From Erysipelotrichaceae bacterium (GTDB lineage: Bacteria; Bacillota_I; Bacilli_A; RFN20; CAG-449), in assembly GCA_015059045.1 (NCBI GenBank), contig SVBD01000012.1, positions 1 to 46,683 on the forward strand: a stretch of 46,683 bases of DNA, in the 5' to 3' direction. The notes beneath the pieces were generated by a model. That model made no database searches and was not told the origin of the DNA. It worked only from the letters and a program-made list of their open reading frames with translations. Positions 1-46,683 of the stretch are shown here, piece after piece (position 1 is the first letter of the stretch; every line of letters starts with the position of its first letter). The position numbers were made by a program, and so were the translations under genes.

Positions 1-46
1 ATATACGTATCATTCCTCTTGTAATTATATTTATTTTTAATTTTTT

Positions 47-68
47 ATACTGTCTACTTGACAGGTAT
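47..68. repeat. Imperfect inverted repeat after the sdpI-like gene
   Basis: Arms ATACTGTC and GACAGGTAT flank a 5-base loop, with one bulged base. It lies 26 bases beyond the sdpI-like stop codon. On the minus strand no run of T follows it, so it is not a standard intrinsic terminator. It could still stabilise the mRNA 3' end. Nothing else is recognisable in bases 1-93. Confidence 0.3.
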
Positions 69-93
69 CAGTTCATTTTTCCAAGACTCTTAG

Positions 94-756
94 TTATTGA
101 TTTTCACTTTCTTTTTTCTTTTCTTGTTTATAGTAAACATAAGAAGCAATTGAACACGATATTACTAATCCAAATACTAATACCATTAATATAATGAAAT
201 TAACTAATTCTTTAAAGAAGAATCCTGCAACCAAAGTAAGTACGCCAACAATTACTGAGACAAAACCAGTAAAACGATGTGTTTTTTGCCATGTTACTTC
301 ATTATACATTGACCAATAAGTCTTAAGGCCAAGTGTTCTGTTTTTTTCAATTTTAGGCATAAAATTACCTAAAACAATAAATAAAATTCCGAATAATATC
401 ATCATTATTTTTGATATATCAAATGCAGGTGTTTCTTCTGTATATGTGATTCCATAAACAATAAATACAACTGTTAATACATAAAACATAACATTTAATA
501 TTGTGCCAGTTAATAACATATATTTCTTATAATTTTCTGTTAGCTTTGCCACCTTACATAACAATAGCATAATAATTGTAATTAATGACATAACCCCAGG
601 AAATAGTAAAATAAAATATTTACTCGACCATTGATCTGGGTTGCCATTAATACCAATATGACTTGGAATACTATCTCCTAAAAACATTAAAGATACTCCA
701 CAAGTTATAAGTGATAATAATAAAATAATAATCATTGTAATTTTATACTTTTTCAT
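94..756 (-). CDS. sdpI: SdpI/DUF1648 family membrane protein (immunity-like)
   Basis: The 220-residue integral membrane protein has about six hydrophobic segments. The N-terminal segment plus the stretch IPSHIGINGNPDQW is typical of the DUF1648 domain, and the second half (FMPKIEKNRTLGLKTYWS, then TW.KTHRF) matches the SdpI domain. In Bacillus subtilis SdpI protects the cell from the SdpC killing factor and sequesters the SdpR repressor at the membrane. The start codon lies inside the 3' end of the upstream regulator (14-base overlap), so the pair is cotranscribed and probably translationally coupled. No sdpABC toxin genes lie nearby. The immunity role is inferred from the family; many SdpI homologues have no tested function. 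Confidence 0.8.
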   Translation of the reverse strand: MKKYKITMIIILLLSLITCGVSLMFLGDSIPSHIGINGNPDQWSSKYFILLFPGVMSLITIIMLLLCKVAKLTENYKKYMLLTGTILNVMFYVLTVVFIVYGITYTEETPAFDISKIMMILFGILFIVLGNFMPKIEKNRTLGLKTYWSMYNEVTWQKTHRFTGFVSVIVGVLTLVAGFFFKELVNFIILMVLVFGLVISCSIASYVYYKQEKKKESENQ

Positions 757-1021
757 TTTTTTCTCCTTTCAATGAATAAATCCATAGTAGTACTTCTTCT
801 AAAATCGAAGCATTTAATTCATAGTAAATAAATTTGCCTTCTCTTCTATCTCTAATTAAATCCGCATCTTTTAATACCGATAAATGTCTAGAAATAGAAG
901 CAAAGGTTACATCAAACTTACTTTGAATATCACCTGCAGTCATAGGACCTTCTTTTAACAAATTTAGTATTGCTCTTCTAATTGGATCCGCTAGAGCTTT
1001 TGTCGTTTCTTGTAATGCCAT
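743..1021 (-). CDS. sdpR: ArsR/SdpR-family winged-helix repressor
   Basis: The 92-residue protein is a small winged-helix regulator that aligns end to end with SdpR: LADPIRRAILNLLKEGPM, then a recognition helix region TFASISRHLSVLKDADLI, then the wing RREGKFIYYELN. It has no ArsR metal-binding Cys pair, as expected for the SdpR branch. ATG at 1021 is preceded by AGGTGATTTA. It is the first gene of a two-gene operon with the SdpI-like protein. A palindrome just downstream of the -10 box suggests autorepression. By analogy with B. subtilis, the membrane partner would titrate this repressor when toxin is bound. Confidence 0.85.
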   Translation of the reverse strand: MALQETTKALADPIRRAILNLLKEGPMTAGDIQSKFDVTFASISRHLSVLKDADLIRDRREGKFIYYELNASILEEVLLWIYSLKGEKNEKV

Positions 1022-1039
1022 TAAATCACCTCATTTAAC

Positions 1040-1090
1040 ATTTAACCAAATTGTTAAATATATTATATGATATGTTTTTTTATTTGTAAA
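1040..1090 (-). promoter_or_regulatory. Promoter and putative SdpR operator
   Basis: The minus strand carries -35 TTTACA (1085-1090), a 17-base spacer and a perfect -10 TATAAT (1062-1067). Immediately downstream, at 1040-1059, is the perfect inverted repeat ATTTAAC-N6-GTTAAAT, which would cover the transcription start. The position fits an autorepression operator for the adjacent SdpR-like protein. A second half-site-like CATTTAA directly abuts it. Confidence 0.7.
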
Positions 1091-1101
1091 TAGTTTTAAA
1101 C

Positions 1102-1137
1102 AAAAAAAATCAGTTACTTACATTTTGCAAGCAACTG
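1102..1137 (-). terminator. Intrinsic terminator of the GNAT gene
   Basis: A 9-bp stem (1111-1119 with 1129-1137, one G-U pair) is followed on the minus strand by a run of eight T. It separates the GNAT transcript from the sdpRI promoter. Confidence 0.75.
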
Positions 1138-1145
1138 ACATCCAT

Positions 1146-1673
1146 CTAATTAATTTCTATCCAATATCTTTGTTGAATGACACCTTTTTCATCGACAAAT
1201 TCATTTTCAAGTATTCCACCATTTTTAATAATAGTTTTACTAGAGGCAATATTAGATTTATCACATACCATTAATACTTTATCAATACCCATTTTCTTAC
1301 ATTCAATTAACGCTAAACGAATCATTTCTGTAGCATAACCTTTTCTTCTCTCGCTAGGTCTAATTCCATCTCCAATATGACCAGCGTATTTTAATAAATA
1401 ATCATTTAAGTAGTGTCTAATATTAACTGCACCTAAAAGAATATTTCTTTCTTCATCCAACAAGAAGAATACTGAAGCAGGAACTTTTCCTTCAACAGCT
1501 TCTTTTACTTCTAAATTATTTAAATAATAATCAAAATCATTATAATCATTTTTAAAAATAGCCCAAGGAGCATGATTAGTATGATTAACTTCTTGATCAA
1601 TTTTCCATTCATCAATCATTTCCTTAAGTTCACTATAATAATCTTTTGTTAATTTAATTAATTTTACTTTCAT
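1146..1673 (-). CDS. GNAT family N-acetyltransferase (COG3981-like)
   Basis: The 175-residue protein has the GNAT fold. The acetyl-CoA binding motif A is visible as GIRPSERRKGYATEMI around residues 103-118, followed by the ALIECKKMGIDKVLMVCDK strand/helix and NIASSKTIIKNGG, typical of motif B. The conserved stretch GAVNIRHYLNDYLL upstream of motif A is characteristic of the COG3981 predicted acetyltransferases. ATG at 1673 has the RBS AGGTGG. It is monocistronic, with its own terminator. The acceptor substrate cannot be predicted; small molecules or antibiotics are possible. Confidence 0.85.
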   Translation of the reverse strand: MKVKLIKLTKDYYSELKEMIDEWKIDQEVNHTNHAPWAIFKNDYNDFDYYLNNLEVKEAVEGKVPASVFFLLDEERNILLGAVNIRHYLNDYLLKYAGHIGDGIRPSERRKGYATEMIRLALIECKKMGIDKVLMVCDKSNIASSKTIIKNGGILENEFVDEKGVIQQRYWIEIN

Positions 1674-1717
1674 AATCCACCTAAATTAAAATTATTGTAT
1701 CATATAATTTTTTTCTT

Positions 1718-2263
1718 TTATTTATTATTTTTTTGTTCTCGCTTAATTATTTTAATAATTCTAGGTCTATTATAACGTTGAATTATTACAAATAGCGAAT
1801 CAAAAAGCATTGCAATAATTGATGTTATAATAAATGCTTCTGGTGCCCCAAAAAATGGAATTAATCCTATTGGTAATATACTTAACACCATAATAATTTC
1901 ATGTACTAGTTCTGCTTGACATGTAGCACCTAAAATTTCATCAATATTTTTTTGTTTTATATCAAATGTATCTTTACTATATGTTGGTAGATATTTCTTC
2001 CACTTTCTAACACCTAATACTTTATATAACTTTTTTTCAAATCTTTTTTCCCGAAACCAAAAATTATTGTAATTCGCTTTATTTTTCATGATGGAATTTA
2101 TTATATATCCTACTATTAATCTCATTACGAAATGATAAAGAGTAACTCCAATAGAAATCACAATAATTTCTAAAACATTATTATTAGTTAAAATAAAAAT
2201 AGGTAAAAGCACTAAAAATGATATAGCTAATATAATTGTTATTAAAATCATTTTCTTTTTCAT
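1718..2263 (-). CDS. CrtO-like (glycosyl-diaponeurosporenoate acyltransferase family) membrane protein
   Basis: The 181-residue protein has two hydrophobic N-terminal segments, a basic amphipathic middle and two C-terminal hydrophobic segments. The middle (WFREKRFEKKLYKVLGVRKW), the AELVHE motif and the C-terminal IIQRYNRPRI match the hallmark segments of staphylococcal CrtO, which acylates glycosyl-4,4'-diaponeurosporenoate in staphyloxanthin synthesis. No carotenoid genes (crtM, crtN, crtP, crtQ) are in the window, so the substrate here is probably a different lipid or glycolipid. RBS CGAGGT precedes ATG at 2263. The assignment rests on motif recall, not on a search. Confidence 0.65.
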   Translation of the reverse strand: MKKKMILITIILAISFLVLLPIFILTNNNVLEIIVISIGVTLYHFVMRLIVGYIINSIMKNKANYNNFWFREKRFEKKLYKVLGVRKWKKYLPTYSKDTFDIKQKNIDEILGATCQAELVHEIIMVLSILPIGLIPFFGAPEAFIITSIIAMLFDSLFVIIQRYNRPRIIKIIKREQKNNK

Positions 2264-2366
2264 TATTACTACCTCGTTAATTCAATTTTATAAATAGCAA
2301 TTAGAATATAATTATTATATAACAATGAAATTTATCATCATAGCAATTATTGACTTTTAGTTATAA

Positions 2367-2418
2367 AACAAAAAAAGTTAGATACTATTATTGTATCCAA
2401 CTTAACTTACTCTAATGG
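2367..2418 (-). repeat. 52-bp direct repeat, copy A (contains a terminator)
   Basis: This segment aligns without gaps to 4263-4314, a constant offset of 1896 bases, with 43 of 52 bases identical by my count. Copy B ends exactly at the CCA end of tRNA-Thr. Copy A ends in the same TAATGG but no tRNA follows it. Together the copies bracket the XRE regulator gene. The shared core is a terminator hairpin, so constraint on the hairpin could explain part of the similarity. Confidence 0.6.
2369..2401 (-). terminator. Intrinsic terminator of the XRE gene
   Basis: A 9-bp stem GTTGGATAC/GTATCTAAC (2393-2401 with 2377-2385, one G-U pair) is followed by T7 on the minus strand. It lies about 90 bases beyond the XRE stop codon. 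Confidence 0.75.
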
Positions 2419-2453
2419 CAATAAACATCAAAAATGATAATTTTGAAAATATA

Positions 2454-2491
2454 ATCGTTTAATTTTGAAACCACCTAGCAAATCGTTTAAT
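2454..2491. repeat. Two ATTAAACGAT motifs downstream of the XRE gene
   Basis: ATCGTTTAAT (minus strand ATTAAACGAT) occurs at 2454-2463 and 2482-2491, 28 bases apart. The interval TTTGAAACCACCTAGC closely matches the interval of the repeats at 4079-4148. The second copy ends 3 bases before the XRE stop codon. Confidence 0.65.
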
Positions 2492-2493
2492 AA

Positions 2494-3885
2494 TTACTTA
2501 CTACAATATATAAGCAATACATCACTTTCTATATTGTAAGCAAAATAGATTGTTTTTCCTTCAAAATAATTATAACTATTAGTAGTTAAATTATATACCA
2601 TAAAATAATCATATGATGAAGTCATGGTTAATAAATACAAATCAATTTCATTTGAAGGGATGAATGATGTATCCTTTTTCCAATTATTGTTGCTATCTAA
2701 TTTAGAAGCGAAACTATCATTTTGATCATCTATTTTAACCATGGCTAATGAATCACCAGAATCTTGAAAATTATACATTATAGATATATATCCATCTGTA
2801 GGTATATCCAAATTAATTTTTTCAGATATAGGTTCTAAATAACTCATATCATGGCTAATTCGATCTGAAAAGGCACCAGTAAAAGACCCAAAAATACACA
2901 ATAATCCAGTCATTATAATACCGGCAATTATATTCTTTTTACATTTGTATCCTTTCTTTAGATAAATAAATCCAAGAATAATAGAAGCAAGTGGTATTGG
3001 AACTATAATGAAGAATTTCCACATATGTTCAGCCATTGCTAATGGAAAATCTGGCAATGGAGAATTGTTTACTGAAATGGCAACAATCATCAATGCAAAA
3101 TATATAGAAATTAATGACAAAATAAAAGAAACTAATAATAATACTTTAATTTTATTTTTTATTGAGTTATTTTCTCTTTTTAAACCAATTAATTCTATTA
3201 ACTTATCATTATGACCTTCACATGTTTTTTTATCAATAACTGTAAAAACACCATCAAAAGTTAAATATACGTATTCTGAATCTTGTGTTTTAGTTTGAAT
3301 TTCAGAATATTTTTTATTGTAGGTTGAATTAGAATTATCTGATTTACTATTCATTACAAAATAATTATCAAAAAAACTATATTCTACTTTTAAATTGGGT
3401 TTCAATTTGATTGCATCCTTAGAAAGTTTTTTTATTTTATTGAATACTCTTAAAATATATGAAACAAAAACAATAATACATAATACGGGAATAATCGCAA
3501 AACCATTATCTGTATCAGAAGCTAATATTCCAACTAAAATAAAAATAGATAATAATATGGCACAGCAATTGATAATTAGATGTTTAAAATAGAAACTTTT
3601 ATATGCGTTACAATAAATTTGTTCATTATAATTAACCGAAGCTTTAAAAAGAGCACCATTTATATCATCGTTTTCATTTATTATTTCATTATTTTCACCA
3701 CACAATTCAGAAATTGAGACATTAAATATTTTAGATAATGCAATTAAATTTTCTAGTGATGGTTGAGCTTGATTATTTTCCCATAAACTAACACTTTGCC
3801 TAGTTACATTCAACTTATAACCTAGTTCTTCTTGTGACAATCCTGCTTTCTTTCTATATTCTAATATTTTATCCCCAAGATCCAT
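2494..3885 (-). CDS. XRE-family HTH regulator fused to a multi-pass membrane domain
   Basis: The 463-residue protein starts with a Cro/C1-type helix-turn-helix at residues 4-60 (LSQEELGYKLNVTRQSVSLW as turn and recognition helix). Then come an acidic linker and a pair of transmembrane helices at about 102-145. A soluble segment of about 95 residues rich in charged and Ser/Asn residues follows, then three more transmembrane helices at about 243-335. The C-terminal domain of about 125 residues is probably extracellular, with no family I recognise. This architecture suggests a one-component membrane sensor-regulator. RBS GAGGTGATCTT precedes ATG at 3885. It is flanked on both sides by repeats and ends in its own terminator. 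Target and ligand are unknown. Confidence 0.75.
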   Translation of the reverse strand: MDLGDKILEYRKKAGLSQEELGYKLNVTRQSVSLWENNQAQPSLENLIALSKIFNVSISELCGENNEIINENDDINGALFKASVNYNEQIYCNAYKSFYFKHLIINCCAILLSIFILVGILASDTDNGFAIIPVLCIIVFVSYILRVFNKIKKLSKDAIKLKPNLKVEYSFFDNYFVMNSKSDNSNSTYNKKYSEIQTKTQDSEYVYLTFDGVFTVIDKKTCEGHNDKLIELIGLKRENNSIKNKIKVLLLVSFILSLISIYFALMIVAISVNNSPLPDFPLAMAEHMWKFFIIVPIPLASIILGFIYLKKGYKCKKNIIAGIIMTGLLCIFGSFTGAFSDRISHDMSYLEPISEKINLDIPTDGYISIMYNFQDSGDSLAMVKIDDQNDSFASKLDSNNNWKKDTSFIPSNEIDLYLLTMTSSYDYFMVYNLTTNSYNYFEGKTIYFAYNIESDVLLIYCSK

Positions 3886-4262
3886 AAGATCACCTCGTGT
3901 ATATATTAAATCATTGTTATTATTTTATCTACCTAATTCAATTTGAACTTTGTCAAGTTATACTTGCACAAAAACTTTTTACATTACTTATGCTCGATAA
4001 ATATAAGTCAATTATACCATATTACTATTAATATTTTTACTGTAAATATAATAATTAAGTTTTTAAATCATCAAAGATATCGTTTAATAATGAAACCATC
4101 TATGTGTAATCGTTTAATAGTTAAAACTACTCCTTTAAATCGTTTATCGAATGGTATTGCTAAAAGTATAGATTTGAATCCTATTTTTTGTATAAATAAG
4201 CTGCGTTTTTCATTACTAAAACAAAAATTTTAAAAAACGTAGGAGACTTGTACCCCTAGAAT
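3886..4262. other. Intergenic region upstream of the XRE gene
   Basis: About 375 bases without a credible gene. On the minus strand a TTGACA (3951-3956) lies next to the short palindrome TTCAAATTGAA, upstream of the XRE start; no good -10 is found at standard spacing, so the promoter is uncertain. The 30-bp iterated motifs lie at 4079-4148. A 96-codon plus-strand reading frame spans the region, but it has no RBS and its apparent decapeptide repeats come from the 30-bp DNA repeats. Confidence 0.5.
4079..4148. repeat. Three 30-bp-spaced ATCGTTTAAT repeats
   Basis: ATCGTTTAAT occurs at 4079-4088 and 4109-4118, and the variant ATCGTTTATC at 4139-4148, each exactly 30 bases apart (about three helical turns). 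The intervals are partly conserved (AATGAAACCATCTATG in the first). The same unit flanks the other end of the XRE gene. They could be iterated binding sites or the remains of a tandem repeat. Confidence 0.65.
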
Positions 4263-4314
4263 AACAAAAAAAGTCTGACACTTTTATTGTATCAAACTTG
4301 TTTTACTTTAATGG
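4263..4314 (-). repeat. 52-bp direct repeat, copy B (tRNA-Thr 3' end and terminator)
   Basis: This is the partner of 2367-2418 at a constant 1896-base offset, about 83% identical by eye. It runs from the encoded CCA end of tRNA-Thr through its terminator. A tRNA 3' end as a repeat boundary is typical of integration sites, but no integrase is present. Confidence 0.6.
4266..4301 (-). terminator. Intrinsic terminator of tRNA-Thr
   Basis: A 10-bp stem AGTTTGATAC/GTGTCAGACT containing two G-U pairs is followed by T7 on the minus strand, directly after the tRNA. Confidence 0.75.
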
Positions 4315-4385
4315 TGCCTCATCGCAGAATCGAACTACGAATTGATCCTTACCATGGATCCGTTATGCCATTTAACTAATGAGGC
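4312..4385 (-). tRNA. tRNA-Thr (anticodon GGT)
   Basis: A full cloverleaf can be folded: acceptor GCCTCAT/ATGAGGC, D stem GTTA/TAAC, anticodon stem GATCC/GGATC with loop ATGGTAA (anticodon GGT), T stem CGTAG/CTGCG with loop TTCGATT. The discriminator is A and CCA is encoded. G1-C72 and C2-G71 fit threonine identity. It is a single-gene transcript with its own promoter and terminator. Confidence 0.93.
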
Positions 4386-4403
4386 AACTTAATTTGCTTT
4401 TTT

Positions 4404-4432
4404 ATTCTAATAAGAAAGAACTAATTAGTCAA
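4404..4432 (-). promoter_or_regulatory. Promoter of tRNA-Thr
   Basis: The minus strand has -35 TTGACT (4427-4432), a 17-base spacer and -10 TAGAAT (4404-4409). Transcription would start a few bases upstream of the mature tRNA 5' end at 4385. The -35 box lies just beyond the stop codon of the glycosylase gene. Confidence 0.75.
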
Positions 4433-4435
4433 GGT

Positions 4436-4936
4436 CTATAGTAAATAATTAAGAATAATACGATAATCTTCAATTAAACTTTCCAAACTTTCTTTTGCAT
4501 TCGCACTTGAAGTAGATTTCATTTTTGTAGACATATTTAATAAATGCGGATATTTTTTACTAAATAATTCATATGCTTTATTTCCATTTAAAAATATATG
4601 TTTAATATTTGTATTTTCTAATATTTTTTCTACATCAGTATATTCAATAATTTTTAATGAACTGTCACTAGAATTAATAATTTCACATTCTTTAACTACA
4701 TCATATAAAGCAATATTGTTTTTCAATAATGCTTTCTTTTTTTCTTCAATAGACATTGATACTAAATCTATGTTTAATAGAGATGATAAAACTTTATAAA
4801 ATCTATTAGTTTTATTCATATAGAAAAAATTCATTTCACGTGATTTAACACTTGGAAACGATCCTAATAATAATACTTTAGAATTTTGATCTTTTAAAAT
4901 TTCTAATGGATGAATAATTCTTTCTTTTTGCTTCAT
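4436..4936 (-). CDS. DNA-deoxyinosine (hypoxanthine) glycosylase, UDG superfamily
   Basis: The 166-residue protein opens with the family signature IIHPLEILKDQNSKVLLLGSFPS (residues about 6-28) and continues SREMNFFYMNKTNRFYKVL, the equivalent of the water-activating and Asn-bearing region of family 6 uracil-DNA glycosylase relatives. These excise hypoxanthine, the product of adenine deamination, from DNA. I place the start at ATG 4936, which gives the usual N-terminus. An upstream in-frame TTG at 4963 would overlap the toxin-like gene. No good RBS precedes this ATG, but TATAAT lies 9 bases upstream of it, so a leaderless transcript or read-through from the previous gene is possible. Confidence 0.8.
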   Translation of the reverse strand: MKQKERIIHPLEILKDQNSKVLLLGSFPSVKSREMNFFYMNKTNRFYKVLSSLLNIDLVSMSIEEKKKALLKNNIALYDVVKECEIINSSDSSLKIIEYTDVEKILENTNIKHIFLNGNKAYELFSKKYPHLLNMSTKMKSTSSANAKESLESLIEDYRIILNYLL

Positions 4937-4943
4937 GAATTTA

Positions 4944-5483
4944 TTATAACACAAATGAATCAAAGATTGCTTTTTTTATCATTTCTATTTTTTCTTCATC
5001 TAGATGGATTTTACCACTTTCTTTATTATTCATTTTAGCTATTCTTCTTTTAGATATCGAGCGAATTGCATCCAATTTTAAATATGAATGTGTAGAATCC
5101 TTTTCATTTAATCCTTCAATTATCCCTAAATCAAAAGTAAGAAAAGAGCCAGGAGTTTCTCTACTAGATAAAGGGATAATAATTACATTACCTAAATCAA
5201 CCTTCCACACTACTCCATAATGACCTTTAGTTTTATAATCTGATAATTCAGTACCTACATTGATTCCAAATTCTACCCAAACAACATCACCTTGCTCTAA
5301 ATGTTCAATCCCATTTAAATAACCTTCTTTATCATATGTCTTCTTCAAATAATCAGTTTTTTTATCAAGCCATAATAAATATTCATTTGCCATCTCATAA
5401 TCAATACTATGAAGTTTACTTTCTATTGATTTAAAGATTTTCTTTGAAAAAGATCGATTCTTATTATTATTTAAAAAAAGCAT
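4944..5483 (-). CDS. PemK/MazF-family toxin-like protein with N-terminal extension
   Basis: The 179-residue protein has a basic/helical N-terminal extension of about 65 residues. A MazF/PemK-like barrel follows: QGDVVWVEFGINVGTELSDY, then HYGVVWKVD, VIIIPLSSRE and YLKLDAIRSISKRRIAKM. MazF proteins are mRNA interferases. The GDVVWVEFG loop and the S/T-rich PLSSRE strand are kept; the Arg after the first strand seen in classic MazF is less clear. No antitoxin-sized gene is adjacent. ATG at 5483 has the RBS AGGTGG at 7 bases. Both the RBS and the start codon lie within the hairpin at 5473-5512, which probably restricts expression. Confidence 0.75.
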   Translation of the reverse strand: MLFLNNNKNRSFSKKIFKSIESKLHSIDYEMANEYLLWLDKKTDYLKKTYDKEGYLNGIEHLEQGDVVWVEFGINVGTELSDYKTKGHYGVVWKVDLGNVIIIPLSSRETPGSFLTFDLGIIEGLNEKDSTHSYLKLDAIRSISKRRIAKMNNKESGKIHLDEEKIEMIKKAIFDSFVL

Positions 5484-5512
5484 ATATTAACCACCTATAT
5501 GTTAATATATGC
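5473..5512 (-). terminator. rimO terminator hairpin that contains the start signals of the next gene
   Basis: Two perfect 12-bp arms (GCATATATTAAC at 5480-5491 and its complement at 5501-5512) enclose a 9-base loop. On the minus strand they are followed by T7 (5473-5479). The hairpin begins 7 bases after the rimO stop and looks like an intrinsic terminator. The loop includes most of the AGGTGG RBS of the MazF-like gene, and the 3' arm contains its ATG (5481-5483). Termination and translation initiation of the downstream gene therefore use the same bases. Confidence 0.75.
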
Positions 5513-5518
5513 ATATTT

Positions 5519-6817
5519 TTATTTTTCGATTAAATCTCCATAAAGATTGTAACTATCATATCCTGTTATCTTAACTTTGACCTTTTGTCCTTCTTCAAGA
5601 GGGATTTCTGATTTAAAGATAATGGATCCATCAATATCATCAGGAGCATTGAAGTGACTTCTTAAATAATAAACATTTTTTAGATAATCATAATCGATCA
5701 CTAAGCCAATATGAATTTCTCCTACTCGGTTTTTATTTTTTGCTCTAGAGATTTTCTTTTGGGCCATCATAATCTTACGATATCTAGCTTTCTTTACTTT
5801 TTCTTCAATTTGATTATCAAAATCATAAGACTTGGTATCTTCTTCTCTAGAATAAGTAAATGCGCCTAAATGATCAAATTTTACTTCATTAATAAAATCA
5901 TATAACTCATTAAAATCTTCTTCACTTTCTCCAGGGAAGCCAACAATTAATGTAGTTCTTAAAATTGCATTAGGAACTTTTTCTTTAATTTTATTAAATA
6001 AATTTAATAAGAACTCTTTATCTCCTCTTCTATTCATCGCCTTTAATACTTTACTAGAAGCATGTTGAATAGGGATATCAAAGTAAGGAGTTAATCTTTC
6101 TTCTTTTCCCATAAGTTCAATTAATTCATCACTAATTTCATCTGGATATAAATACAATAATCTAATATATTCAAACTCTTTTATTTCTAATAATGATTTT
6201 AATAAATCAACAATATCAGTTTTATATTCTTTAATATCAGATCCATATTTAGTGGTATCTTGAGAAATAACCACTAATTCTTTGACTCCTTTTTCTTTTA
6301 AAGCAAGAGCTTGATTTATTACTTCATGTTTATCAAAAGAATGGAACGAACCTCTAATTAAAGGAATAGCGCAATAAGTGCAACAATTTGAACATCCTTC
6401 AGATATTTTTAAATATGCAGAAAAAGGTCTAGTTGATATTATTCTTTTTGATAAGTCTAAATGACCATTTAATGATTTATTCTTAATCACTTCTTGTAAT
6501 CTTAACGCCATATTAGGATATTCTCTAATTGGTAAAAATAAATCAACTTCTGGTAATTCTTTTTCTAAATCTTCTAAATATCTTTCAACTAAACATCCAG
6601 TAACTACAACGATCTTATTGAGGGAAGTAAATTCAAGAATCGTATTAATTGATTCTTGCTTACTAGCTTCAATAAAACCACAAGTATTAATAAAGATGAT
6701 ATCTGCACTATTTGCATCATTTACTATTTCAAATTCGTTGCGATCTAAAAACGATAGAATCATTTCTGAATCTACTAAGTTTTTTGCACAACCTAATGAT
6801 ATTAAACCAACTTTCAT
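5519..6817 (-). CDS. rimO: Ribosomal protein uS12 Asp methylthiotransferase RimO
   Basis: The 432-residue radical-SAM methylthiotransferase adds a methylthio group to the universally conserved Asp of ribosomal protein uS12. The N-terminal UPF0004 domain begins KVGLISLGCAKNLVDSE, which distinguishes RimO from MiaB. The radical SAM cluster motif is EGCSNCCTYCAIP (CxxxCxxC). The GFPGESEEDF stretch and a C-terminal TRAM domain (about residues 365-430) complete the family layout. The length is standard. Its ATG shares one base with the stop of the upstream membrane protein gene (TAATG), so it is translationally coupled. Confidence 0.95.
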   Translation of the reverse strand: MKVGLISLGCAKNLVDSEMILSFLDRNEFEIVNDANSADIIFINTCGFIEASKQESINTILEFTSLNKIVVVTGCLVERYLEDLEKELPEVDLFLPIREYPNMALRLQEVIKNKSLNGHLDLSKRIISTRPFSAYLKISEGCSNCCTYCAIPLIRGSFHSFDKHEVINQALALKEKGVKELVVISQDTTKYGSDIKEYKTDIVDLLKSLLEIKEFEYIRLLYLYPDEISDELIELMGKEERLTPYFDIPIQHASSKVLKAMNRRGDKEFLLNLFNKIKEKVPNAILRTTLIVGFPGESEEDFNELYDFINEVKFDHLGAFTYSREEDTKSYDFDNQIEEKVKKARYRKIMMAQKKISRAKNKNRVGEIHIGLVIDYDYLKNVYYLRSHFNAPDDIDGSIIFKSEIPLEEGQKVKVKITGYDSYNLYGDLIEK

Positions 6818-7599
6818 TATTTGCTATTCTCTTTTGCTTTTTCAGATTTTGCTTTTGCTTTATTAGCTTCCTTAGCCTTTTTAGCGGCTTCTTTTTCTTT
6901 AGCTTTTGCTTTCTTTTCTAATTGTTTTTGTTTCTTTTTAGCTTTCTTTTCTTTCTTAGCTTGTTTTTTCTTTGCTTTTTGTTCAGGAGTTAAAAGAGGT
7001 TTTGCTTTAATACCTGTAATAATAAAGCAAATTCCAACTAATAAAATAAATCCTACTACTGTCCATAAAATAACGATTTCATCAAATGGAGAAGCAAAGA
7101 ATAAGTATGCACCAACAGTAATAAATAAAATAGAAATAATCAACCACCATAAAGGATATTTGTCATAGTTTTTATTATTTTCTCCTCTTTGGAAATAGTA
7201 CGCTCTAAAGACTTCTACTACGCCTCTACAGTAGAAAACTAAACCTAAAATTTGGCAACAATTTAAATTAAAAATATCGAATTGTTCTAAAATACAGAAA
7301 ATACCAATAACGAATAATAGAATAAATTCTATGATAGTTAATACAGTAACAACCCCATTATTCTTTCTACCTATCTTCTTTATCAAGAAAGTAAATAAGT
7401 AAACAAAAATACAAATTGCGATTATGATATTAATAATATCTAATCCCCAGTTTCTAAAGAAACACCAATCACCAGCGTCTTGCCATACTGGCATTAAAAT
7501 GACTCCACCCAAAATTAAAACGAATGAAATAATAAAATACACCCAAAATAATTTTGTCTTTTCTGGATCAAACATTTTTCCAATTAAATTCTTTTTCAT
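6817..7599 (-). CDS. Six-pass membrane protein with a Lys/Ala-rich tail
   Basis: The 260-residue protein has six predicted transmembrane helices in the first 190 residues. A highly basic cytoplasmic tail of about 65 residues follows, made almost only of Lys, Ala, Glu and Gln (KAKKKQAKKEKKAKKK and so on), which may be a helical nucleic-acid- or ribosome-binding segment. The helix arrangement resembles HdeD/DUF308 proteins, but I cannot confirm that family. I chose ATG at 7599 rather than 7635 because AGGAGGG precedes it. That RBS overlaps the stop codon of the Nudix gene, and the end overlaps the rimO start. Confidence 0.6.
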   Translation of the reverse strand: MKKNLIGKMFDPEKTKLFWVYFIISFVLILGGVILMPVWQDAGDWCFFRNWGLDIINIIIAICIFVYLFTFLIKKIGRKNNGVVTVLTIIEFILLFVIGIFCILEQFDIFNLNCCQILGLVFYCRGVVEVFRAYYFQRGENNKNYDKYPLWWLIISILFITVGAYLFFASPFDEIVILWTVVGFILLVGICFIITGIKAKPLLTPEQKAKKKQAKKEKKAKKKQKQLEKKAKAKEKEAAKKAKEANKAKAKSEKAKENSK

Positions 7600-7609
7600 A
7601 TTTTCCCTC

Positions 7610-8134
7610 CTATATTTGTAATAATTTTGCTTCAACCATTCTTTTATATTCTTTTAGAATGGGTAATTCCCTTTGTTTAACTAAAAAACTAACTCCAAAA
7701 TCAGACATCTTTTCATATAGTTTTATAGCGGCCTCTAATGGATAGAAATTAATACTTTGTATTAAATCATCTCCACTTGATTCATGATGAATTTTAGTTT
7801 GCGAATCAATTTTACATAAATAGTAACGATTAATGTTCTTTCTGTTAATTAAATTATAATAATCAACTACTTCTCCAAGAAACATAATGATGTTACTTTT
7901 AACACCAACTTCTTCATCTAATTCTCTTACTAAAGCTTCTTCATAAGTTTCATTTTCATCTACTCCACCACCTGGAGTTTCATAATAATCTCTTAATCCA
8001 AAGATATCATTACCATATACTTTCAAAAGACAAACTTCATTATTTTCATTTAATAATATTGCACGAGTAACCTTCCTAATATGATTAATTCCATTATTTG
8101 GATATTGATTATCATTAAGTTTAAGATTAATCAT
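7610..8134 (-). CDS. Nudix hydrolase
   Basis: The 174-residue protein has a canonical Nudix box, GGVDENETYEEALVREL followed by DEEVGV (about residues 55-78), matching GX5EX7REUXEEXGU. Nudix enzymes hydrolyse nucleoside diphosphates linked to another moiety; the residues outside the box do not tell the substrate. Its ATG shares a base with the mnmA stop (TAATG), so it belongs to the dtd-mnmA-nudix-rimO transcription unit. Confidence 0.88.
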   Translation of the reverse strand: MINLKLNDNQYPNNGINHIRKVTRAILLNENNEVCLLKVYGNDIFGLRDYYETPGGGVDENETYEEALVRELDEEVGVKSNIIMFLGEVVDYYNLINRKNINRYYLCKIDSQTKIHHESSGDDLIQSINFYPLEAAIKLYEKMSDFGVSFLVKQRELPILKEYKRMVEAKLLQI

Positions 8135-9285
8135 TAGTTTTTTCTAACTCCTTTATAATAAACTTCATCAATAATTCCTCCACCTAGACACACTTCATCT
8201 AAATAGAAAACAGCCGCTTGACCTGGAGTTATCGCTTTATAAGGTTCATCAAAGATTAATTCTACTTCATCATCTTTAATGAATCTTAAAGTTACTCCTA
8301 AATCCTTTTGACGATATCTAAACTTGCATCCTACATGAAGATCTCCACTTGGTTTTTCTTTATAAGTCCAGTTAACCATTCTAATAATTGCACGATCACT
8401 ATTTAAGTATTCATTTTCATCCCCTTGAGCGACATAAAGAATATTTTTATAAACATCTTTACTCACTACAAACCAAGAAATTGGAGTCTTTCCTTTTAAT
8501 CCACCTATTCCTAATCCTCTTCTTTGACCTAAAGTATAATATAAAACTCCATCATGATGACCTACTACTTCGTTAGTAACAATATCAACAATATCACCTG
8601 GTTTAGATGGTAAATAGTTATTTAAGAACTCTTTAAAGTTTCTTTCTCCAATAAAACAAACTCCAGTTGAATCCTTTTTATCAGCGATATTTAGATTCAA
8701 TTCATGGGCTAATCTTCTTACTTCAGTTTTATCAATATCTCCTAGTGGGAATAAACAAGTTTGAAGTTGACTTTGAGAAACTTGTGATAAGAAATAAGTT
8801 TGATCTTTATTTTGATCAAATGATTTATGCATTTCTACATAATTTTCATTTACATCTACTCTTTTTGCATAATGACCAGTTGCAATATAATCAAAGCCAT
8901 TATCTTTAGCGAATTTTAAGAATTTATCAAACTTAATATATTTATTACAGAAGATATCAGGATTTGGTGTTCTACCTTTTTTATATTCTTCTAAAAAATA
9001 AGTGAAAACTTCATCCCAATATTCTTTAACAAAATCAGCGCGAAGTAATTCAATACCTAAAATTTCCGCTACTTTACATGCATCTTCATAATCTTTTTCT
9101 TGAGGACATTGACTTTCATTTAAAGTTGGATTACCTAAAAAATCGCCATTTGCGATTGCATCCCAGTTTCTCATAAATCCACCGGTAACTTGGTATCCTT
9201 CTTTTTTTAATAGATAGCATGCAATTGCTGAATCTACTCCTCCAGAAAGACCTACTAAAACCTTAATATCTTTCTTATCTTTCAT
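8134..9285 (-). CDS. mnmA: tRNA-specific 2-thiouridylase MnmA
   Basis: The 383-residue enzyme makes 2-thiouridine at the wobble position of tRNA-Lys, -Glu and -Gln. The PP-loop ATP-pyrophosphatase motif is GLSGGVDSA (residues 12-20). The two catalytic cysteines are visible as C113 in PDIFCNKYIKF and C210 in STGVCFIGERNF. The GQRRGLGIGG segment and the C-terminal beta-barrel (PGQAAVFY) are present, and the length is standard. It starts directly after the dtd stop codon, with GAGGATTTATAG as RBS region inside dtd. Confidence 0.96.
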   Translation of the reverse strand: MKDKKDIKVLVGLSGGVDSAIACYLLKKEGYQVTGGFMRNWDAIANGDFLGNPTLNESQCPQEKDYEDACKVAEILGIELLRADFVKEYWDEVFTYFLEEYKKGRTPNPDIFCNKYIKFDKFLKFAKDNGFDYIATGHYAKRVDVNENYVEMHKSFDQNKDQTYFLSQVSQSQLQTCLFPLGDIDKTEVRRLAHELNLNIADKKDSTGVCFIGERNFKEFLNNYLPSKPGDIVDIVTNEVVGHHDGVLYYTLGQRRGLGIGGLKGKTPISWFVVSKDVYKNILYVAQGDENEYLNSDRAIIRMVNWTYKEKPSGDLHVGCKFRYRQKDLGVTLRFIKDDEVELIFDEPYKAITPGQAAVFYLDEVCLGGGIIDEVYYKGVRKN

Positions 9286-9732
9286 CTATAAATCCTCACT
9301 ATCAATCATTAAAGTGAATGGTCCATCATTTAATAGATTGACTTTCATATCTTCTCCAAAGACACCAGCCTTTGTTTTAATATTTAAACTTTCTAAATAA
9401 TTTAATGTTTCTTGATATAATACCCTTGCTTCATCTGGTTTTAAACAAGTTGTAAAAGAAGGTCTTCTTCCATGAGAGATATCTGCGTATAAAGTAAATT
9501 GAGATACACATAATATTTCTTGTTTACTTGGATCAAACGCTAAATTTGTCTTACCATTTTCATCCATAAAGATTCTTAAAGAGACAATTTTATCTATTAC
9601 TTTTTTGATAATATCTAGATTATCATTTTGAGTAAATCCAACAAGTAAAAGAAATCCATCGTTAATTGATGAATATAATTCATTGTTTATCGTAACTGAT
9701 GCTTCTTTAACAACTTGTAATACAACTCTCAT
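9286..9732 (-). CDS. dtd: D-aminoacyl-tRNA deacylase
   Basis: The 148-residue enzyme hydrolyses D-amino acids (and Gly from tRNA-Ala) mischarged onto tRNA. The conserved segments are MRVVLQVVKEASVTIN, LLLVGF, SQFTLYAD (catalytic SQFT loop), GRRPSF and NDGPFTLMIDS. The last stands for the usual NxGPVT and carries the Gly-cisPro that enforces chirality; Phe replaces Val. ATG at 9732 with AGGT is the first gene of a leftward operon reaching at least to rimO. Confidence 0.95.
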   Translation of the reverse strand: MRVVLQVVKEASVTINNELYSSINDGFLLLVGFTQNDNLDIIKKVIDKIVSLRIFMDENGKTNLAFDPSKQEILCVSQFTLYADISHGRRPSFTTCLKPDEARVLYQETLNYLESLNIKTKAGVFGEDMKVNLLNDGPFTLMIDSEDL

Positions 9733-9749
9733 AAATACCTACTTTCACT

Positions 9750-9774
9750 AGTATATTATCATTATTTAATGATA
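9750..9774 (-). promoter_or_regulatory. Possible dtd promoter with palindrome
   Basis: On the minus strand a -10-like TATACT (9750-9755) is preceded at once by the perfect palindrome TATCATT-N4-AATGATA (9757-9774). No convincing -35 is seen. The palindrome could be an operator within the promoter spacer. Confidence 0.35.
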
Positions 9775-9793
9775 ATTTCCATATTGTTAAAAC

Positions 9794-9824
9794 AAAATAA
9801 AAAGGGAATTGATGTTATTCCCTT
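9794..9824 (-). terminator. Terminator of the atp operon
   Basis: Stem AAGGGAAT/ATTCCCTT (9802-9809 with 9817-9824) with a 7-base loop, followed by TTTTATTTT on the minus strand, directly after atpC. Confidence 0.85.
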
Positions 9825-9826
9825 TA

Positions 9827-11636
<1,810 letters not shown>

Positions 11637-12485
11637 CTATTTATTGATTGATCCACCGACTACCTCGGTGATTTCTTGAGTAATTGCTTGTTGTCTTGCT
11701 TTATTAAATTCAATCTTTAATTTATCAAGTAACTCTTCAGCGTTATCTGTTGCATTATCCATTGCATTTCTTCTTGAAGCTTGTTCACAAACAAGAGCTT
11801 CTGTTAATTTACCATAAAGAAGTGTATCTAAATATTTAGGGATAATTAAACTTAATACTTCTTTTTGACTTGGTTCAAAGATAATATCAACATTACTTAC
11901 TTCTTTAGATAAACTATTATCTAGTGGTAAAATTCTTTTTTCCGTTGGAATAAATGTTAAAGAATTTTTATAAGTAGTAGACACTAAAACTACTTCTTTA
12001 TACTCTCCTGTTAAATATAAATTTAACAGTTCTTGTCTAAATAAAGACACACTTTGATAATTAAATTTATCTAAGAAAGAAAGATATTTATCATCTAAAG
12101 ATAAATCTTCATGTGATAATTTTGAAAATCCTTTTGTACCTACAACAAAGATTTTATCTTCTTTTGTTAATTTATTATTTATAAACTTAAATAGGTTATA
12201 GTTATATCCTCCACAAAGACCTAAAGTAGAAGTTACAATGACATATAATTTCCCTTTTGCGGATTTAAAAGTTTTAAATTCATTTACTTCTACATCATTA
12301 TCAATCCCACTAGCGCACGATGAAATAATATCCTCCATACTATTTAAGTATTGAAGAATATTTTCCATGTTATCCTTCCATCTTTTTAGTTTTACAGTAG
12401 CAACTAATTCCATTGCTTTTGTAATCTTTTTGGTGGAAGTAACAGATTGAATTCTACGCTTAGTTTTTGTTAATCCTTGTGACAT
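11637..12485 (-). CDS. atpG: F1F0 ATP synthase subunit gamma
   Basis: The 282-residue rotor shaft begins LTKTKRRIQSVTSTKKITKA, a long N-terminal helix, with the GLCGGYN segment in the middle. It ends in a long helix (EQASRRNAMDNATDNAEELL, then RQQAITQEITEVVGG). It sits in the standard position between alpha and beta. Confidence 0.97.
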   Translation of the reverse strand: MSQGLTKTKRRIQSVTSTKKITKAMELVATVKLKRWKDNMENILQYLNSMEDIISSCASGIDNDVEVNEFKTFKSAKGKLYVIVTSTLGLCGGYNYNLFKFINNKLTKEDKIFVVGTKGFSKLSHEDLSLDDKYLSFLDKFNYQSVSLFRQELLNLYLTGEYKEVVLVSTTYKNSLTFIPTEKRILPLDNSLSKEVSNVDIIFEPSQKEVLSLIIPKYLDTLLYGKLTEALVCEQASRRNAMDNATDNAEELLDKLKIEFNKARQQAITQEITEVVGGSINK

Positions 12486-12493
12486 ATTTTTAC

Positions 12494-14002
12494 CTATTTA
12501 ACTAATGATTCTTTAATATTTTTAATTGCTTCTTTTAGTGAAGAACTTAATTCATCACTTAAAGATTTAGTTTCTTCTAATTCCTTAATAATTTCAGGGT
12601 GTTGATTTTTCAAAGCAACCCATAATTTATCTAAAAATGCACGAATTTCGCTAATTTCTAATGAATCTAAATAACGATGTTGAGCAGCAAAAATTTCAAT
12701 AGTTTGTCTTACAAAACTCATTGGAGAATATTGGTTTTGTTTTAATACTTCCATTAAAACATCACCATGAACTAATGTTCTTTTTGTTGAATCATCTAAG
12801 TCAGATCCAAATTGGGCAAATGCTTGTAATTCATGATAACTTGCAAGTTCAATTTTTAATGCTTTTGAACTTTGTTTCATACATTTATATTGAGCGGAAC
12901 TACCAACACGAGAAACTGATAAACCTGAATCAATTGCAGGTCTTTGACCAGCATTAAATAATTCAGTTTGTAAGAAAATTTGTCCATCAGTAATAGAAAT
13001 TACATTTGTTGGAATATATGCGGAAATATCACCTGCTTGAGTTTCAATAATTGGTAAAGCGGTAATTGATCCTCCTCCATAATCTTTAGATAAACGACAA
13101 GCTCTTTCTAATAATCTTGAATGAAGATAGAAAACATCACCAGGATAGGCTTCTCTACCTGGACTACGTTTTAAAAGTAAAGACAATGTACGATATGCTA
13201 CGGCATGTTTAGATAAATCATCATAGACAATTAAAACATCTTTACCTTGTTCCATCCATTCTTCTGCGATAGTAACTCCAGCATAAGGAGCAATATATTG
13301 TAATGGTGCAAGTTCACTAGCAGTAGCCGAAACGACAGTTGTATAACTCATTGCATCATTTTCTTTTAATTTTTCTACTAATTGAACAACAGTTGAATTC
13401 TTTTGTCCAATAGCAACATAAACACAATAACAATTTTTACCTTTTTGATTAATGATAGTATCAATTGCAATTGCAGTTTTTCCAGTTTGACGATCACCAA
13501 TAATTAATTCACGTTGCCCTCTTCCAATAGGAATCATCGCATCAATTGCTTTAATTCCAGTTTCCAAAGGTTGATCAACAGATTTACGAGTCATAACACC
13601 AGGAGCAATTCTTTCAATTGGACGAGTTGAAGAATATTTAATTTCTCCAAGTCCATCAATTGGTTGACCTAGTGCATTTACTACTCTACCTAAAAGATTA
13701 TCGCCAACAGGAACTTCAACTACTCTATGAGTTCTTTTAACGATATCTCCTTCTTCAATTAAAGAGTCGTTACCGAATAAAATAGCCCCAACATTATCTT
13801 CGTTAAGGTTCATTACCATTCCATAAACTCCATGAGGGAATTCTAATAATTCAGACATCATAGCCTTGTCTAGACCATATACAGTTGCAATACCATCACC
13901 AACAGTAACAACAGTTCCTACATCATTAGATTCAATCTTATGTGAATAATTCTTAATTTGAGCTTTGATTAAACTTGCAATCTCATTTGACTTAATATTC
14001 AT
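12494..14002 (-). CDS. atpA: F1F0 ATP synthase subunit alpha
   Basis: The 502-residue non-catalytic nucleotide-binding subunit has the P-loop [13 protein letters not shown], the arginine-finger block SRVGSSAQ and the N-terminal [20 protein letters not shown]. It is full length. RBS AGGAGG precedes ATG at 14002, adjacent to the end of atpH. Confidence 0.98.
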
Positions 14003-14003
14003 C

Positions 14004-14540
14004 TTAATTACCTCCTGAAATTAAAGAACTCTTTAATTTTTCCAATTTATTTTTGATTGATCCATCAAATATCTTATCTTCAATTACGACTTTTACCCCA
14101 CCTAGAAGGCGTTCATCAATTAAGTTAACTAATTCAACCTCGCAATTTAGACGAACTTTAAGGGCTTTTTCAATTTCTTCAACTTGCTTTTTATCAAGTT
14201 TAGTTATTGAGTAGACAATACCTTCTTTAACATTTAAATTCTCATTACACGTTTTAATAAACTCATCAAATATCTTTATTAAACAATTAGTTCGTTTATT
14301 ATTAACGATAACTTTTAAGAAATTAATAATATTGATGTCTTGATTTTTAAAAACTTCATCTATTATCTTTTCCTTATCTTCTTTTTGAATAAAACACGAC
14401 GAAAGTAGATGTAATATCTCATCATTTTGTAAAATGACTTGTTTCAACATCTTTATTTCATTTTTGTAAAATTCAACTTTGTTTTCTTCTAAAGCGATAG
14501 AAAATAACGCATTTGCGTAACGAGAATATAATGAATCCAT
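14004..14540 (-). CDS. atpH: F1F0 ATP synthase subunit delta
   Basis: The 178-residue peripheral-stalk subunit matches the OSCP/delta family: [20 protein letters not shown] at the N-terminus and [22 protein letters not shown] at the C-terminus. It joins the b dimer to the top of F1. It lies between atpF and atpA as usual. Confidence 0.95.
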
Positions 14541-14546
14541 AAGCGT

Positions 14547-15104
14547 CTATCTCTTTTCTATAAGGTCATTAACGAAATCATCAATCATCTTTTTATCATC
14601 TTTAGATGATACTTCACGATTTAAAATTGTTTTTGTTGTTTCATATGCAAGATCAACAACTTCATCGTGAACTTCTTTGATTGCTTTTTCTTGTTCTCTT
14701 TTAATATCTTCTTGAGCACGCATTCTTTTAATAGCGAGTTCTTTCTTTGCTTCTTCTAAAATTGCATCTTTTTCTTTACTTGCTTCTTTTTGAGCTTCTT
14801 GAATAATCTTTACAGCTTCTTTTTTAGATTCTTGTAAAGATTGTTCAGCTTTTAAAATATTTTCATTAGCTTGAAGATTTTTTTCTTCTGCTTCTTTTAA
14901 ATTCGAAGCGATGAATTCTCTTCTTTTTGCTAAAAAGGCAGAAACAGGTTTATATGCAAATTTAATTACGACAAAGGACATAATTAAAAACGCTATTAAT
15001 TGGATTAAAAATGCCCAAATATTAGGGAAGACTTTATTTACAAAATCCTCGCCACTTGGAATAGTTAATCCATCGCTAAAAGAAATAATCTTTAATAATT
15101 CCAT
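14547..15104 (-). CDS. atpF: F1F0 ATP synthase subunit b
   Basis: The 185-residue stator subunit has one N-terminal transmembrane helix (IWAFLIQLIAFLIMSFVVIK) and a long charged alpha-helical coiled-coil tail (about 55-185). I chose ATG at 15104 because AGGAAGG precedes it. A longer frame from 15146 would read back through the RBS and into atpE. Confidence 0.94.
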   Translation of the reverse strand: MELLKIISFSDGLTIPSGEDFVNKVFPNIWAFLIQLIAFLIMSFVVIKFAYKPVSAFLAKRREFIASNLKEAEEKNLQANENILKAEQSLQESKKEAVKIIQEAQKEASKEKDAILEEAKKELAIKRMRAQEDIKREQEKAIKEVHDEVVDLAYETTKTILNREVSSKDDKKMIDDFVNDLIEKR

Positions 15105-15117
15105 TTTTACCTTCCTT

Positions 15118-15351
<234 letters not shown>

Positions 15352-16131
15352 CTATACTTGTTCACTTTGTGTTTTTATACTTTCCACTTGAGAATCTTCT
15401 TCTTCATCAGAATCCTCTTGTGAAATAAATATCATCGTTAACATTACGAAAATCAATGTTTGAATTACGCTTGAGAATACATCAAAGTACATATGTAGTA
15501 CTGATTGTAATACCGGTGGAATAATGATAAAGGATGCTCCACCACTAATAAATCCACCAAAGATAGTATCAGATAATACTCCTAAGAAATAATATACAAT
15601 TGACATTAATGTATAACCGGCTAATGCATTACCAAATAAACGAAGAGCTAGAGATAAAAGTGGAGCCCACATTGATAATAAGTTAATTGGTAATAATACC
15701 GGAATAGGATCGGTATATCTTTTAAAATAAGCCAATTTATTCTTTTTAGCCGCTGTATAGTGGATTAAAAAGAATGTACATAAAGCAATTGAGAACGTGT
15801 TTCCTAAATATGTCATTGGAGAAGGAACTCCTAATAAACCAATCATGAAACTAAAGAAAATGTATAGTGCCAATCCTAAAATATATCCTGAGAATTTACG
15901 CCATCTTTCTCCCATAATATCAACAGTAAATGCTTCTAATTTTTCTACACCAAATTCGACAACCATAGAAAAACCTTTATTAGGTTTTGTAGGATCTAAT
16001 TTTCTAAAAATAAAATAAATGACAAAAGAAAGAATCATAATTATTATCATCACTAATAATGAAATAATTACTTCCCCTGGAAAATATTCAAAGCCAAAGC
16101 CAGTTATTTGTTCAATTAATTCTGGAGACAT
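15352..16131 (-). CDS. atpB: F1F0 ATP synthase subunit a
   Basis: The 259-residue membrane stator has about six transmembrane helices. The essential arginine is in LSLALRLFGNALAGY. The C-terminal helix region carries FSSVIQTLIFVMLTMIFI and ends in an acidic tail (QEDSDEEEDSQ). It provides the two ion half-channels next to the c ring. RBS AAGGAAG precedes ATG at 16131. Confidence 0.96.
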   Translation of the reverse strand: MSPELIEQITGFGFEYFPGEVIISLLVMIIIMILSFVIYFIFRKLDPTKPNKGFSMVVEFGVEKLEAFTVDIMGERWRKFSGYILGLALYIFFSFMIGLLGVPSPMTYLGNTFSIALCTFFLIHYTAAKKNKLAYFKRYTDPIPVLLPINLLSMWAPLLSLALRLFGNALAGYTLMSIVYYFLGVLSDTIFGGFISGGASFIIIPPVLQSVLHMYFDVFSSVIQTLIFVMLTMIFISQEDSDEEEDSQVESIKTQSEQV

Positions 16132-16142
16132 ATTCTTCCTTT

Positions 16143-16523
16143 CTATTTTTCAAGTAACAATGCAAATACATTCATAAAATAAGGTATTGCTGTCAATAAG
16201 ATTGTAAAATATCTTACATTATTAACAGTATCCGGCATTGTAAGATAAACAAATACTGCCGATAAGACAATACCAATAAACATTAAAGCAAATCTTGCAA
16301 AAGTAAAAATTCCAAAAGATAAACTCATACCATCTGGAGTAACACTTTCTTTGCTTGCTATAAATAATAAAATATTAGCGAAACTTAATAAACACGCTAA
16401 AGTCATATTAATAATAACAATCCATTCATTAAAAATAAGACTTATACAAGAAAGCCCAATAAGAATTAGTGAACAAATTATATGAAATAGGATTGTTTTA
16501 TAATGAGCTTTTAGTTTATTCAT
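16143..16523 (-). CDS. AtpI-like small membrane protein, first gene of the atp operon
   Basis: The 126-residue protein has four hydrophobic helices and no soluble domain. Position immediately before atpB and size fit ATP synthase protein I, which helps c-ring assembly or ion uptake. Sequence conservation in this family is too low for a call by motif, so the name rests mainly on context. The RBS is GAGGT before ATG at 16523. Confidence 0.65.
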   Translation of the reverse strand: MNKLKAHYKTILFHIICSLILIGLSCISLIFNEWIVIINMTLACLLSFANILLFIASKESVTPDGMSLSFGIFTFARFALMFIGIVLSAVFVYLTMPDTVNNVRYFTILLTAIPYFMNVFALLLEK

Positions 16524-16547
16524 TATCTGTACCTCGCATATAAAATT

Positions 16548-16553
16548 ATTATA
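16548..16553 (-). promoter_or_regulatory. -10 element of the atp operon promoter
   Basis: TATAAT on the minus strand lies 25 bases upstream of the first atp gene. The expected -35 region is AT-only and matches poorly, so only the -10 is supported. Confidence 0.45.
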
Positions 16554-16609
16554 TCGTTATTTTTAATAAAAATAAACCCTAAATTTTAATAATATAATAA
16601 GTATTATTT

Positions 16610-16640
16610 TATAAATAAAAAAGGAGGCTATTGCCTCCCT
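16610..16640 (-). terminator. Terminator of the BspA-like gene
   Basis: Stem GGAGGC/GCCTCC (16633-16638 with 16623-16628) with a 4-base loop, followed by TTTTTTATTT on the minus strand. Confidence 0.85.
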
Positions 16641-16656
16641 TTTATAGCAAATTAAT

Positions 16657-19600
16657 TTATTGAGCTGGTTTTTCCCAAACAACAATATTTCCTTCTTCAT
16701 CATAATGCCAGAAGTTGTAATAAATATCAAGTGGGTCAGCTGGATTTTCATATGGATTTACTTCTGAATAAGCATATTTTACTGAACTATTAATTACTTC
16801 TTTACCATCAATTAAAGCATACATTTCTGCTCTAGTTCCATAGAAGTATAAAGACAATGTTTTTCCAGCAGCACATCCGAAGAATGATCTAACGCTAACA
16901 TTTGTAATTGTATTTGAGAAGAAGATAGTTTCTAAATCTGTACAATATCTAAATGTATCAACACCCATACCTGTTACTCCATCTGCAAGAGTAACGCTTG
17001 TTAACATACCACAGTTTTTAAATGCATATCCTGAAATATATCCACCATTAACTGTAACATTTCTAAGAGTATTTGGAACTTGATATAAAATTTCAGAGCT
17101 TACTCCTGTAATTTCGCCATTTTGATTAACATATTCAATATTTTGTCTTACTCCTCCAAGTGCGCCAGAATTTGAAATTGTACCAAACATCCAGCCAAGT
17201 GGATAGTAATTTGATGTATCTTCATAACTCTTAGCTAAACCAACAAATGGAAGAGTTAAGTTTTCTAATGAATTTAATCCTCTTAATCCATCTTGATAAA
17301 TGAATTTAACTCCTTCACCAACAACAAGAGTCTTAATTCTAATTCCAAAGAAACCATTAGTTAAAAGATTACCACCAGTAACTGTTACTGATTCTAGAGT
17401 AAGTGGAACATCATAGAATGTCCATTTATTTCCTTCATATGTTTGTGAATAACATAGATCATTATCTGTATCGGTATTATTTCCAATATCGCCGAAGATA
17501 TATCCTAATGGATATTTAACTTCTGCATCATTAGTTTTAATAGAATCACCGACAAATGGAATTGTAATTGATTTAATTGCAATACATTTCATTAAAGCGC
17601 CATGTCCAATGCTTGTAACACTTGTTGGAATAACGATTTCTTCTAATAATCTACTATTATAGAATGCTCTTTCACCAATAGTTTCAACGCCTTCTTCAAT
17701 TGTGATGCTTGTAACATTATCAAAACTTGTAAATTGATAGCCAATTTCTTTTATAGTGCCAGGAATTACTAGTTCAGTTACTTCGACCCATTCGTTATTT
17801 TCATCTAACAAGAAGAAATGTTGTCCATAGAACATTGGAGTAGAAGTAATATCTTCAAAGTAAATATTAGCCCAATCAGCCATTGTTCCTTTAAAGTAAA
17901 CATTTTTAATATTTTCAGAATAGAATGCAGCGTGTTTAACTTCTTTAACACTTGCAGGAATAGTAACGTTAATTAATGAATCCATATTATAGAATGCACC
18001 TTCATCAATAACTTCTAATCCGTCATCAATAACTAATGTTTCTAATTCATAAAGTTCATTACTTTCACTAGTAAAATAGAAATGAGGAGCATAGTTTGTT
18101 ACTGATTTATTTAATTTTGCCCAATCATTTTCTGTACCTTCGAAAACAACGCAATCACTAGCGGATAAACCTAAAACTACATATTCTAAATCTTTACCTA
18201 AAATAATTTTTACCAAATCCATTCCATCAAATGATCTAGCATAAATTTTACCACTTGCAATTCTAATTGAAATTAAAGTAGTTGGAAGTTTGCTTCCATG
18301 TTGAGCGTAGTTTTCTGCACCGAAATAGTATCCTAAATATGTATGTTCATACTCAATACCATTAGAAATTCCAGTTAATAATTCTAAATATGGTAACGAA
18401 ATATGTACTAAAGAAGTACAACCACTTAATAAATTTATTCCAATTTTAGAATTATCTGGAGCAGTAAAATATTGTAAAGATGTACAGTGGGCAAATGCCT
18501 CAGACATAATTTCTTTAACTCCTTCAGGAATTTTGATATCTTCTAAAGAAGTACACATATAGAATGCTCTCCAACCAATTACTTCAAGAGTACTTGGTAA
18601 AACGATTTCTTTTAATTCATAACATTGTTCAAATGCATCATTACTAATTGTTGTTAAACCTTCAGGTAAAATAACATTGTCTAATAATTCACAACCATTA
18701 AATGCTGAACCTTTAATAGTTAATAAATTTTCATTAAATTCAACGGAAGTTAATTTTACACAAGAAGTAAATGCACTTGCTCCAATTTCAGTTACATTTG
18801 CAGGAACTTTAAATGATTCAAGCGATTTACATAATCCAAATGCATAATCGCCAATTAATTCAACTGTATCAGGTAAAGTAACACTCTTTAACTTTGGACA
18901 ATTAAAGAATGAACTTTTTGGTAATTCAGTTAATTCTGCTGTAACTACAACATTAATAATATTTTGACATTGATAGAATTCTGCGCCTTTAAATGTTCCA
19001 CCAGTAACCACTACTTCTGTAAGTGAATTTGGAATATAGAAAGTACGATAATGAAGACCATCATAACATTGTTCTGTTTTAGTAGCTCCATCAAAATAAG
19101 AGTTACCAAAGATTACACCAAACAAATTAACTCCATCAGTTGTATTATCATCGTTTCTCATACCAACAAAAGGTATTTCCATCTTTTCAATTGAACTACA
19201 ACCATAGAATGCAGCAACACCAATTTCAACGACAGAGTCAGGAACAACTACTATTGTTAATGTAGTTTGATTTGCAAATGCATTTTGTCTAATCTTTTTA
19301 ACCGGTAAGTCATTATGAGTTTTTGGAATCCATAATTCTGTATCAGTACATTCACCCATACCAATTACTTCATAATAAGTTTCATCTTCTGATAATTCAA
19401 ATTCTAAACCGGTAGAATATTCTCTTTCACCACATACACTACAATATTTATCTACATATGTGTGAGGAGCCTTTGGTTCATCTACCTCTAATGTAGAAAT
19501 ATATGTTTCACCATCGTACTCATATGTAGCGGTATATAATCTTACGCCTAATGATGTACAAGTTGGATCAGTAATAACTCCACTTGTTACTTCCATAGCT

Positions 19601-20208
19601 TGAGTAATGACGTGTGTTTCATCATTTTTACATGTTAAAGTTAATGTACATTCATTTTCTTCCCATGCATAGCTAGCTTGGTAGTCATGACCTAATTTTG
19701 TTTCGCCAATAGCTGTTTTTGAGTCAGTATAAGTATTTCCTTCATATTCTAAAGTTGCAGTATATAATACTGAGCCATCCTCTTCACATGTAGGGTCACT
19801 AACTTGAGTAATGACTTCCATCGGTTCTGTAATAATATGTGTTTCATCATTTTTACATGTAAACACTAAATTACATTCATTTCCTACCCATTCATATGAT
19901 TGTGCGTAATCATGACCTAATGCTTCTCCATATTCGAATGTTTCGCTACCTTTTTCTCCACAAGCACATGAATAATAGTAGATAGCCTTTGTCTCACAAG
20001 TTGCTGCATCTTTAAGATATTTTTCTTGTGCGATTTCTTCAGTGAAACTACAAGTATGAACGCTTGTTGAAGGTTCATTTGATGAAGGTTTACCAGAAGA
20101 AGTACCTCCACCAATAATGTCTCCTCCTAAATCACCACATGAGAATAGCGTTAAAGCTCCAAGAGAAAAAAGAGCCGCGCTTAATAAAAAAGGTTTTATC
20201 TTTTTCAT
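16657..20208 (-). CDS. BspA-like leucine-rich-repeat surface lipoprotein
   Basis: The 1183-residue protein starts with a lipoprotein signal peptide whose lipobox ends LFSC, so Cys24 is the anchor. A Ser/Gly/Thr linker follows, then two tandem repeats of about 74 residues (99-172 and 174-248; each holds ECxLxxTCKNDETHxIT) and a CxxC motif, YCSVCGE. From about residue 268 to about 1145 there are many LRR_5/BspA (Treponema pallidum-type) repeats such as IGDYAFGLCKSLESFKVPANVTEI. Such proteins are exposed on the cell surface and in other species bind host proteins or other bacteria; the ligand here is unknown. RBS TAGGAGG precedes ATG at 20208. It is monocistronic, with its own promoter and terminator. 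Confidence 0.9.
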   Translation of the reverse strand: MKKIKPFLLSAALFSLGALTLFSCGDLGGDIIGGGTSSGKPSSNEPSTSVHTCSFTEEIAQEKYLKDAATCETKAIYYYSCACGEKGSETFEYGEALGHDYAQSYEWVGNECNLVFTCKNDETHIITEPMEVITQVSDPTCEEDGSVLYTATLEYEGNTYTDSKTAIGETKLGHDYQASYAWEENECTLTLTCKNDETHVITQAMEVTSGVITDPTCTSLGVRLYTATYEYDGETYISTLEVDEPKAPHTYVDKYCSVCGEREYSTGLEFELSEDETYYEVIGMGECTDTELWIPKTHNDLPVKKIRQNAFANQTTLTIVVVPDSVVEIGVAAFYGCSSIEKMEIPFVGMRNDDNTTDGVNLFGVIFGNSYFDGATKTEQCYDGLHYRTFYIPNSLTEVVVTGGTFKGAEFYQCQNIINVVVTAELTELPKSSFFNCPKLKSVTLPDTVELIGDYAFGLCKSLESFKVPANVTEIGASAFTSCVKLTSVEFNENLLTIKGSAFNGCELLDNVILPEGLTTISNDAFEQCYELKEIVLPSTLEVIGWRAFYMCTSLEDIKIPEGVKEIMSEAFAHCTSLQYFTAPDNSKIGINLLSGCTSLVHISLPYLELLTGISNGIEYEHTYLGYYFGAENYAQHGSKLPTTLISIRIASGKIYARSFDGMDLVKIILGKDLEYVVLGLSASDCVVFEGTENDWAKLNKSVTNYAPHFYFTSESNELYELETLVIDDGLEVIDEGAFYNMDSLINVTIPASVKEVKHAAFYSENIKNVYFKGTMADWANIYFEDITSTPMFYGQHFFLLDENNEWVEVTELVIPGTIKEIGYQFTSFDNVTSITIEEGVETIGERAFYNSRLLEEIVIPTSVTSIGHGALMKCIAIKSITIPFVGDSIKTNDAEVKYPLGYIFGDIGNNTDTDNDLCYSQTYEGNKWTFYDVPLTLESVTVTGGNLLTNGFFGIRIKTLVVGEGVKFIYQDGLRGLNSLENLTLPFVGLAKSYEDTSNYYPLGWMFGTISNSGALGGVRQNIEYVNQNGEITGVSSEILYQVPNTLRNVTVNGGYISGYAFKNCGMLTSVTLADGVTGMGVDTFRYCTDLETIFFSNTITNVSVRSFFGCAAGKTLSLYFYGTRAEMYALIDGKEVINSSVKYAYSEVNPYENPADPLDIYYNFWHYDEEGNIVVWEKPAQ

Positions 20209-20273
20209 ATTTTCCTCCTATGTATCAATAAATCTATGCTGACGATAAGATTTTATTGATTAATAACACTATA

Positions 20274-20302
20274 ATAATATTATTATTAAGTTTAAAAGTC
20301 AA
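20274..20302 (-). promoter_or_regulatory. Promoter of the BspA-like gene
   Basis: The minus strand has -35 TTGACT (20297-20302), a 17-base spacer and -10 TATTAT (20274-20279). The 5' untranslated region is about 60 bases. The -10 region lies in an AT-only palindrome. Confidence 0.65.
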
Positions 20303-20370
20303 TTAAGGTATTTCTTTTTAAAATGAAATTTTATTATAAGAAAATTCTTTTTTATATTCATTTAAAATAA

Positions 20371-20376
20371 TATAAT
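20371..20376 (+). promoter_or_regulatory. -10 element of the rsmF-like gene
   Basis: A perfect TATAAT lies 24 bases upstream of the ATG at 20400. The -35 position is a T-run only, so recognition would be weak or need an UP-like AT tract. Confidence 0.4.
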
Positions 20377-20399
20377 ATTATCTAGCCAAGAGGATTATT

Positions 20400-21692
20400 A
20401 TGACATTTGAAGAACATTTAGAAAAATATTTATCAAAAGAAGAAATTAATTCTTTATTATCTTCTCTAGAAGGTAAAAGTAAAAAATCAATAATCATTAA
20501 CACTAATAAAATTGATGATGATTTTATTTTATCTAAATTTCCTCTTCTTACTCCTCACCCAATCGTAAAGCATTGCTATATTTATGAAGAAGATACATAT
20601 CAACTTGGGAAACATATTTATTTTGAACAGGGCTTATACTATATCTTTGAACCATGTTCAGGACTAGTTAATCATTTTTTAGACGCCAAAGAAAATGATA
20701 TGGTTTTAGATTTATGTGCTGCTCCAGGAGGTAAAACTTCACATCTAGGAATTATTAAAAATAATAAAGGAATTATCGTTAGTAATGAAATTTCTAGAGA
20801 AAGATCTTTAATTTTATCAAGTAATATTGAAAGAATGGGATTTAACAATGTTATTGTTACTAATAATACTATTGATGATTTTAGAAGCTATGAAAACTAC
20901 TTTGATAAAATAATTTTAGATGCCCCATGTTCAGGCTCTGGAATGTTTAGAAAAGAAAGTAAAATGAAAGATGATTGGACTTATAGTAAAGTTACTTCTC
21001 TTTCTGAATTACAAAAAGAATTAATCATTAAAGCCTATTCTTTATTAAAACCAGGTGGAACTTTAGTTTACTCTACTTGTTCTTTCTCTTATGAAGAGGA
21101 TGAAGAAGTTGTTAAATATCTTTTAGAAAAGACAAACGCTAAGTTATCAGAGTTTGAAAATCACGAATTCTACTACCAATCAAATGAAAAAATTGGTATT
21201 CATCTTTTTCCTCATTTATTTCCAGGAGAAGGTCATTATATTTGTAAAATAGAAAAACCATTTGATCCTACTATTAATTTTATTAATAGAAAAATCAAAG
21301 AATCTAATAAATTTGATGATATTAAAAAAATATGTCAAGTAGATGGTTATATCTATAATTTTGAAAATATCTATTATTTACTACCAGAATATTTTGACTT
21401 TAAAAAGTTAAAAATTATTCGTGGAGGATTAAAACTAGGGACTAAAGAAAAATATGGTTTTGAAGTTGATCACGCCTTATCCCATTATTTAGTTAATTAT
21501 CCAAACGAAATCGAATTAAATAAAGACGAATTAGTTTCTTATATTCAAGGTAACTCGTTAAATAAAAATACCAAAGATGGATTACTCCTAGTTAAATATC
21601 AAGGAAATTCCCTTGGATTTAGTAAATCCACTAAAGGAAGACTTAATAATAAATACCCTAAAGGGTTAAGAAAAAACAATATCATATATTAA
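20400..21692 (+). CDS. rsmF: RsmF-like rRNA (cytosine-C5) methyltransferase
   Basis: The 430-residue NOL1/NOP2/Sun methyltransferase is intact: SAM motif LDLCAAPGGKTSHL (about residues 102-115), catalytic/release cysteines in LDAPCSGSGMFRK and VYSTCSFSYEEDE. The C-terminal RNA-binding PUA-like region (GLKLGTKEKYGFEVDHALSHYL is split into conserved blocks) is as in RsmF/YebU and Gram-positive relatives. It probably methylates 16S rRNA; which cytosine cannot be read from the sequence. It contrasts with the degenerate RsmB homologue at 26866-28128. RBS AGAGGA precedes the ATG. Confidence 0.88.
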   Translation: MTFEEHLEKYLSKEEINSLLSSLEGKSKKSIIINTNKIDDDFILSKFPLLTPHPIVKHCYIYEEDTYQLGKHIYFEQGLYYIFEPCSGLVNHFLDAKENDMVLDLCAAPGGKTSHLGIIKNNKGIIVSNEISRERSLILSSNIERMGFNNVIVTNNTIDDFRSYENYFDKIILDAPCSGSGMFRKESKMKDDWTYSKVTSLSELQKELIIKAYSLLKPGGTLVYSTCSFSYEEDEEVVKYLLEKTNAKLSEFENHEFYYQSNEKIGIHLFPHLFPGEGHYICKIEKPFDPTINFINRKIKESNKFDDIKKICQVDGYIYNFENIYYLLPEYFDFKKLKIIRGGLKLGTKEKYGFEVDHALSHYLVNYPNEIELNKDELVSYIQGNSLNKNTKDGLLLVKYQGNSLGFSKSTKGRLNNKYPKGLRKNNIIY

Positions 21693-21716
21693 TTTAATTA
21701 ATTTAATTAAAAGTAT

Positions 21717-21745
21717 TTGCAAATAGATAAATGATTTGATATACT
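21717..21745 (+). promoter_or_regulatory. Promoter of rpmB
   Basis: -35 TTGCAA (21717-21722), a 17-base spacer and -10 TATACT (21740-21745). The leader of about 40 bases contains a small GCGA/TCGC hairpin (21756-21768) and the strong RBS AAGGAGG at 21776-21782. Confidence 0.75.
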
Positions 21746-21791
21746 TATCAAGCAAGCGAAAAAATCGCATCTTTTAAGGAGGTTAGAAATT

Positions 21792-21989
21792 ATGGCAAGA
21801 GTATGTCCAGTAACTGGCAAAGGACCATTAAGTGGTAATAAACGTTCCCACTCCTTAATAGCGACTCGTAGAAGATGGAATGTCAACTTACAACCAGTTA
21901 AAGTCAACATTAATGGACGTGTTGTAACAATGAAATTATCTGCACGCGCTATTAAGACATTAAATAAGACAAGCAAAAAAGCTGCTTAA
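21792..21989 (+). CDS. rpmB: 50S ribosomal protein bL28
   Basis: The 65-residue ribosomal protein has the typical [17 protein letters not shown]-terminus, [20 protein letters not shown] in the middle and [11 protein letters not shown] near the end. It is the CxxC-lacking form. It lies next to the rpe/rsgA operon but on the opposite strand, as in Bacillus. It has its own promoter and terminator. Confidence 0.97.
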
Positions 21990-22008
21990 TTAATTAGTAA
22001 CAAAAAAC

Positions 22009-22036
22009 AAAGCTATCGAAACGATAGCTTTTTTTG
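22009..22036 (+). terminator. Terminator of rpmB
   Basis: A perfect 10-bp stem AAAGCTATCG/CGATAGCTTT with a 3-base loop runs into T7 on the plus strand. Confidence 0.9.
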
Positions 22037-22043
22037 TTTCTAT

Positions 22044-22072
22044 CAAAAAAAAATTATCGATTTCTCGATAAT
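22044..22072 (-). terminator. Terminator of the gmk-to-rpe operon
   Basis: A perfect 8-bp stem ATTATCGA/TCGATAAT with a 4-base loop is followed by T8 on the minus strand, just after the last gene. Confidence 0.85.
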
Positions 22073-22081
22073 TATCTTTAT

Positions 22082-22717
22082 CTAAATAAACAAAAATGTA
22101 ATCCCTAATATCAGATAAAATAAAACAAAACTAATAATATTAACCCATTCAAAGAACGCTAAAGGAAAAATTTTACCTCTTGTTAAATTCCCTTCTTCAT
22201 CTCTTTTTAGAATATACCAGTTTTTCAAAGAAGGTAAAAGTAAAATAACAATCAAAACTAATGCAATAACAAATGAAATAATAGTTAATGCTAAAGGATA
22301 TTTAGTAAAGGCAAATCTAATTCCTAAATAACCCAATAATAAATATATAAATATATTAAATAAGGATGAAAAGATAGCTAGTCCTTGATGTAATTTATAA
22401 TTCTTCATATCCACTACAAATAATGAAAGAATTAAAAATGCATTAATAACAATAACTAATGTTAAAACTTTCTCTATTAATAAATATTGATTAATAAAAA
22501 AGATATAAATACTAGATATACTACAAACTCCAAGCCATAAAGCAAGTAACCCTCTAAAAGTGATTAATAGACCATATGCTTTAGGTTTTATTTCATATGG
22601 GAACATAGTTAAATAATTATATTTCTCTTTCTTTTCAAAAGAATAAATATATCTACCAACTATCATACTTATAATAAATAAGACTATCGAAACTAAACAA
22701 ATATATGATTCAATCAT
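22082..22717 (-). CDS. Six-pass membrane protein of unknown function
   Basis: The 211-residue protein has about six transmembrane helices and short charged loops (FEKKEKYNYL, LKRDEEGNLTRGK). I recognise no family. Its ATG overlaps the rpe stop (ATGA), which places it as the last gene of the gmk-to-rpe operon. In Bacillus this position is taken by thiN (thiamine pyrophosphokinase), to which it has no resemblance. Confidence 0.6.
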   Translation of the reverse strand: MIESYICLVSIVLFIISMIVGRYIYSFEKKEKYNYLTMFPYEIKPKAYGLLITFRGLLALWLGVCSISSIYIFFINQYLLIEKVLTLVIVINAFLILSLFVVDMKNYKLHQGLAIFSSLFNIFIYLLLGYLGIRFAFTKYPLALTIISFVIALVLIVILLLPSLKNWYILKRDEEGNLTRGKIFPLAFFEWVNIISFVLFYLILGITFLFI

Positions 22718-23370
22718 AATAAGCTATCAATTCTTTCTTTATAATCTTCACTTTTTAAAATATATGAACCCGCAACAAGAATATCAACACCTTTTTCTTT
22801 ACAAAGAAGAGCAGTTTCACTATTAATTCCTCCGTCAACTTCAATGACAAAATTTAAGTTATTTTCTTTTTTAAAAGAAACTAATTTTTCAATTTTATCT
22901 AAAGCGGATGGAATAAAACTTTGTCCACCTTTTCCTGGAACAACACTCATAACTAATACGATAGAAAAGTGTTTTAACAAATGTAAAATACTTTCTACAT
23001 CTGTAGAAGGATTAATAACAATACCAGGAAGAATATTATTACTTCTAACTAAAGAAGCGTGCTTAATTAATTTTTCTTCATTTTCTGCTTCATAATGGAA
23101 AGTAATATATTTAACATTTTCTTTCATATATAAAGGAATATATTTATCTAAATCTGAACACATTAAATGAACATCTAAAATTGATTCATTTACATGATTA
23201 GATAAAACATCAATTTCTCCATCAACAAATGAAATATTACTAACAAATTCTCCATCCATAACATCAAAGTGGATTAATGATGCTCCAGAGGAAAGTAATT
23301 TATCACATGTGATAATTAAATCTTCTTTTTTTACCCCTAAGATTGAAGGACTAATTTGTACTCTTTTCAT
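22714..23370 (-). CDS. rpe: Ribulose-phosphate 3-epimerase
   Basis: The 218-residue TIM-barrel enzyme interconverts ribulose 5-phosphate and xylulose 5-phosphate. Family motifs: ISPSILG near the N-terminus, LIHFDVMDGEFV (metal and catalytic Asp), LDVHLM, VMSVVPGKGGQSFIP and IEVDGGIN. The stop codon is TGA in an ATGA overlap with the next gene; this is one of two clear cases in the window that TGA is a stop. The start overlaps the rsgA stop by one base. Confidence 0.96.
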   Translation of the reverse strand: MKRVQISPSILGVKKEDLIITCDKLLSSGASLIHFDVMDGEFVSNISFVDGEIDVLSNHVNESILDVHLMCSDLDKYIPLYMKENVKYITFHYEAENEEKLIKHASLVRSNNILPGIVINPSTDVESILHLLKHFSIVLVMSVVPGKGGQSFIPSALDKIEKLVSFKKENNLNFVIEVDGGINSETALLCKEKGVDILVAGSYILKSEDYKERIDSLL

Positions 23371-24233
23371 TAATAACGATCCTTTCTAGCGATTAATTCA
23401 TCTAGCATTTGTAAATAATTTTGATAATTTTCATTATCAAATTTACCTTGTTCTATTAATTCTTTAATTTTACAACCTGGTTCATTTTTATGTAGGCAAT
23501 TTGAGTATCTACAGTTTGTATAATGATCTTTAATTAATGGGAAAAAATTAGCTAAATCTTCTTTATAAATATCAAGTTCCAAAGAAGAAAAACCTGGAGT
23601 ATCACCAATAAAACCTTCCTTATAAGGAAGTAATACTACTTCTTTAGTTTGGTGTTTACCTCTTCCTAAAGCATGAGAGAATTCTCCAACTTGACGAGAA
23701 AAATCTTCGTCAATCAAATTAATAAGACTTGATTTACCAACTCCCGTTTGACCCATAAAAGCAATTACTTTTCCTTTAATCGCTTCTTTAATTTCATCTA
23801 AACCTTCTTTAGTTACTTTAGAATATGTTAAAACTTTTACTCCTAATAAGGAGTATTGATTAATAATTCTATTAACATTGACATCTTCACCTACTAAATC
23901 AGTTTTTGTCAAAATAATAAGAGGCTCAATAGAACTTAAATTAAGTAATGTCAAAAACTTATCTAATAGATAACTAGAATAATTAGGTTTAGCTAAGCTC
24001 ATAACCACAACACCTAAATCAATATTAGAGATTCGTGGTCTAATTAACATATTTTTTCTTTCTAAAACATCATCTAAAGTATTATCGTTAAGATTGATTT
24101 CAACATCATCTCCAACGATAATCTTTTTCTTTTTATGCTTTAAAATGCCTTTAGGAGAAACTTTTACAAGTTGTTTATTTTCTAAATAAACATCGTAAAC
24201 TCCTCCAATTGTTGCAATTACTTTTCCCTTCAT
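23370..24233 (-). CDS. rsgA: Ribosome small-subunit maturation GTPase RsgA
   Basis: The 287-residue circularly permuted GTPase has an N-terminal OB fold, G4-like LTKTD (108-112), the P-loop GQTGVGKSS (161-169), and DTPGFSSLEL as G3. The zinc-binding end is CRYSNCLHKNEPGC. It checks late 30S subunit maturation. Its position between prkC and rpe is the usual Gram-positive one; in Bacillus the homologue is a substrate of PrkC. Its start overlaps the kinase stop. Confidence 0.96.
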   Translation of the reverse strand: MKGKVIATIGGVYDVYLENKQLVKVSPKGILKHKKKKIIVGDDVEINLNDNTLDDVLERKNMLIRPRISNIDLGVVVMSLAKPNYSSYLLDKFLTLLNLSSIEPLIILTKTDLVGEDVNVNRIINQYSLLGVKVLTYSKVTKEGLDEIKEAIKGKVIAFMGQTGVGKSSLINLIDEDFSRQVGEFSHALGRGKHQTKEVVLLPYKEGFIGDTPGFSSLELDIYKEDLANFFPLIKDHYTNCRYSNCLHKNEPGCKIKELIEQGKFDNENYQNYLQMLDELIARKDRY

Positions 24234-25105
24234 TACTTTTTACCAAATAATTTTTGGAAGAAACTCTTCTTATTGATTAAAGAAGGATCACGTAAAATAC
24301 GATCGATATCTTTTCTCATATCAAGCGCTGATTTGTATCTATTACTTGGATTTTTTTCACAAGCTTTATTAATAATTTTTTCTACATAAGGAGGAACCTT
24401 AGAATTTAATTTTCTTACTGAAGGCATCTTCTCTCTAATATGTTTTAATGCGACGTTAATTGGAGTTTCATCGTCAAATGGAACTTTTCCAGTTAATAAT
24501 TCAAAAAAAGTAATACCTAAAGCGTAAATATCTGAAGCGATGTTAGGTTTATTTCCTTGGGAAATTTCAGGCGCAAGATAGTGAACTGAACCTACTACTA
24601 CTTCACTACGAGTTACACGGCTATTATTTTGGAAGGTAGCAATACCAAAATCACCAAGTTTAATAGTTGAATCACTACTGATATATACGTTTTGTGGTTT
24701 AATATCACGATGGATTACTCCATGTTGATGAGCGTGTAATGCTGCAGAAGTTAATTGATACATAATATCGCAAGCTTCAATAACAGAGAATTTACCACGA
24801 ACATTTAAAACATCTCTTAAAGTTTGTCCTTTAATAAATTCATTTACCATATATGGTCTACCTTCGTATGTACCAATATTAATTACACGAACGATGTTTT
24901 GATGATTTAAACTTGCAGCAGTTCTTGCTTCTCTTTCAAATCTTGTTAAGTTAACAGGATTCTTCATTGTGTCTTCTTTAATAATTTTAACCGCTACTTC
25001 TTTTCGTGTTATTAAATCATCTGCAAGATAAACAATAGCCATTCCACCCTCACCAAGTAATGACTTAATTTTATATCTTTCATCAATTATATCTTGTAGT
25101 TTCAT
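24233..25105 (-). CDS. Ser/Thr protein kinase, PrkC-type, lacking TM and PASTA domains
   Basis: The 290-residue Hanks-type kinase is complete in its catalytic domain: glycine loop LGEGGMAIVY (18-26), K40, E59, HRDIKPQN (132-139, catalytic D134), DFG at 152-154 and the APE motif near 178-180. After the kinase domain it ends within about 30 residues in a basic tail (SFFQKLFGKK). The transmembrane helix and the PASTA repeats that let PrkC/Stk1 sense muropeptides are absent. The frame ends in a clean stop right at rsgA, so this is not a visible frameshift. It is coupled to prpC through an ATGA overlap. Confidence 0.92.
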   Translation of the reverse strand: MKLQDIIDERYKIKSLLGEGGMAIVYLADDLITRKEVAVKIIKEDTMKNPVNLTRFEREARTAASLNHQNIVRVINIGTYEGRPYMVNEFIKGQTLRDVLNVRGKFSVIEACDIMYQLTSAALHAHQHGVIHRDIKPQNVYISSDSTIKLGDFGIATFQNNSRVTRSEVVVGSVHYLAPEISQGNKPNIASDIYALGITFFELLTGKVPFDDETPINVALKHIREKMPSVRKLNSKVPPYVEKIINKACEKNPSNRYKSALDMRKDIDRILRDPSLINKKSFFQKLFGKK

Positions 25106-25827
25106 TGTTTATCCTCCCATAATGCAATTGCTATATTATCTTTACCTCCATTGAGGTTAGATAGATTTACTAATTCTTCAACTTTCTTTTGAGTAGAAAT
25201 ATCTTTTTGTAAAATTCTTTCAATATACTCTAAATCAACCATGTTATATAAGCCATCTGAACATAATAAAATTTTATTTAGTTTCTTTCTATATATTTTA
25301 GTTGCGATACTTAATGTTGGATAAGTTCCTAAAGCATTCATTAAAATGTGTTTTTTAGGATGAGTGAATTTTTCTTCATATGTGATTTTTCCAGTTTTAT
25401 ATAAGAATTCTACATAAGTTTGATCTTCACTAATCTGGACTAATTTATCATCATTATAGAAATAACATCTAGAATCTCCTACATTACAAACAATAACTTT
25501 ATTTTTGTATATTGCTGCAAGAATGATAGTAGTTCCCATATCTGCATATTCAATAAGTGAACTTCCTAATTTATTTACTTCTCTATTAGCTCTTTTAATA
25601 GATCTAATTAAAGCTTGCCTTAAAAAGAAAGTGGATCTAAATTTTTTATATCTAAGTAATCTTTCTTTAATTATTTTCATTGCTAAAGAACTAGCGGTAT
25701 CACCTTTATTATGACCACCCATACCGTCAAGAACCATCATAAAAGTAACATCTTGTACATTAAAGATGTCGCAATTATCTTCGTTTCTCTCTCTTACTTG
25801 TCCTTTGTGTGTTTGAAAATAGTACAT
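25102..25827 (-). CDS. prpC: PP2C-family Ser/Thr phosphatase (PrpC/Stp)
   Basis: The 241-residue metal-dependent phosphatase has the metal-binding motifs RNEDN near the start, LDGMGGHNKGD, GDSR, LLCSDGLYNMV and GGKDNIAIAL. It reverses phosphorylation by the neighbouring kinase in Gram-positive bacteria. It ends with TGA in an ATGA overlap with the kinase start, so the pair is made together. Confidence 0.95.
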   Translation of the reverse strand: MYYFQTHKGQVRERNEDNCDIFNVQDVTFMMVLDGMGGHNKGDTASSLAMKIIKERLLRYKKFRSTFFLRQALIRSIKRANREVNKLGSSLIEYADMGTTIILAAIYKNKVIVCNVGDSRCYFYNDDKLVQISEDQTYVEFLYKTGKITYEEKFTHPKKHILMNALGTYPTLSIATKIYRKKLNKILLCSDGLYNMVDLEYIERILQKDISTQKKVEELVNLSNLNGGKDNIAIALWEDKQ

Positions 25828-25828
25828 T

Positions 25829-26863
25829 TTAACCTCTTTGATTTTTAGCCCTTAATTGACCACAAGCAGCATCAATATCTGTGCCAAATTCTTTTCTAAT
25901 TGTTGTTGTAACTCCATGTTTCATTAAATAATCCATGAAAGCTTTGACCTTTGAGTTTTCCGCTCTTTGATATCCATGTTCATCAACTGGATTATATGGA
26001 ATCAAATTTACATATGCATAAGTTGGTTTAATTAACTCAACTAATTCTTTCGCACATTCTAAAGAATCATTAACATCTTTTAACATGATGTATTCATATG
26101 TAACTCTTCTATCTGCAAGTTCAATATATTTTTTTACTGCAGGAATTAATACTTCTAAAGGATATGCTTTATTAATTTTCATAATACGATTTCTCAATTC
26201 ATTATTTGGAGCGTGAAGAGAAATTGCTAAATTAATTTGTAATCCTTCTTGACCATACTTAATAATTTTATCTGGAATTCCACAAGTTGAAACTGTAATA
26301 TGTCTAGCGCCAATAGCAAAAGCTTTTTGATCATTTACAATTCTAACAAAATCCATTACATTGTCATAATTATCAAAAGGTTCACCCGTACCCATAACAA
26401 CGACATGAGTTACTCTTTCATTAGATTCTTTTAATAAATCGTTTAAAACTAAAATTTCCCCAACCATTTCATGTGGTAATAAATTTCTTTGTTTTTTTAA
26501 TAAACCTGATGCACAGAATGAACATCCCATAGAACAACCAACTTGGCTTGAAACACATGCAACATTACCATAATTATATCTCATTAAAACTGTTTCAATT
26601 TTTGCCCCATCTTCCATTTCTAATAGAAGTTTAATAGTTCCATCACTTGCAATTTGCTTAATAAATACTTTTGGTTTTTCTAAACAATATTTTTCTTTTA
26701 ATACTTCTCTAAACGCTTTGGAAATATCACTCATTTCATCAAAATCAGTTACTCCCTTTTCATAAATCCAAGTGAAAAGTTGCTTCGCGCGGTATTTTGT
26801 TTGACCTTCTTGAAGCATCAATTCTACTAATTTATCTAAAGTTAATCCATATAGATTAATCAT
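25829..26863 (-). CDS. rlmN: 23S rRNA (A2503-C2)/tRNA methyltransferase RlmN
   Basis: The 344-residue radical-SAM enzyme methylates C2 of A2503 in 23S rRNA and A37 in some tRNAs. The Fe-S motif is CSMGCSFCASG; VVMGTGEPFDNYDNV and ISLHAPNNELRN are family blocks. The second catalytic Cys is in the C-terminal DIDAACGQL. The length is standard. It lies 1 base upstream of prpC. Confidence 0.96.
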   Translation of the reverse strand: MINLYGLTLDKLVELMLQEGQTKYRAKQLFTWIYEKGVTDFDEMSDISKAFREVLKEKYCLEKPKVFIKQIASDGTIKLLLEMEDGAKIETVLMRYNYGNVACVSSQVGCSMGCSFCASGLLKKQRNLLPHEMVGEILVLNDLLKESNERVTHVVVMGTGEPFDNYDNVMDFVRIVNDQKAFAIGARHITVSTCGIPDKIIKYGQEGLQINLAISLHAPNNELRNRIMKINKAYPLEVLIPAVKKYIELADRRVTYEYIMLKDVNDSLECAKELVELIKPTYAYVNLIPYNPVDEHGYQRAENSKVKAFMDYLMKHGVTTTIRKEFGTDIDAACGQLRAKNQRG

Positions 26864-26865
26864 AA

Positions 26866-28128
26866 TTAATTACCTAACTTTCTAAGTCTAGCGTAATAGA
26901 TTCCTTCTCCATTATATTCATATGGGAAAATCATTTGTTCTTCAATTAACCCAAAAGTAGGATGTTCATTAAGGAACCTTCTTACTAATAAATAAGATTC
27001 TTTTTTATTTAATGTTGGAACAATATAATCAAGTTCACCATCATTTTTAATAAATGTGCTTGCTTCTTTTATATATTCATATTGCTCTTGTAATAAAATA
27101 TCAAAATGTTCTTTTTTAAACGAAAGAAGAACTTCTGGTTTTTTTCTAATTAAACCAAATTCACTGTTTTTTGGCATAACGATAACTCGATCATTACCTC
27201 CATCAGTATGAGTACATACAAGATTAATTGGACTTTCAAAAGCTTCAAAAGATTGGAAGCGATATTTAGATACAACTTTTCTTGTATTGTTTAAGTCTTC
27301 TACATTAGATAAAGCAACTCTAACTTTACCTAAATCACAAATTTTAATACATGTATCAATAACAAACGATGGATTAACATCACCAATAATTAAGATCTTT
27401 TCACCTTGATAAATCTTTAAGCCTTCAAGTACTTTTTGTTCGCTTTGATCAAGAACAAAAACTTTTTGATTCATATATAATTCTTCTTCAAATAATTTTT
27501 TATTTCCAACGTAGGAATAACTATTTGAAGTAGTCTTTGTTTTAACAAAAGATGGATGATCAATATCTTTAACTAATAAATCGTTTGCACAAATAGAAAT
27601 TGGAGCGCTTTTTCTACTTGATGAAATTGATTTGTATGCATTTCTTGTTCCAAAATGTTTTCTAATCATTGAAACAAGCCATTCAGGATAAGAATAATTT
27701 AAACTGATTTTCTTAGAAAAATTCTCATTAAAAACTTCTGGTAAACTAGTTACTTTTCCTTTTAGTTCTTTTAGCATAGTAACAATCAAATTTTCTTCAA
27801 TATTACAATTACTATTTCTTAAAGCATCTAAAAGTTCACTTTCAATTTTGACAAAATCAACATTTCTTGCATAACGTAAGAACGCTAAGGAAAGAACTAA
27901 ATAGTCTAAAACTTTTTCTTCTAAAACTACACCTTTTAAGTAATGTTTTATTTCCCAAGCTAAGAAGTAATAACGATTAACAACTGCCTTTAAAGTATCT
28001 TTAATTGATACAATATACATCGAATCTACTTCTTCTGGTCCAATCTTTTTGTTAATTAAGTAACTAAATTTGACTTCATTATTTTTCAATGATTCAAGTA
28101 ATTTTTTGGAATATTCTAAGATATTCAT
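26866..28128 (-). CDS. Degenerate RsmB-family methyltransferase homologue
   Basis: The 420-residue protein sits in the rsmB position before rlmN and has the RsmB layout: a NusB-like helical N-terminus (about 1-130) and a Rossmann C-terminus. It keeps flanking landmarks such as VLDQSEQKVLEGL (223-235), IRKKPEV (327-333) and the final YYARLRK. The functional motifs are gone. The SAM loop (usually CAAPGGK) reads IIGDVNPSF (247-255), the PCSG cysteine motif reads PKNS (319-322), and the YSTCT catalytic-cysteine motif reads YIVPT (368-372). The frame is intact with RBS AGGAGGAG, so it is translated but is unlikely to methylate. It may be an rRNA-binding assembly factor. Confidence 0.85.
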   Translation of the reverse strand: MNILEYSKKLLESLKNNEVKFSYLINKKIGPEEVDSMYIVSIKDTLKAVVNRYYFLAWEIKHYLKGVVLEEKVLDYLVLSLAFLRYARNVDFVKIESELLDALRNSNCNIEENLIVTMLKELKGKVTSLPEVFNENFSKKISLNYSYPEWLVSMIRKHFGTRNAYKSISSSRKSAPISICANDLLVKDIDHPSFVKTKTTSNSYSYVGNKKLFEEELYMNQKVFVLDQSEQKVLEGLKIYQGEKILIIGDVNPSFVIDTCIKICDLGKVRVALSNVEDLNNTRKVVSKYRFQSFEAFESPINLVCTHTDGGNDRVIVMPKNSEFGLIRKKPEVLLSFKKEHFDILLQEQYEYIKEASTFIKNDGELDYIVPTLNKKESYLLVRRFLNEHPTFGLIEEQMIFPYEYNGEGIYYARLRKLGN

Positions 28129-28153
28129 AGGTGCTCCTCCTAATTAAAACTTT

Positions 28154-28639
28154 TTATTTTTTTAGTAATGAATCAAAACTTTGAGGTTCATCATCTTCAT
28201 CTACTTCAAATTCTTGGAATATATTTCCTGTGAATAATTCATCTTCACTATATTCTACTTCCTCATCATATTCTTCTTCAGATCTTTCATTTTCACTAGT
28301 TAAATATCTAGGATAATTCGAATTGACTCTAGAATAAGAATCTTCTGAATTGAAGTAATTAAAATAAACTGTCGCGTGAATTGAATATTCTTCACTTGAT
28401 TTTAATAATAATTCCGCTAATTGCTTTTGAAATGGACGATATTTTTCATCCATTTCAACTTTGATAATTAGTTGAATTGAAGTTTGTTCATGACCTTTAT
28501 AATAAACAAAAGAATCGTAGCTTGAAAAAACTACTTCTTCTTCACTAGTTTCTAATAAGTTGCTAACTTGAGAATGGATTTTTGCATTTAACTCACCAAT
28601 TAGGAATAAATCTAATCCTGTATATGAAATAATTACCAT
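28154..28639 (-). CDS. DUF1904-like protein with acidic tail
   Basis: The 161-residue protein has a first half that resembles DUF1904, a tautomerase-like small fold, with EVVFSSYDSFVYYKGH in the place of the family's strand and YSIHATVYFNYFNSEDSYSR near its end. This resemblance is by eye and tentative. The last 45 residues are strongly acidic (EEEYDEEVEYSEDE). RBS GGAGG precedes ATG at 28639, and a TATAAT with an AT-rich inverted repeat lies just upstream (28660-28690), perhaps an internal promoter. It stands where def and fmt are found in Bacillus. Confidence 0.5.
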   Translation of the reverse strand: MVIISYTGLDLFLIGELNAKIHSQVSNLLETSEEEVVFSSYDSFVYYKGHEQTSIQLIIKVEMDEKYRPFQKQLAELLLKSSEEYSIHATVYFNYFNSEDSYSRVNSNYPRYLTSENERSEEEYDEEVEYSEDELFTGNIFQEFEVDEDDEPQSFDSLLKK

Positions 28640-28687
28640 AATTTTTCCTCCATTTTTTATTATACATTAATTTAATTGAAATTTAAA

Positions 28688-30883
28688 TTAATAATCGCTT
28701 TCGGGATCAATATTAACCAAAATTTGAATTTTCTTTCGATTATTGACAATTTCAATTAATTCTTTTATCTCATTTTCAATATCTTCACGTTTTTTAAATT
28801 TAATTAAAATCTTTCTTTGATACTTGTTATTTACTTTTGCCAAGAAAGGTTCACTTGGCCCAATAACTTCTACTTTTTTATTTGCAAATTTTGCTTCTAA
28901 ATGATTTTTTAAATAAAAACTTGTATCAATCAAATTATTTAAATCTTCACTTGCCAAAGTAATCATCGCTAAGTAAACATAAGGTGGATTTTGACTTTCT
29001 TTTCGATAAGTCATCTCTTCATTAAAAAAACGATTATAATCTTGAATTGAACTATCATAAATCACATAGTGATTTGGATTATATGTTTGAATAATAGCTT
29101 CACCAAGTTTATCAACTCTTCCTGATCTACCAATTGCTTGAGTGATTAAATTAAATGTTCGTTCACTTGATTTATACGAAGGAATATTTAATCCTAAATC
29201 CGCAAGAACTACACCTACTAAAGTAACATTTCTAAAATCATGTCCTTTAGCAATCATTTGAGTTCCAATTAAAATATCGATTTCATTATTTTCAAATTTA
29301 GTTAAAGTATCTTTAACTTTGTTTTTAACTAATGCTATATCTGAATCAAGCCTAGCAACTCTTGCATAAGGATATAATCTTTTTATTTCTTCTTCTACCT
29401 TTTCACTACCAAAGCCAATCTTATAGAATTTTGTATGACCACATTTAGGACAGCTTGAAGGCATTTTACTTACATATCCACAATGGTGACATTTAAGCAT
29501 ATCATCAAACTGATGATACGAAAGAATAACTCCACAAGTTGGACACTTCAATGTCATTTGACAACGAGAACACTGAATATAAGGAGCATAGCCTCTTTTG
29601 TTAATAAGAAGCATAGTTTGTTCTTTTTTGTCTAAACGATCTTGGATTTTTTCTCTTAATGTTTTTGAAAACATAATCGAATCATTGTCAATGTTGTTTA
29701 AATCTAACATATTGACAATCGTAGTTTTAGGCAAACTAGAATCATTAATTCTCTTAGTTAGGTACAATTGATGATATATTCCTTTTAAGGCTCTAGTTTT
29801 AGTTTCTAAAGAAGGAGTTGCACTACCTAAAACCAACTTAAACTTATGATATTTTTGTCTCATTAACGCTACTTTTAATGCATGATAATATGGGGTTGTT
29901 TCCTGTTTATAAGTTTCAACATGTTCTTCATCAATAATAACTAAACCAATATTTTTTAAAGGAGCAAATATAGCGCTTCTTGCACCTACAACAATATTAA
30001 CTTTACCCTGAGAAATAAGACGATATTCATCATATTTTTCACTTGGAGTTAAAGAAGAATGAAGAATTGCTATATTATCAAATCTTTCCTTAAACCTTTT
30101 AACCATTTGATGGGTTAAAGAAATTTCAGGAACTAGCATTAAAACAGTTTTTCCTCGTTCAATTATTCTTCTTGAAGCTTGTAAATATACTTCTGTTTTA
30201 CCACTTCCCGTTACTCCTTCAAGTAAATAGGTTGAATGCCCTTCTTCGGTAATTGAATCTAAGGCTCTTTTTTGCTCATCACTTAAAACTAAATCATCTT
30301 TTTTAGAAACTTCTTCTTGAACTAATCTAATTTTCTCTTCCAAGACAAAATCAATTTTATTTTTTTCAAATAAAGCTTTTACTAAATGAGGCTTTAATTC
30401 GCTTCTTAATATTTTCTTATAGTTCTTAATTAATCTTAGAGTTTCTATTTGCTTTGGCGTTAAATCTTCTTCATTTTCATCTTTACAAATTACAAAAGTA
30501 TCATAACTAATCTTAGGCTTAGAAAGAGATGATCTTTTTGGTTTTAATGAAGGTGGTAGCATTGCTTGATAGATACTCATTAATGGAGCAAAATAATACT
30601 CTTTCATATCTTGAGCTAATTTAACTAATTCTTCATTTAAAAGAGGTTCTTCATCAATTACTTTAGTAATTTCCTTAACGACAAAAAGGGACTCTTTTTG
30701 ATATTCCTTTAAGTCCATATCTATTTCTTTAACATCTACTACATAGCCAACTATTTCTTTATGATTAAAATTAACCAAGACTCTAATTCCTGGTTTAATT
30801 TTTATTTCACCTTGATAAGCATATGAAAAAGTTCGATCTAACGAACTAATTCCATATTCAATTAAAACATCTAATATTTGCAT
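28688..30883 (-). CDS. priA: Primosomal protein N' (replication restart helicase PriA)
   Basis: The 731-residue DNA helicase reloads the replisome at stalled forks. Walker A is EGVTGSGKTEVYL, Walker B VIIDEEH (DEEH rather than DEAH), and GSATPSLET is motif III. The cysteine-rich zinc insertion contains CSRCQMTLKCPTCG, CHHCG and CPKCG, with eight cysteines. The helicase C-terminus has GTQMIAKGHDF and QAIGRSGR. It is full length. It starts 3 bases after gmk without a clear RBS, so coupling is likely. Confidence 0.97.
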   Translation of the reverse strand: MQILDVLIEYGISSLDRTFSYAYQGEIKIKPGIRVLVNFNHKEIVGYVVDVKEIDMDLKEYQKESLFVVKEITKVIDEEPLLNEELVKLAQDMKEYYFAPLMSIYQAMLPPSLKPKRSSLSKPKISYDTFVICKDENEEDLTPKQIETLRLIKNYKKILRSELKPHLVKALFEKNKIDFVLEEKIRLVQEEVSKKDDLVLSDEQKRALDSITEEGHSTYLLEGVTGSGKTEVYLQASRRIIERGKTVLMLVPEISLTHQMVKRFKERFDNIAILHSSLTPSEKYDEYRLISQGKVNIVVGARSAIFAPLKNIGLVIIDEEHVETYKQETTPYYHALKVALMRQKYHKFKLVLGSATPSLETKTRALKGIYHQLYLTKRINDSSLPKTTIVNMLDLNNIDNDSIMFSKTLREKIQDRLDKKEQTMLLINKRGYAPYIQCSRCQMTLKCPTCGVILSYHQFDDMLKCHHCGYVSKMPSSCPKCGHTKFYKIGFGSEKVEEEIKRLYPYARVARLDSDIALVKNKVKDTLTKFENNEIDILIGTQMIAKGHDFRNVTLVGVVLADLGLNIPSYKSSERTFNLITQAIGRSGRVDKLGEAIIQTYNPNHYVIYDSSIQDYNRFFNEEMTYRKESQNPPYVYLAMITLASEDLNNLIDTSFYLKNHLEAKFANKKVEVIGPSEPFLAKVNNKYQRKILIKFKKREDIENEIKELIEIVNNRKKIQILVNIDPESDY

Positions 30884-30886
30884 AAG

Positions 30887-31459
30887 TTATTTTAAATGGT
30901 TTCTAATAATCTGTTGGATTTCTTCGCTTGCACGATAGATGTTATCATTTAAAACCGAATATTGATAATTTCCTTTTAAGTCAATTTCTCTTTTTGCTTT
31001 TCCTAAACGTTCTTGAATGATGTGTTCTTCTTCACTTCTTCTACCACGGATTCTTTTTTCTAATTCTTCTAAAGAAGGTGGAAGAAGGAAAATACTTACA
31101 ACTTTATCATCATCTTTATATTTTGAAAGAACTTGTTTAGCGCCTTCTACTTCAATTTCTAAGAAGACATTTTTACCTTGTTCTCTTAACTCTTCGACAT
31201 AAGCTTTTGGTGTTCCATAGTAATTACCAACAAAACAAGCATGTTCTAATAATTCACCATTATTTAATTTGTCGATAAACTCTTCTTCGCTAACGAAAAA
31301 GTAATCAACACCATCAACTTCTTTATTGCGAGGCTTTCTAGTGGTCATTGAAATAGAATATGCCAAATTTAATGACATATCGTTAAAAACTTGCTTTCTT
31401 ACAGTTCCCTTACCTACTCCAGAAGGGCCTGATAATAAAATTAACAAACCTTTACCCAT
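30887..31459 (-). CDS. gmk: Guanylate kinase
   Basis: The 190-residue enzyme phosphorylates GMP to GDP. P-loop LSGPSGVGKGTV, the GMP-binding block SMTTRKPRNKEVDGVDYFFV and the lid region RIRGRRSEEEHIIQERL are all present. RBS GAGGT precedes ATG at 31459. It is the first gene of the leftward operon. The rpoZ gene that follows gmk in many Gram-positive genomes is not here; priA follows directly. Confidence 0.97.
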   Translation of the reverse strand: MGKGLLILLSGPSGVGKGTVRKQVFNDMSLNLAYSISMTTRKPRNKEVDGVDYFFVSEEEFIDKLNNGELLEHACFVGNYYGTPKAYVEELREQGKNVFLEIEVEGAKQVLSKYKDDDKVVSIFLLPPSLEELEKRIRGRRSEEEHIIQERLGKAKREIDLKGNYQYSVLNDNIYRASEEIQQIIRNHLK

Positions 31460-31559
31460 TAATATTTACCTCATAAAATAATTACTTGCCTATATTCTAC
31501 TATTAAAACTTCTTTTTTTAAATAAAAAAAAGACAAATAGATTAAAATTGTTAAAATTA

Positions 31560-31568
31560 TGCTAGAAT
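31560..31568 (+). promoter_or_regulatory. Extended -10 promoter of rqcH
   Basis: TGCTAGAAT provides an extended -10 (TGN plus TAGAAT) 15 bases upstream of the ATG. No good -35 is present at 17 bases. The RBS AGGTG follows at 31574-31578. Confidence 0.45.
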
Positions 31569-31583
31569 ATTATAGGTGTTAAT

Positions 31584-33158
31584 ATGGCAATTTCAAATTT
31601 TACATTAAATAAAATCTATCTCCACTATAAAAATAAGCTCGAAGGAGTTAAAATCAGTAAGATTGTAAAGATTTCTGATTATGATTTTTCTTTTATTCTT
31701 TTTTCAAAAAAACAAGAAAGCTTAATCATATCTCTAGAACCACTTCATCCATATTTTTTAATGTCTTCAAGTTACTTTAAAACCTTAAATGAAACCAATA
31801 CATTTGTTACTACATTAAAGAAGTATTTTGAAAATGGAGTTATAAAAAAAGTAAGTAAAATTGATAATGATAGGATCATTGTTTTGGAAATTAAAAAAAT
31901 CACTCAAACATATCAAACTATTACAAATAAATTAATTCTTGAATTAATTCCTCATAGAACTAACGCGATTATTGTTGATGAAAATGATGTAATTATTTCC
32001 GCTCTTAAATTATCTTCTTCCTTGGACGAAACCAATTTAATTGCTCGTGGAGTTCATTATATTTATCCATCTAACGAAGATAAATCTATCACAATGGATG
32101 ACACTTTAGATACTTTAAAAAGTAAGATTGGATTAACTTCATATAAAGACATTCTATATCGTATTGAAAATGGTGAAACTTTAAAAGATATCCTACAAGA
32201 AATATTAACAAGTGATAAGTATTACGTTTATAAAAACGATATTCTATCAATTAAACTTCATAGTTTACCATGTATTGAAATTACTCTAGATGAAATATCA
32301 AAAATCTATGAACAAAAAGAAAATGATAAATACAAAAAAGATCATTATGATTTAGTATTCCACCTAGTAAAACATAAGTTAAAAGGTCTTAGAAATAAAG
32401 TTGTCAATTTAGAAAAAGATTATCAAAAATCATTAGATAAAAAAGACTATGTAGAAATTGGCAATTTATTATTTATGAATCAAGATTCATATATTAAAGG
32501 ATCGAAAGAAATTATAATCGATGGTAAAAAGATTCCTCTTGATGAAAAATTATCATTAAGCGAAAATGCAAATAAGTATTTTAAGCAATATCAAAAATCA
32601 AAAAAAGCTTTAGAGGAACTTGAAAAGCAAAAAGCCTTAACTCTTCAAAAAATCGATTTCTTTGAAAAAATTGAAAATCAAATTTCCTTTGCTTCAATTT
32701 CCGATATGGAAGATATCATCTATGAATTAAAGCAAAACGGATACATCAAAGATACTAGTAAAAAGAAACACCCATCTAAAAAGCAAGAAAAAGTATTTAA
32801 CCCGCACTTCATTACTATTGATGGCTACAAAATTGGCTTTGGTCTATCAAGTTATCAAAACGAATTTTTAACCTTTACTTTGGCTAGTAAAGATGATTAT
32901 TTCTTCCACATAAAAGATGTTCATGGACCTCATGTAATTATCTTCTCAAATAATCCAAGCGAAGAAGCAATATTATTTGCTAGTGAGATTGCAATCTATC
33001 TAGCAAATAAAGAAAGTGGCGAAGTTTATTTAGCCGATAAAAAAGATGTTAAAAAATTACCAGGTCAAATTGGTAAAGTCACCTTTAATAAATATCAAAC
33101 AATTAGTATCAGTAAAATCAGAGAATCGACAATTAGAAAATTAAAAGAGAACTTGTAA
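31584..33158 (+). CDS. rqcH: RqcH (Rqc2/NFACT family) ribosome-associated quality-control factor
   Basis: The 524-residue protein binds stalled 50S subunits and recruits tRNA-Ala to add alanine tails to incomplete chains. NFACT-N begins MAISNFTLNKIYLHY. The Asp-Arg pair needed for alanine tailing is kept as D96-R97 in IDNDRII. The middle has the HhH and coiled-coil region (about 245-380, charged). NFACT-R has FHIKDVHGPHVII and STIRKL. Older annotations call it fibronectin-binding protein FbpA. It is monocistronic. Confidence 0.93.
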   Translation: MAISNFTLNKIYLHYKNKLEGVKISKIVKISDYDFSFILFSKKQESLIISLEPLHPYFLMSSSYFKTLNETNTFVTTLKKYFENGVIKKVSKIDNDRIIVLEIKKITQTYQTITNKLILELIPHRTNAIIVDENDVIISALKLSSSLDETNLIARGVHYIYPSNEDKSITMDDTLDTLKSKIGLTSYKDILYRIENGETLKDILQEILTSDKYYVYKNDILSIKLHSLPCIEITLDEISKIYEQKENDKYKKDHYDLVFHLVKHKLKGLRNKVVNLEKDYQKSLDKKDYVEIGNLLFMNQDSYIKGSKEIIIDGKKIPLDEKLSLSENANKYFKQYQKSKKALEELEKQKALTLQKIDFFEKIENQISFASISDMEDIIYELKQNGYIKDTSKKKHPSKKQEKVFNPHFITIDGYKIGFGLSSYQNEFLTFTLASKDDYFFHIKDVHGPHVIIFSNNPSEEAILFASEIAIYLANKESGEVYLADKKDVKKLPGQIGKVTFNKYQTISISKIRESTIRKLKENL

Positions 33159-33182
33159 AAATTAAGTTCTCTTATTTTTTTA
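33146..33182. terminator. Bidirectional terminator shared by rqcH and the convergent lipoprotein gene
   Basis: A perfect 9-bp stem AGAGAACTT/AAGTTCTCT (33146-33154 with 33164-33172) is followed by TATTTTTTTA on the plus strand and TTTTAATTTT on the minus strand. The 5' arm is part of the last codons of rqcH, the loop holds its stop codon, and the other arm ends on the stop codon of the minus-strand gene. Confidence 0.8.
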
Positions 33183-33975
33183 TATAGCTATCTAATAAAG
33201 GAAGATAATTATTCTTTTTATCTGTGCTTTTTACTAGATTACCATCTTTATAAACTTCTAACTTATTCTTTTCTAATTCTATGTTTTCCACATAATAGAT
33301 ATCATGATTGAAATCTTCCATAAATGGTTTTAAATAGTAGTTTACTTCATCATTATTTTGTAGTGAGGAAGTATAGTAAACTATCCTATTTCCAACATGT
33401 TGATCATCTTTTAAAAATGATGGATTTTCACTATTTTTTAAGGTTATTTTATCATTTTCAGTTAATATGTAAAAGTCAGAATTTCGATCCAAATAAACAT
33501 TTTTATTAAAGTATCTTTTATTAATTCCACCAGTTCCTAAAGCTGTAGAAATTACTTCTTTTTCTTCTATTAACATGATTTGAGGATATGTTAAATAAAG
33601 CACTTGTTCATTATTTTCATTAACATCTAAAGTATAATTTTTCTTTTTTAATGAGGAAGAAATTTGATCAATATATACATATGAAGTTACTTCTTCTCTA
33701 CTAACTTGAATACCATATATTTTTAAGTGTGTTTCTTTAATAAAATCTTCTAAGAAATCATTTTTTAGCATATCGCAAGCATAACATTCTTCGCTGTAAA
33801 AAAGTGAAATAAAACGATCATTATTTTCTACCTTTTCTTTAAATTCATCAAATGAAATATCAACAATTTCATCTTTTAAAGATCTTTCAACAACAAAAGA
33901 ATCATTATATCCACAAGAACATAATGGAAGAAGTAAAAATGATAATAAAGATAGACTTAATAATTTTCTTTTCAT
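33172..33975 (-). CDS. Lipoprotein with thioredoxin-like CxxC motif
   Basis: The 267-residue protein has a lipoprotein signal peptide with lipobox PLCSC, anchor Cys21. A thioredoxin-like segment follows: RFISLFYSEECYACDMLKNDF, with the redox-type pair C64-Y-A-C67 after a strand of hydrophobic residues. It carries a long insertion and C-terminal part (about 120-267) I cannot assign. It could be an extracytoplasmic disulfide reductase or oxidase, or only have the fold. The Cys-Tyr-Ala-Cys active site is not one of the commonest forms. Its end overlaps the terminator shared with rqcH; its start directly follows the trmL stop. Confidence 0.7.
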   Translation of the reverse strand: MKRKLLSLSLLSFLLLPLCSCGYNDSFVVERSLKDEIVDISFDEFKEKVENNDRFISLFYSEECYACDMLKNDFLEDFIKETHLKIYGIQVSREEVTSYVYIDQISSSLKKKNYTLDVNENNEQVLYLTYPQIMLIEEKEVISTALGTGGINKRYFNKNVYLDRNSDFYILTENDKITLKNSENPSFLKDDQHVGNRIVYYTSSLQNNDEVNYYLKPFMEDFNHDIYYVENIELEKNKLEVYKDGNLVKSTDKKNNYLPLLDSYIKK

Positions 33976-34493
33976 TACTTACCAACTTTCTTTAAAAAAT
34001 CTTCACCTTTAATTGTTTCAAAGGTCGCTAAATTATAGTATTCTTGTTGTCTTAAAGCTTCATAAACAACAATTGCTACTGAATTAGATAAATTTAGACT
34101 TCTAGCATTAATCATCATTGGAATTCGAAGTAGTGAATCTGGATGATCTTTTAATATATCATATGGAATACCACTTGATTCTTTTCCAAACATGAAATAA
34201 TAATCTTTTGTCACATCAGAAAAATCAAAATCAGAATGAACACTTGAAGCATATCTAGTAACAAAGAACAAATTGCAGTTTGGATTCTTAATTAAAAAAT
34301 CTTGATAGTCTTCATATTCAGTAATATCAACTTCATCAATATAATCCATACTAGCTCTTAGTAAACTTTTTTCATCTAAAGAAAAGCCAAGTGGTTTAAT
34401 TAAATGAACTCTTGCCCCTATCGCCATTGCTGTTCTAATAATATTTCCTGTATTTTGAGGAATTTCTGGTTGATATAAAACAATATTAATCAT
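33975..34493 (-). CDS. trmL: tRNA (cytidine/uridine-34-2'-O)-methyltransferase TrmL
   Basis: The 172-residue SPOUT (SpoU) enzyme methylates the wobble-base ribose of tRNA-Leu isoacceptors. It has the knot motifs QPEIPQNTGNIIRTA (motif 1), FGKESSGIP (motif 2) and IPMMINARSLNLSNSVAIV (motif 3). The short length without N-terminal extension is right for TrmL. RBS AGAAGGGA precedes ATG at 34493. Confidence 0.94.
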   Translation of the reverse strand: MINIVLYQPEIPQNTGNIIRTAMAIGARVHLIKPLGFSLDEKSLLRASMDYIDEVDITEYEDYQDFLIKNPNCNLFFVTRYASSVHSDFDFSDVTKDYYFMFGKESSGIPYDILKDHPDSLLRIPMMINARSLNLSNSVAIVVYEALRQQEYYNLATFETIKGEDFLKKVGK

Positions 34494-34552
34494 AATGTAT
34501 CCCTTCTAATGATAATAGTAATTTTACCTAATCTAAATAATTTATTCAATTA

Positions 34553-34590
34553 TTAACAAATAAAAAGTGATTCGTTTAACGAACCACTTT
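34553..34590 (-). terminator. Terminator of the ydbS-ydbT-like pair
   Basis: An 11-bp stem AAAGTGGTTCG/CGAATCACTTT (one G-U pair) with a 5-base loop is followed by TTTATTTG on the minus strand. Confidence 0.8.
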
Positions 34591-34594
34591 CTAA

Positions 34595-36094
34595 TTAATA
34601 CTTAATTACACTTAATAATTTGTCTTTAATTTCACTTGATAGAATATCAACAAAAATTGTATTAGTCATTGCATTACTTCTAAAATGAATTGCATAAGAA
34701 GAAATACCATTTTTTTGTCTTAATGGAGTTGTTCTTTCATCAATTCCAATAATATTTTTAACTAAAATTACTGTTGTAGTTTTATTAAATCCGCCGTGAA
34801 CTAATGTAATTTTATCTTCACAAATTGTTATTCCTTCATTACTAAATTGAAGTCTTCTATCGACTAAGATAAAGATAGTAACTACTAAATATAAAATAGA
34901 AATACCTAACCAAGTTAATAATAAAGGCATGTATAAATTAAAGAATATTAACCAAATAGAAGCAAAACCACCTAGAATAACGAAAACGATTAACGGAATT
35001 AATAAACTCCAAGAATATAATGCAAAATAACTAGTTGATCTATGTTCTTTTTCTTGAGGAATATATTTAGGTAAAATTAATTCTAAATAATGATTAACTT
35101 CACTAGCCTTGCATAGAGGAATTAATACGCTAGTGACACGATTATTTTGTCCATCAATATTTCCATAACCGATTACTTCTACATCGATTGAAACAAATCC
35201 AAAAATTCTTTTGATAATATTTTGTTTGATTCTAACACCTTTTACTCTTTCAATTTTAAAGTTGTTATGATTTTTAACTAATAATCCATAGTTAACATCA
35301 ATAGTATTATTTTCTTTATAAATACGATAATTATAAAATTCAATAAATGAAAATAATATCGTTCCAATTAAAGTAAATATAGCAATACCAAATGCTCCTA
35401 AAATAATGTAGATTGCAACAATAAGTATATCGAATGTATTAGTTTTTAAAATCCCTACTAAAATTGAACAAACACTGATTCCAATTACAGAAAGAATTAA
35501 TAAAATTACTATTCCTAACAACGAATTTAATAAACTATATAAAATCTTTCTTTTTGAAGTAAATTTAAATAGATTTTCCTTTTTAGATGGAGTTTCTTCA
35601 TTACTTACAACCACATTATCATTGAACACTTGATTTTGTCTTTTCTTAAATTCTTTCATCAATTCTTCAACGACATTTCCATCTTCAATAATTAAGATTT
35701 CTGCAGTATGTGCCGTATTTGTCGAACCAGAATCAACAACTAAATAAGCAATCTTAAAGATTTGTTGAATGATTCCTTGCTTCTTATTAACTGAATGAAT
35801 CTTATGATACTCTAAGAATGATTTTCTTTTAAAGAAAACACCTCTTTGACAAGTAATTCCTCTTTCGTTATAAGAATACTTTGATGTCTTATAAAATAAA
35901 TAACTATAAACACCTAATACTATGTAAATACCTAATGAAATAAGTAAGAATACCTTTGGCATATCAGGATTAATCATTTCTCCTGTTTCTTCGCTTATAT
36001 TATAAGAATTTAGCGCAAAGAAGATAAAAATGCAGATAAAGATATTAATAAATAAACGATAGTAAAAGTGTTTTTTACTATATGTCTTATTCAT
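34595..36094 (-). CDS. YdbT-like membrane protein with bacterial PH domains
   Basis: The 499-residue protein has several transmembrane pairs (about 13-30, 45-65, 190-255, 345-405) alternating with bPH_2 (DUF304) domains. Family landmarks are RGITCQRGVFFKRKSFLEYHKIHSV, VDVNYGLLVKNHNNFKIERVKGVRI and the final ITICEDKITLVHGGF. In Bacillus YdbT acts with YdbS, and the pair has been linked to resistance to competitor toxins. The start overlaps the ydbS-like gene by 8 bases. Confidence 0.8.
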   Translation of the reverse strand: MNKTYSKKHFYYRLFINIFICIFIFFALNSYNISEETGEMINPDMPKVFLLISLGIYIVLGVYSYLFYKTSKYSYNERGITCQRGVFFKRKSFLEYHKIHSVNKKQGIIQQIFKIAYLVVDSGSTNTAHTAEILIIEDGNVVEELMKEFKKRQNQVFNDNVVVSNEETPSKKENLFKFTSKRKILYSLLNSLLGIVILLILSVIGISVCSILVGILKTNTFDILIVAIYIILGAFGIAIFTLIGTILFSFIEFYNYRIYKENNTIDVNYGLLVKNHNNFKIERVKGVRIKQNIIKRIFGFVSIDVEVIGYGNIDGQNNRVTSVLIPLCKASEVNHYLELILPKYIPQEKEHRSTSYFALYSWSLLIPLIVFVILGGFASIWLIFFNLYMPLLLTWLGISILYLVVTIFILVDRRLQFSNEGITICEDKITLVHGGFNKTTTVILVKNIIGIDERTTPLRQKNGISSYAIHFRSNAMTNTIFVDILSSEIKDKLLSVIKY

Positions 36095-36566
36095 CTAAAC
36101 TCTCCTTTATTCTTTGATATAAATCTTCTTCTAATTCTTTAATCATTTTAGAAGCATCTTCATTACTAATACCATTAATCACATAATTACTTCCAGCAGT
36201 AGAAATTTCAACACCACTTAATTTTAAAATTAGCATAATTGGTCCTTGATATAAATGTAAGTCTTGAATTTGGCAAACCGGAATAACAATTTTGGTTCTA
36301 AAGATTACTCCTTTATTAATACAAATTCTTCTTTCATCATAATAATAAGAATAATAATGATATTTTAATGCTGGATAACCAAAGCAAAGTAATCCTAATA
36401 AAATTAAAACTAGAATTCCTGTAATTAATGTAGGTACTAAGTATTGTGGATCAATTAGAAGCGCTAAAATTACTAATACGCAAAGAAATGGTAAAAAGCA
36501 AATACCTCCTACAATCAACCATACTTTTAAGATTTTCTTATCTAAAGATTTAAATTTGTTTTCCAT
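36087..36566 (-). CDS. YdbS-like PH-domain membrane protein
   Basis: The 159-residue protein has two transmembrane helices (about 15-35 and 43-65) and one bPH_2 domain with the typical DERRICINKGVIFRTKIVIP, CQIQDLHLYQGP and STAGSNY segments. It is the first gene of a two-gene operon with the YdbT-like protein. RBS AGGAGG lies upstream of ATG at 36566. Confidence 0.82.
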   Translation of the reverse strand: MENKFKSLDKKILKVWLIVGGICFLPFLCVLVILALLIDPQYLVPTLITGILVLILLGLLCFGYPALKYHYYSYYYDERRICINKGVIFRTKIVIPVCQIQDLHLYQGPIMLILKLSGVEISTAGSNYVINGISNEDASKMIKELEEDLYQRIKESLDE

Positions 36567-36623
36567 AATAAACCTCCTAATATAATATTAATTATAATAT
36601 CAATCGACTAAAAATAAAATAGA

Positions 36624-36655
36624 AAATAAAAAAGAGGTAGTATAGATACTACCTC
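36624..36655 (-). terminator. Terminator of the amylase gene
   Basis: A perfect 9-bp stem GAGGTAGTA/TACTACCTC with a 4-base loop is followed by TTTTTTATTT on the minus strand. Confidence 0.9.
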
Positions 36656-36666
36656 AATTATTTTGG

Positions 36667-39600
36667 TTATTTATATTCTTTCCAAGAAGAACAAGCATAA
36701 GTTGTCGTTCCACTAGTTAGAGTTATATCACCAGTTTGATTATATACTCTACCTGGAGAATCAGTCTTATTACTCCAATCTGGAAGAGTTGTATTTGGAG
36801 CACATCTAGCAAGTAACATACCTGTTGCACTGCCATCAAGTTTAATAGTTAATGATGTTGTTGATGTGAATTCACATGGAATCCATTGTCCATTTCCATA
36901 ATTTCCACCCCAGACCCAAGCAAAGATTACACAACCATCATTTGTAATCCAATCTGGTAATTGGTTAACTGTATAAGAAATATCACCTACTACAGTTCCA
37001 CCTTGGTTTCCGCCACCTTGGTTTCCACCACCACCAACGCTTGAAGAACCTTCAACACCATTGTATTGAACGATGACTTGACCATTCTTTGTTAGGATTG
37101 CACTTCTAGCAGGAACGGAACTTACACCTGGATTATCATATACTGGTAAAGCACCATTTGATAAGTTTACATAGTAAACATATTTTTCTGATCCTAATGT
37201 TCTAGTAATTGCAACACCATATTGACCAGTTTGTGTTCCAGCTTCAAGAGCTTTAACATCATAAGCACCTTTAATTAAAGCAGGAGTCTTAGACTTAATC
37301 TTTGCGAAGTTAGCTAATGTGTTATAGTGAGAATTGCTATCTTCAACTTGTGTTTTAGCGTCTGCAACTGTTGTTGTAGAGTTGATATTATCCCATTTAA
37401 CATTTGCGCCACTACCACTAATAGAGTACCCACATGTATTACTTCCATCACCTGAAACAGCGCCTTGTTCCCATTTCATTGGTTGACGATATGTTAAGTC
37501 AGCATAACTATCTGTAGATTTTTTACCTTCTAAGTTACCAGTCATACCTAATTCATCACCATAATAAATCCATGTACAACCTGGAAGCATTAATTGAGTA
37601 ATTTCTACTAATGTTGCTAATGAATCAAGTGTTTTATAATCAGCAACACTTACATCACCTTGTGCTTCAAGACCACTACTACTATATTCATTACCAGCAA
37701 TACGATTGATTGATCTAGCGATATCGTGGTTAGATGTGAATTGTCCACCGATCATTGAGAATCCATTAGTTGTATTAGATTTAGAACCACCAGTACGGTA
37801 TTGGTTATAAGTATCCATAACACTCTTTAAGTTCCAATTTCCACCATATGCCATTTGTTTTGCACCAGATAGATTTGCATCTCCATCTGCTGTATATTTG
37901 TCATTTGAACTTTCATCATATGCACCTAAGAATGATGCTAACCAACCAGTATATGCACCAGTAGAACCATTTCTATAAGCACTACTTGCAACACTTGTTA
38001 AATTGAAATATGAATAGAAATCAAATAATGAATCGAATCCTTCATAATATGGAGCAACATGATATGCATGGCCATCAAAGTTTTCTCCAACGAAGAATGC
38101 GTTTGGATAAGCAGATTTAACAGTTGCGTTTAAATCTCTCCAGAAGTTAAGATTCTTAGTTAAGTTAGATGAATAATCTTGTTGTTTTCCAGTTACAGCG
38201 TTTGTACTAATATCTAATACTACTGTATCTTTTGAATCGCGAGTTACTTCTTCGTCTAAGAAGATATGTTTAACTGCATCCATTCTGAATCCATCAACAC
38301 CAAATTCTAGCCAGTTTAATGCAACAGCGCTAACTGCTGCTCTAGTATCAGAATAAGCATAGTTTAATTCAGGCATTGAAGAACCAAATTTAGCATAATA
38401 GCTATATACATGGCTTCCATATGGATACCAGAATTTAGTTTCACTAATTGAACTTGATTGAGTTTCGTGATTACCCCATTGATAATATCCACGGAAATCT
38501 TCTTTTAATTGAGCAGAATCAATAAACCAGTTATTTGTAGTTGATGTATGGTTGATAACTAAGTCCATAACTACCGCCATACCTCTTTCATGAGCAGCTT
38601 CAATTAAAGATTTATAATCAGCTTTTGCAGTATCACTTGTTACTGTTCCACCGTTTGCTTGAGCAGCTGGTGAAGCTTTTGAACCATATTTAGGGTCAAC
38701 CTTCAAATAATCAGAAATATCATATCCATGATATGAATCAGACATTTGAACTGGTGTTAACCATAAGACGTTAACTCCTAAGTTTTGGATATAATCTAAT
38801 TTTTGTTCGATACCATAGATATCACCAAATCCATCACCATCACTATCAGAGAATGAAGCGACCATGATTTGATAACCTACACCAGCACCATTTGGTAATA
38901 CTTTACCTTCACCTTGTCCATCTAAGAATGCTGGTGAAGTCTTTTGTAATGGTTTATTTGTCCAGTCAACGTTATTATATTTATTATCACCGTAAGTTAC
39001 ATTTTTACCATCATCATTTTCAAATGGATCAGTATAACTTCCATCACTTGCAGGTCTATTTGCAGGATTTTGAACAAAGTCTTGAGCGATGAATACGTGA
39101 TAAGAAGTAGAATTATCTTCATTTAATAAAGCATAGTTTTCTAGATTAATATATAAGTTACCACCATCATTTTTCCAGAATCCACTAGAACTTGTTCTAC
39201 TTGCACTTTGAACAATTTGAATACCAACTTGACTATCTAAAGTAGTCTTTGCTTCATCAGCATAGAAGTTAGTTGGTTTTCCACCCATTGTCTTTTTAGT
39301 AGCATCCCAACCACCATCATATTCTTTAGTTAAGTCGATATCTACTGTTGCATAATTAAATGAGTCTAAAGTAGCAGTTCCAGTTGCAGATAAGTTATCT
39401 GCAGAAGATGTTCTTCCATCCCAATCGAACTTATAACCTTCACCTTCTTTAGGTTTGTAAGGCCAAGCCCAAACATCCCAATCATTAAAGTCAGCACCAC
39501 TCTTGCTAAAGCGATAATAGTGGACATACAAATGATCTGCGGAAGATGTTTTTCTTAAATTGTTCATATAATCTTCAACTTCATCTTCAGTATGAACAGG

Positions 39601-39765
39601 TACACTAGCATCAACTGAAGTAGAACCGCCTCCATTAGAAGTAGATTCACTTGTTGGATTATTACTAGATCCATTTGAAGTTGGGTTTTGATTATTACCA
39701 CAACTTACTACTGAAGCTGACATTAAAAGCATTATACTCAAAAATAAGTTTTTATTTTTTTTCAT
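36667..39765 (-). CDS. Secreted GH13 alpha-amylase-family lipoprotein
   Basis: The 1032-residue protein has a lipoprotein signal with lipobox VVSC (anchor Cys22), then a low-complexity Asn/Ser/Gly linker (about 24-52). A region of about 220 residues of unknown fold is possibly carbohydrate-binding. The GH13 barrel begins near residue 290: region I VVMDLVINH (D401 to H406), nucleophile D496 in GFRMDAVKH, acid/base E561 in FFVGENF and D681 in TSNHDIA. A Gly/Asn/Gln linker leads to a C-terminal module (about 924-1032) with aromatic residues, like starch-binding CBM26-type modules. It degrades alpha-glucans at the cell surface. The promoter has a cre-like site. No maltose transporter is in the window. 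Confidence 0.92.
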   Translation of the reverse strand: MKKNKNLFLSIMLLMSASVVSCGNNQNPTSNGSSNNPTSESTSNGGGSTSVDASVPVHTEDEVEDYMNNLRKTSSADHLYVHYYRFSKSGADFNDWDVWAWPYKPKEGEGYKFDWDGRTSSADNLSATGTATLDSFNYATVDIDLTKEYDGGWDATKKTMGGKPTNFYADEAKTTLDSQVGIQIVQSASRTSSSGFWKNDGGNLYINLENYALLNEDNSTSYHVFIAQDFVQNPANRPASDGSYTDPFENDDGKNVTYGDNKYNNVDWTNKPLQKTSPAFLDGQGEGKVLPNGAGVGYQIMVASFSDSDGDGFGDIYGIEQKLDYIQNLGVNVLWLTPVQMSDSYHGYDISDYLKVDPKYGSKASPAAQANGGTVTSDTAKADYKSLIEAAHERGMAVVMDLVINHTSTTNNWFIDSAQLKEDFRGYYQWGNHETQSSSISETKFWYPYGSHVYSYYAKFGSSMPELNYAYSDTRAAVSAVALNWLEFGVDGFRMDAVKHIFLDEEVTRDSKDTVVLDISTNAVTGKQQDYSSNLTKNLNFWRDLNATVKSAYPNAFFVGENFDGHAYHVAPYYEGFDSLFDFYSYFNLTSVASSAYRNGSTGAYTGWLASFLGAYDESSNDKYTADGDANLSGAKQMAYGGNWNLKSVMDTYNQYRTGGSKSNTTNGFSMIGGQFTSNHDIARSINRIAGNEYSSSGLEAQGDVSVADYKTLDSLATLVEITQLMLPGCTWIYYGDELGMTGNLEGKKSTDSYADLTYRQPMKWEQGAVSGDGSNTCGYSISGSGANVKWDNINSTTTVADAKTQVEDSNSHYNTLANFAKIKSKTPALIKGAYDVKALEAGTQTGQYGVAITRTLGSEKYVYYVNLSNGALPVYDNPGVSSVPARSAILTKNGQVIVQYNGVEGSSSVGGGGNQGGGNQGGTVVGDISYTVNQLPDWITNDGCVIFAWVWGGNYGNGQWIPCEFTSTTSLTIKLDGSATGMLLARCAPNTTLPDWSNKTDSPGRVYNQTGDITLTSGTTTYACSSWKEYK

Positions 39766-39797
39766 AATAAAATCTCCTTTTTTAATGTCTATAATTT

Positions 39798-39826
39798 ATT
39801 CTAAATTATGAAAGTGCTTTCTTCAA
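39798..39826 (-). promoter_or_regulatory. Amylase promoter with cre-like site
   Basis: The minus strand has -35 TTGAAG (39821-39826), a 17-base spacer and -10 TAGAAT (39798-39803). The spacer contains, on the plus strand at 39808-39822, ATGAAAGTGCTTTCT. This matches the CcpA cre consensus WTGNAANCGNWNNCW except for one central base. RBS AAAGGAG precedes the ATG. Confidence 0.6.
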
Positions 39827-39837
39827 GGAAAAATCGA

Positions 39838-39867
39838 TAAAAAAAGACTCAATTTCAAAATTGAGCC
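39838..39867 (-). terminator. Terminator of the alaS operon
   Basis: Stem GGCTCAATTT/AAATTGAGTC (with minor end mismatch) is followed by TTTTTTT on the minus strand, directly after the yrzB-like gene. Confidence 0.85.
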
Positions 39868-39876
39868 TTAATACAA

Positions 39877-40131
39877 TTAATTTTCTTGAGTTTTTTGGAA
39901 TTCTTCGATTACTTTTTCAAGTTCATCGTACTCTTCATCAGATTCGATGTTTTCTAATTGATTACTTTCTTCTTTGTAACTGCAAGCATATAATTCTTCT
40001 ACATTATTTTCTTCATAGAAAATTACATAATCTTTTTCAAATTCTTCACTATGATATGTAAATAGAATTAAGAATTCTTTTTCTACTCCATTTTCATCAA
40101 TAATTGTGATTTTTTTATCGTTATTTTCCAT
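39877..40131 (-). CDS. yrzB: DUF1292 (YrzB-like) protein
   Basis: The 84-residue acidic protein contains the DUF1292 core: ITIIDENGVEKEFLILFTY, DYVIFYEE and LYACSY. Function is unknown. It is conserved next to alaS and yqgF in Gram-positive bacteria, as here, 7 bases after the yqgF-like gene. RBS AGTAGGT precedes ATG at 40131. Confidence 0.88.
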   Translation of the reverse strand: MENNDKKITIIDENGVEKEFLILFTYHSEEFEKDYVIFYEENNVEELYACSYKEESNQLENIESDEEYDELEKVIEEFQKTQEN

Positions 40132-40138
40132 ATTTAAC

Positions 40139-40564
40139 CTACTTTCTTGTTGGTAAGTATGCTTCTAAAATACATACTGCTGCCATTTTATCAATGACTT
40201 TCTTTCTTTTATTTCTACTTAGATCAGCTTCAAGAAGATATCTATTAGCTTGTTTAGTAGTCCATCTTTCATCAACTAAAGCAACTTTAACTCCAGGAAT
40301 TTCTTTTTCAATTCTTGCTTTAAAATCACGACACATTAATGAGTGATCTGATTCATCCCCAGACATATGAAGAGGTAATCCTAAAGCGATTTCCTTAATG
40401 TTATCTCTTTTAACATAGAATTTCACTCTTTCCATAGCTTTATCAAAATCCATTGATTCAAAACGGAAATTTTCAACACCTGTTGCAATAATCCCCATCA
40501 AATCACTTATAGCAATCCCTAAAGATTTCTCTCCTAAATCTAAGCCTAAAACCTTACCAATCAT
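40139..40564 (-). CDS. yqgF: YqgF/RuvX RNase H-fold nuclease
   Basis: The 141-residue protein has the family signature LGLDLGEKSLGIAISD with the first metal-binding Asp, ALGLPLHMSGDES, and LVDERWTTKQANRYL with the second and third acidic positions, then KKVIDKMAAVCILEAYL. It processes pre-16S rRNA 5' ends; the older name is putative Holliday junction resolvase. It lies 1 base after alaS in the T-box operon. Confidence 0.94.
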   Translation of the reverse strand: MIGKVLGLDLGEKSLGIAISDLMGIIATGVENFRFESMDFDKAMERVKFYVKRDNIKEIALGLPLHMSGDESDHSLMCRDFKARIEKEIPGVKVALVDERWTTKQANRYLLEADLSRNKRKKVIDKMAAVCILEAYLPTRK

Positions 40565-40565
40565 A

Positions 40566-43172
40566 TTAGAAATCCTTTCTTAATAAAGCAAATGCTTCAT
40601 CAACTTTTGAAGGATCTTTTCCTCCACCTTGAGCGACATCTTTTCTTCCGCCTCCAGAGCCTAAGCAAACTGATGTTACTTTCTTAATGATATCACCTGC
40701 AGCATAATTATTTCTTAATGGTTCACCAACATAAGCGATAAATGAAACTTTATCTTCAAACATATTAGCTAAAACGATAATTGAGTTTTCATATACTACT
40801 TTTAAACTATCAAATAGTTTATTTAGCATATCTCTATCATAACCATTTAATTTTTTTAATAAGACTTGTTTACCATTAACTTCAACAAATTCATTAACGA
40901 TTGCTTTTGATTCGTAGTTAGAAACTTTTTGATTTAATTCGCTATTTTGTTTTCTTAATAATGCTAATTCTTCCATTAATGATTTTACTTTAATGCTTAC
41001 TTCACTTACTGAACCAGCTTTTACAGTTTTAGCGACATTTTCTAAAGTAATTTCTTTTTGTTTTAATAATTCATAAGCATCAATACTAGTTCTTGCTTCA
41101 ATTCTTCTTACTCCAGAAGCAATTGATTCTTCATAACAAATAGCAAATGTTCCAATATCTTTAGTGTTATTAACATGAGTTCCACCACAGAATTCAATTG
41201 AGACTCCACCCATATCAATTACACGTACATAGTCACCATATTTATCATCAAATAGTGCCATTGCTGTCAATTTTTTAGCTTCTTCAAGAGGTAAAACTTT
41301 TGTTTCAACTACATAACTATTTGCAATGTATTCATTAACTAATTTTTCAACTTGTCTTAATTGAACAGCAGTCATCTTTTCAAAATGAGCAAAGTCAAAT
41401 CTTACCATTGTATCAGAAACAAATGAACCTTCTTGATGAACGTGGCTACCTAATACTTCTTGTAATGCTTTTTGTAATAAGTGAGCAGAAGAGTGATTTC
41501 TTTCAATCTTTCTTCTTCTATTTGCATCGATTTTTAAAGTAAATACATCTCCAACTTTGACTTCACCAAATTGAACTTTAACCGAATGCATGTGTTGTTT
41601 ATGGACAGACTTATTTACATCAACTACTTCCATCGAACAATTCTCGTTTTCAATAATACCAGTATCTGCAACTTGACCACCACTTGTAGCGTAGAAGTGA
41701 GTTCTATCAAAGACTACTTCACCTTCATCATCAATAACATCAACTTTTTCACCATTTTTAAATAGCCCAATTACTTTAGCTTCTAAATCTTGATGGTTGA
41801 AATAAACAAATTCACTTGGTGTATCAAATTCCATTAAATCTTTAGATTGTTTATTAAATGATTGAACATCACCACGAGCATTTCTTGCTCTTTCTTTTTG
41901 TTTTTCCATTTCAACTTTGAATCCAACTAAATCAACACCTTTACCTTGTTCTTGGCAAATTTCTTCGGTTAATTCAATTGGGAATCCATATGTATCATAT
42001 AATTTGAAAGCATCTTCACCACTTAATGATTCAACACTTTCAATCATCTTTCTTAAAATTTGTTCTCCTGAATTTAATGTAGAAGCAAATTTTTCTTCTT
42101 CAGTTTTAATCATTTTCATGACTTTTTCTTGTTTTTCATAAAGGTAAGGATAATATCCCTTCATTACTTCACAAACAGTAGGGACAAGTTCAAATAAGAA
42201 TGGTTTTTCAATTCCTAATTTCTTTGAATATCTAACTGCTCTACGAAGAATTCTTCTTAGTACATATCCTCTTCCTTCATTAGAGAACATCGCCCCATCC
42301 GCTAAAGCGAAAGTACAAGTTCTAATGTGGTCAGCAATAACTCTATATGCCATTTTAAATTCACCAGCATATTTTTCTTTTGCAATTTTAGAAACTTGTT
42401 CAATATAAGGATAGAATAAGTCTGTTTCAAAGTTTGTTTCTGTTTCTTGTAGGACGCAAGCAAATCTTTCTAAACCAGCACCTGTATCAATATTTTTCGA
42501 TGGTAATTCTTTATAGTCTTTTCTATCTACACCTGCTTCAGCATTATATTGAGAGAATACGATATTCCAAATTTCAATATAACGATCATTAGGTAAATCC
42601 TGTCTTAATAATTCAATACCTAAATTTTCTGGATCATATTTTTCTCCTCTATCAAAGAAGATTTCTGTATCTGGTCCACAAGGTCCTTCACCAATTTCCC
42701 AGAAATTACCTTCCATTGGAATCAAATGAGTTGGATCAATTCCGCATTTAACCCAAAGATTATAGCTATCCACATCACTAGGATGATATGTAATATATAA
42801 TTTTTCTTTATCAAAACCAAAATATTCTTCACTTGTTAGTAATTCATAAGCCCAAGGAAGAACTTCGTTTCTAAAATAATCACCAATTGAGAAGTTTCCT
42901 AGCATTTCAAAGAATGTATGATGTCTAGCGGTTCTACCTACATTTTCAATATCATTTGTTCTAATTGCCTTTTGAGCGTTTGTAATTCTATTGTGAGAAG
43001 AAATTTCACTTCCGTCAAAATATTTTTTTAACGCAGCAACACCAGCGTTAATCCAAAGTAAAGTCGGATCATTGTTTGGAATTAAACTTGCACTAGGTTC
43101 AATATAGTGGCCTTTTGATTCGAAGAATTTCAACCAAGTATTTCTTATTTCAGTTGATGTCATGTATTTCAT
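40566..43172 (-). CDS. alaS: Alanyl-tRNA synthetase
   Basis: The 868-residue enzyme charges tRNA-Ala. The catalytic domain starts MTSTEIRNTWLKFFESKGH and has the class II motifs (motif 2 around RTNDIENVGRTARHHTFFEM). The editing domain has the zinc ligands HSSAHLLQKAL and CGGTHVNNT. The C-terminal C-Ala domain has GGGGRKDVAQGGG (written here as SGGGRKDVAQGGG). I set the start at ATG 43172 with RBS GGAGGT; an open frame from 43304 runs through the T-box leader and is not coding. It is controlled by an upstream T-box. Confidence 0.97.
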   Translation of the reverse strand: MKYMTSTEIRNTWLKFFESKGHYIEPSASLIPNNDPTLLWINAGVAALKKYFDGSEISSHNRITNAQKAIRTNDIENVGRTARHHTFFEMLGNFSIGDYFRNEVLPWAYELLTSEEYFGFDKEKLYITYHPSDVDSYNLWVKCGIDPTHLIPMEGNFWEIGEGPCGPDTEIFFDRGEKYDPENLGIELLRQDLPNDRYIEIWNIVFSQYNAEAGVDRKDYKELPSKNIDTGAGLERFACVLQETETNFETDLFYPYIEQVSKIAKEKYAGEFKMAYRVIADHIRTCTFALADGAMFSNEGRGYVLRRILRRAVRYSKKLGIEKPFLFELVPTVCEVMKGYYPYLYEKQEKVMKMIKTEEEKFASTLNSGEQILRKMIESVESLSGEDAFKLYDTYGFPIELTEEICQEQGKGVDLVGFKVEMEKQKERARNARGDVQSFNKQSKDLMEFDTPSEFVYFNHQDLEAKVIGLFKNGEKVDVIDDEGEVVFDRTHFYATSGGQVADTGIIENENCSMEVVDVNKSVHKQHMHSVKVQFGEVKVGDVFTLKIDANRRRKIERNHSSAHLLQKALQEVLGSHVHQEGSFVSDTMVRFDFAHFEKMTAVQLRQVEKLVNEYIANSYVVETKVLPLEEAKKLTAMALFDDKYGDYVRVIDMGGVSIEFCGGTHVNNTKDIGTFAICYEESIASGVRRIEARTSIDAYELLKQKEITLENVAKTVKAGSVSEVSIKVKSLMEELALLRKQNSELNQKVSNYESKAIVNEFVEVNGKQVLLKKLNGYDRDMLNKLFDSLKVVYENSIIVLANMFEDKVSFIAYVGEPLRNNYAAGDIIKKVTSVCLGSGGGRKDVAQGGGKDPSKVDEAFALLRKDF

Positions 43173-43195
43173 GTTTATACTACCTCCATTTAAGC

Positions 43196-43400
43196 ATAAA
43201 AAAAGTACCAACAGGAACGATTTCTCGCGGTACCATCCTGATTCAATTTTTAGTAAATTGCTCTTAATTACAACTTTAACGCAGTCAACGTTGGGATTAA
43301 CCAAAATCTAAAAAGTAGCTCGTTAATCTCTTTCGAGTTTTTTCACCAACCAAACCCTCTCTATAGAAATCCAATTAACTTCTCTTTTATCATCGATTAC
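43196..43400 (-). promoter_or_regulatory. T-box riboswitch, alanine specifier
   Basis: On the minus strand the T-box sequence AGGATGGTACCGCG is at 43226-43239. It is followed by a terminator whose stem re-uses GGTACC and ends in T7 (43198-43204). In stem I, GTTAAT pairs with ATTAAC and AAAAG with CTTTT. Between them lies the specifier loop GAGCTA, opposite AGAA, giving the alanine codon GCT at 43317-43319. Uncharged tRNA-Ala would allow read-through into alaS-yqgF-yrzB. Confidence 0.93.
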
Positions 43401-43406
43401 GAATTT

Positions 43407-43434
43407 ATTATATACATATATTTTTATTTTTCAA
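43407..43434 (-). promoter_or_regulatory. Promoter of the alaS operon
   Basis: The minus strand has -35 TTGAAA (43429-43434), a 16-base spacer and -10 TATAAT (43407-43412), just upstream of the T-box leader. It starts immediately behind the dapA stop codon. Confidence 0.75.
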
Positions 43435-43445
43435 ATAAAAAGTTA

Positions 43446-44285
43446 TTAAAGTAGATCAAAAGTGTTACTAATTGAGTTAATTTTAGTCAAAGGAAGCAAC
43501 AAATTCATTGATTTATAGCCTTTTTTACTTAATAAATACTTAATTCCAATTGGATTTGTATATTGGAATATCACCTCACATACTAGTTTTAAATAACTAA
43601 TATTTATTTGATTTACAAAACCAATTTGATAATCTTCAATTATTTCCTTCATCAATTTTCCATAGTAAATAGAAATCACCGAAATGAATCCATCAACTTT
43701 TTCTTCTAATCCTTGATAAAAATAACTATCGTCTCCAATATAAACTTTAAATTTTGGATAATTTGCTTTTATTAATTTTATCAAATTAAAATCGCAAGAA
43801 CACTCCTTTATACCGATAATATTTTTACTAGATTTAATTAGTTTTCTAATTAAAAAGTAATTAATATTTACCCCTGTTCTACTTGGAACATTATATAAAA
43901 TAATCTTTTTAGGAAAAACATATTTAGCTAGTTCCTTATAGTATAAAAATAAACCTTCTTGATTTGGTTTAACATAAAAAGGAGTAACAACTAAATAGGT
44001 ATCAAAATTTAAATCTTTAACTAAATTAATTTCTTTTTTTGCATCATTTAATGAAATTTGAGAGATTGGATAAATACATGGTAAAGAAGTATTTTCCAAA
44101 CAAAATTTAAAACAACTTATTTTATCTTCTAAACTCAAAAGGGGACCTTCACCGGTAGTCGAACATATAACTAATTCATCATTACAATTTTCTTTAGCTA
44201 GATCTAAAAGTCTCTTTAATTCCAAGTAATCAATTTGATTATTTTCATCTATAGGAGTTACTAAGGCATTAATAATTTTACTCAT
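43446..44285 (-). CDS. dapA: 4-hydroxy-tetrahydrodipicolinate synthase family protein (DapA)
   Basis: The 279-residue TIM-barrel aldolase condenses pyruvate with an aldehyde; for DapA this is aspartate semialdehyde in lysine/diaminopimelate synthesis. The catalytic residues are visible: T43-T44 in CSTTGEGPL, Y104, Y131 in YNVPSRTG, R136 for the carboxylate, and the Schiff-base lysine K160 in IGIKECS. The sequence is divergent in the last 100 residues, and no other lysine genes are near, so a related aldolase (such as N-acetylneuraminate lyase) is not excluded; the Arg in NVPSRTG favours DapA. RBS AGGTGA precedes ATG at 44285. Confidence 0.85.
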   Translation of the reverse strand: MSKIINALVTPIDENNQIDYLELKRLLDLAKENCNDELVICSTTGEGPLLSLEDKISCFKFCLENTSLPCIYPISQISLNDAKKEINLVKDLNFDTYLVVTPFYVKPNQEGLFLYYKELAKYVFPKKIILYNVPSRTGVNINYFLIRKLIKSSKNIIGIKECSCDFNLIKLIKANYPKFKVYIGDDSYFYQGLEEKVDGFISVISIYYGKLMKEIIEDYQIGFVNQINISYLKLVCEVIFQYTNPIGIKYLLSKKGYKSMNLLLPLTKINSISNTFDLL

Positions 44286-44329
44286 CTAAATCACCTAATT
44301 TAATATATGTTTTAAGCCTAAATAAGTGA

Positions 44330-44854
44330 TTATTTTATTTTTTTACTAGTTATTTTTAATGTCTCAATTATAATAGATCCAATAATAATCCCAATAAAGA
44401 AATATCCCAATTGGAAAGTATTAATTGCACTAATCATTTCTTGAAAAAAACTATGAATTACAAGCAAATAAATTAATCCACCTAATATCCAATATAATGA
44501 GTATAAAGGACAAATTATGCCTTTATAATTAAACTTTCTAGAAGAATAATCCCATAATTTCAAATGAAATTTCTTTTGTAAAATTAAACCAGAAAACAAT
44601 TCTAAAAGAATTACAAATAATGAAAAAGAAATTGTTTTAATTATCAATGACAAATAAAAATTAAAAGGCAATTTTATATTTGAAACTATATATAAAATAC
44701 TAAAACCAAAACCATATAAAGGTAAATATGGTCCTTTTAAAAATCCAGGGTTTCCCCATTTTTTTTGAGAGACTATTCTTCTATAAAAAAATTCTATAAT
44801 CCATCCCAATAATGATCCTATAACAAAAACGACGACAATTTCATAAATTAACAT
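44330..44854 (-). CDS. CmpB-type (PF06541) putative membrane protein
   Basis: The 174-residue protein has five or six hydrophobic helices and the family landmarks: GSLLGWIIEFFYRR at the N-terminus, WGNPGFLKGPYLPLYGFG, LLELFSGLILQKKF and LWDYSSRKFNYKGIICPLYSLYW (split in the family alignment). These proteins are annotated as putative ABC transporter permeases, but they have no partner ATPase here and the function is unknown. Confidence 0.8.
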   Translation of the reverse strand: MLIYEIVVVFVIGSLLGWIIEFFYRRIVSQKKWGNPGFLKGPYLPLYGFGFSILYIVSNIKLPFNFYLSLIIKTISFSLFVILLELFSGLILQKKFHLKLWDYSSRKFNYKGIICPLYSLYWILGGLIYLLVIHSFFQEMISAINTFQLGYFFIGIIIGSIIIETLKITSKKIK

Positions 44855-44862
44855 ATATTTAA

Positions 44863-44894
44863 CCTAAAAAAATATAGTAGAGATCTACTATATT
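44863..44894 (-). terminator. Terminator of the DUF1846 gene
   Basis: A near-perfect palindrome AATATAGTAGA-N2-TCTACTATATT is followed by T7 on the minus strand; the plus-strand side is also T-rich. Confidence 0.7.
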
Positions 44895-44924
44895 TATTTT
44901 TTAACTAAATATCAAATTTATTAA

Positions 44925-46409
44925 TTATTTCGTATAAAGTCTTTTCGCATATGTTACTGGTTCTTCAGTAACTTCAATTCCAAGTTTCTTAAAAGTGTTA
45001 AAATCTGCTTCTGGAAGAATTGCAGAAGAGTGTGCTTGACATCCTTTTAATTTAGACAATTGTTTTAAAGCAATATCACTTAATGGATTAGTATGTGCTT
45101 GAATTGCTAAAGCAATTAAAACTTCTTCAGCGTGTAATCTAGGATTACGATTATTTAGTGAATCAACTTTTAATTTTTGAATTGGCTCAATAACACCAGG
45201 AGATATCAAAGGAATTGAATCATCAATTTTTGCAAGAGTTTTTAATGTATTTAATAATAATGAAGCTGGCGCACCAAAAAGAGTAGTTCTTTTACCTGTA
45301 ATTATTTTACCATTACCTAATTCAATACTCATACAAGGAGTATTTTCTCTTTTACTCTTTTCCAAGCATTTTGCAACGCATTTTCTATTACTTGGTGAAA
45401 TATTTAGATGATTCATTAACATTTCTTCTTTTGTTACTGATTCATCAGAGAATTTTCCAAGGAAATTGTTTTTTCTTGCTTGGAAGTATCGTCTAATAAT
45501 TTCATCTTGACTTGCTTTTATTGCAACTTTTTCATCTTTAATAGCAAATCCAACCATATTAACTCCCATATCAGTTGGAGAAAAATAAGGACTTGTTCCA
45601 TAAATCTTTTCAAAAATAGCCTTTAGCAATGGGAATACTTCAACATCTCGATTATAGTTTGTAGCTAAAACTCCATATTTTTCTAAGTGGAATGGATCAA
45701 TCATATTAACATCATTTAAATCAACAGTTGCAGCTTCATAAGCTAAATTAACTGGATGTTTTAATGATAAATTCCAAATTGGGAATGTTTCATATTTAGC
45801 ATAACCGGCTCTAATTCCTCTTTTATTATCATGATATAATTGTGAAAGGCAAGTTGCCATTTTTCCACTTCCAGGACCTGGAGCGGTTATAACAACTAAA
45901 GGTTTAGTTGTTTCAATATATTCATTTTTTCCTAAACCTTCTTCACTAACGATTAGAGGAATGTTTTGAGGATAACCTTTAATTTCATAATGTCTATAAA
46001 CACGAATATTGTTTTTTTCTAATTTAACTTTAAAAGCATCAGTTAAAGGAGTTTCATGATAAAAAGATAGAACGACACTACTAACATATAAACCAACTTC
46101 ATTATAAGCATCGATTAATCTTTCTACTTCTGATTGATAAGTAATACCCATATCGTTTCTTAATTTATTAGAATTAATATCCGCAGAATTAACAACAATT
46201 ACAATTTCAACTTTATCTTTTAATCCTAATAACATTTTTAATTTACTATCAGGTTTAAATCCGGGTAAAACTCTAGAAGCATGATAATCGTCAAATAATT
46301 TACCGCCAAATTCTAGATATAATTTGTCACCAAAAGTTTTAATTCTTTTATTAATCTCTTCTCTTTGAATTTTTAAGTAATGATCATTATCAAAAGCAGT
46401 TTTCTTCAT
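44925..46409 (-). CDS. DUF1846 domain-containing protein
   Basis: The protein of about 494 residues matches the DUF1846 family along its length: FDNDHYLKIQREEINKRI, YLEFGGKLFDDYHASRVLPGF, VITAPGPGSGKMATCLSQLY (a P-loop-like segment), NYNRDVEVFPLLKAI, GTSPYFSPTDMGVNM and a C-terminal LHAEEVLIALAIQAH. Structures of family members exist, but the reaction is not known to me. ATG at 46409 has RBS AAAGGGAGTG; the frame open from 46493 is not supported by any RBS. It is monocistronic. Confidence 0.9.
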   Translation of the reverse strand: MKKTAFDNDHYLKIQREEINKRIKTFGDKLYLEFGGKLFDDYHASRVLPGFKPDSKLKMLLGLKDKVEIVIVVNSADINSNKLRNDMGITYQSEVERLIDAYNEVGLYVSSVVLSFYHETPLTDAFKVKLEKNNIRVYRHYEIKGYPQNIPLIVSEEGLGKNEYIETTKPLVVITAPGPGSGKMATCLSQLYHDNKRGIRAGYAKYETFPIWNLSLKHPVNLAYEAATVDLNDVNMIDPFHLEKYGVLATNYNRDVEVFPLLKAIFEKIYGTSPYFSPTDMGVNMVGFAIKDEKVAIKASQDEIIRRYFQARKNNFLGKFSDESVTKEEMLMNHLNISPSNRKCVAKCLEKSKRENTPCMSIELGNGKIITGKRTTLFGAPASLLLNTLKTLAKIDDSIPLISPGVIEPIQKLKVDSLNNRNPRLHAEEVLIALAIQAHTNPLSDIALKQLSKLKGCQAHSSAILPEADFNTFKKLGIEVTEEPVTYAKRLYTK

Positions 46410-46439
46410 TTTTATCACTCCCTTTACTAAACAATGAAT

Positions 46440-46468
46440 ATTATAACAAAGTAATAATATTGTTTCCA
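46440..46468 (-). promoter_or_regulatory. Promoter of the DUF1846 gene
   Basis: A perfect -10 TATAAT at 46440-46445 on the minus strand, with a weak -35 TGGAAA at 17 bases (46463-46468). Confidence 0.5.
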
Positions 46469-46489
46469 TCAAAAAAAGATTTATTAAAA

Positions 46490-46519
46490 ACAAAAAAGGA
46501 GTAGTTAGCCCTACTCCTT
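46490..46519 (-). terminator. Terminator of the tRNA-Asp/tRNA-Phe transcript
   Basis: A perfect 9-bp stem AAGGAGTAG/CTACTCCTT with a 6-base loop is followed by TTTTTG on the minus strand, just after tRNA-Phe. Confidence 0.85.
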
Positions 46520-46529
46520 AATTCTCAAA

Positions 46530-46605
46530 TGGTGCCTCAGGCCGGAATCGAACCGGCGACACAAGGATTTTCAGTCCTTTGCTCTACCAACTGAGCTACC
46601 GAGGC
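46530..46605 (-). tRNA. tRNA-Phe (anticodon GAA)
   Basis: A complete 76-base cloverleaf with encoded CCA: acceptor GCCTCGG/CTGAGGC (one G-U), D arm GCTCAGTTGGTAGAGC, anticodon loop CTGAAAA (GAA) on stem AGGA(C), T arm GCCGG TTCGATT CCGGC, discriminator A. Confidence 0.97.
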
Positions 46606-46608
46606 AAA

Positions 46609-46683
46609 TGGCGGACCAGACGGGAATCGAACCCGCGATCTTCTCCGTGACAGGGAGACATGTTAACCGCTACACCACTGGTC
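46609..46683 (-). tRNA. tRNA-Asp (anticodon GTC), cut by the window end
   Basis: The cloverleaf lacks only the first base (G1): acceptor (G)GACCAG/CTGGTCC, anticodon loop CTGTCAC (GTC), T arm GCGGG TTCGATT CCCGT, discriminator G as expected for Asp, and encoded CCA. It lies 3 bases upstream of tRNA-Phe in the same transcript. Confidence 0.96.

Follow-up and report, generated by a model that had tools for sequence, protein, structure and literature searches.

RsmB is the 16S rRNA m5C967 methyltransferase, structurally described for the E. coli protein (Fmu; 1sqg and 1sqf). The E. coli enzyme acts early in 30S assembly, and deletion of rsmB leads to accumulation of the 17S precursor (PMC7056703). 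When E. coli RsmB and RsmD act together, fewer nascent 16S 3′ domains are misfolded, with or without SAM, and the proteins apparently cover the loop of helix 31 (PMC13004024); this SAM-independent effect is that of RsmB and RsmD jointly, not of RsmB alone. METTL15 is also an rRNA methyltransferase that is needed as a protein, its catalysis being dispensable (PMC11197891). Both RsmB itself and catalysis-independent rRNA methyltransferases are already known. Nop2 and NSUN4, members of the same superfamily that are found in pre-ribosomal particles, are active m5C methyltransferases of the large subunit. A literature search, with most subscription journals outside it, returned no paper on a naturally dead RsmB that is retained throughout a clade.

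The window analyzed here is a stretch of 46,683 nucleotides from an Erysipelotrichaceae bacterium (assembly GCA_015059045.1, contig SVBD01000012.1). Its rsmB-like gene lies in the order gmk-priA-(28154-28639)-rsmB-rlmN-prpC-prkC-rsgA-rpe, which is kept in relatives, and so has the placement between priA and rlmN that is typical of the RsmB orthologous group. The reading frame starts with an ATG at 28128, a few nucleotides 3′ of an AGGAGG sequence, and continues for 420 codons without an internal stop. Its product contains both VLDQSEQKVL and IRKKPEV and, over residues 8-397, matches PRK14902, the RsmB model of NCBIfam, with 88.6 bits, below the equivalog cut-off of 319; the match to PF01189 scores 28.4 bits. 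These data bear out the first-pass annotation, which had described an intact frame with a strong ribosome binding site in the standard rsmB place before rlmN, and a protein with the RsmB layout. Synteny, tree and predicted fold make the window protein an RsmB orthologue. Compared with E. coli RsmB, it lacks the SAM-binding loop and the catalytic cysteines, and its NusB-like domain has diverged past recognition by Pfam. The features of the locus are collected in Table 1. Elsewhere in the window, a protein of 1183 amino acids encoded at 16657-20208 (minus strand) carries numerous repeats of the leucine-rich type and a signal resembling that of lipoproteins, and may be a surface protein; a T-box leader is present at 43210-43402 (minus strand; Rfam RF00230, 95.8 bits).

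Table 1. Features of the rsmB locus and related genes in the window.
Feature	Position	Strand	Basis
Pseudo-RsmB, almost certainly catalytically dead RsmB orthologue, 420 aa	26866..28128	-	Synteny, NCBIfam RsmB match, AlphaFold2 model with E. coli RsmB as best PDB match, motif loss
N-terminal all-helical domain, residues 1-140, NusB-like by predicted fold, strongly diverged sequence	27709..28128	-	AlphaFold2 helices 3-145; full-length Foldseek match to 1sqg
Linker/ferredoxin-like region, residues 141-205, conserved, basic	27514..27708	-	
SAM-loop position (CAAPGGK in active RsmB), here GDVNPSF, residues 249-255	27364..27384	-	Conserved Lys in 0/106 dead and 16/16 intact sequences
PC(S/T)G position with catalytic-site Cys, here PKNS, residues 319-322	27163..27174	-	GLIRKKPE after it retained
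YSTCT position with nucleophilic Cys, here YIVPT, residues 368-372	27013..27027	-	Tyr, last Thr and following NKKE retained
rlmN, conserved neighbor downstream of dead rsmB, context for orthology	25829..26863	-	
DUF1904-like/tautomerase-fold (predicted) small protein, 161 aa, acidic tail, candidate partner	28154..28639	-	Adjacency, model, DUF1904 matches in relatives, best PDB match 4m1a
RsmF-like m5C methyltransferase, intact, not RsmB; the genome's only catalytically intact family member	20400..21692	+	

The first-pass annotation had also reported that CAAPGGK, PCSG and YSTCT are replaced by GDVNPSF, PKNS and YIVPT, and this observation extends well beyond the window. We aligned 115 homologues from the window's order with seven references. 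The window protein contains neither SAM-binding motif I (C-A/S-APG-x-K) nor the catalytic cysteines of PC(S/T)G and TC(T/S), and the losses are common to 106 of 106 aligned homologues from three families (f1, 17 sequences; f4, 75; f5, 14), all from uncultured gut Bacilli of the order. The motif VI Cys is found in none of these 106 sequences and in 16 of 16 intact ones; the motif IV column is without Cys in 102 of the 106, the remaining four carrying a lone Cys. Acidic residues at positions 283 and 310 (L065 numbering), which we take to be SAM contacts in the class I methyltransferase fold, are also gone, and the replacements at the SAM loop, the acidic sites and the cysteines vary freely from genus to genus. 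The alignment did not show SAM-binding residues and a cysteine kept at shifted positions. Because the same losses are seen in all 106 homologues of three families, assembly error or chance is ruled out, and judged by its sequence the window gene almost certainly encodes a catalytically dead enzyme.

Intact motifs were present in all nine homologues from families f2, f6, f7 and f8 of the order and in all seven references. Dead RsmB was also looked for in other parts of the class, and none turned up in 11 further families: their aligned homologues keep the catalytic cysteines in 36/36 cases. The window's own family has the gene in 17 of 18 genomes, with open frames in 17/17, and the sole genome without it is 65% complete. 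A few members of the clade, such as the g35 genomes, G112, G133 and G045, have no clear dead RsmB copy; the protein is therefore not essential in all of them and is dispensable in some. In family f3 of the order, four sampled genomes (G019, G026, G031 and G036) had no clear RsmB homologue. A short (~310 amino acids) intact NSUN-type methyltransferase is encoded by some relatives (L025, L033; G001, G002, G004, G005), including genus g35. The window's genome lacks this short protein, and in g35, which carries it, there is no clear dead copy of RsmB.

In a tree built without the motif columns, all dead sequences fell into one clade, apart from the intact sequences (SH-aLRT 100), and the dead clade was recovered when long branches were left out as well (UFBoot 100/SH-aLRT 100). 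Within the dead group of the first tree, f1 and f4 were clades and f5 nearly so. A 16S tree, built without f6, f7 and f8, for which there was no 16S sequence, placed f1, f4 and f5 together against f2, f3 and sequences from outside the order (89/97). Since the dead proteins form a single clade and the 16S tree groups the same families, these trees demonstrate, at the level of sequence, that catalysis was lost once, in one ancestor of the three families, and that the dead protein was then retained by vertical descent. It was retained under purifying selection: pairwise NG86 dN/dS values for close dead pairs were about 0.03-0.26 and low in both domains, and in most pairs the constraint on the methyltransferase domain equaled or exceeded that on the N domain. 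Invariant residues run across the dead-RsmB families. The earlier suggestion of a retained pseudo-enzyme rather than a decaying gene agrees with the open frames, the single origin, the low dN/dS in both domains and the lack of an intact RsmB in the genome (see below).

We propose that the dead RsmB orthologue is kept for a methylation-free job, as a 30S-assembly factor on helix 31, and we put the probability of this reading at roughly 0.55. Such a function has moderate support from homology and from the published E. coli data; an rRNA chaperone had been raised as a possibility in the first-pass annotation. In the ancestor of the three families, the enzyme lost SAM binding and both cysteines while the protein was retained, and a second, methylation-free job of RsmB would be the most likely reason for its survival. 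At an early stage of 30S assembly, dead RsmB would bind nascent 16S rRNA around helix 31 and keep it from misfolding until ribosomal proteins bind; in most bacteria of the clade, the adjacent DUF1904-like protein (see below) would probably be a partner or modulator. If so, m5C967 should be missing from the 16S rRNA of the clade. The working mode proposed here, in which the protein and not the methyl group aids subunit assembly, is the one seen with human METTL15 and E. coli RsmB/RsmD, but those proteins are active enzymes in nature, whereas the RsmB of this clade has lost catalysis naturally and permanently. Nop2 and NSUN4 differ in that they are large-subunit factors.

The predicted structure is that of RsmB. 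An AlphaFold2 model of the window protein (14-sequence input) had a pLDDT of 91.9 and a pTM of 0.86, and its best PDB matches by Foldseek were E. coli RsmB in the apo form (1sqg; TM 0.78 over 439 columns) and bound to SAM (1sqf; TM 0.77), followed by PH0851 and then by Nop2 in pre-60S particles. According to the model, the full fold of NusB-like domain, ferredoxin-like linker and Rossmann methyltransferase domain appears to be kept. Conservation is highest in the linker/ferredoxin-like region and in the C-terminal half of the methyltransferase domain, and PF22458 (ferredoxin-like RsmF/B domain) was recognized in 15 of 21 dead homologues. The first-pass idea that the NusB-like domain was kept holds for the predicted fold but not for the sequence: Pfam NusB scores 77-87 bits in intact relatives and gave no match in any dead copy scanned, the window protein included, and in most dead copies positive charge was lost, mostly in this domain. 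The median pI is 6.2 for dead copies and 8.5 for intact relatives, with the window protein at 8.3; for RsmF and RlmN the shift is smaller or nil, and in f1 and f4 the linker has remained basic. This acidic shift of the dead copies argues against a straightforward model in which they bind RNA strongly.

These changes bear on the possibility that the fold has been neofunctionalized and no longer binds rRNA, serving instead, for example, in a complex with the DUF1904-like neighbor or in regulation of the priA-prkC operon. The reduced positive charge, the lost NusB sequence identity, the positions conserved in the dead clade only (E355, T306 and aromatic residues, among others) and the new adjacent gene would all fit such a change. 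However, active and dead forms share the R..P(D/E) segment after motif IV, the C-terminal half and the basic linker, as one would predict were the old binding surface still in use, and the place of the gene in an operon among translation genes is unchanged. We consider neofunctionalization unlikely, but it deserves to be kept in mind.

The new neighbor has a predicted tautomerase fold, with 4m1a (DUF1904) as best PDB match. It shares this predicted fold with DUF1904 (PF08921) of the tautomerase superfamily and differs in having an acidic disordered tail and in lacking a Pro next to the initiator Met; the neighbor protein of the window falls below the Pfam cut-off, and 3 of 12 members match PF08921, weakly (best E 4.1e-5). 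Of 59 dead-rsmB loci whose upstream sequence was long enough, 45 have the DUF1904-like gene next to rsmB, and in dead loci with priA detected on the upstream side it sits between priA and rsmB. In contrast, it was found at 0 of 20 intact rsmB loci, 13 of which have priA upstream, a comparison that covers the locus only. The appearance of the gene thus coincides with the loss of catalysis, which makes its product a candidate partner. Going by gene neighborhood, the DUF1904-like protein probably works with or modulates dead RsmB in most bacteria of the clade. A more far-reaching version is that dead RsmB and the DUF1904-like protein constitute a novel complex of two proteins for 30S assembly without methylation, which came into being at the loss of catalysis and replaced m5C967-dependent maturation clade-wide; we regard this version as doubtful. 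In genus g24 of f5 (L314, L316, L317, L318 and L323), a different protein of ~150 amino acids, apparently helical, is encoded directly upstream of dead RsmB. This helical open reading frame was considered as a divergent DUF1904 member and rejected (hhalign probability 0.2%).

The window's genome (1.44 Mb in 33 contigs, 95% complete) contains three PF01189 matches, namely dead RsmB, the enzyme encoded at 20400-21692 (match at 20676-21251) and an RlmD/TrmA-like m5U enzyme. The second had been noted previously as an intact NSUN-family enzyme; it has all motifs and, since it also has the RsmF N- and PUA-like domains, it is RsmF-like and not a second RsmB. The weak third match (C14) was rejected as a second intact RsmB, being judged by sequence an RlmD/TrmA-like enzyme. 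No intact RsmB was found elsewhere in this 95% complete genome, and together with the low dN/dS this speaks against a second intact rsmB that would have left the present gene to drift neutrally. Loss of RsmD, the other enzyme that modifies helix 31, was rejected given RsmD-family matches in 143 of 147 genomes of the order (127 above cut-off). Loss of initiator-tRNA formylation was likewise rejected as a cause, as fmt, which often adjoins rsmB, is present in 138 of the 147.

The target base was read from 16S genes of the order, which gave 40 readable helix 31 sequences from the dead-RsmB families; positions 967 and 968 are, by our assignment from conserved context, those of E. coli. Pattern and match searches of the window's own assembly found no 16S gene. 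C967 is retained in 37 of the 40 sequences and is A in three (G049, G108 and G057), so that mutation of C967 across the whole clade can be dismissed. These three genomes still carry an intact dead-RsmB frame, which we count as evidence that the methylation target is not needed for retention. In 28 of the 40 sequences, A968 is changed to U with C967 retained. A class-wide search for the exact patterns found U968 in 14 genomes, 11 from the dead clade, three without an RsmB-level match and none with active RsmB. A968 was found in 49 genomes, 46 of them with an RsmB-type match (Fisher p 2e-11, ignoring genome kinship), where RsmB status was inferred from match score for most of the 46 and many assemblies were without 16S. 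An association of U968 with the absence of active RsmB is suggested by these numbers.

Retention of C967 in most genomes would also fit a heteromer like that of METTL3 and METTL14, with dead RsmB as the non-catalytic subunit directing the RsmF-like enzyme to C967, and an intact RsmF-like enzyme is indeed encoded 5 kb away in the window and in most clade genomes. However, five genomes that are at least 94% complete (G088, G069, G073, G102 and G097) keep dead RsmB without an RsmF-level match, which argues against its being an obligate RsmF subunit, and the three A967 genomes keep it as well. This arrangement therefore seems improbable. It is very improbable that the protein is still an enzyme, either binding SAM and target through shifted residues or using the old pocket for other chemistry: the Rossmann-like core is predicted to be intact, but the SAM loop, both cysteines and the acids for ribose and adenine are gone together, the replacements vary freely between genera, and a Cys is present in only 4/106 sequences at motif IV and in 0/106 at motif VI. 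Slow decay, with the gene kept by chance or operon polarity, can practically be set aside. RsmB is dispensable, several Mollicute groups have lost it (PMC4014445), and a neighboring family of the order yielded no RsmB, but in the dead clade the frames are intact in more than 100 species over deep divergence, dN/dS is low (about 0.03-0.26), the predicted fold is intact (pLDDT 92) and residues are invariant across families.

For annotation, the label "16S rRNA m5C967 methyltransferase" on this gene would be incorrect throughout an entire clade of gut bacteria. What keeps rRNA methyltransferases conserved, the methyl group or the part played by the protein in assembly, is a long-standing question, and engineered dead mutants are the usual approach to it. 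In these bacteria evolution appears to separate the two, since more than 100 species keep RsmB without its chemistry, three of them even without a C at the target position.
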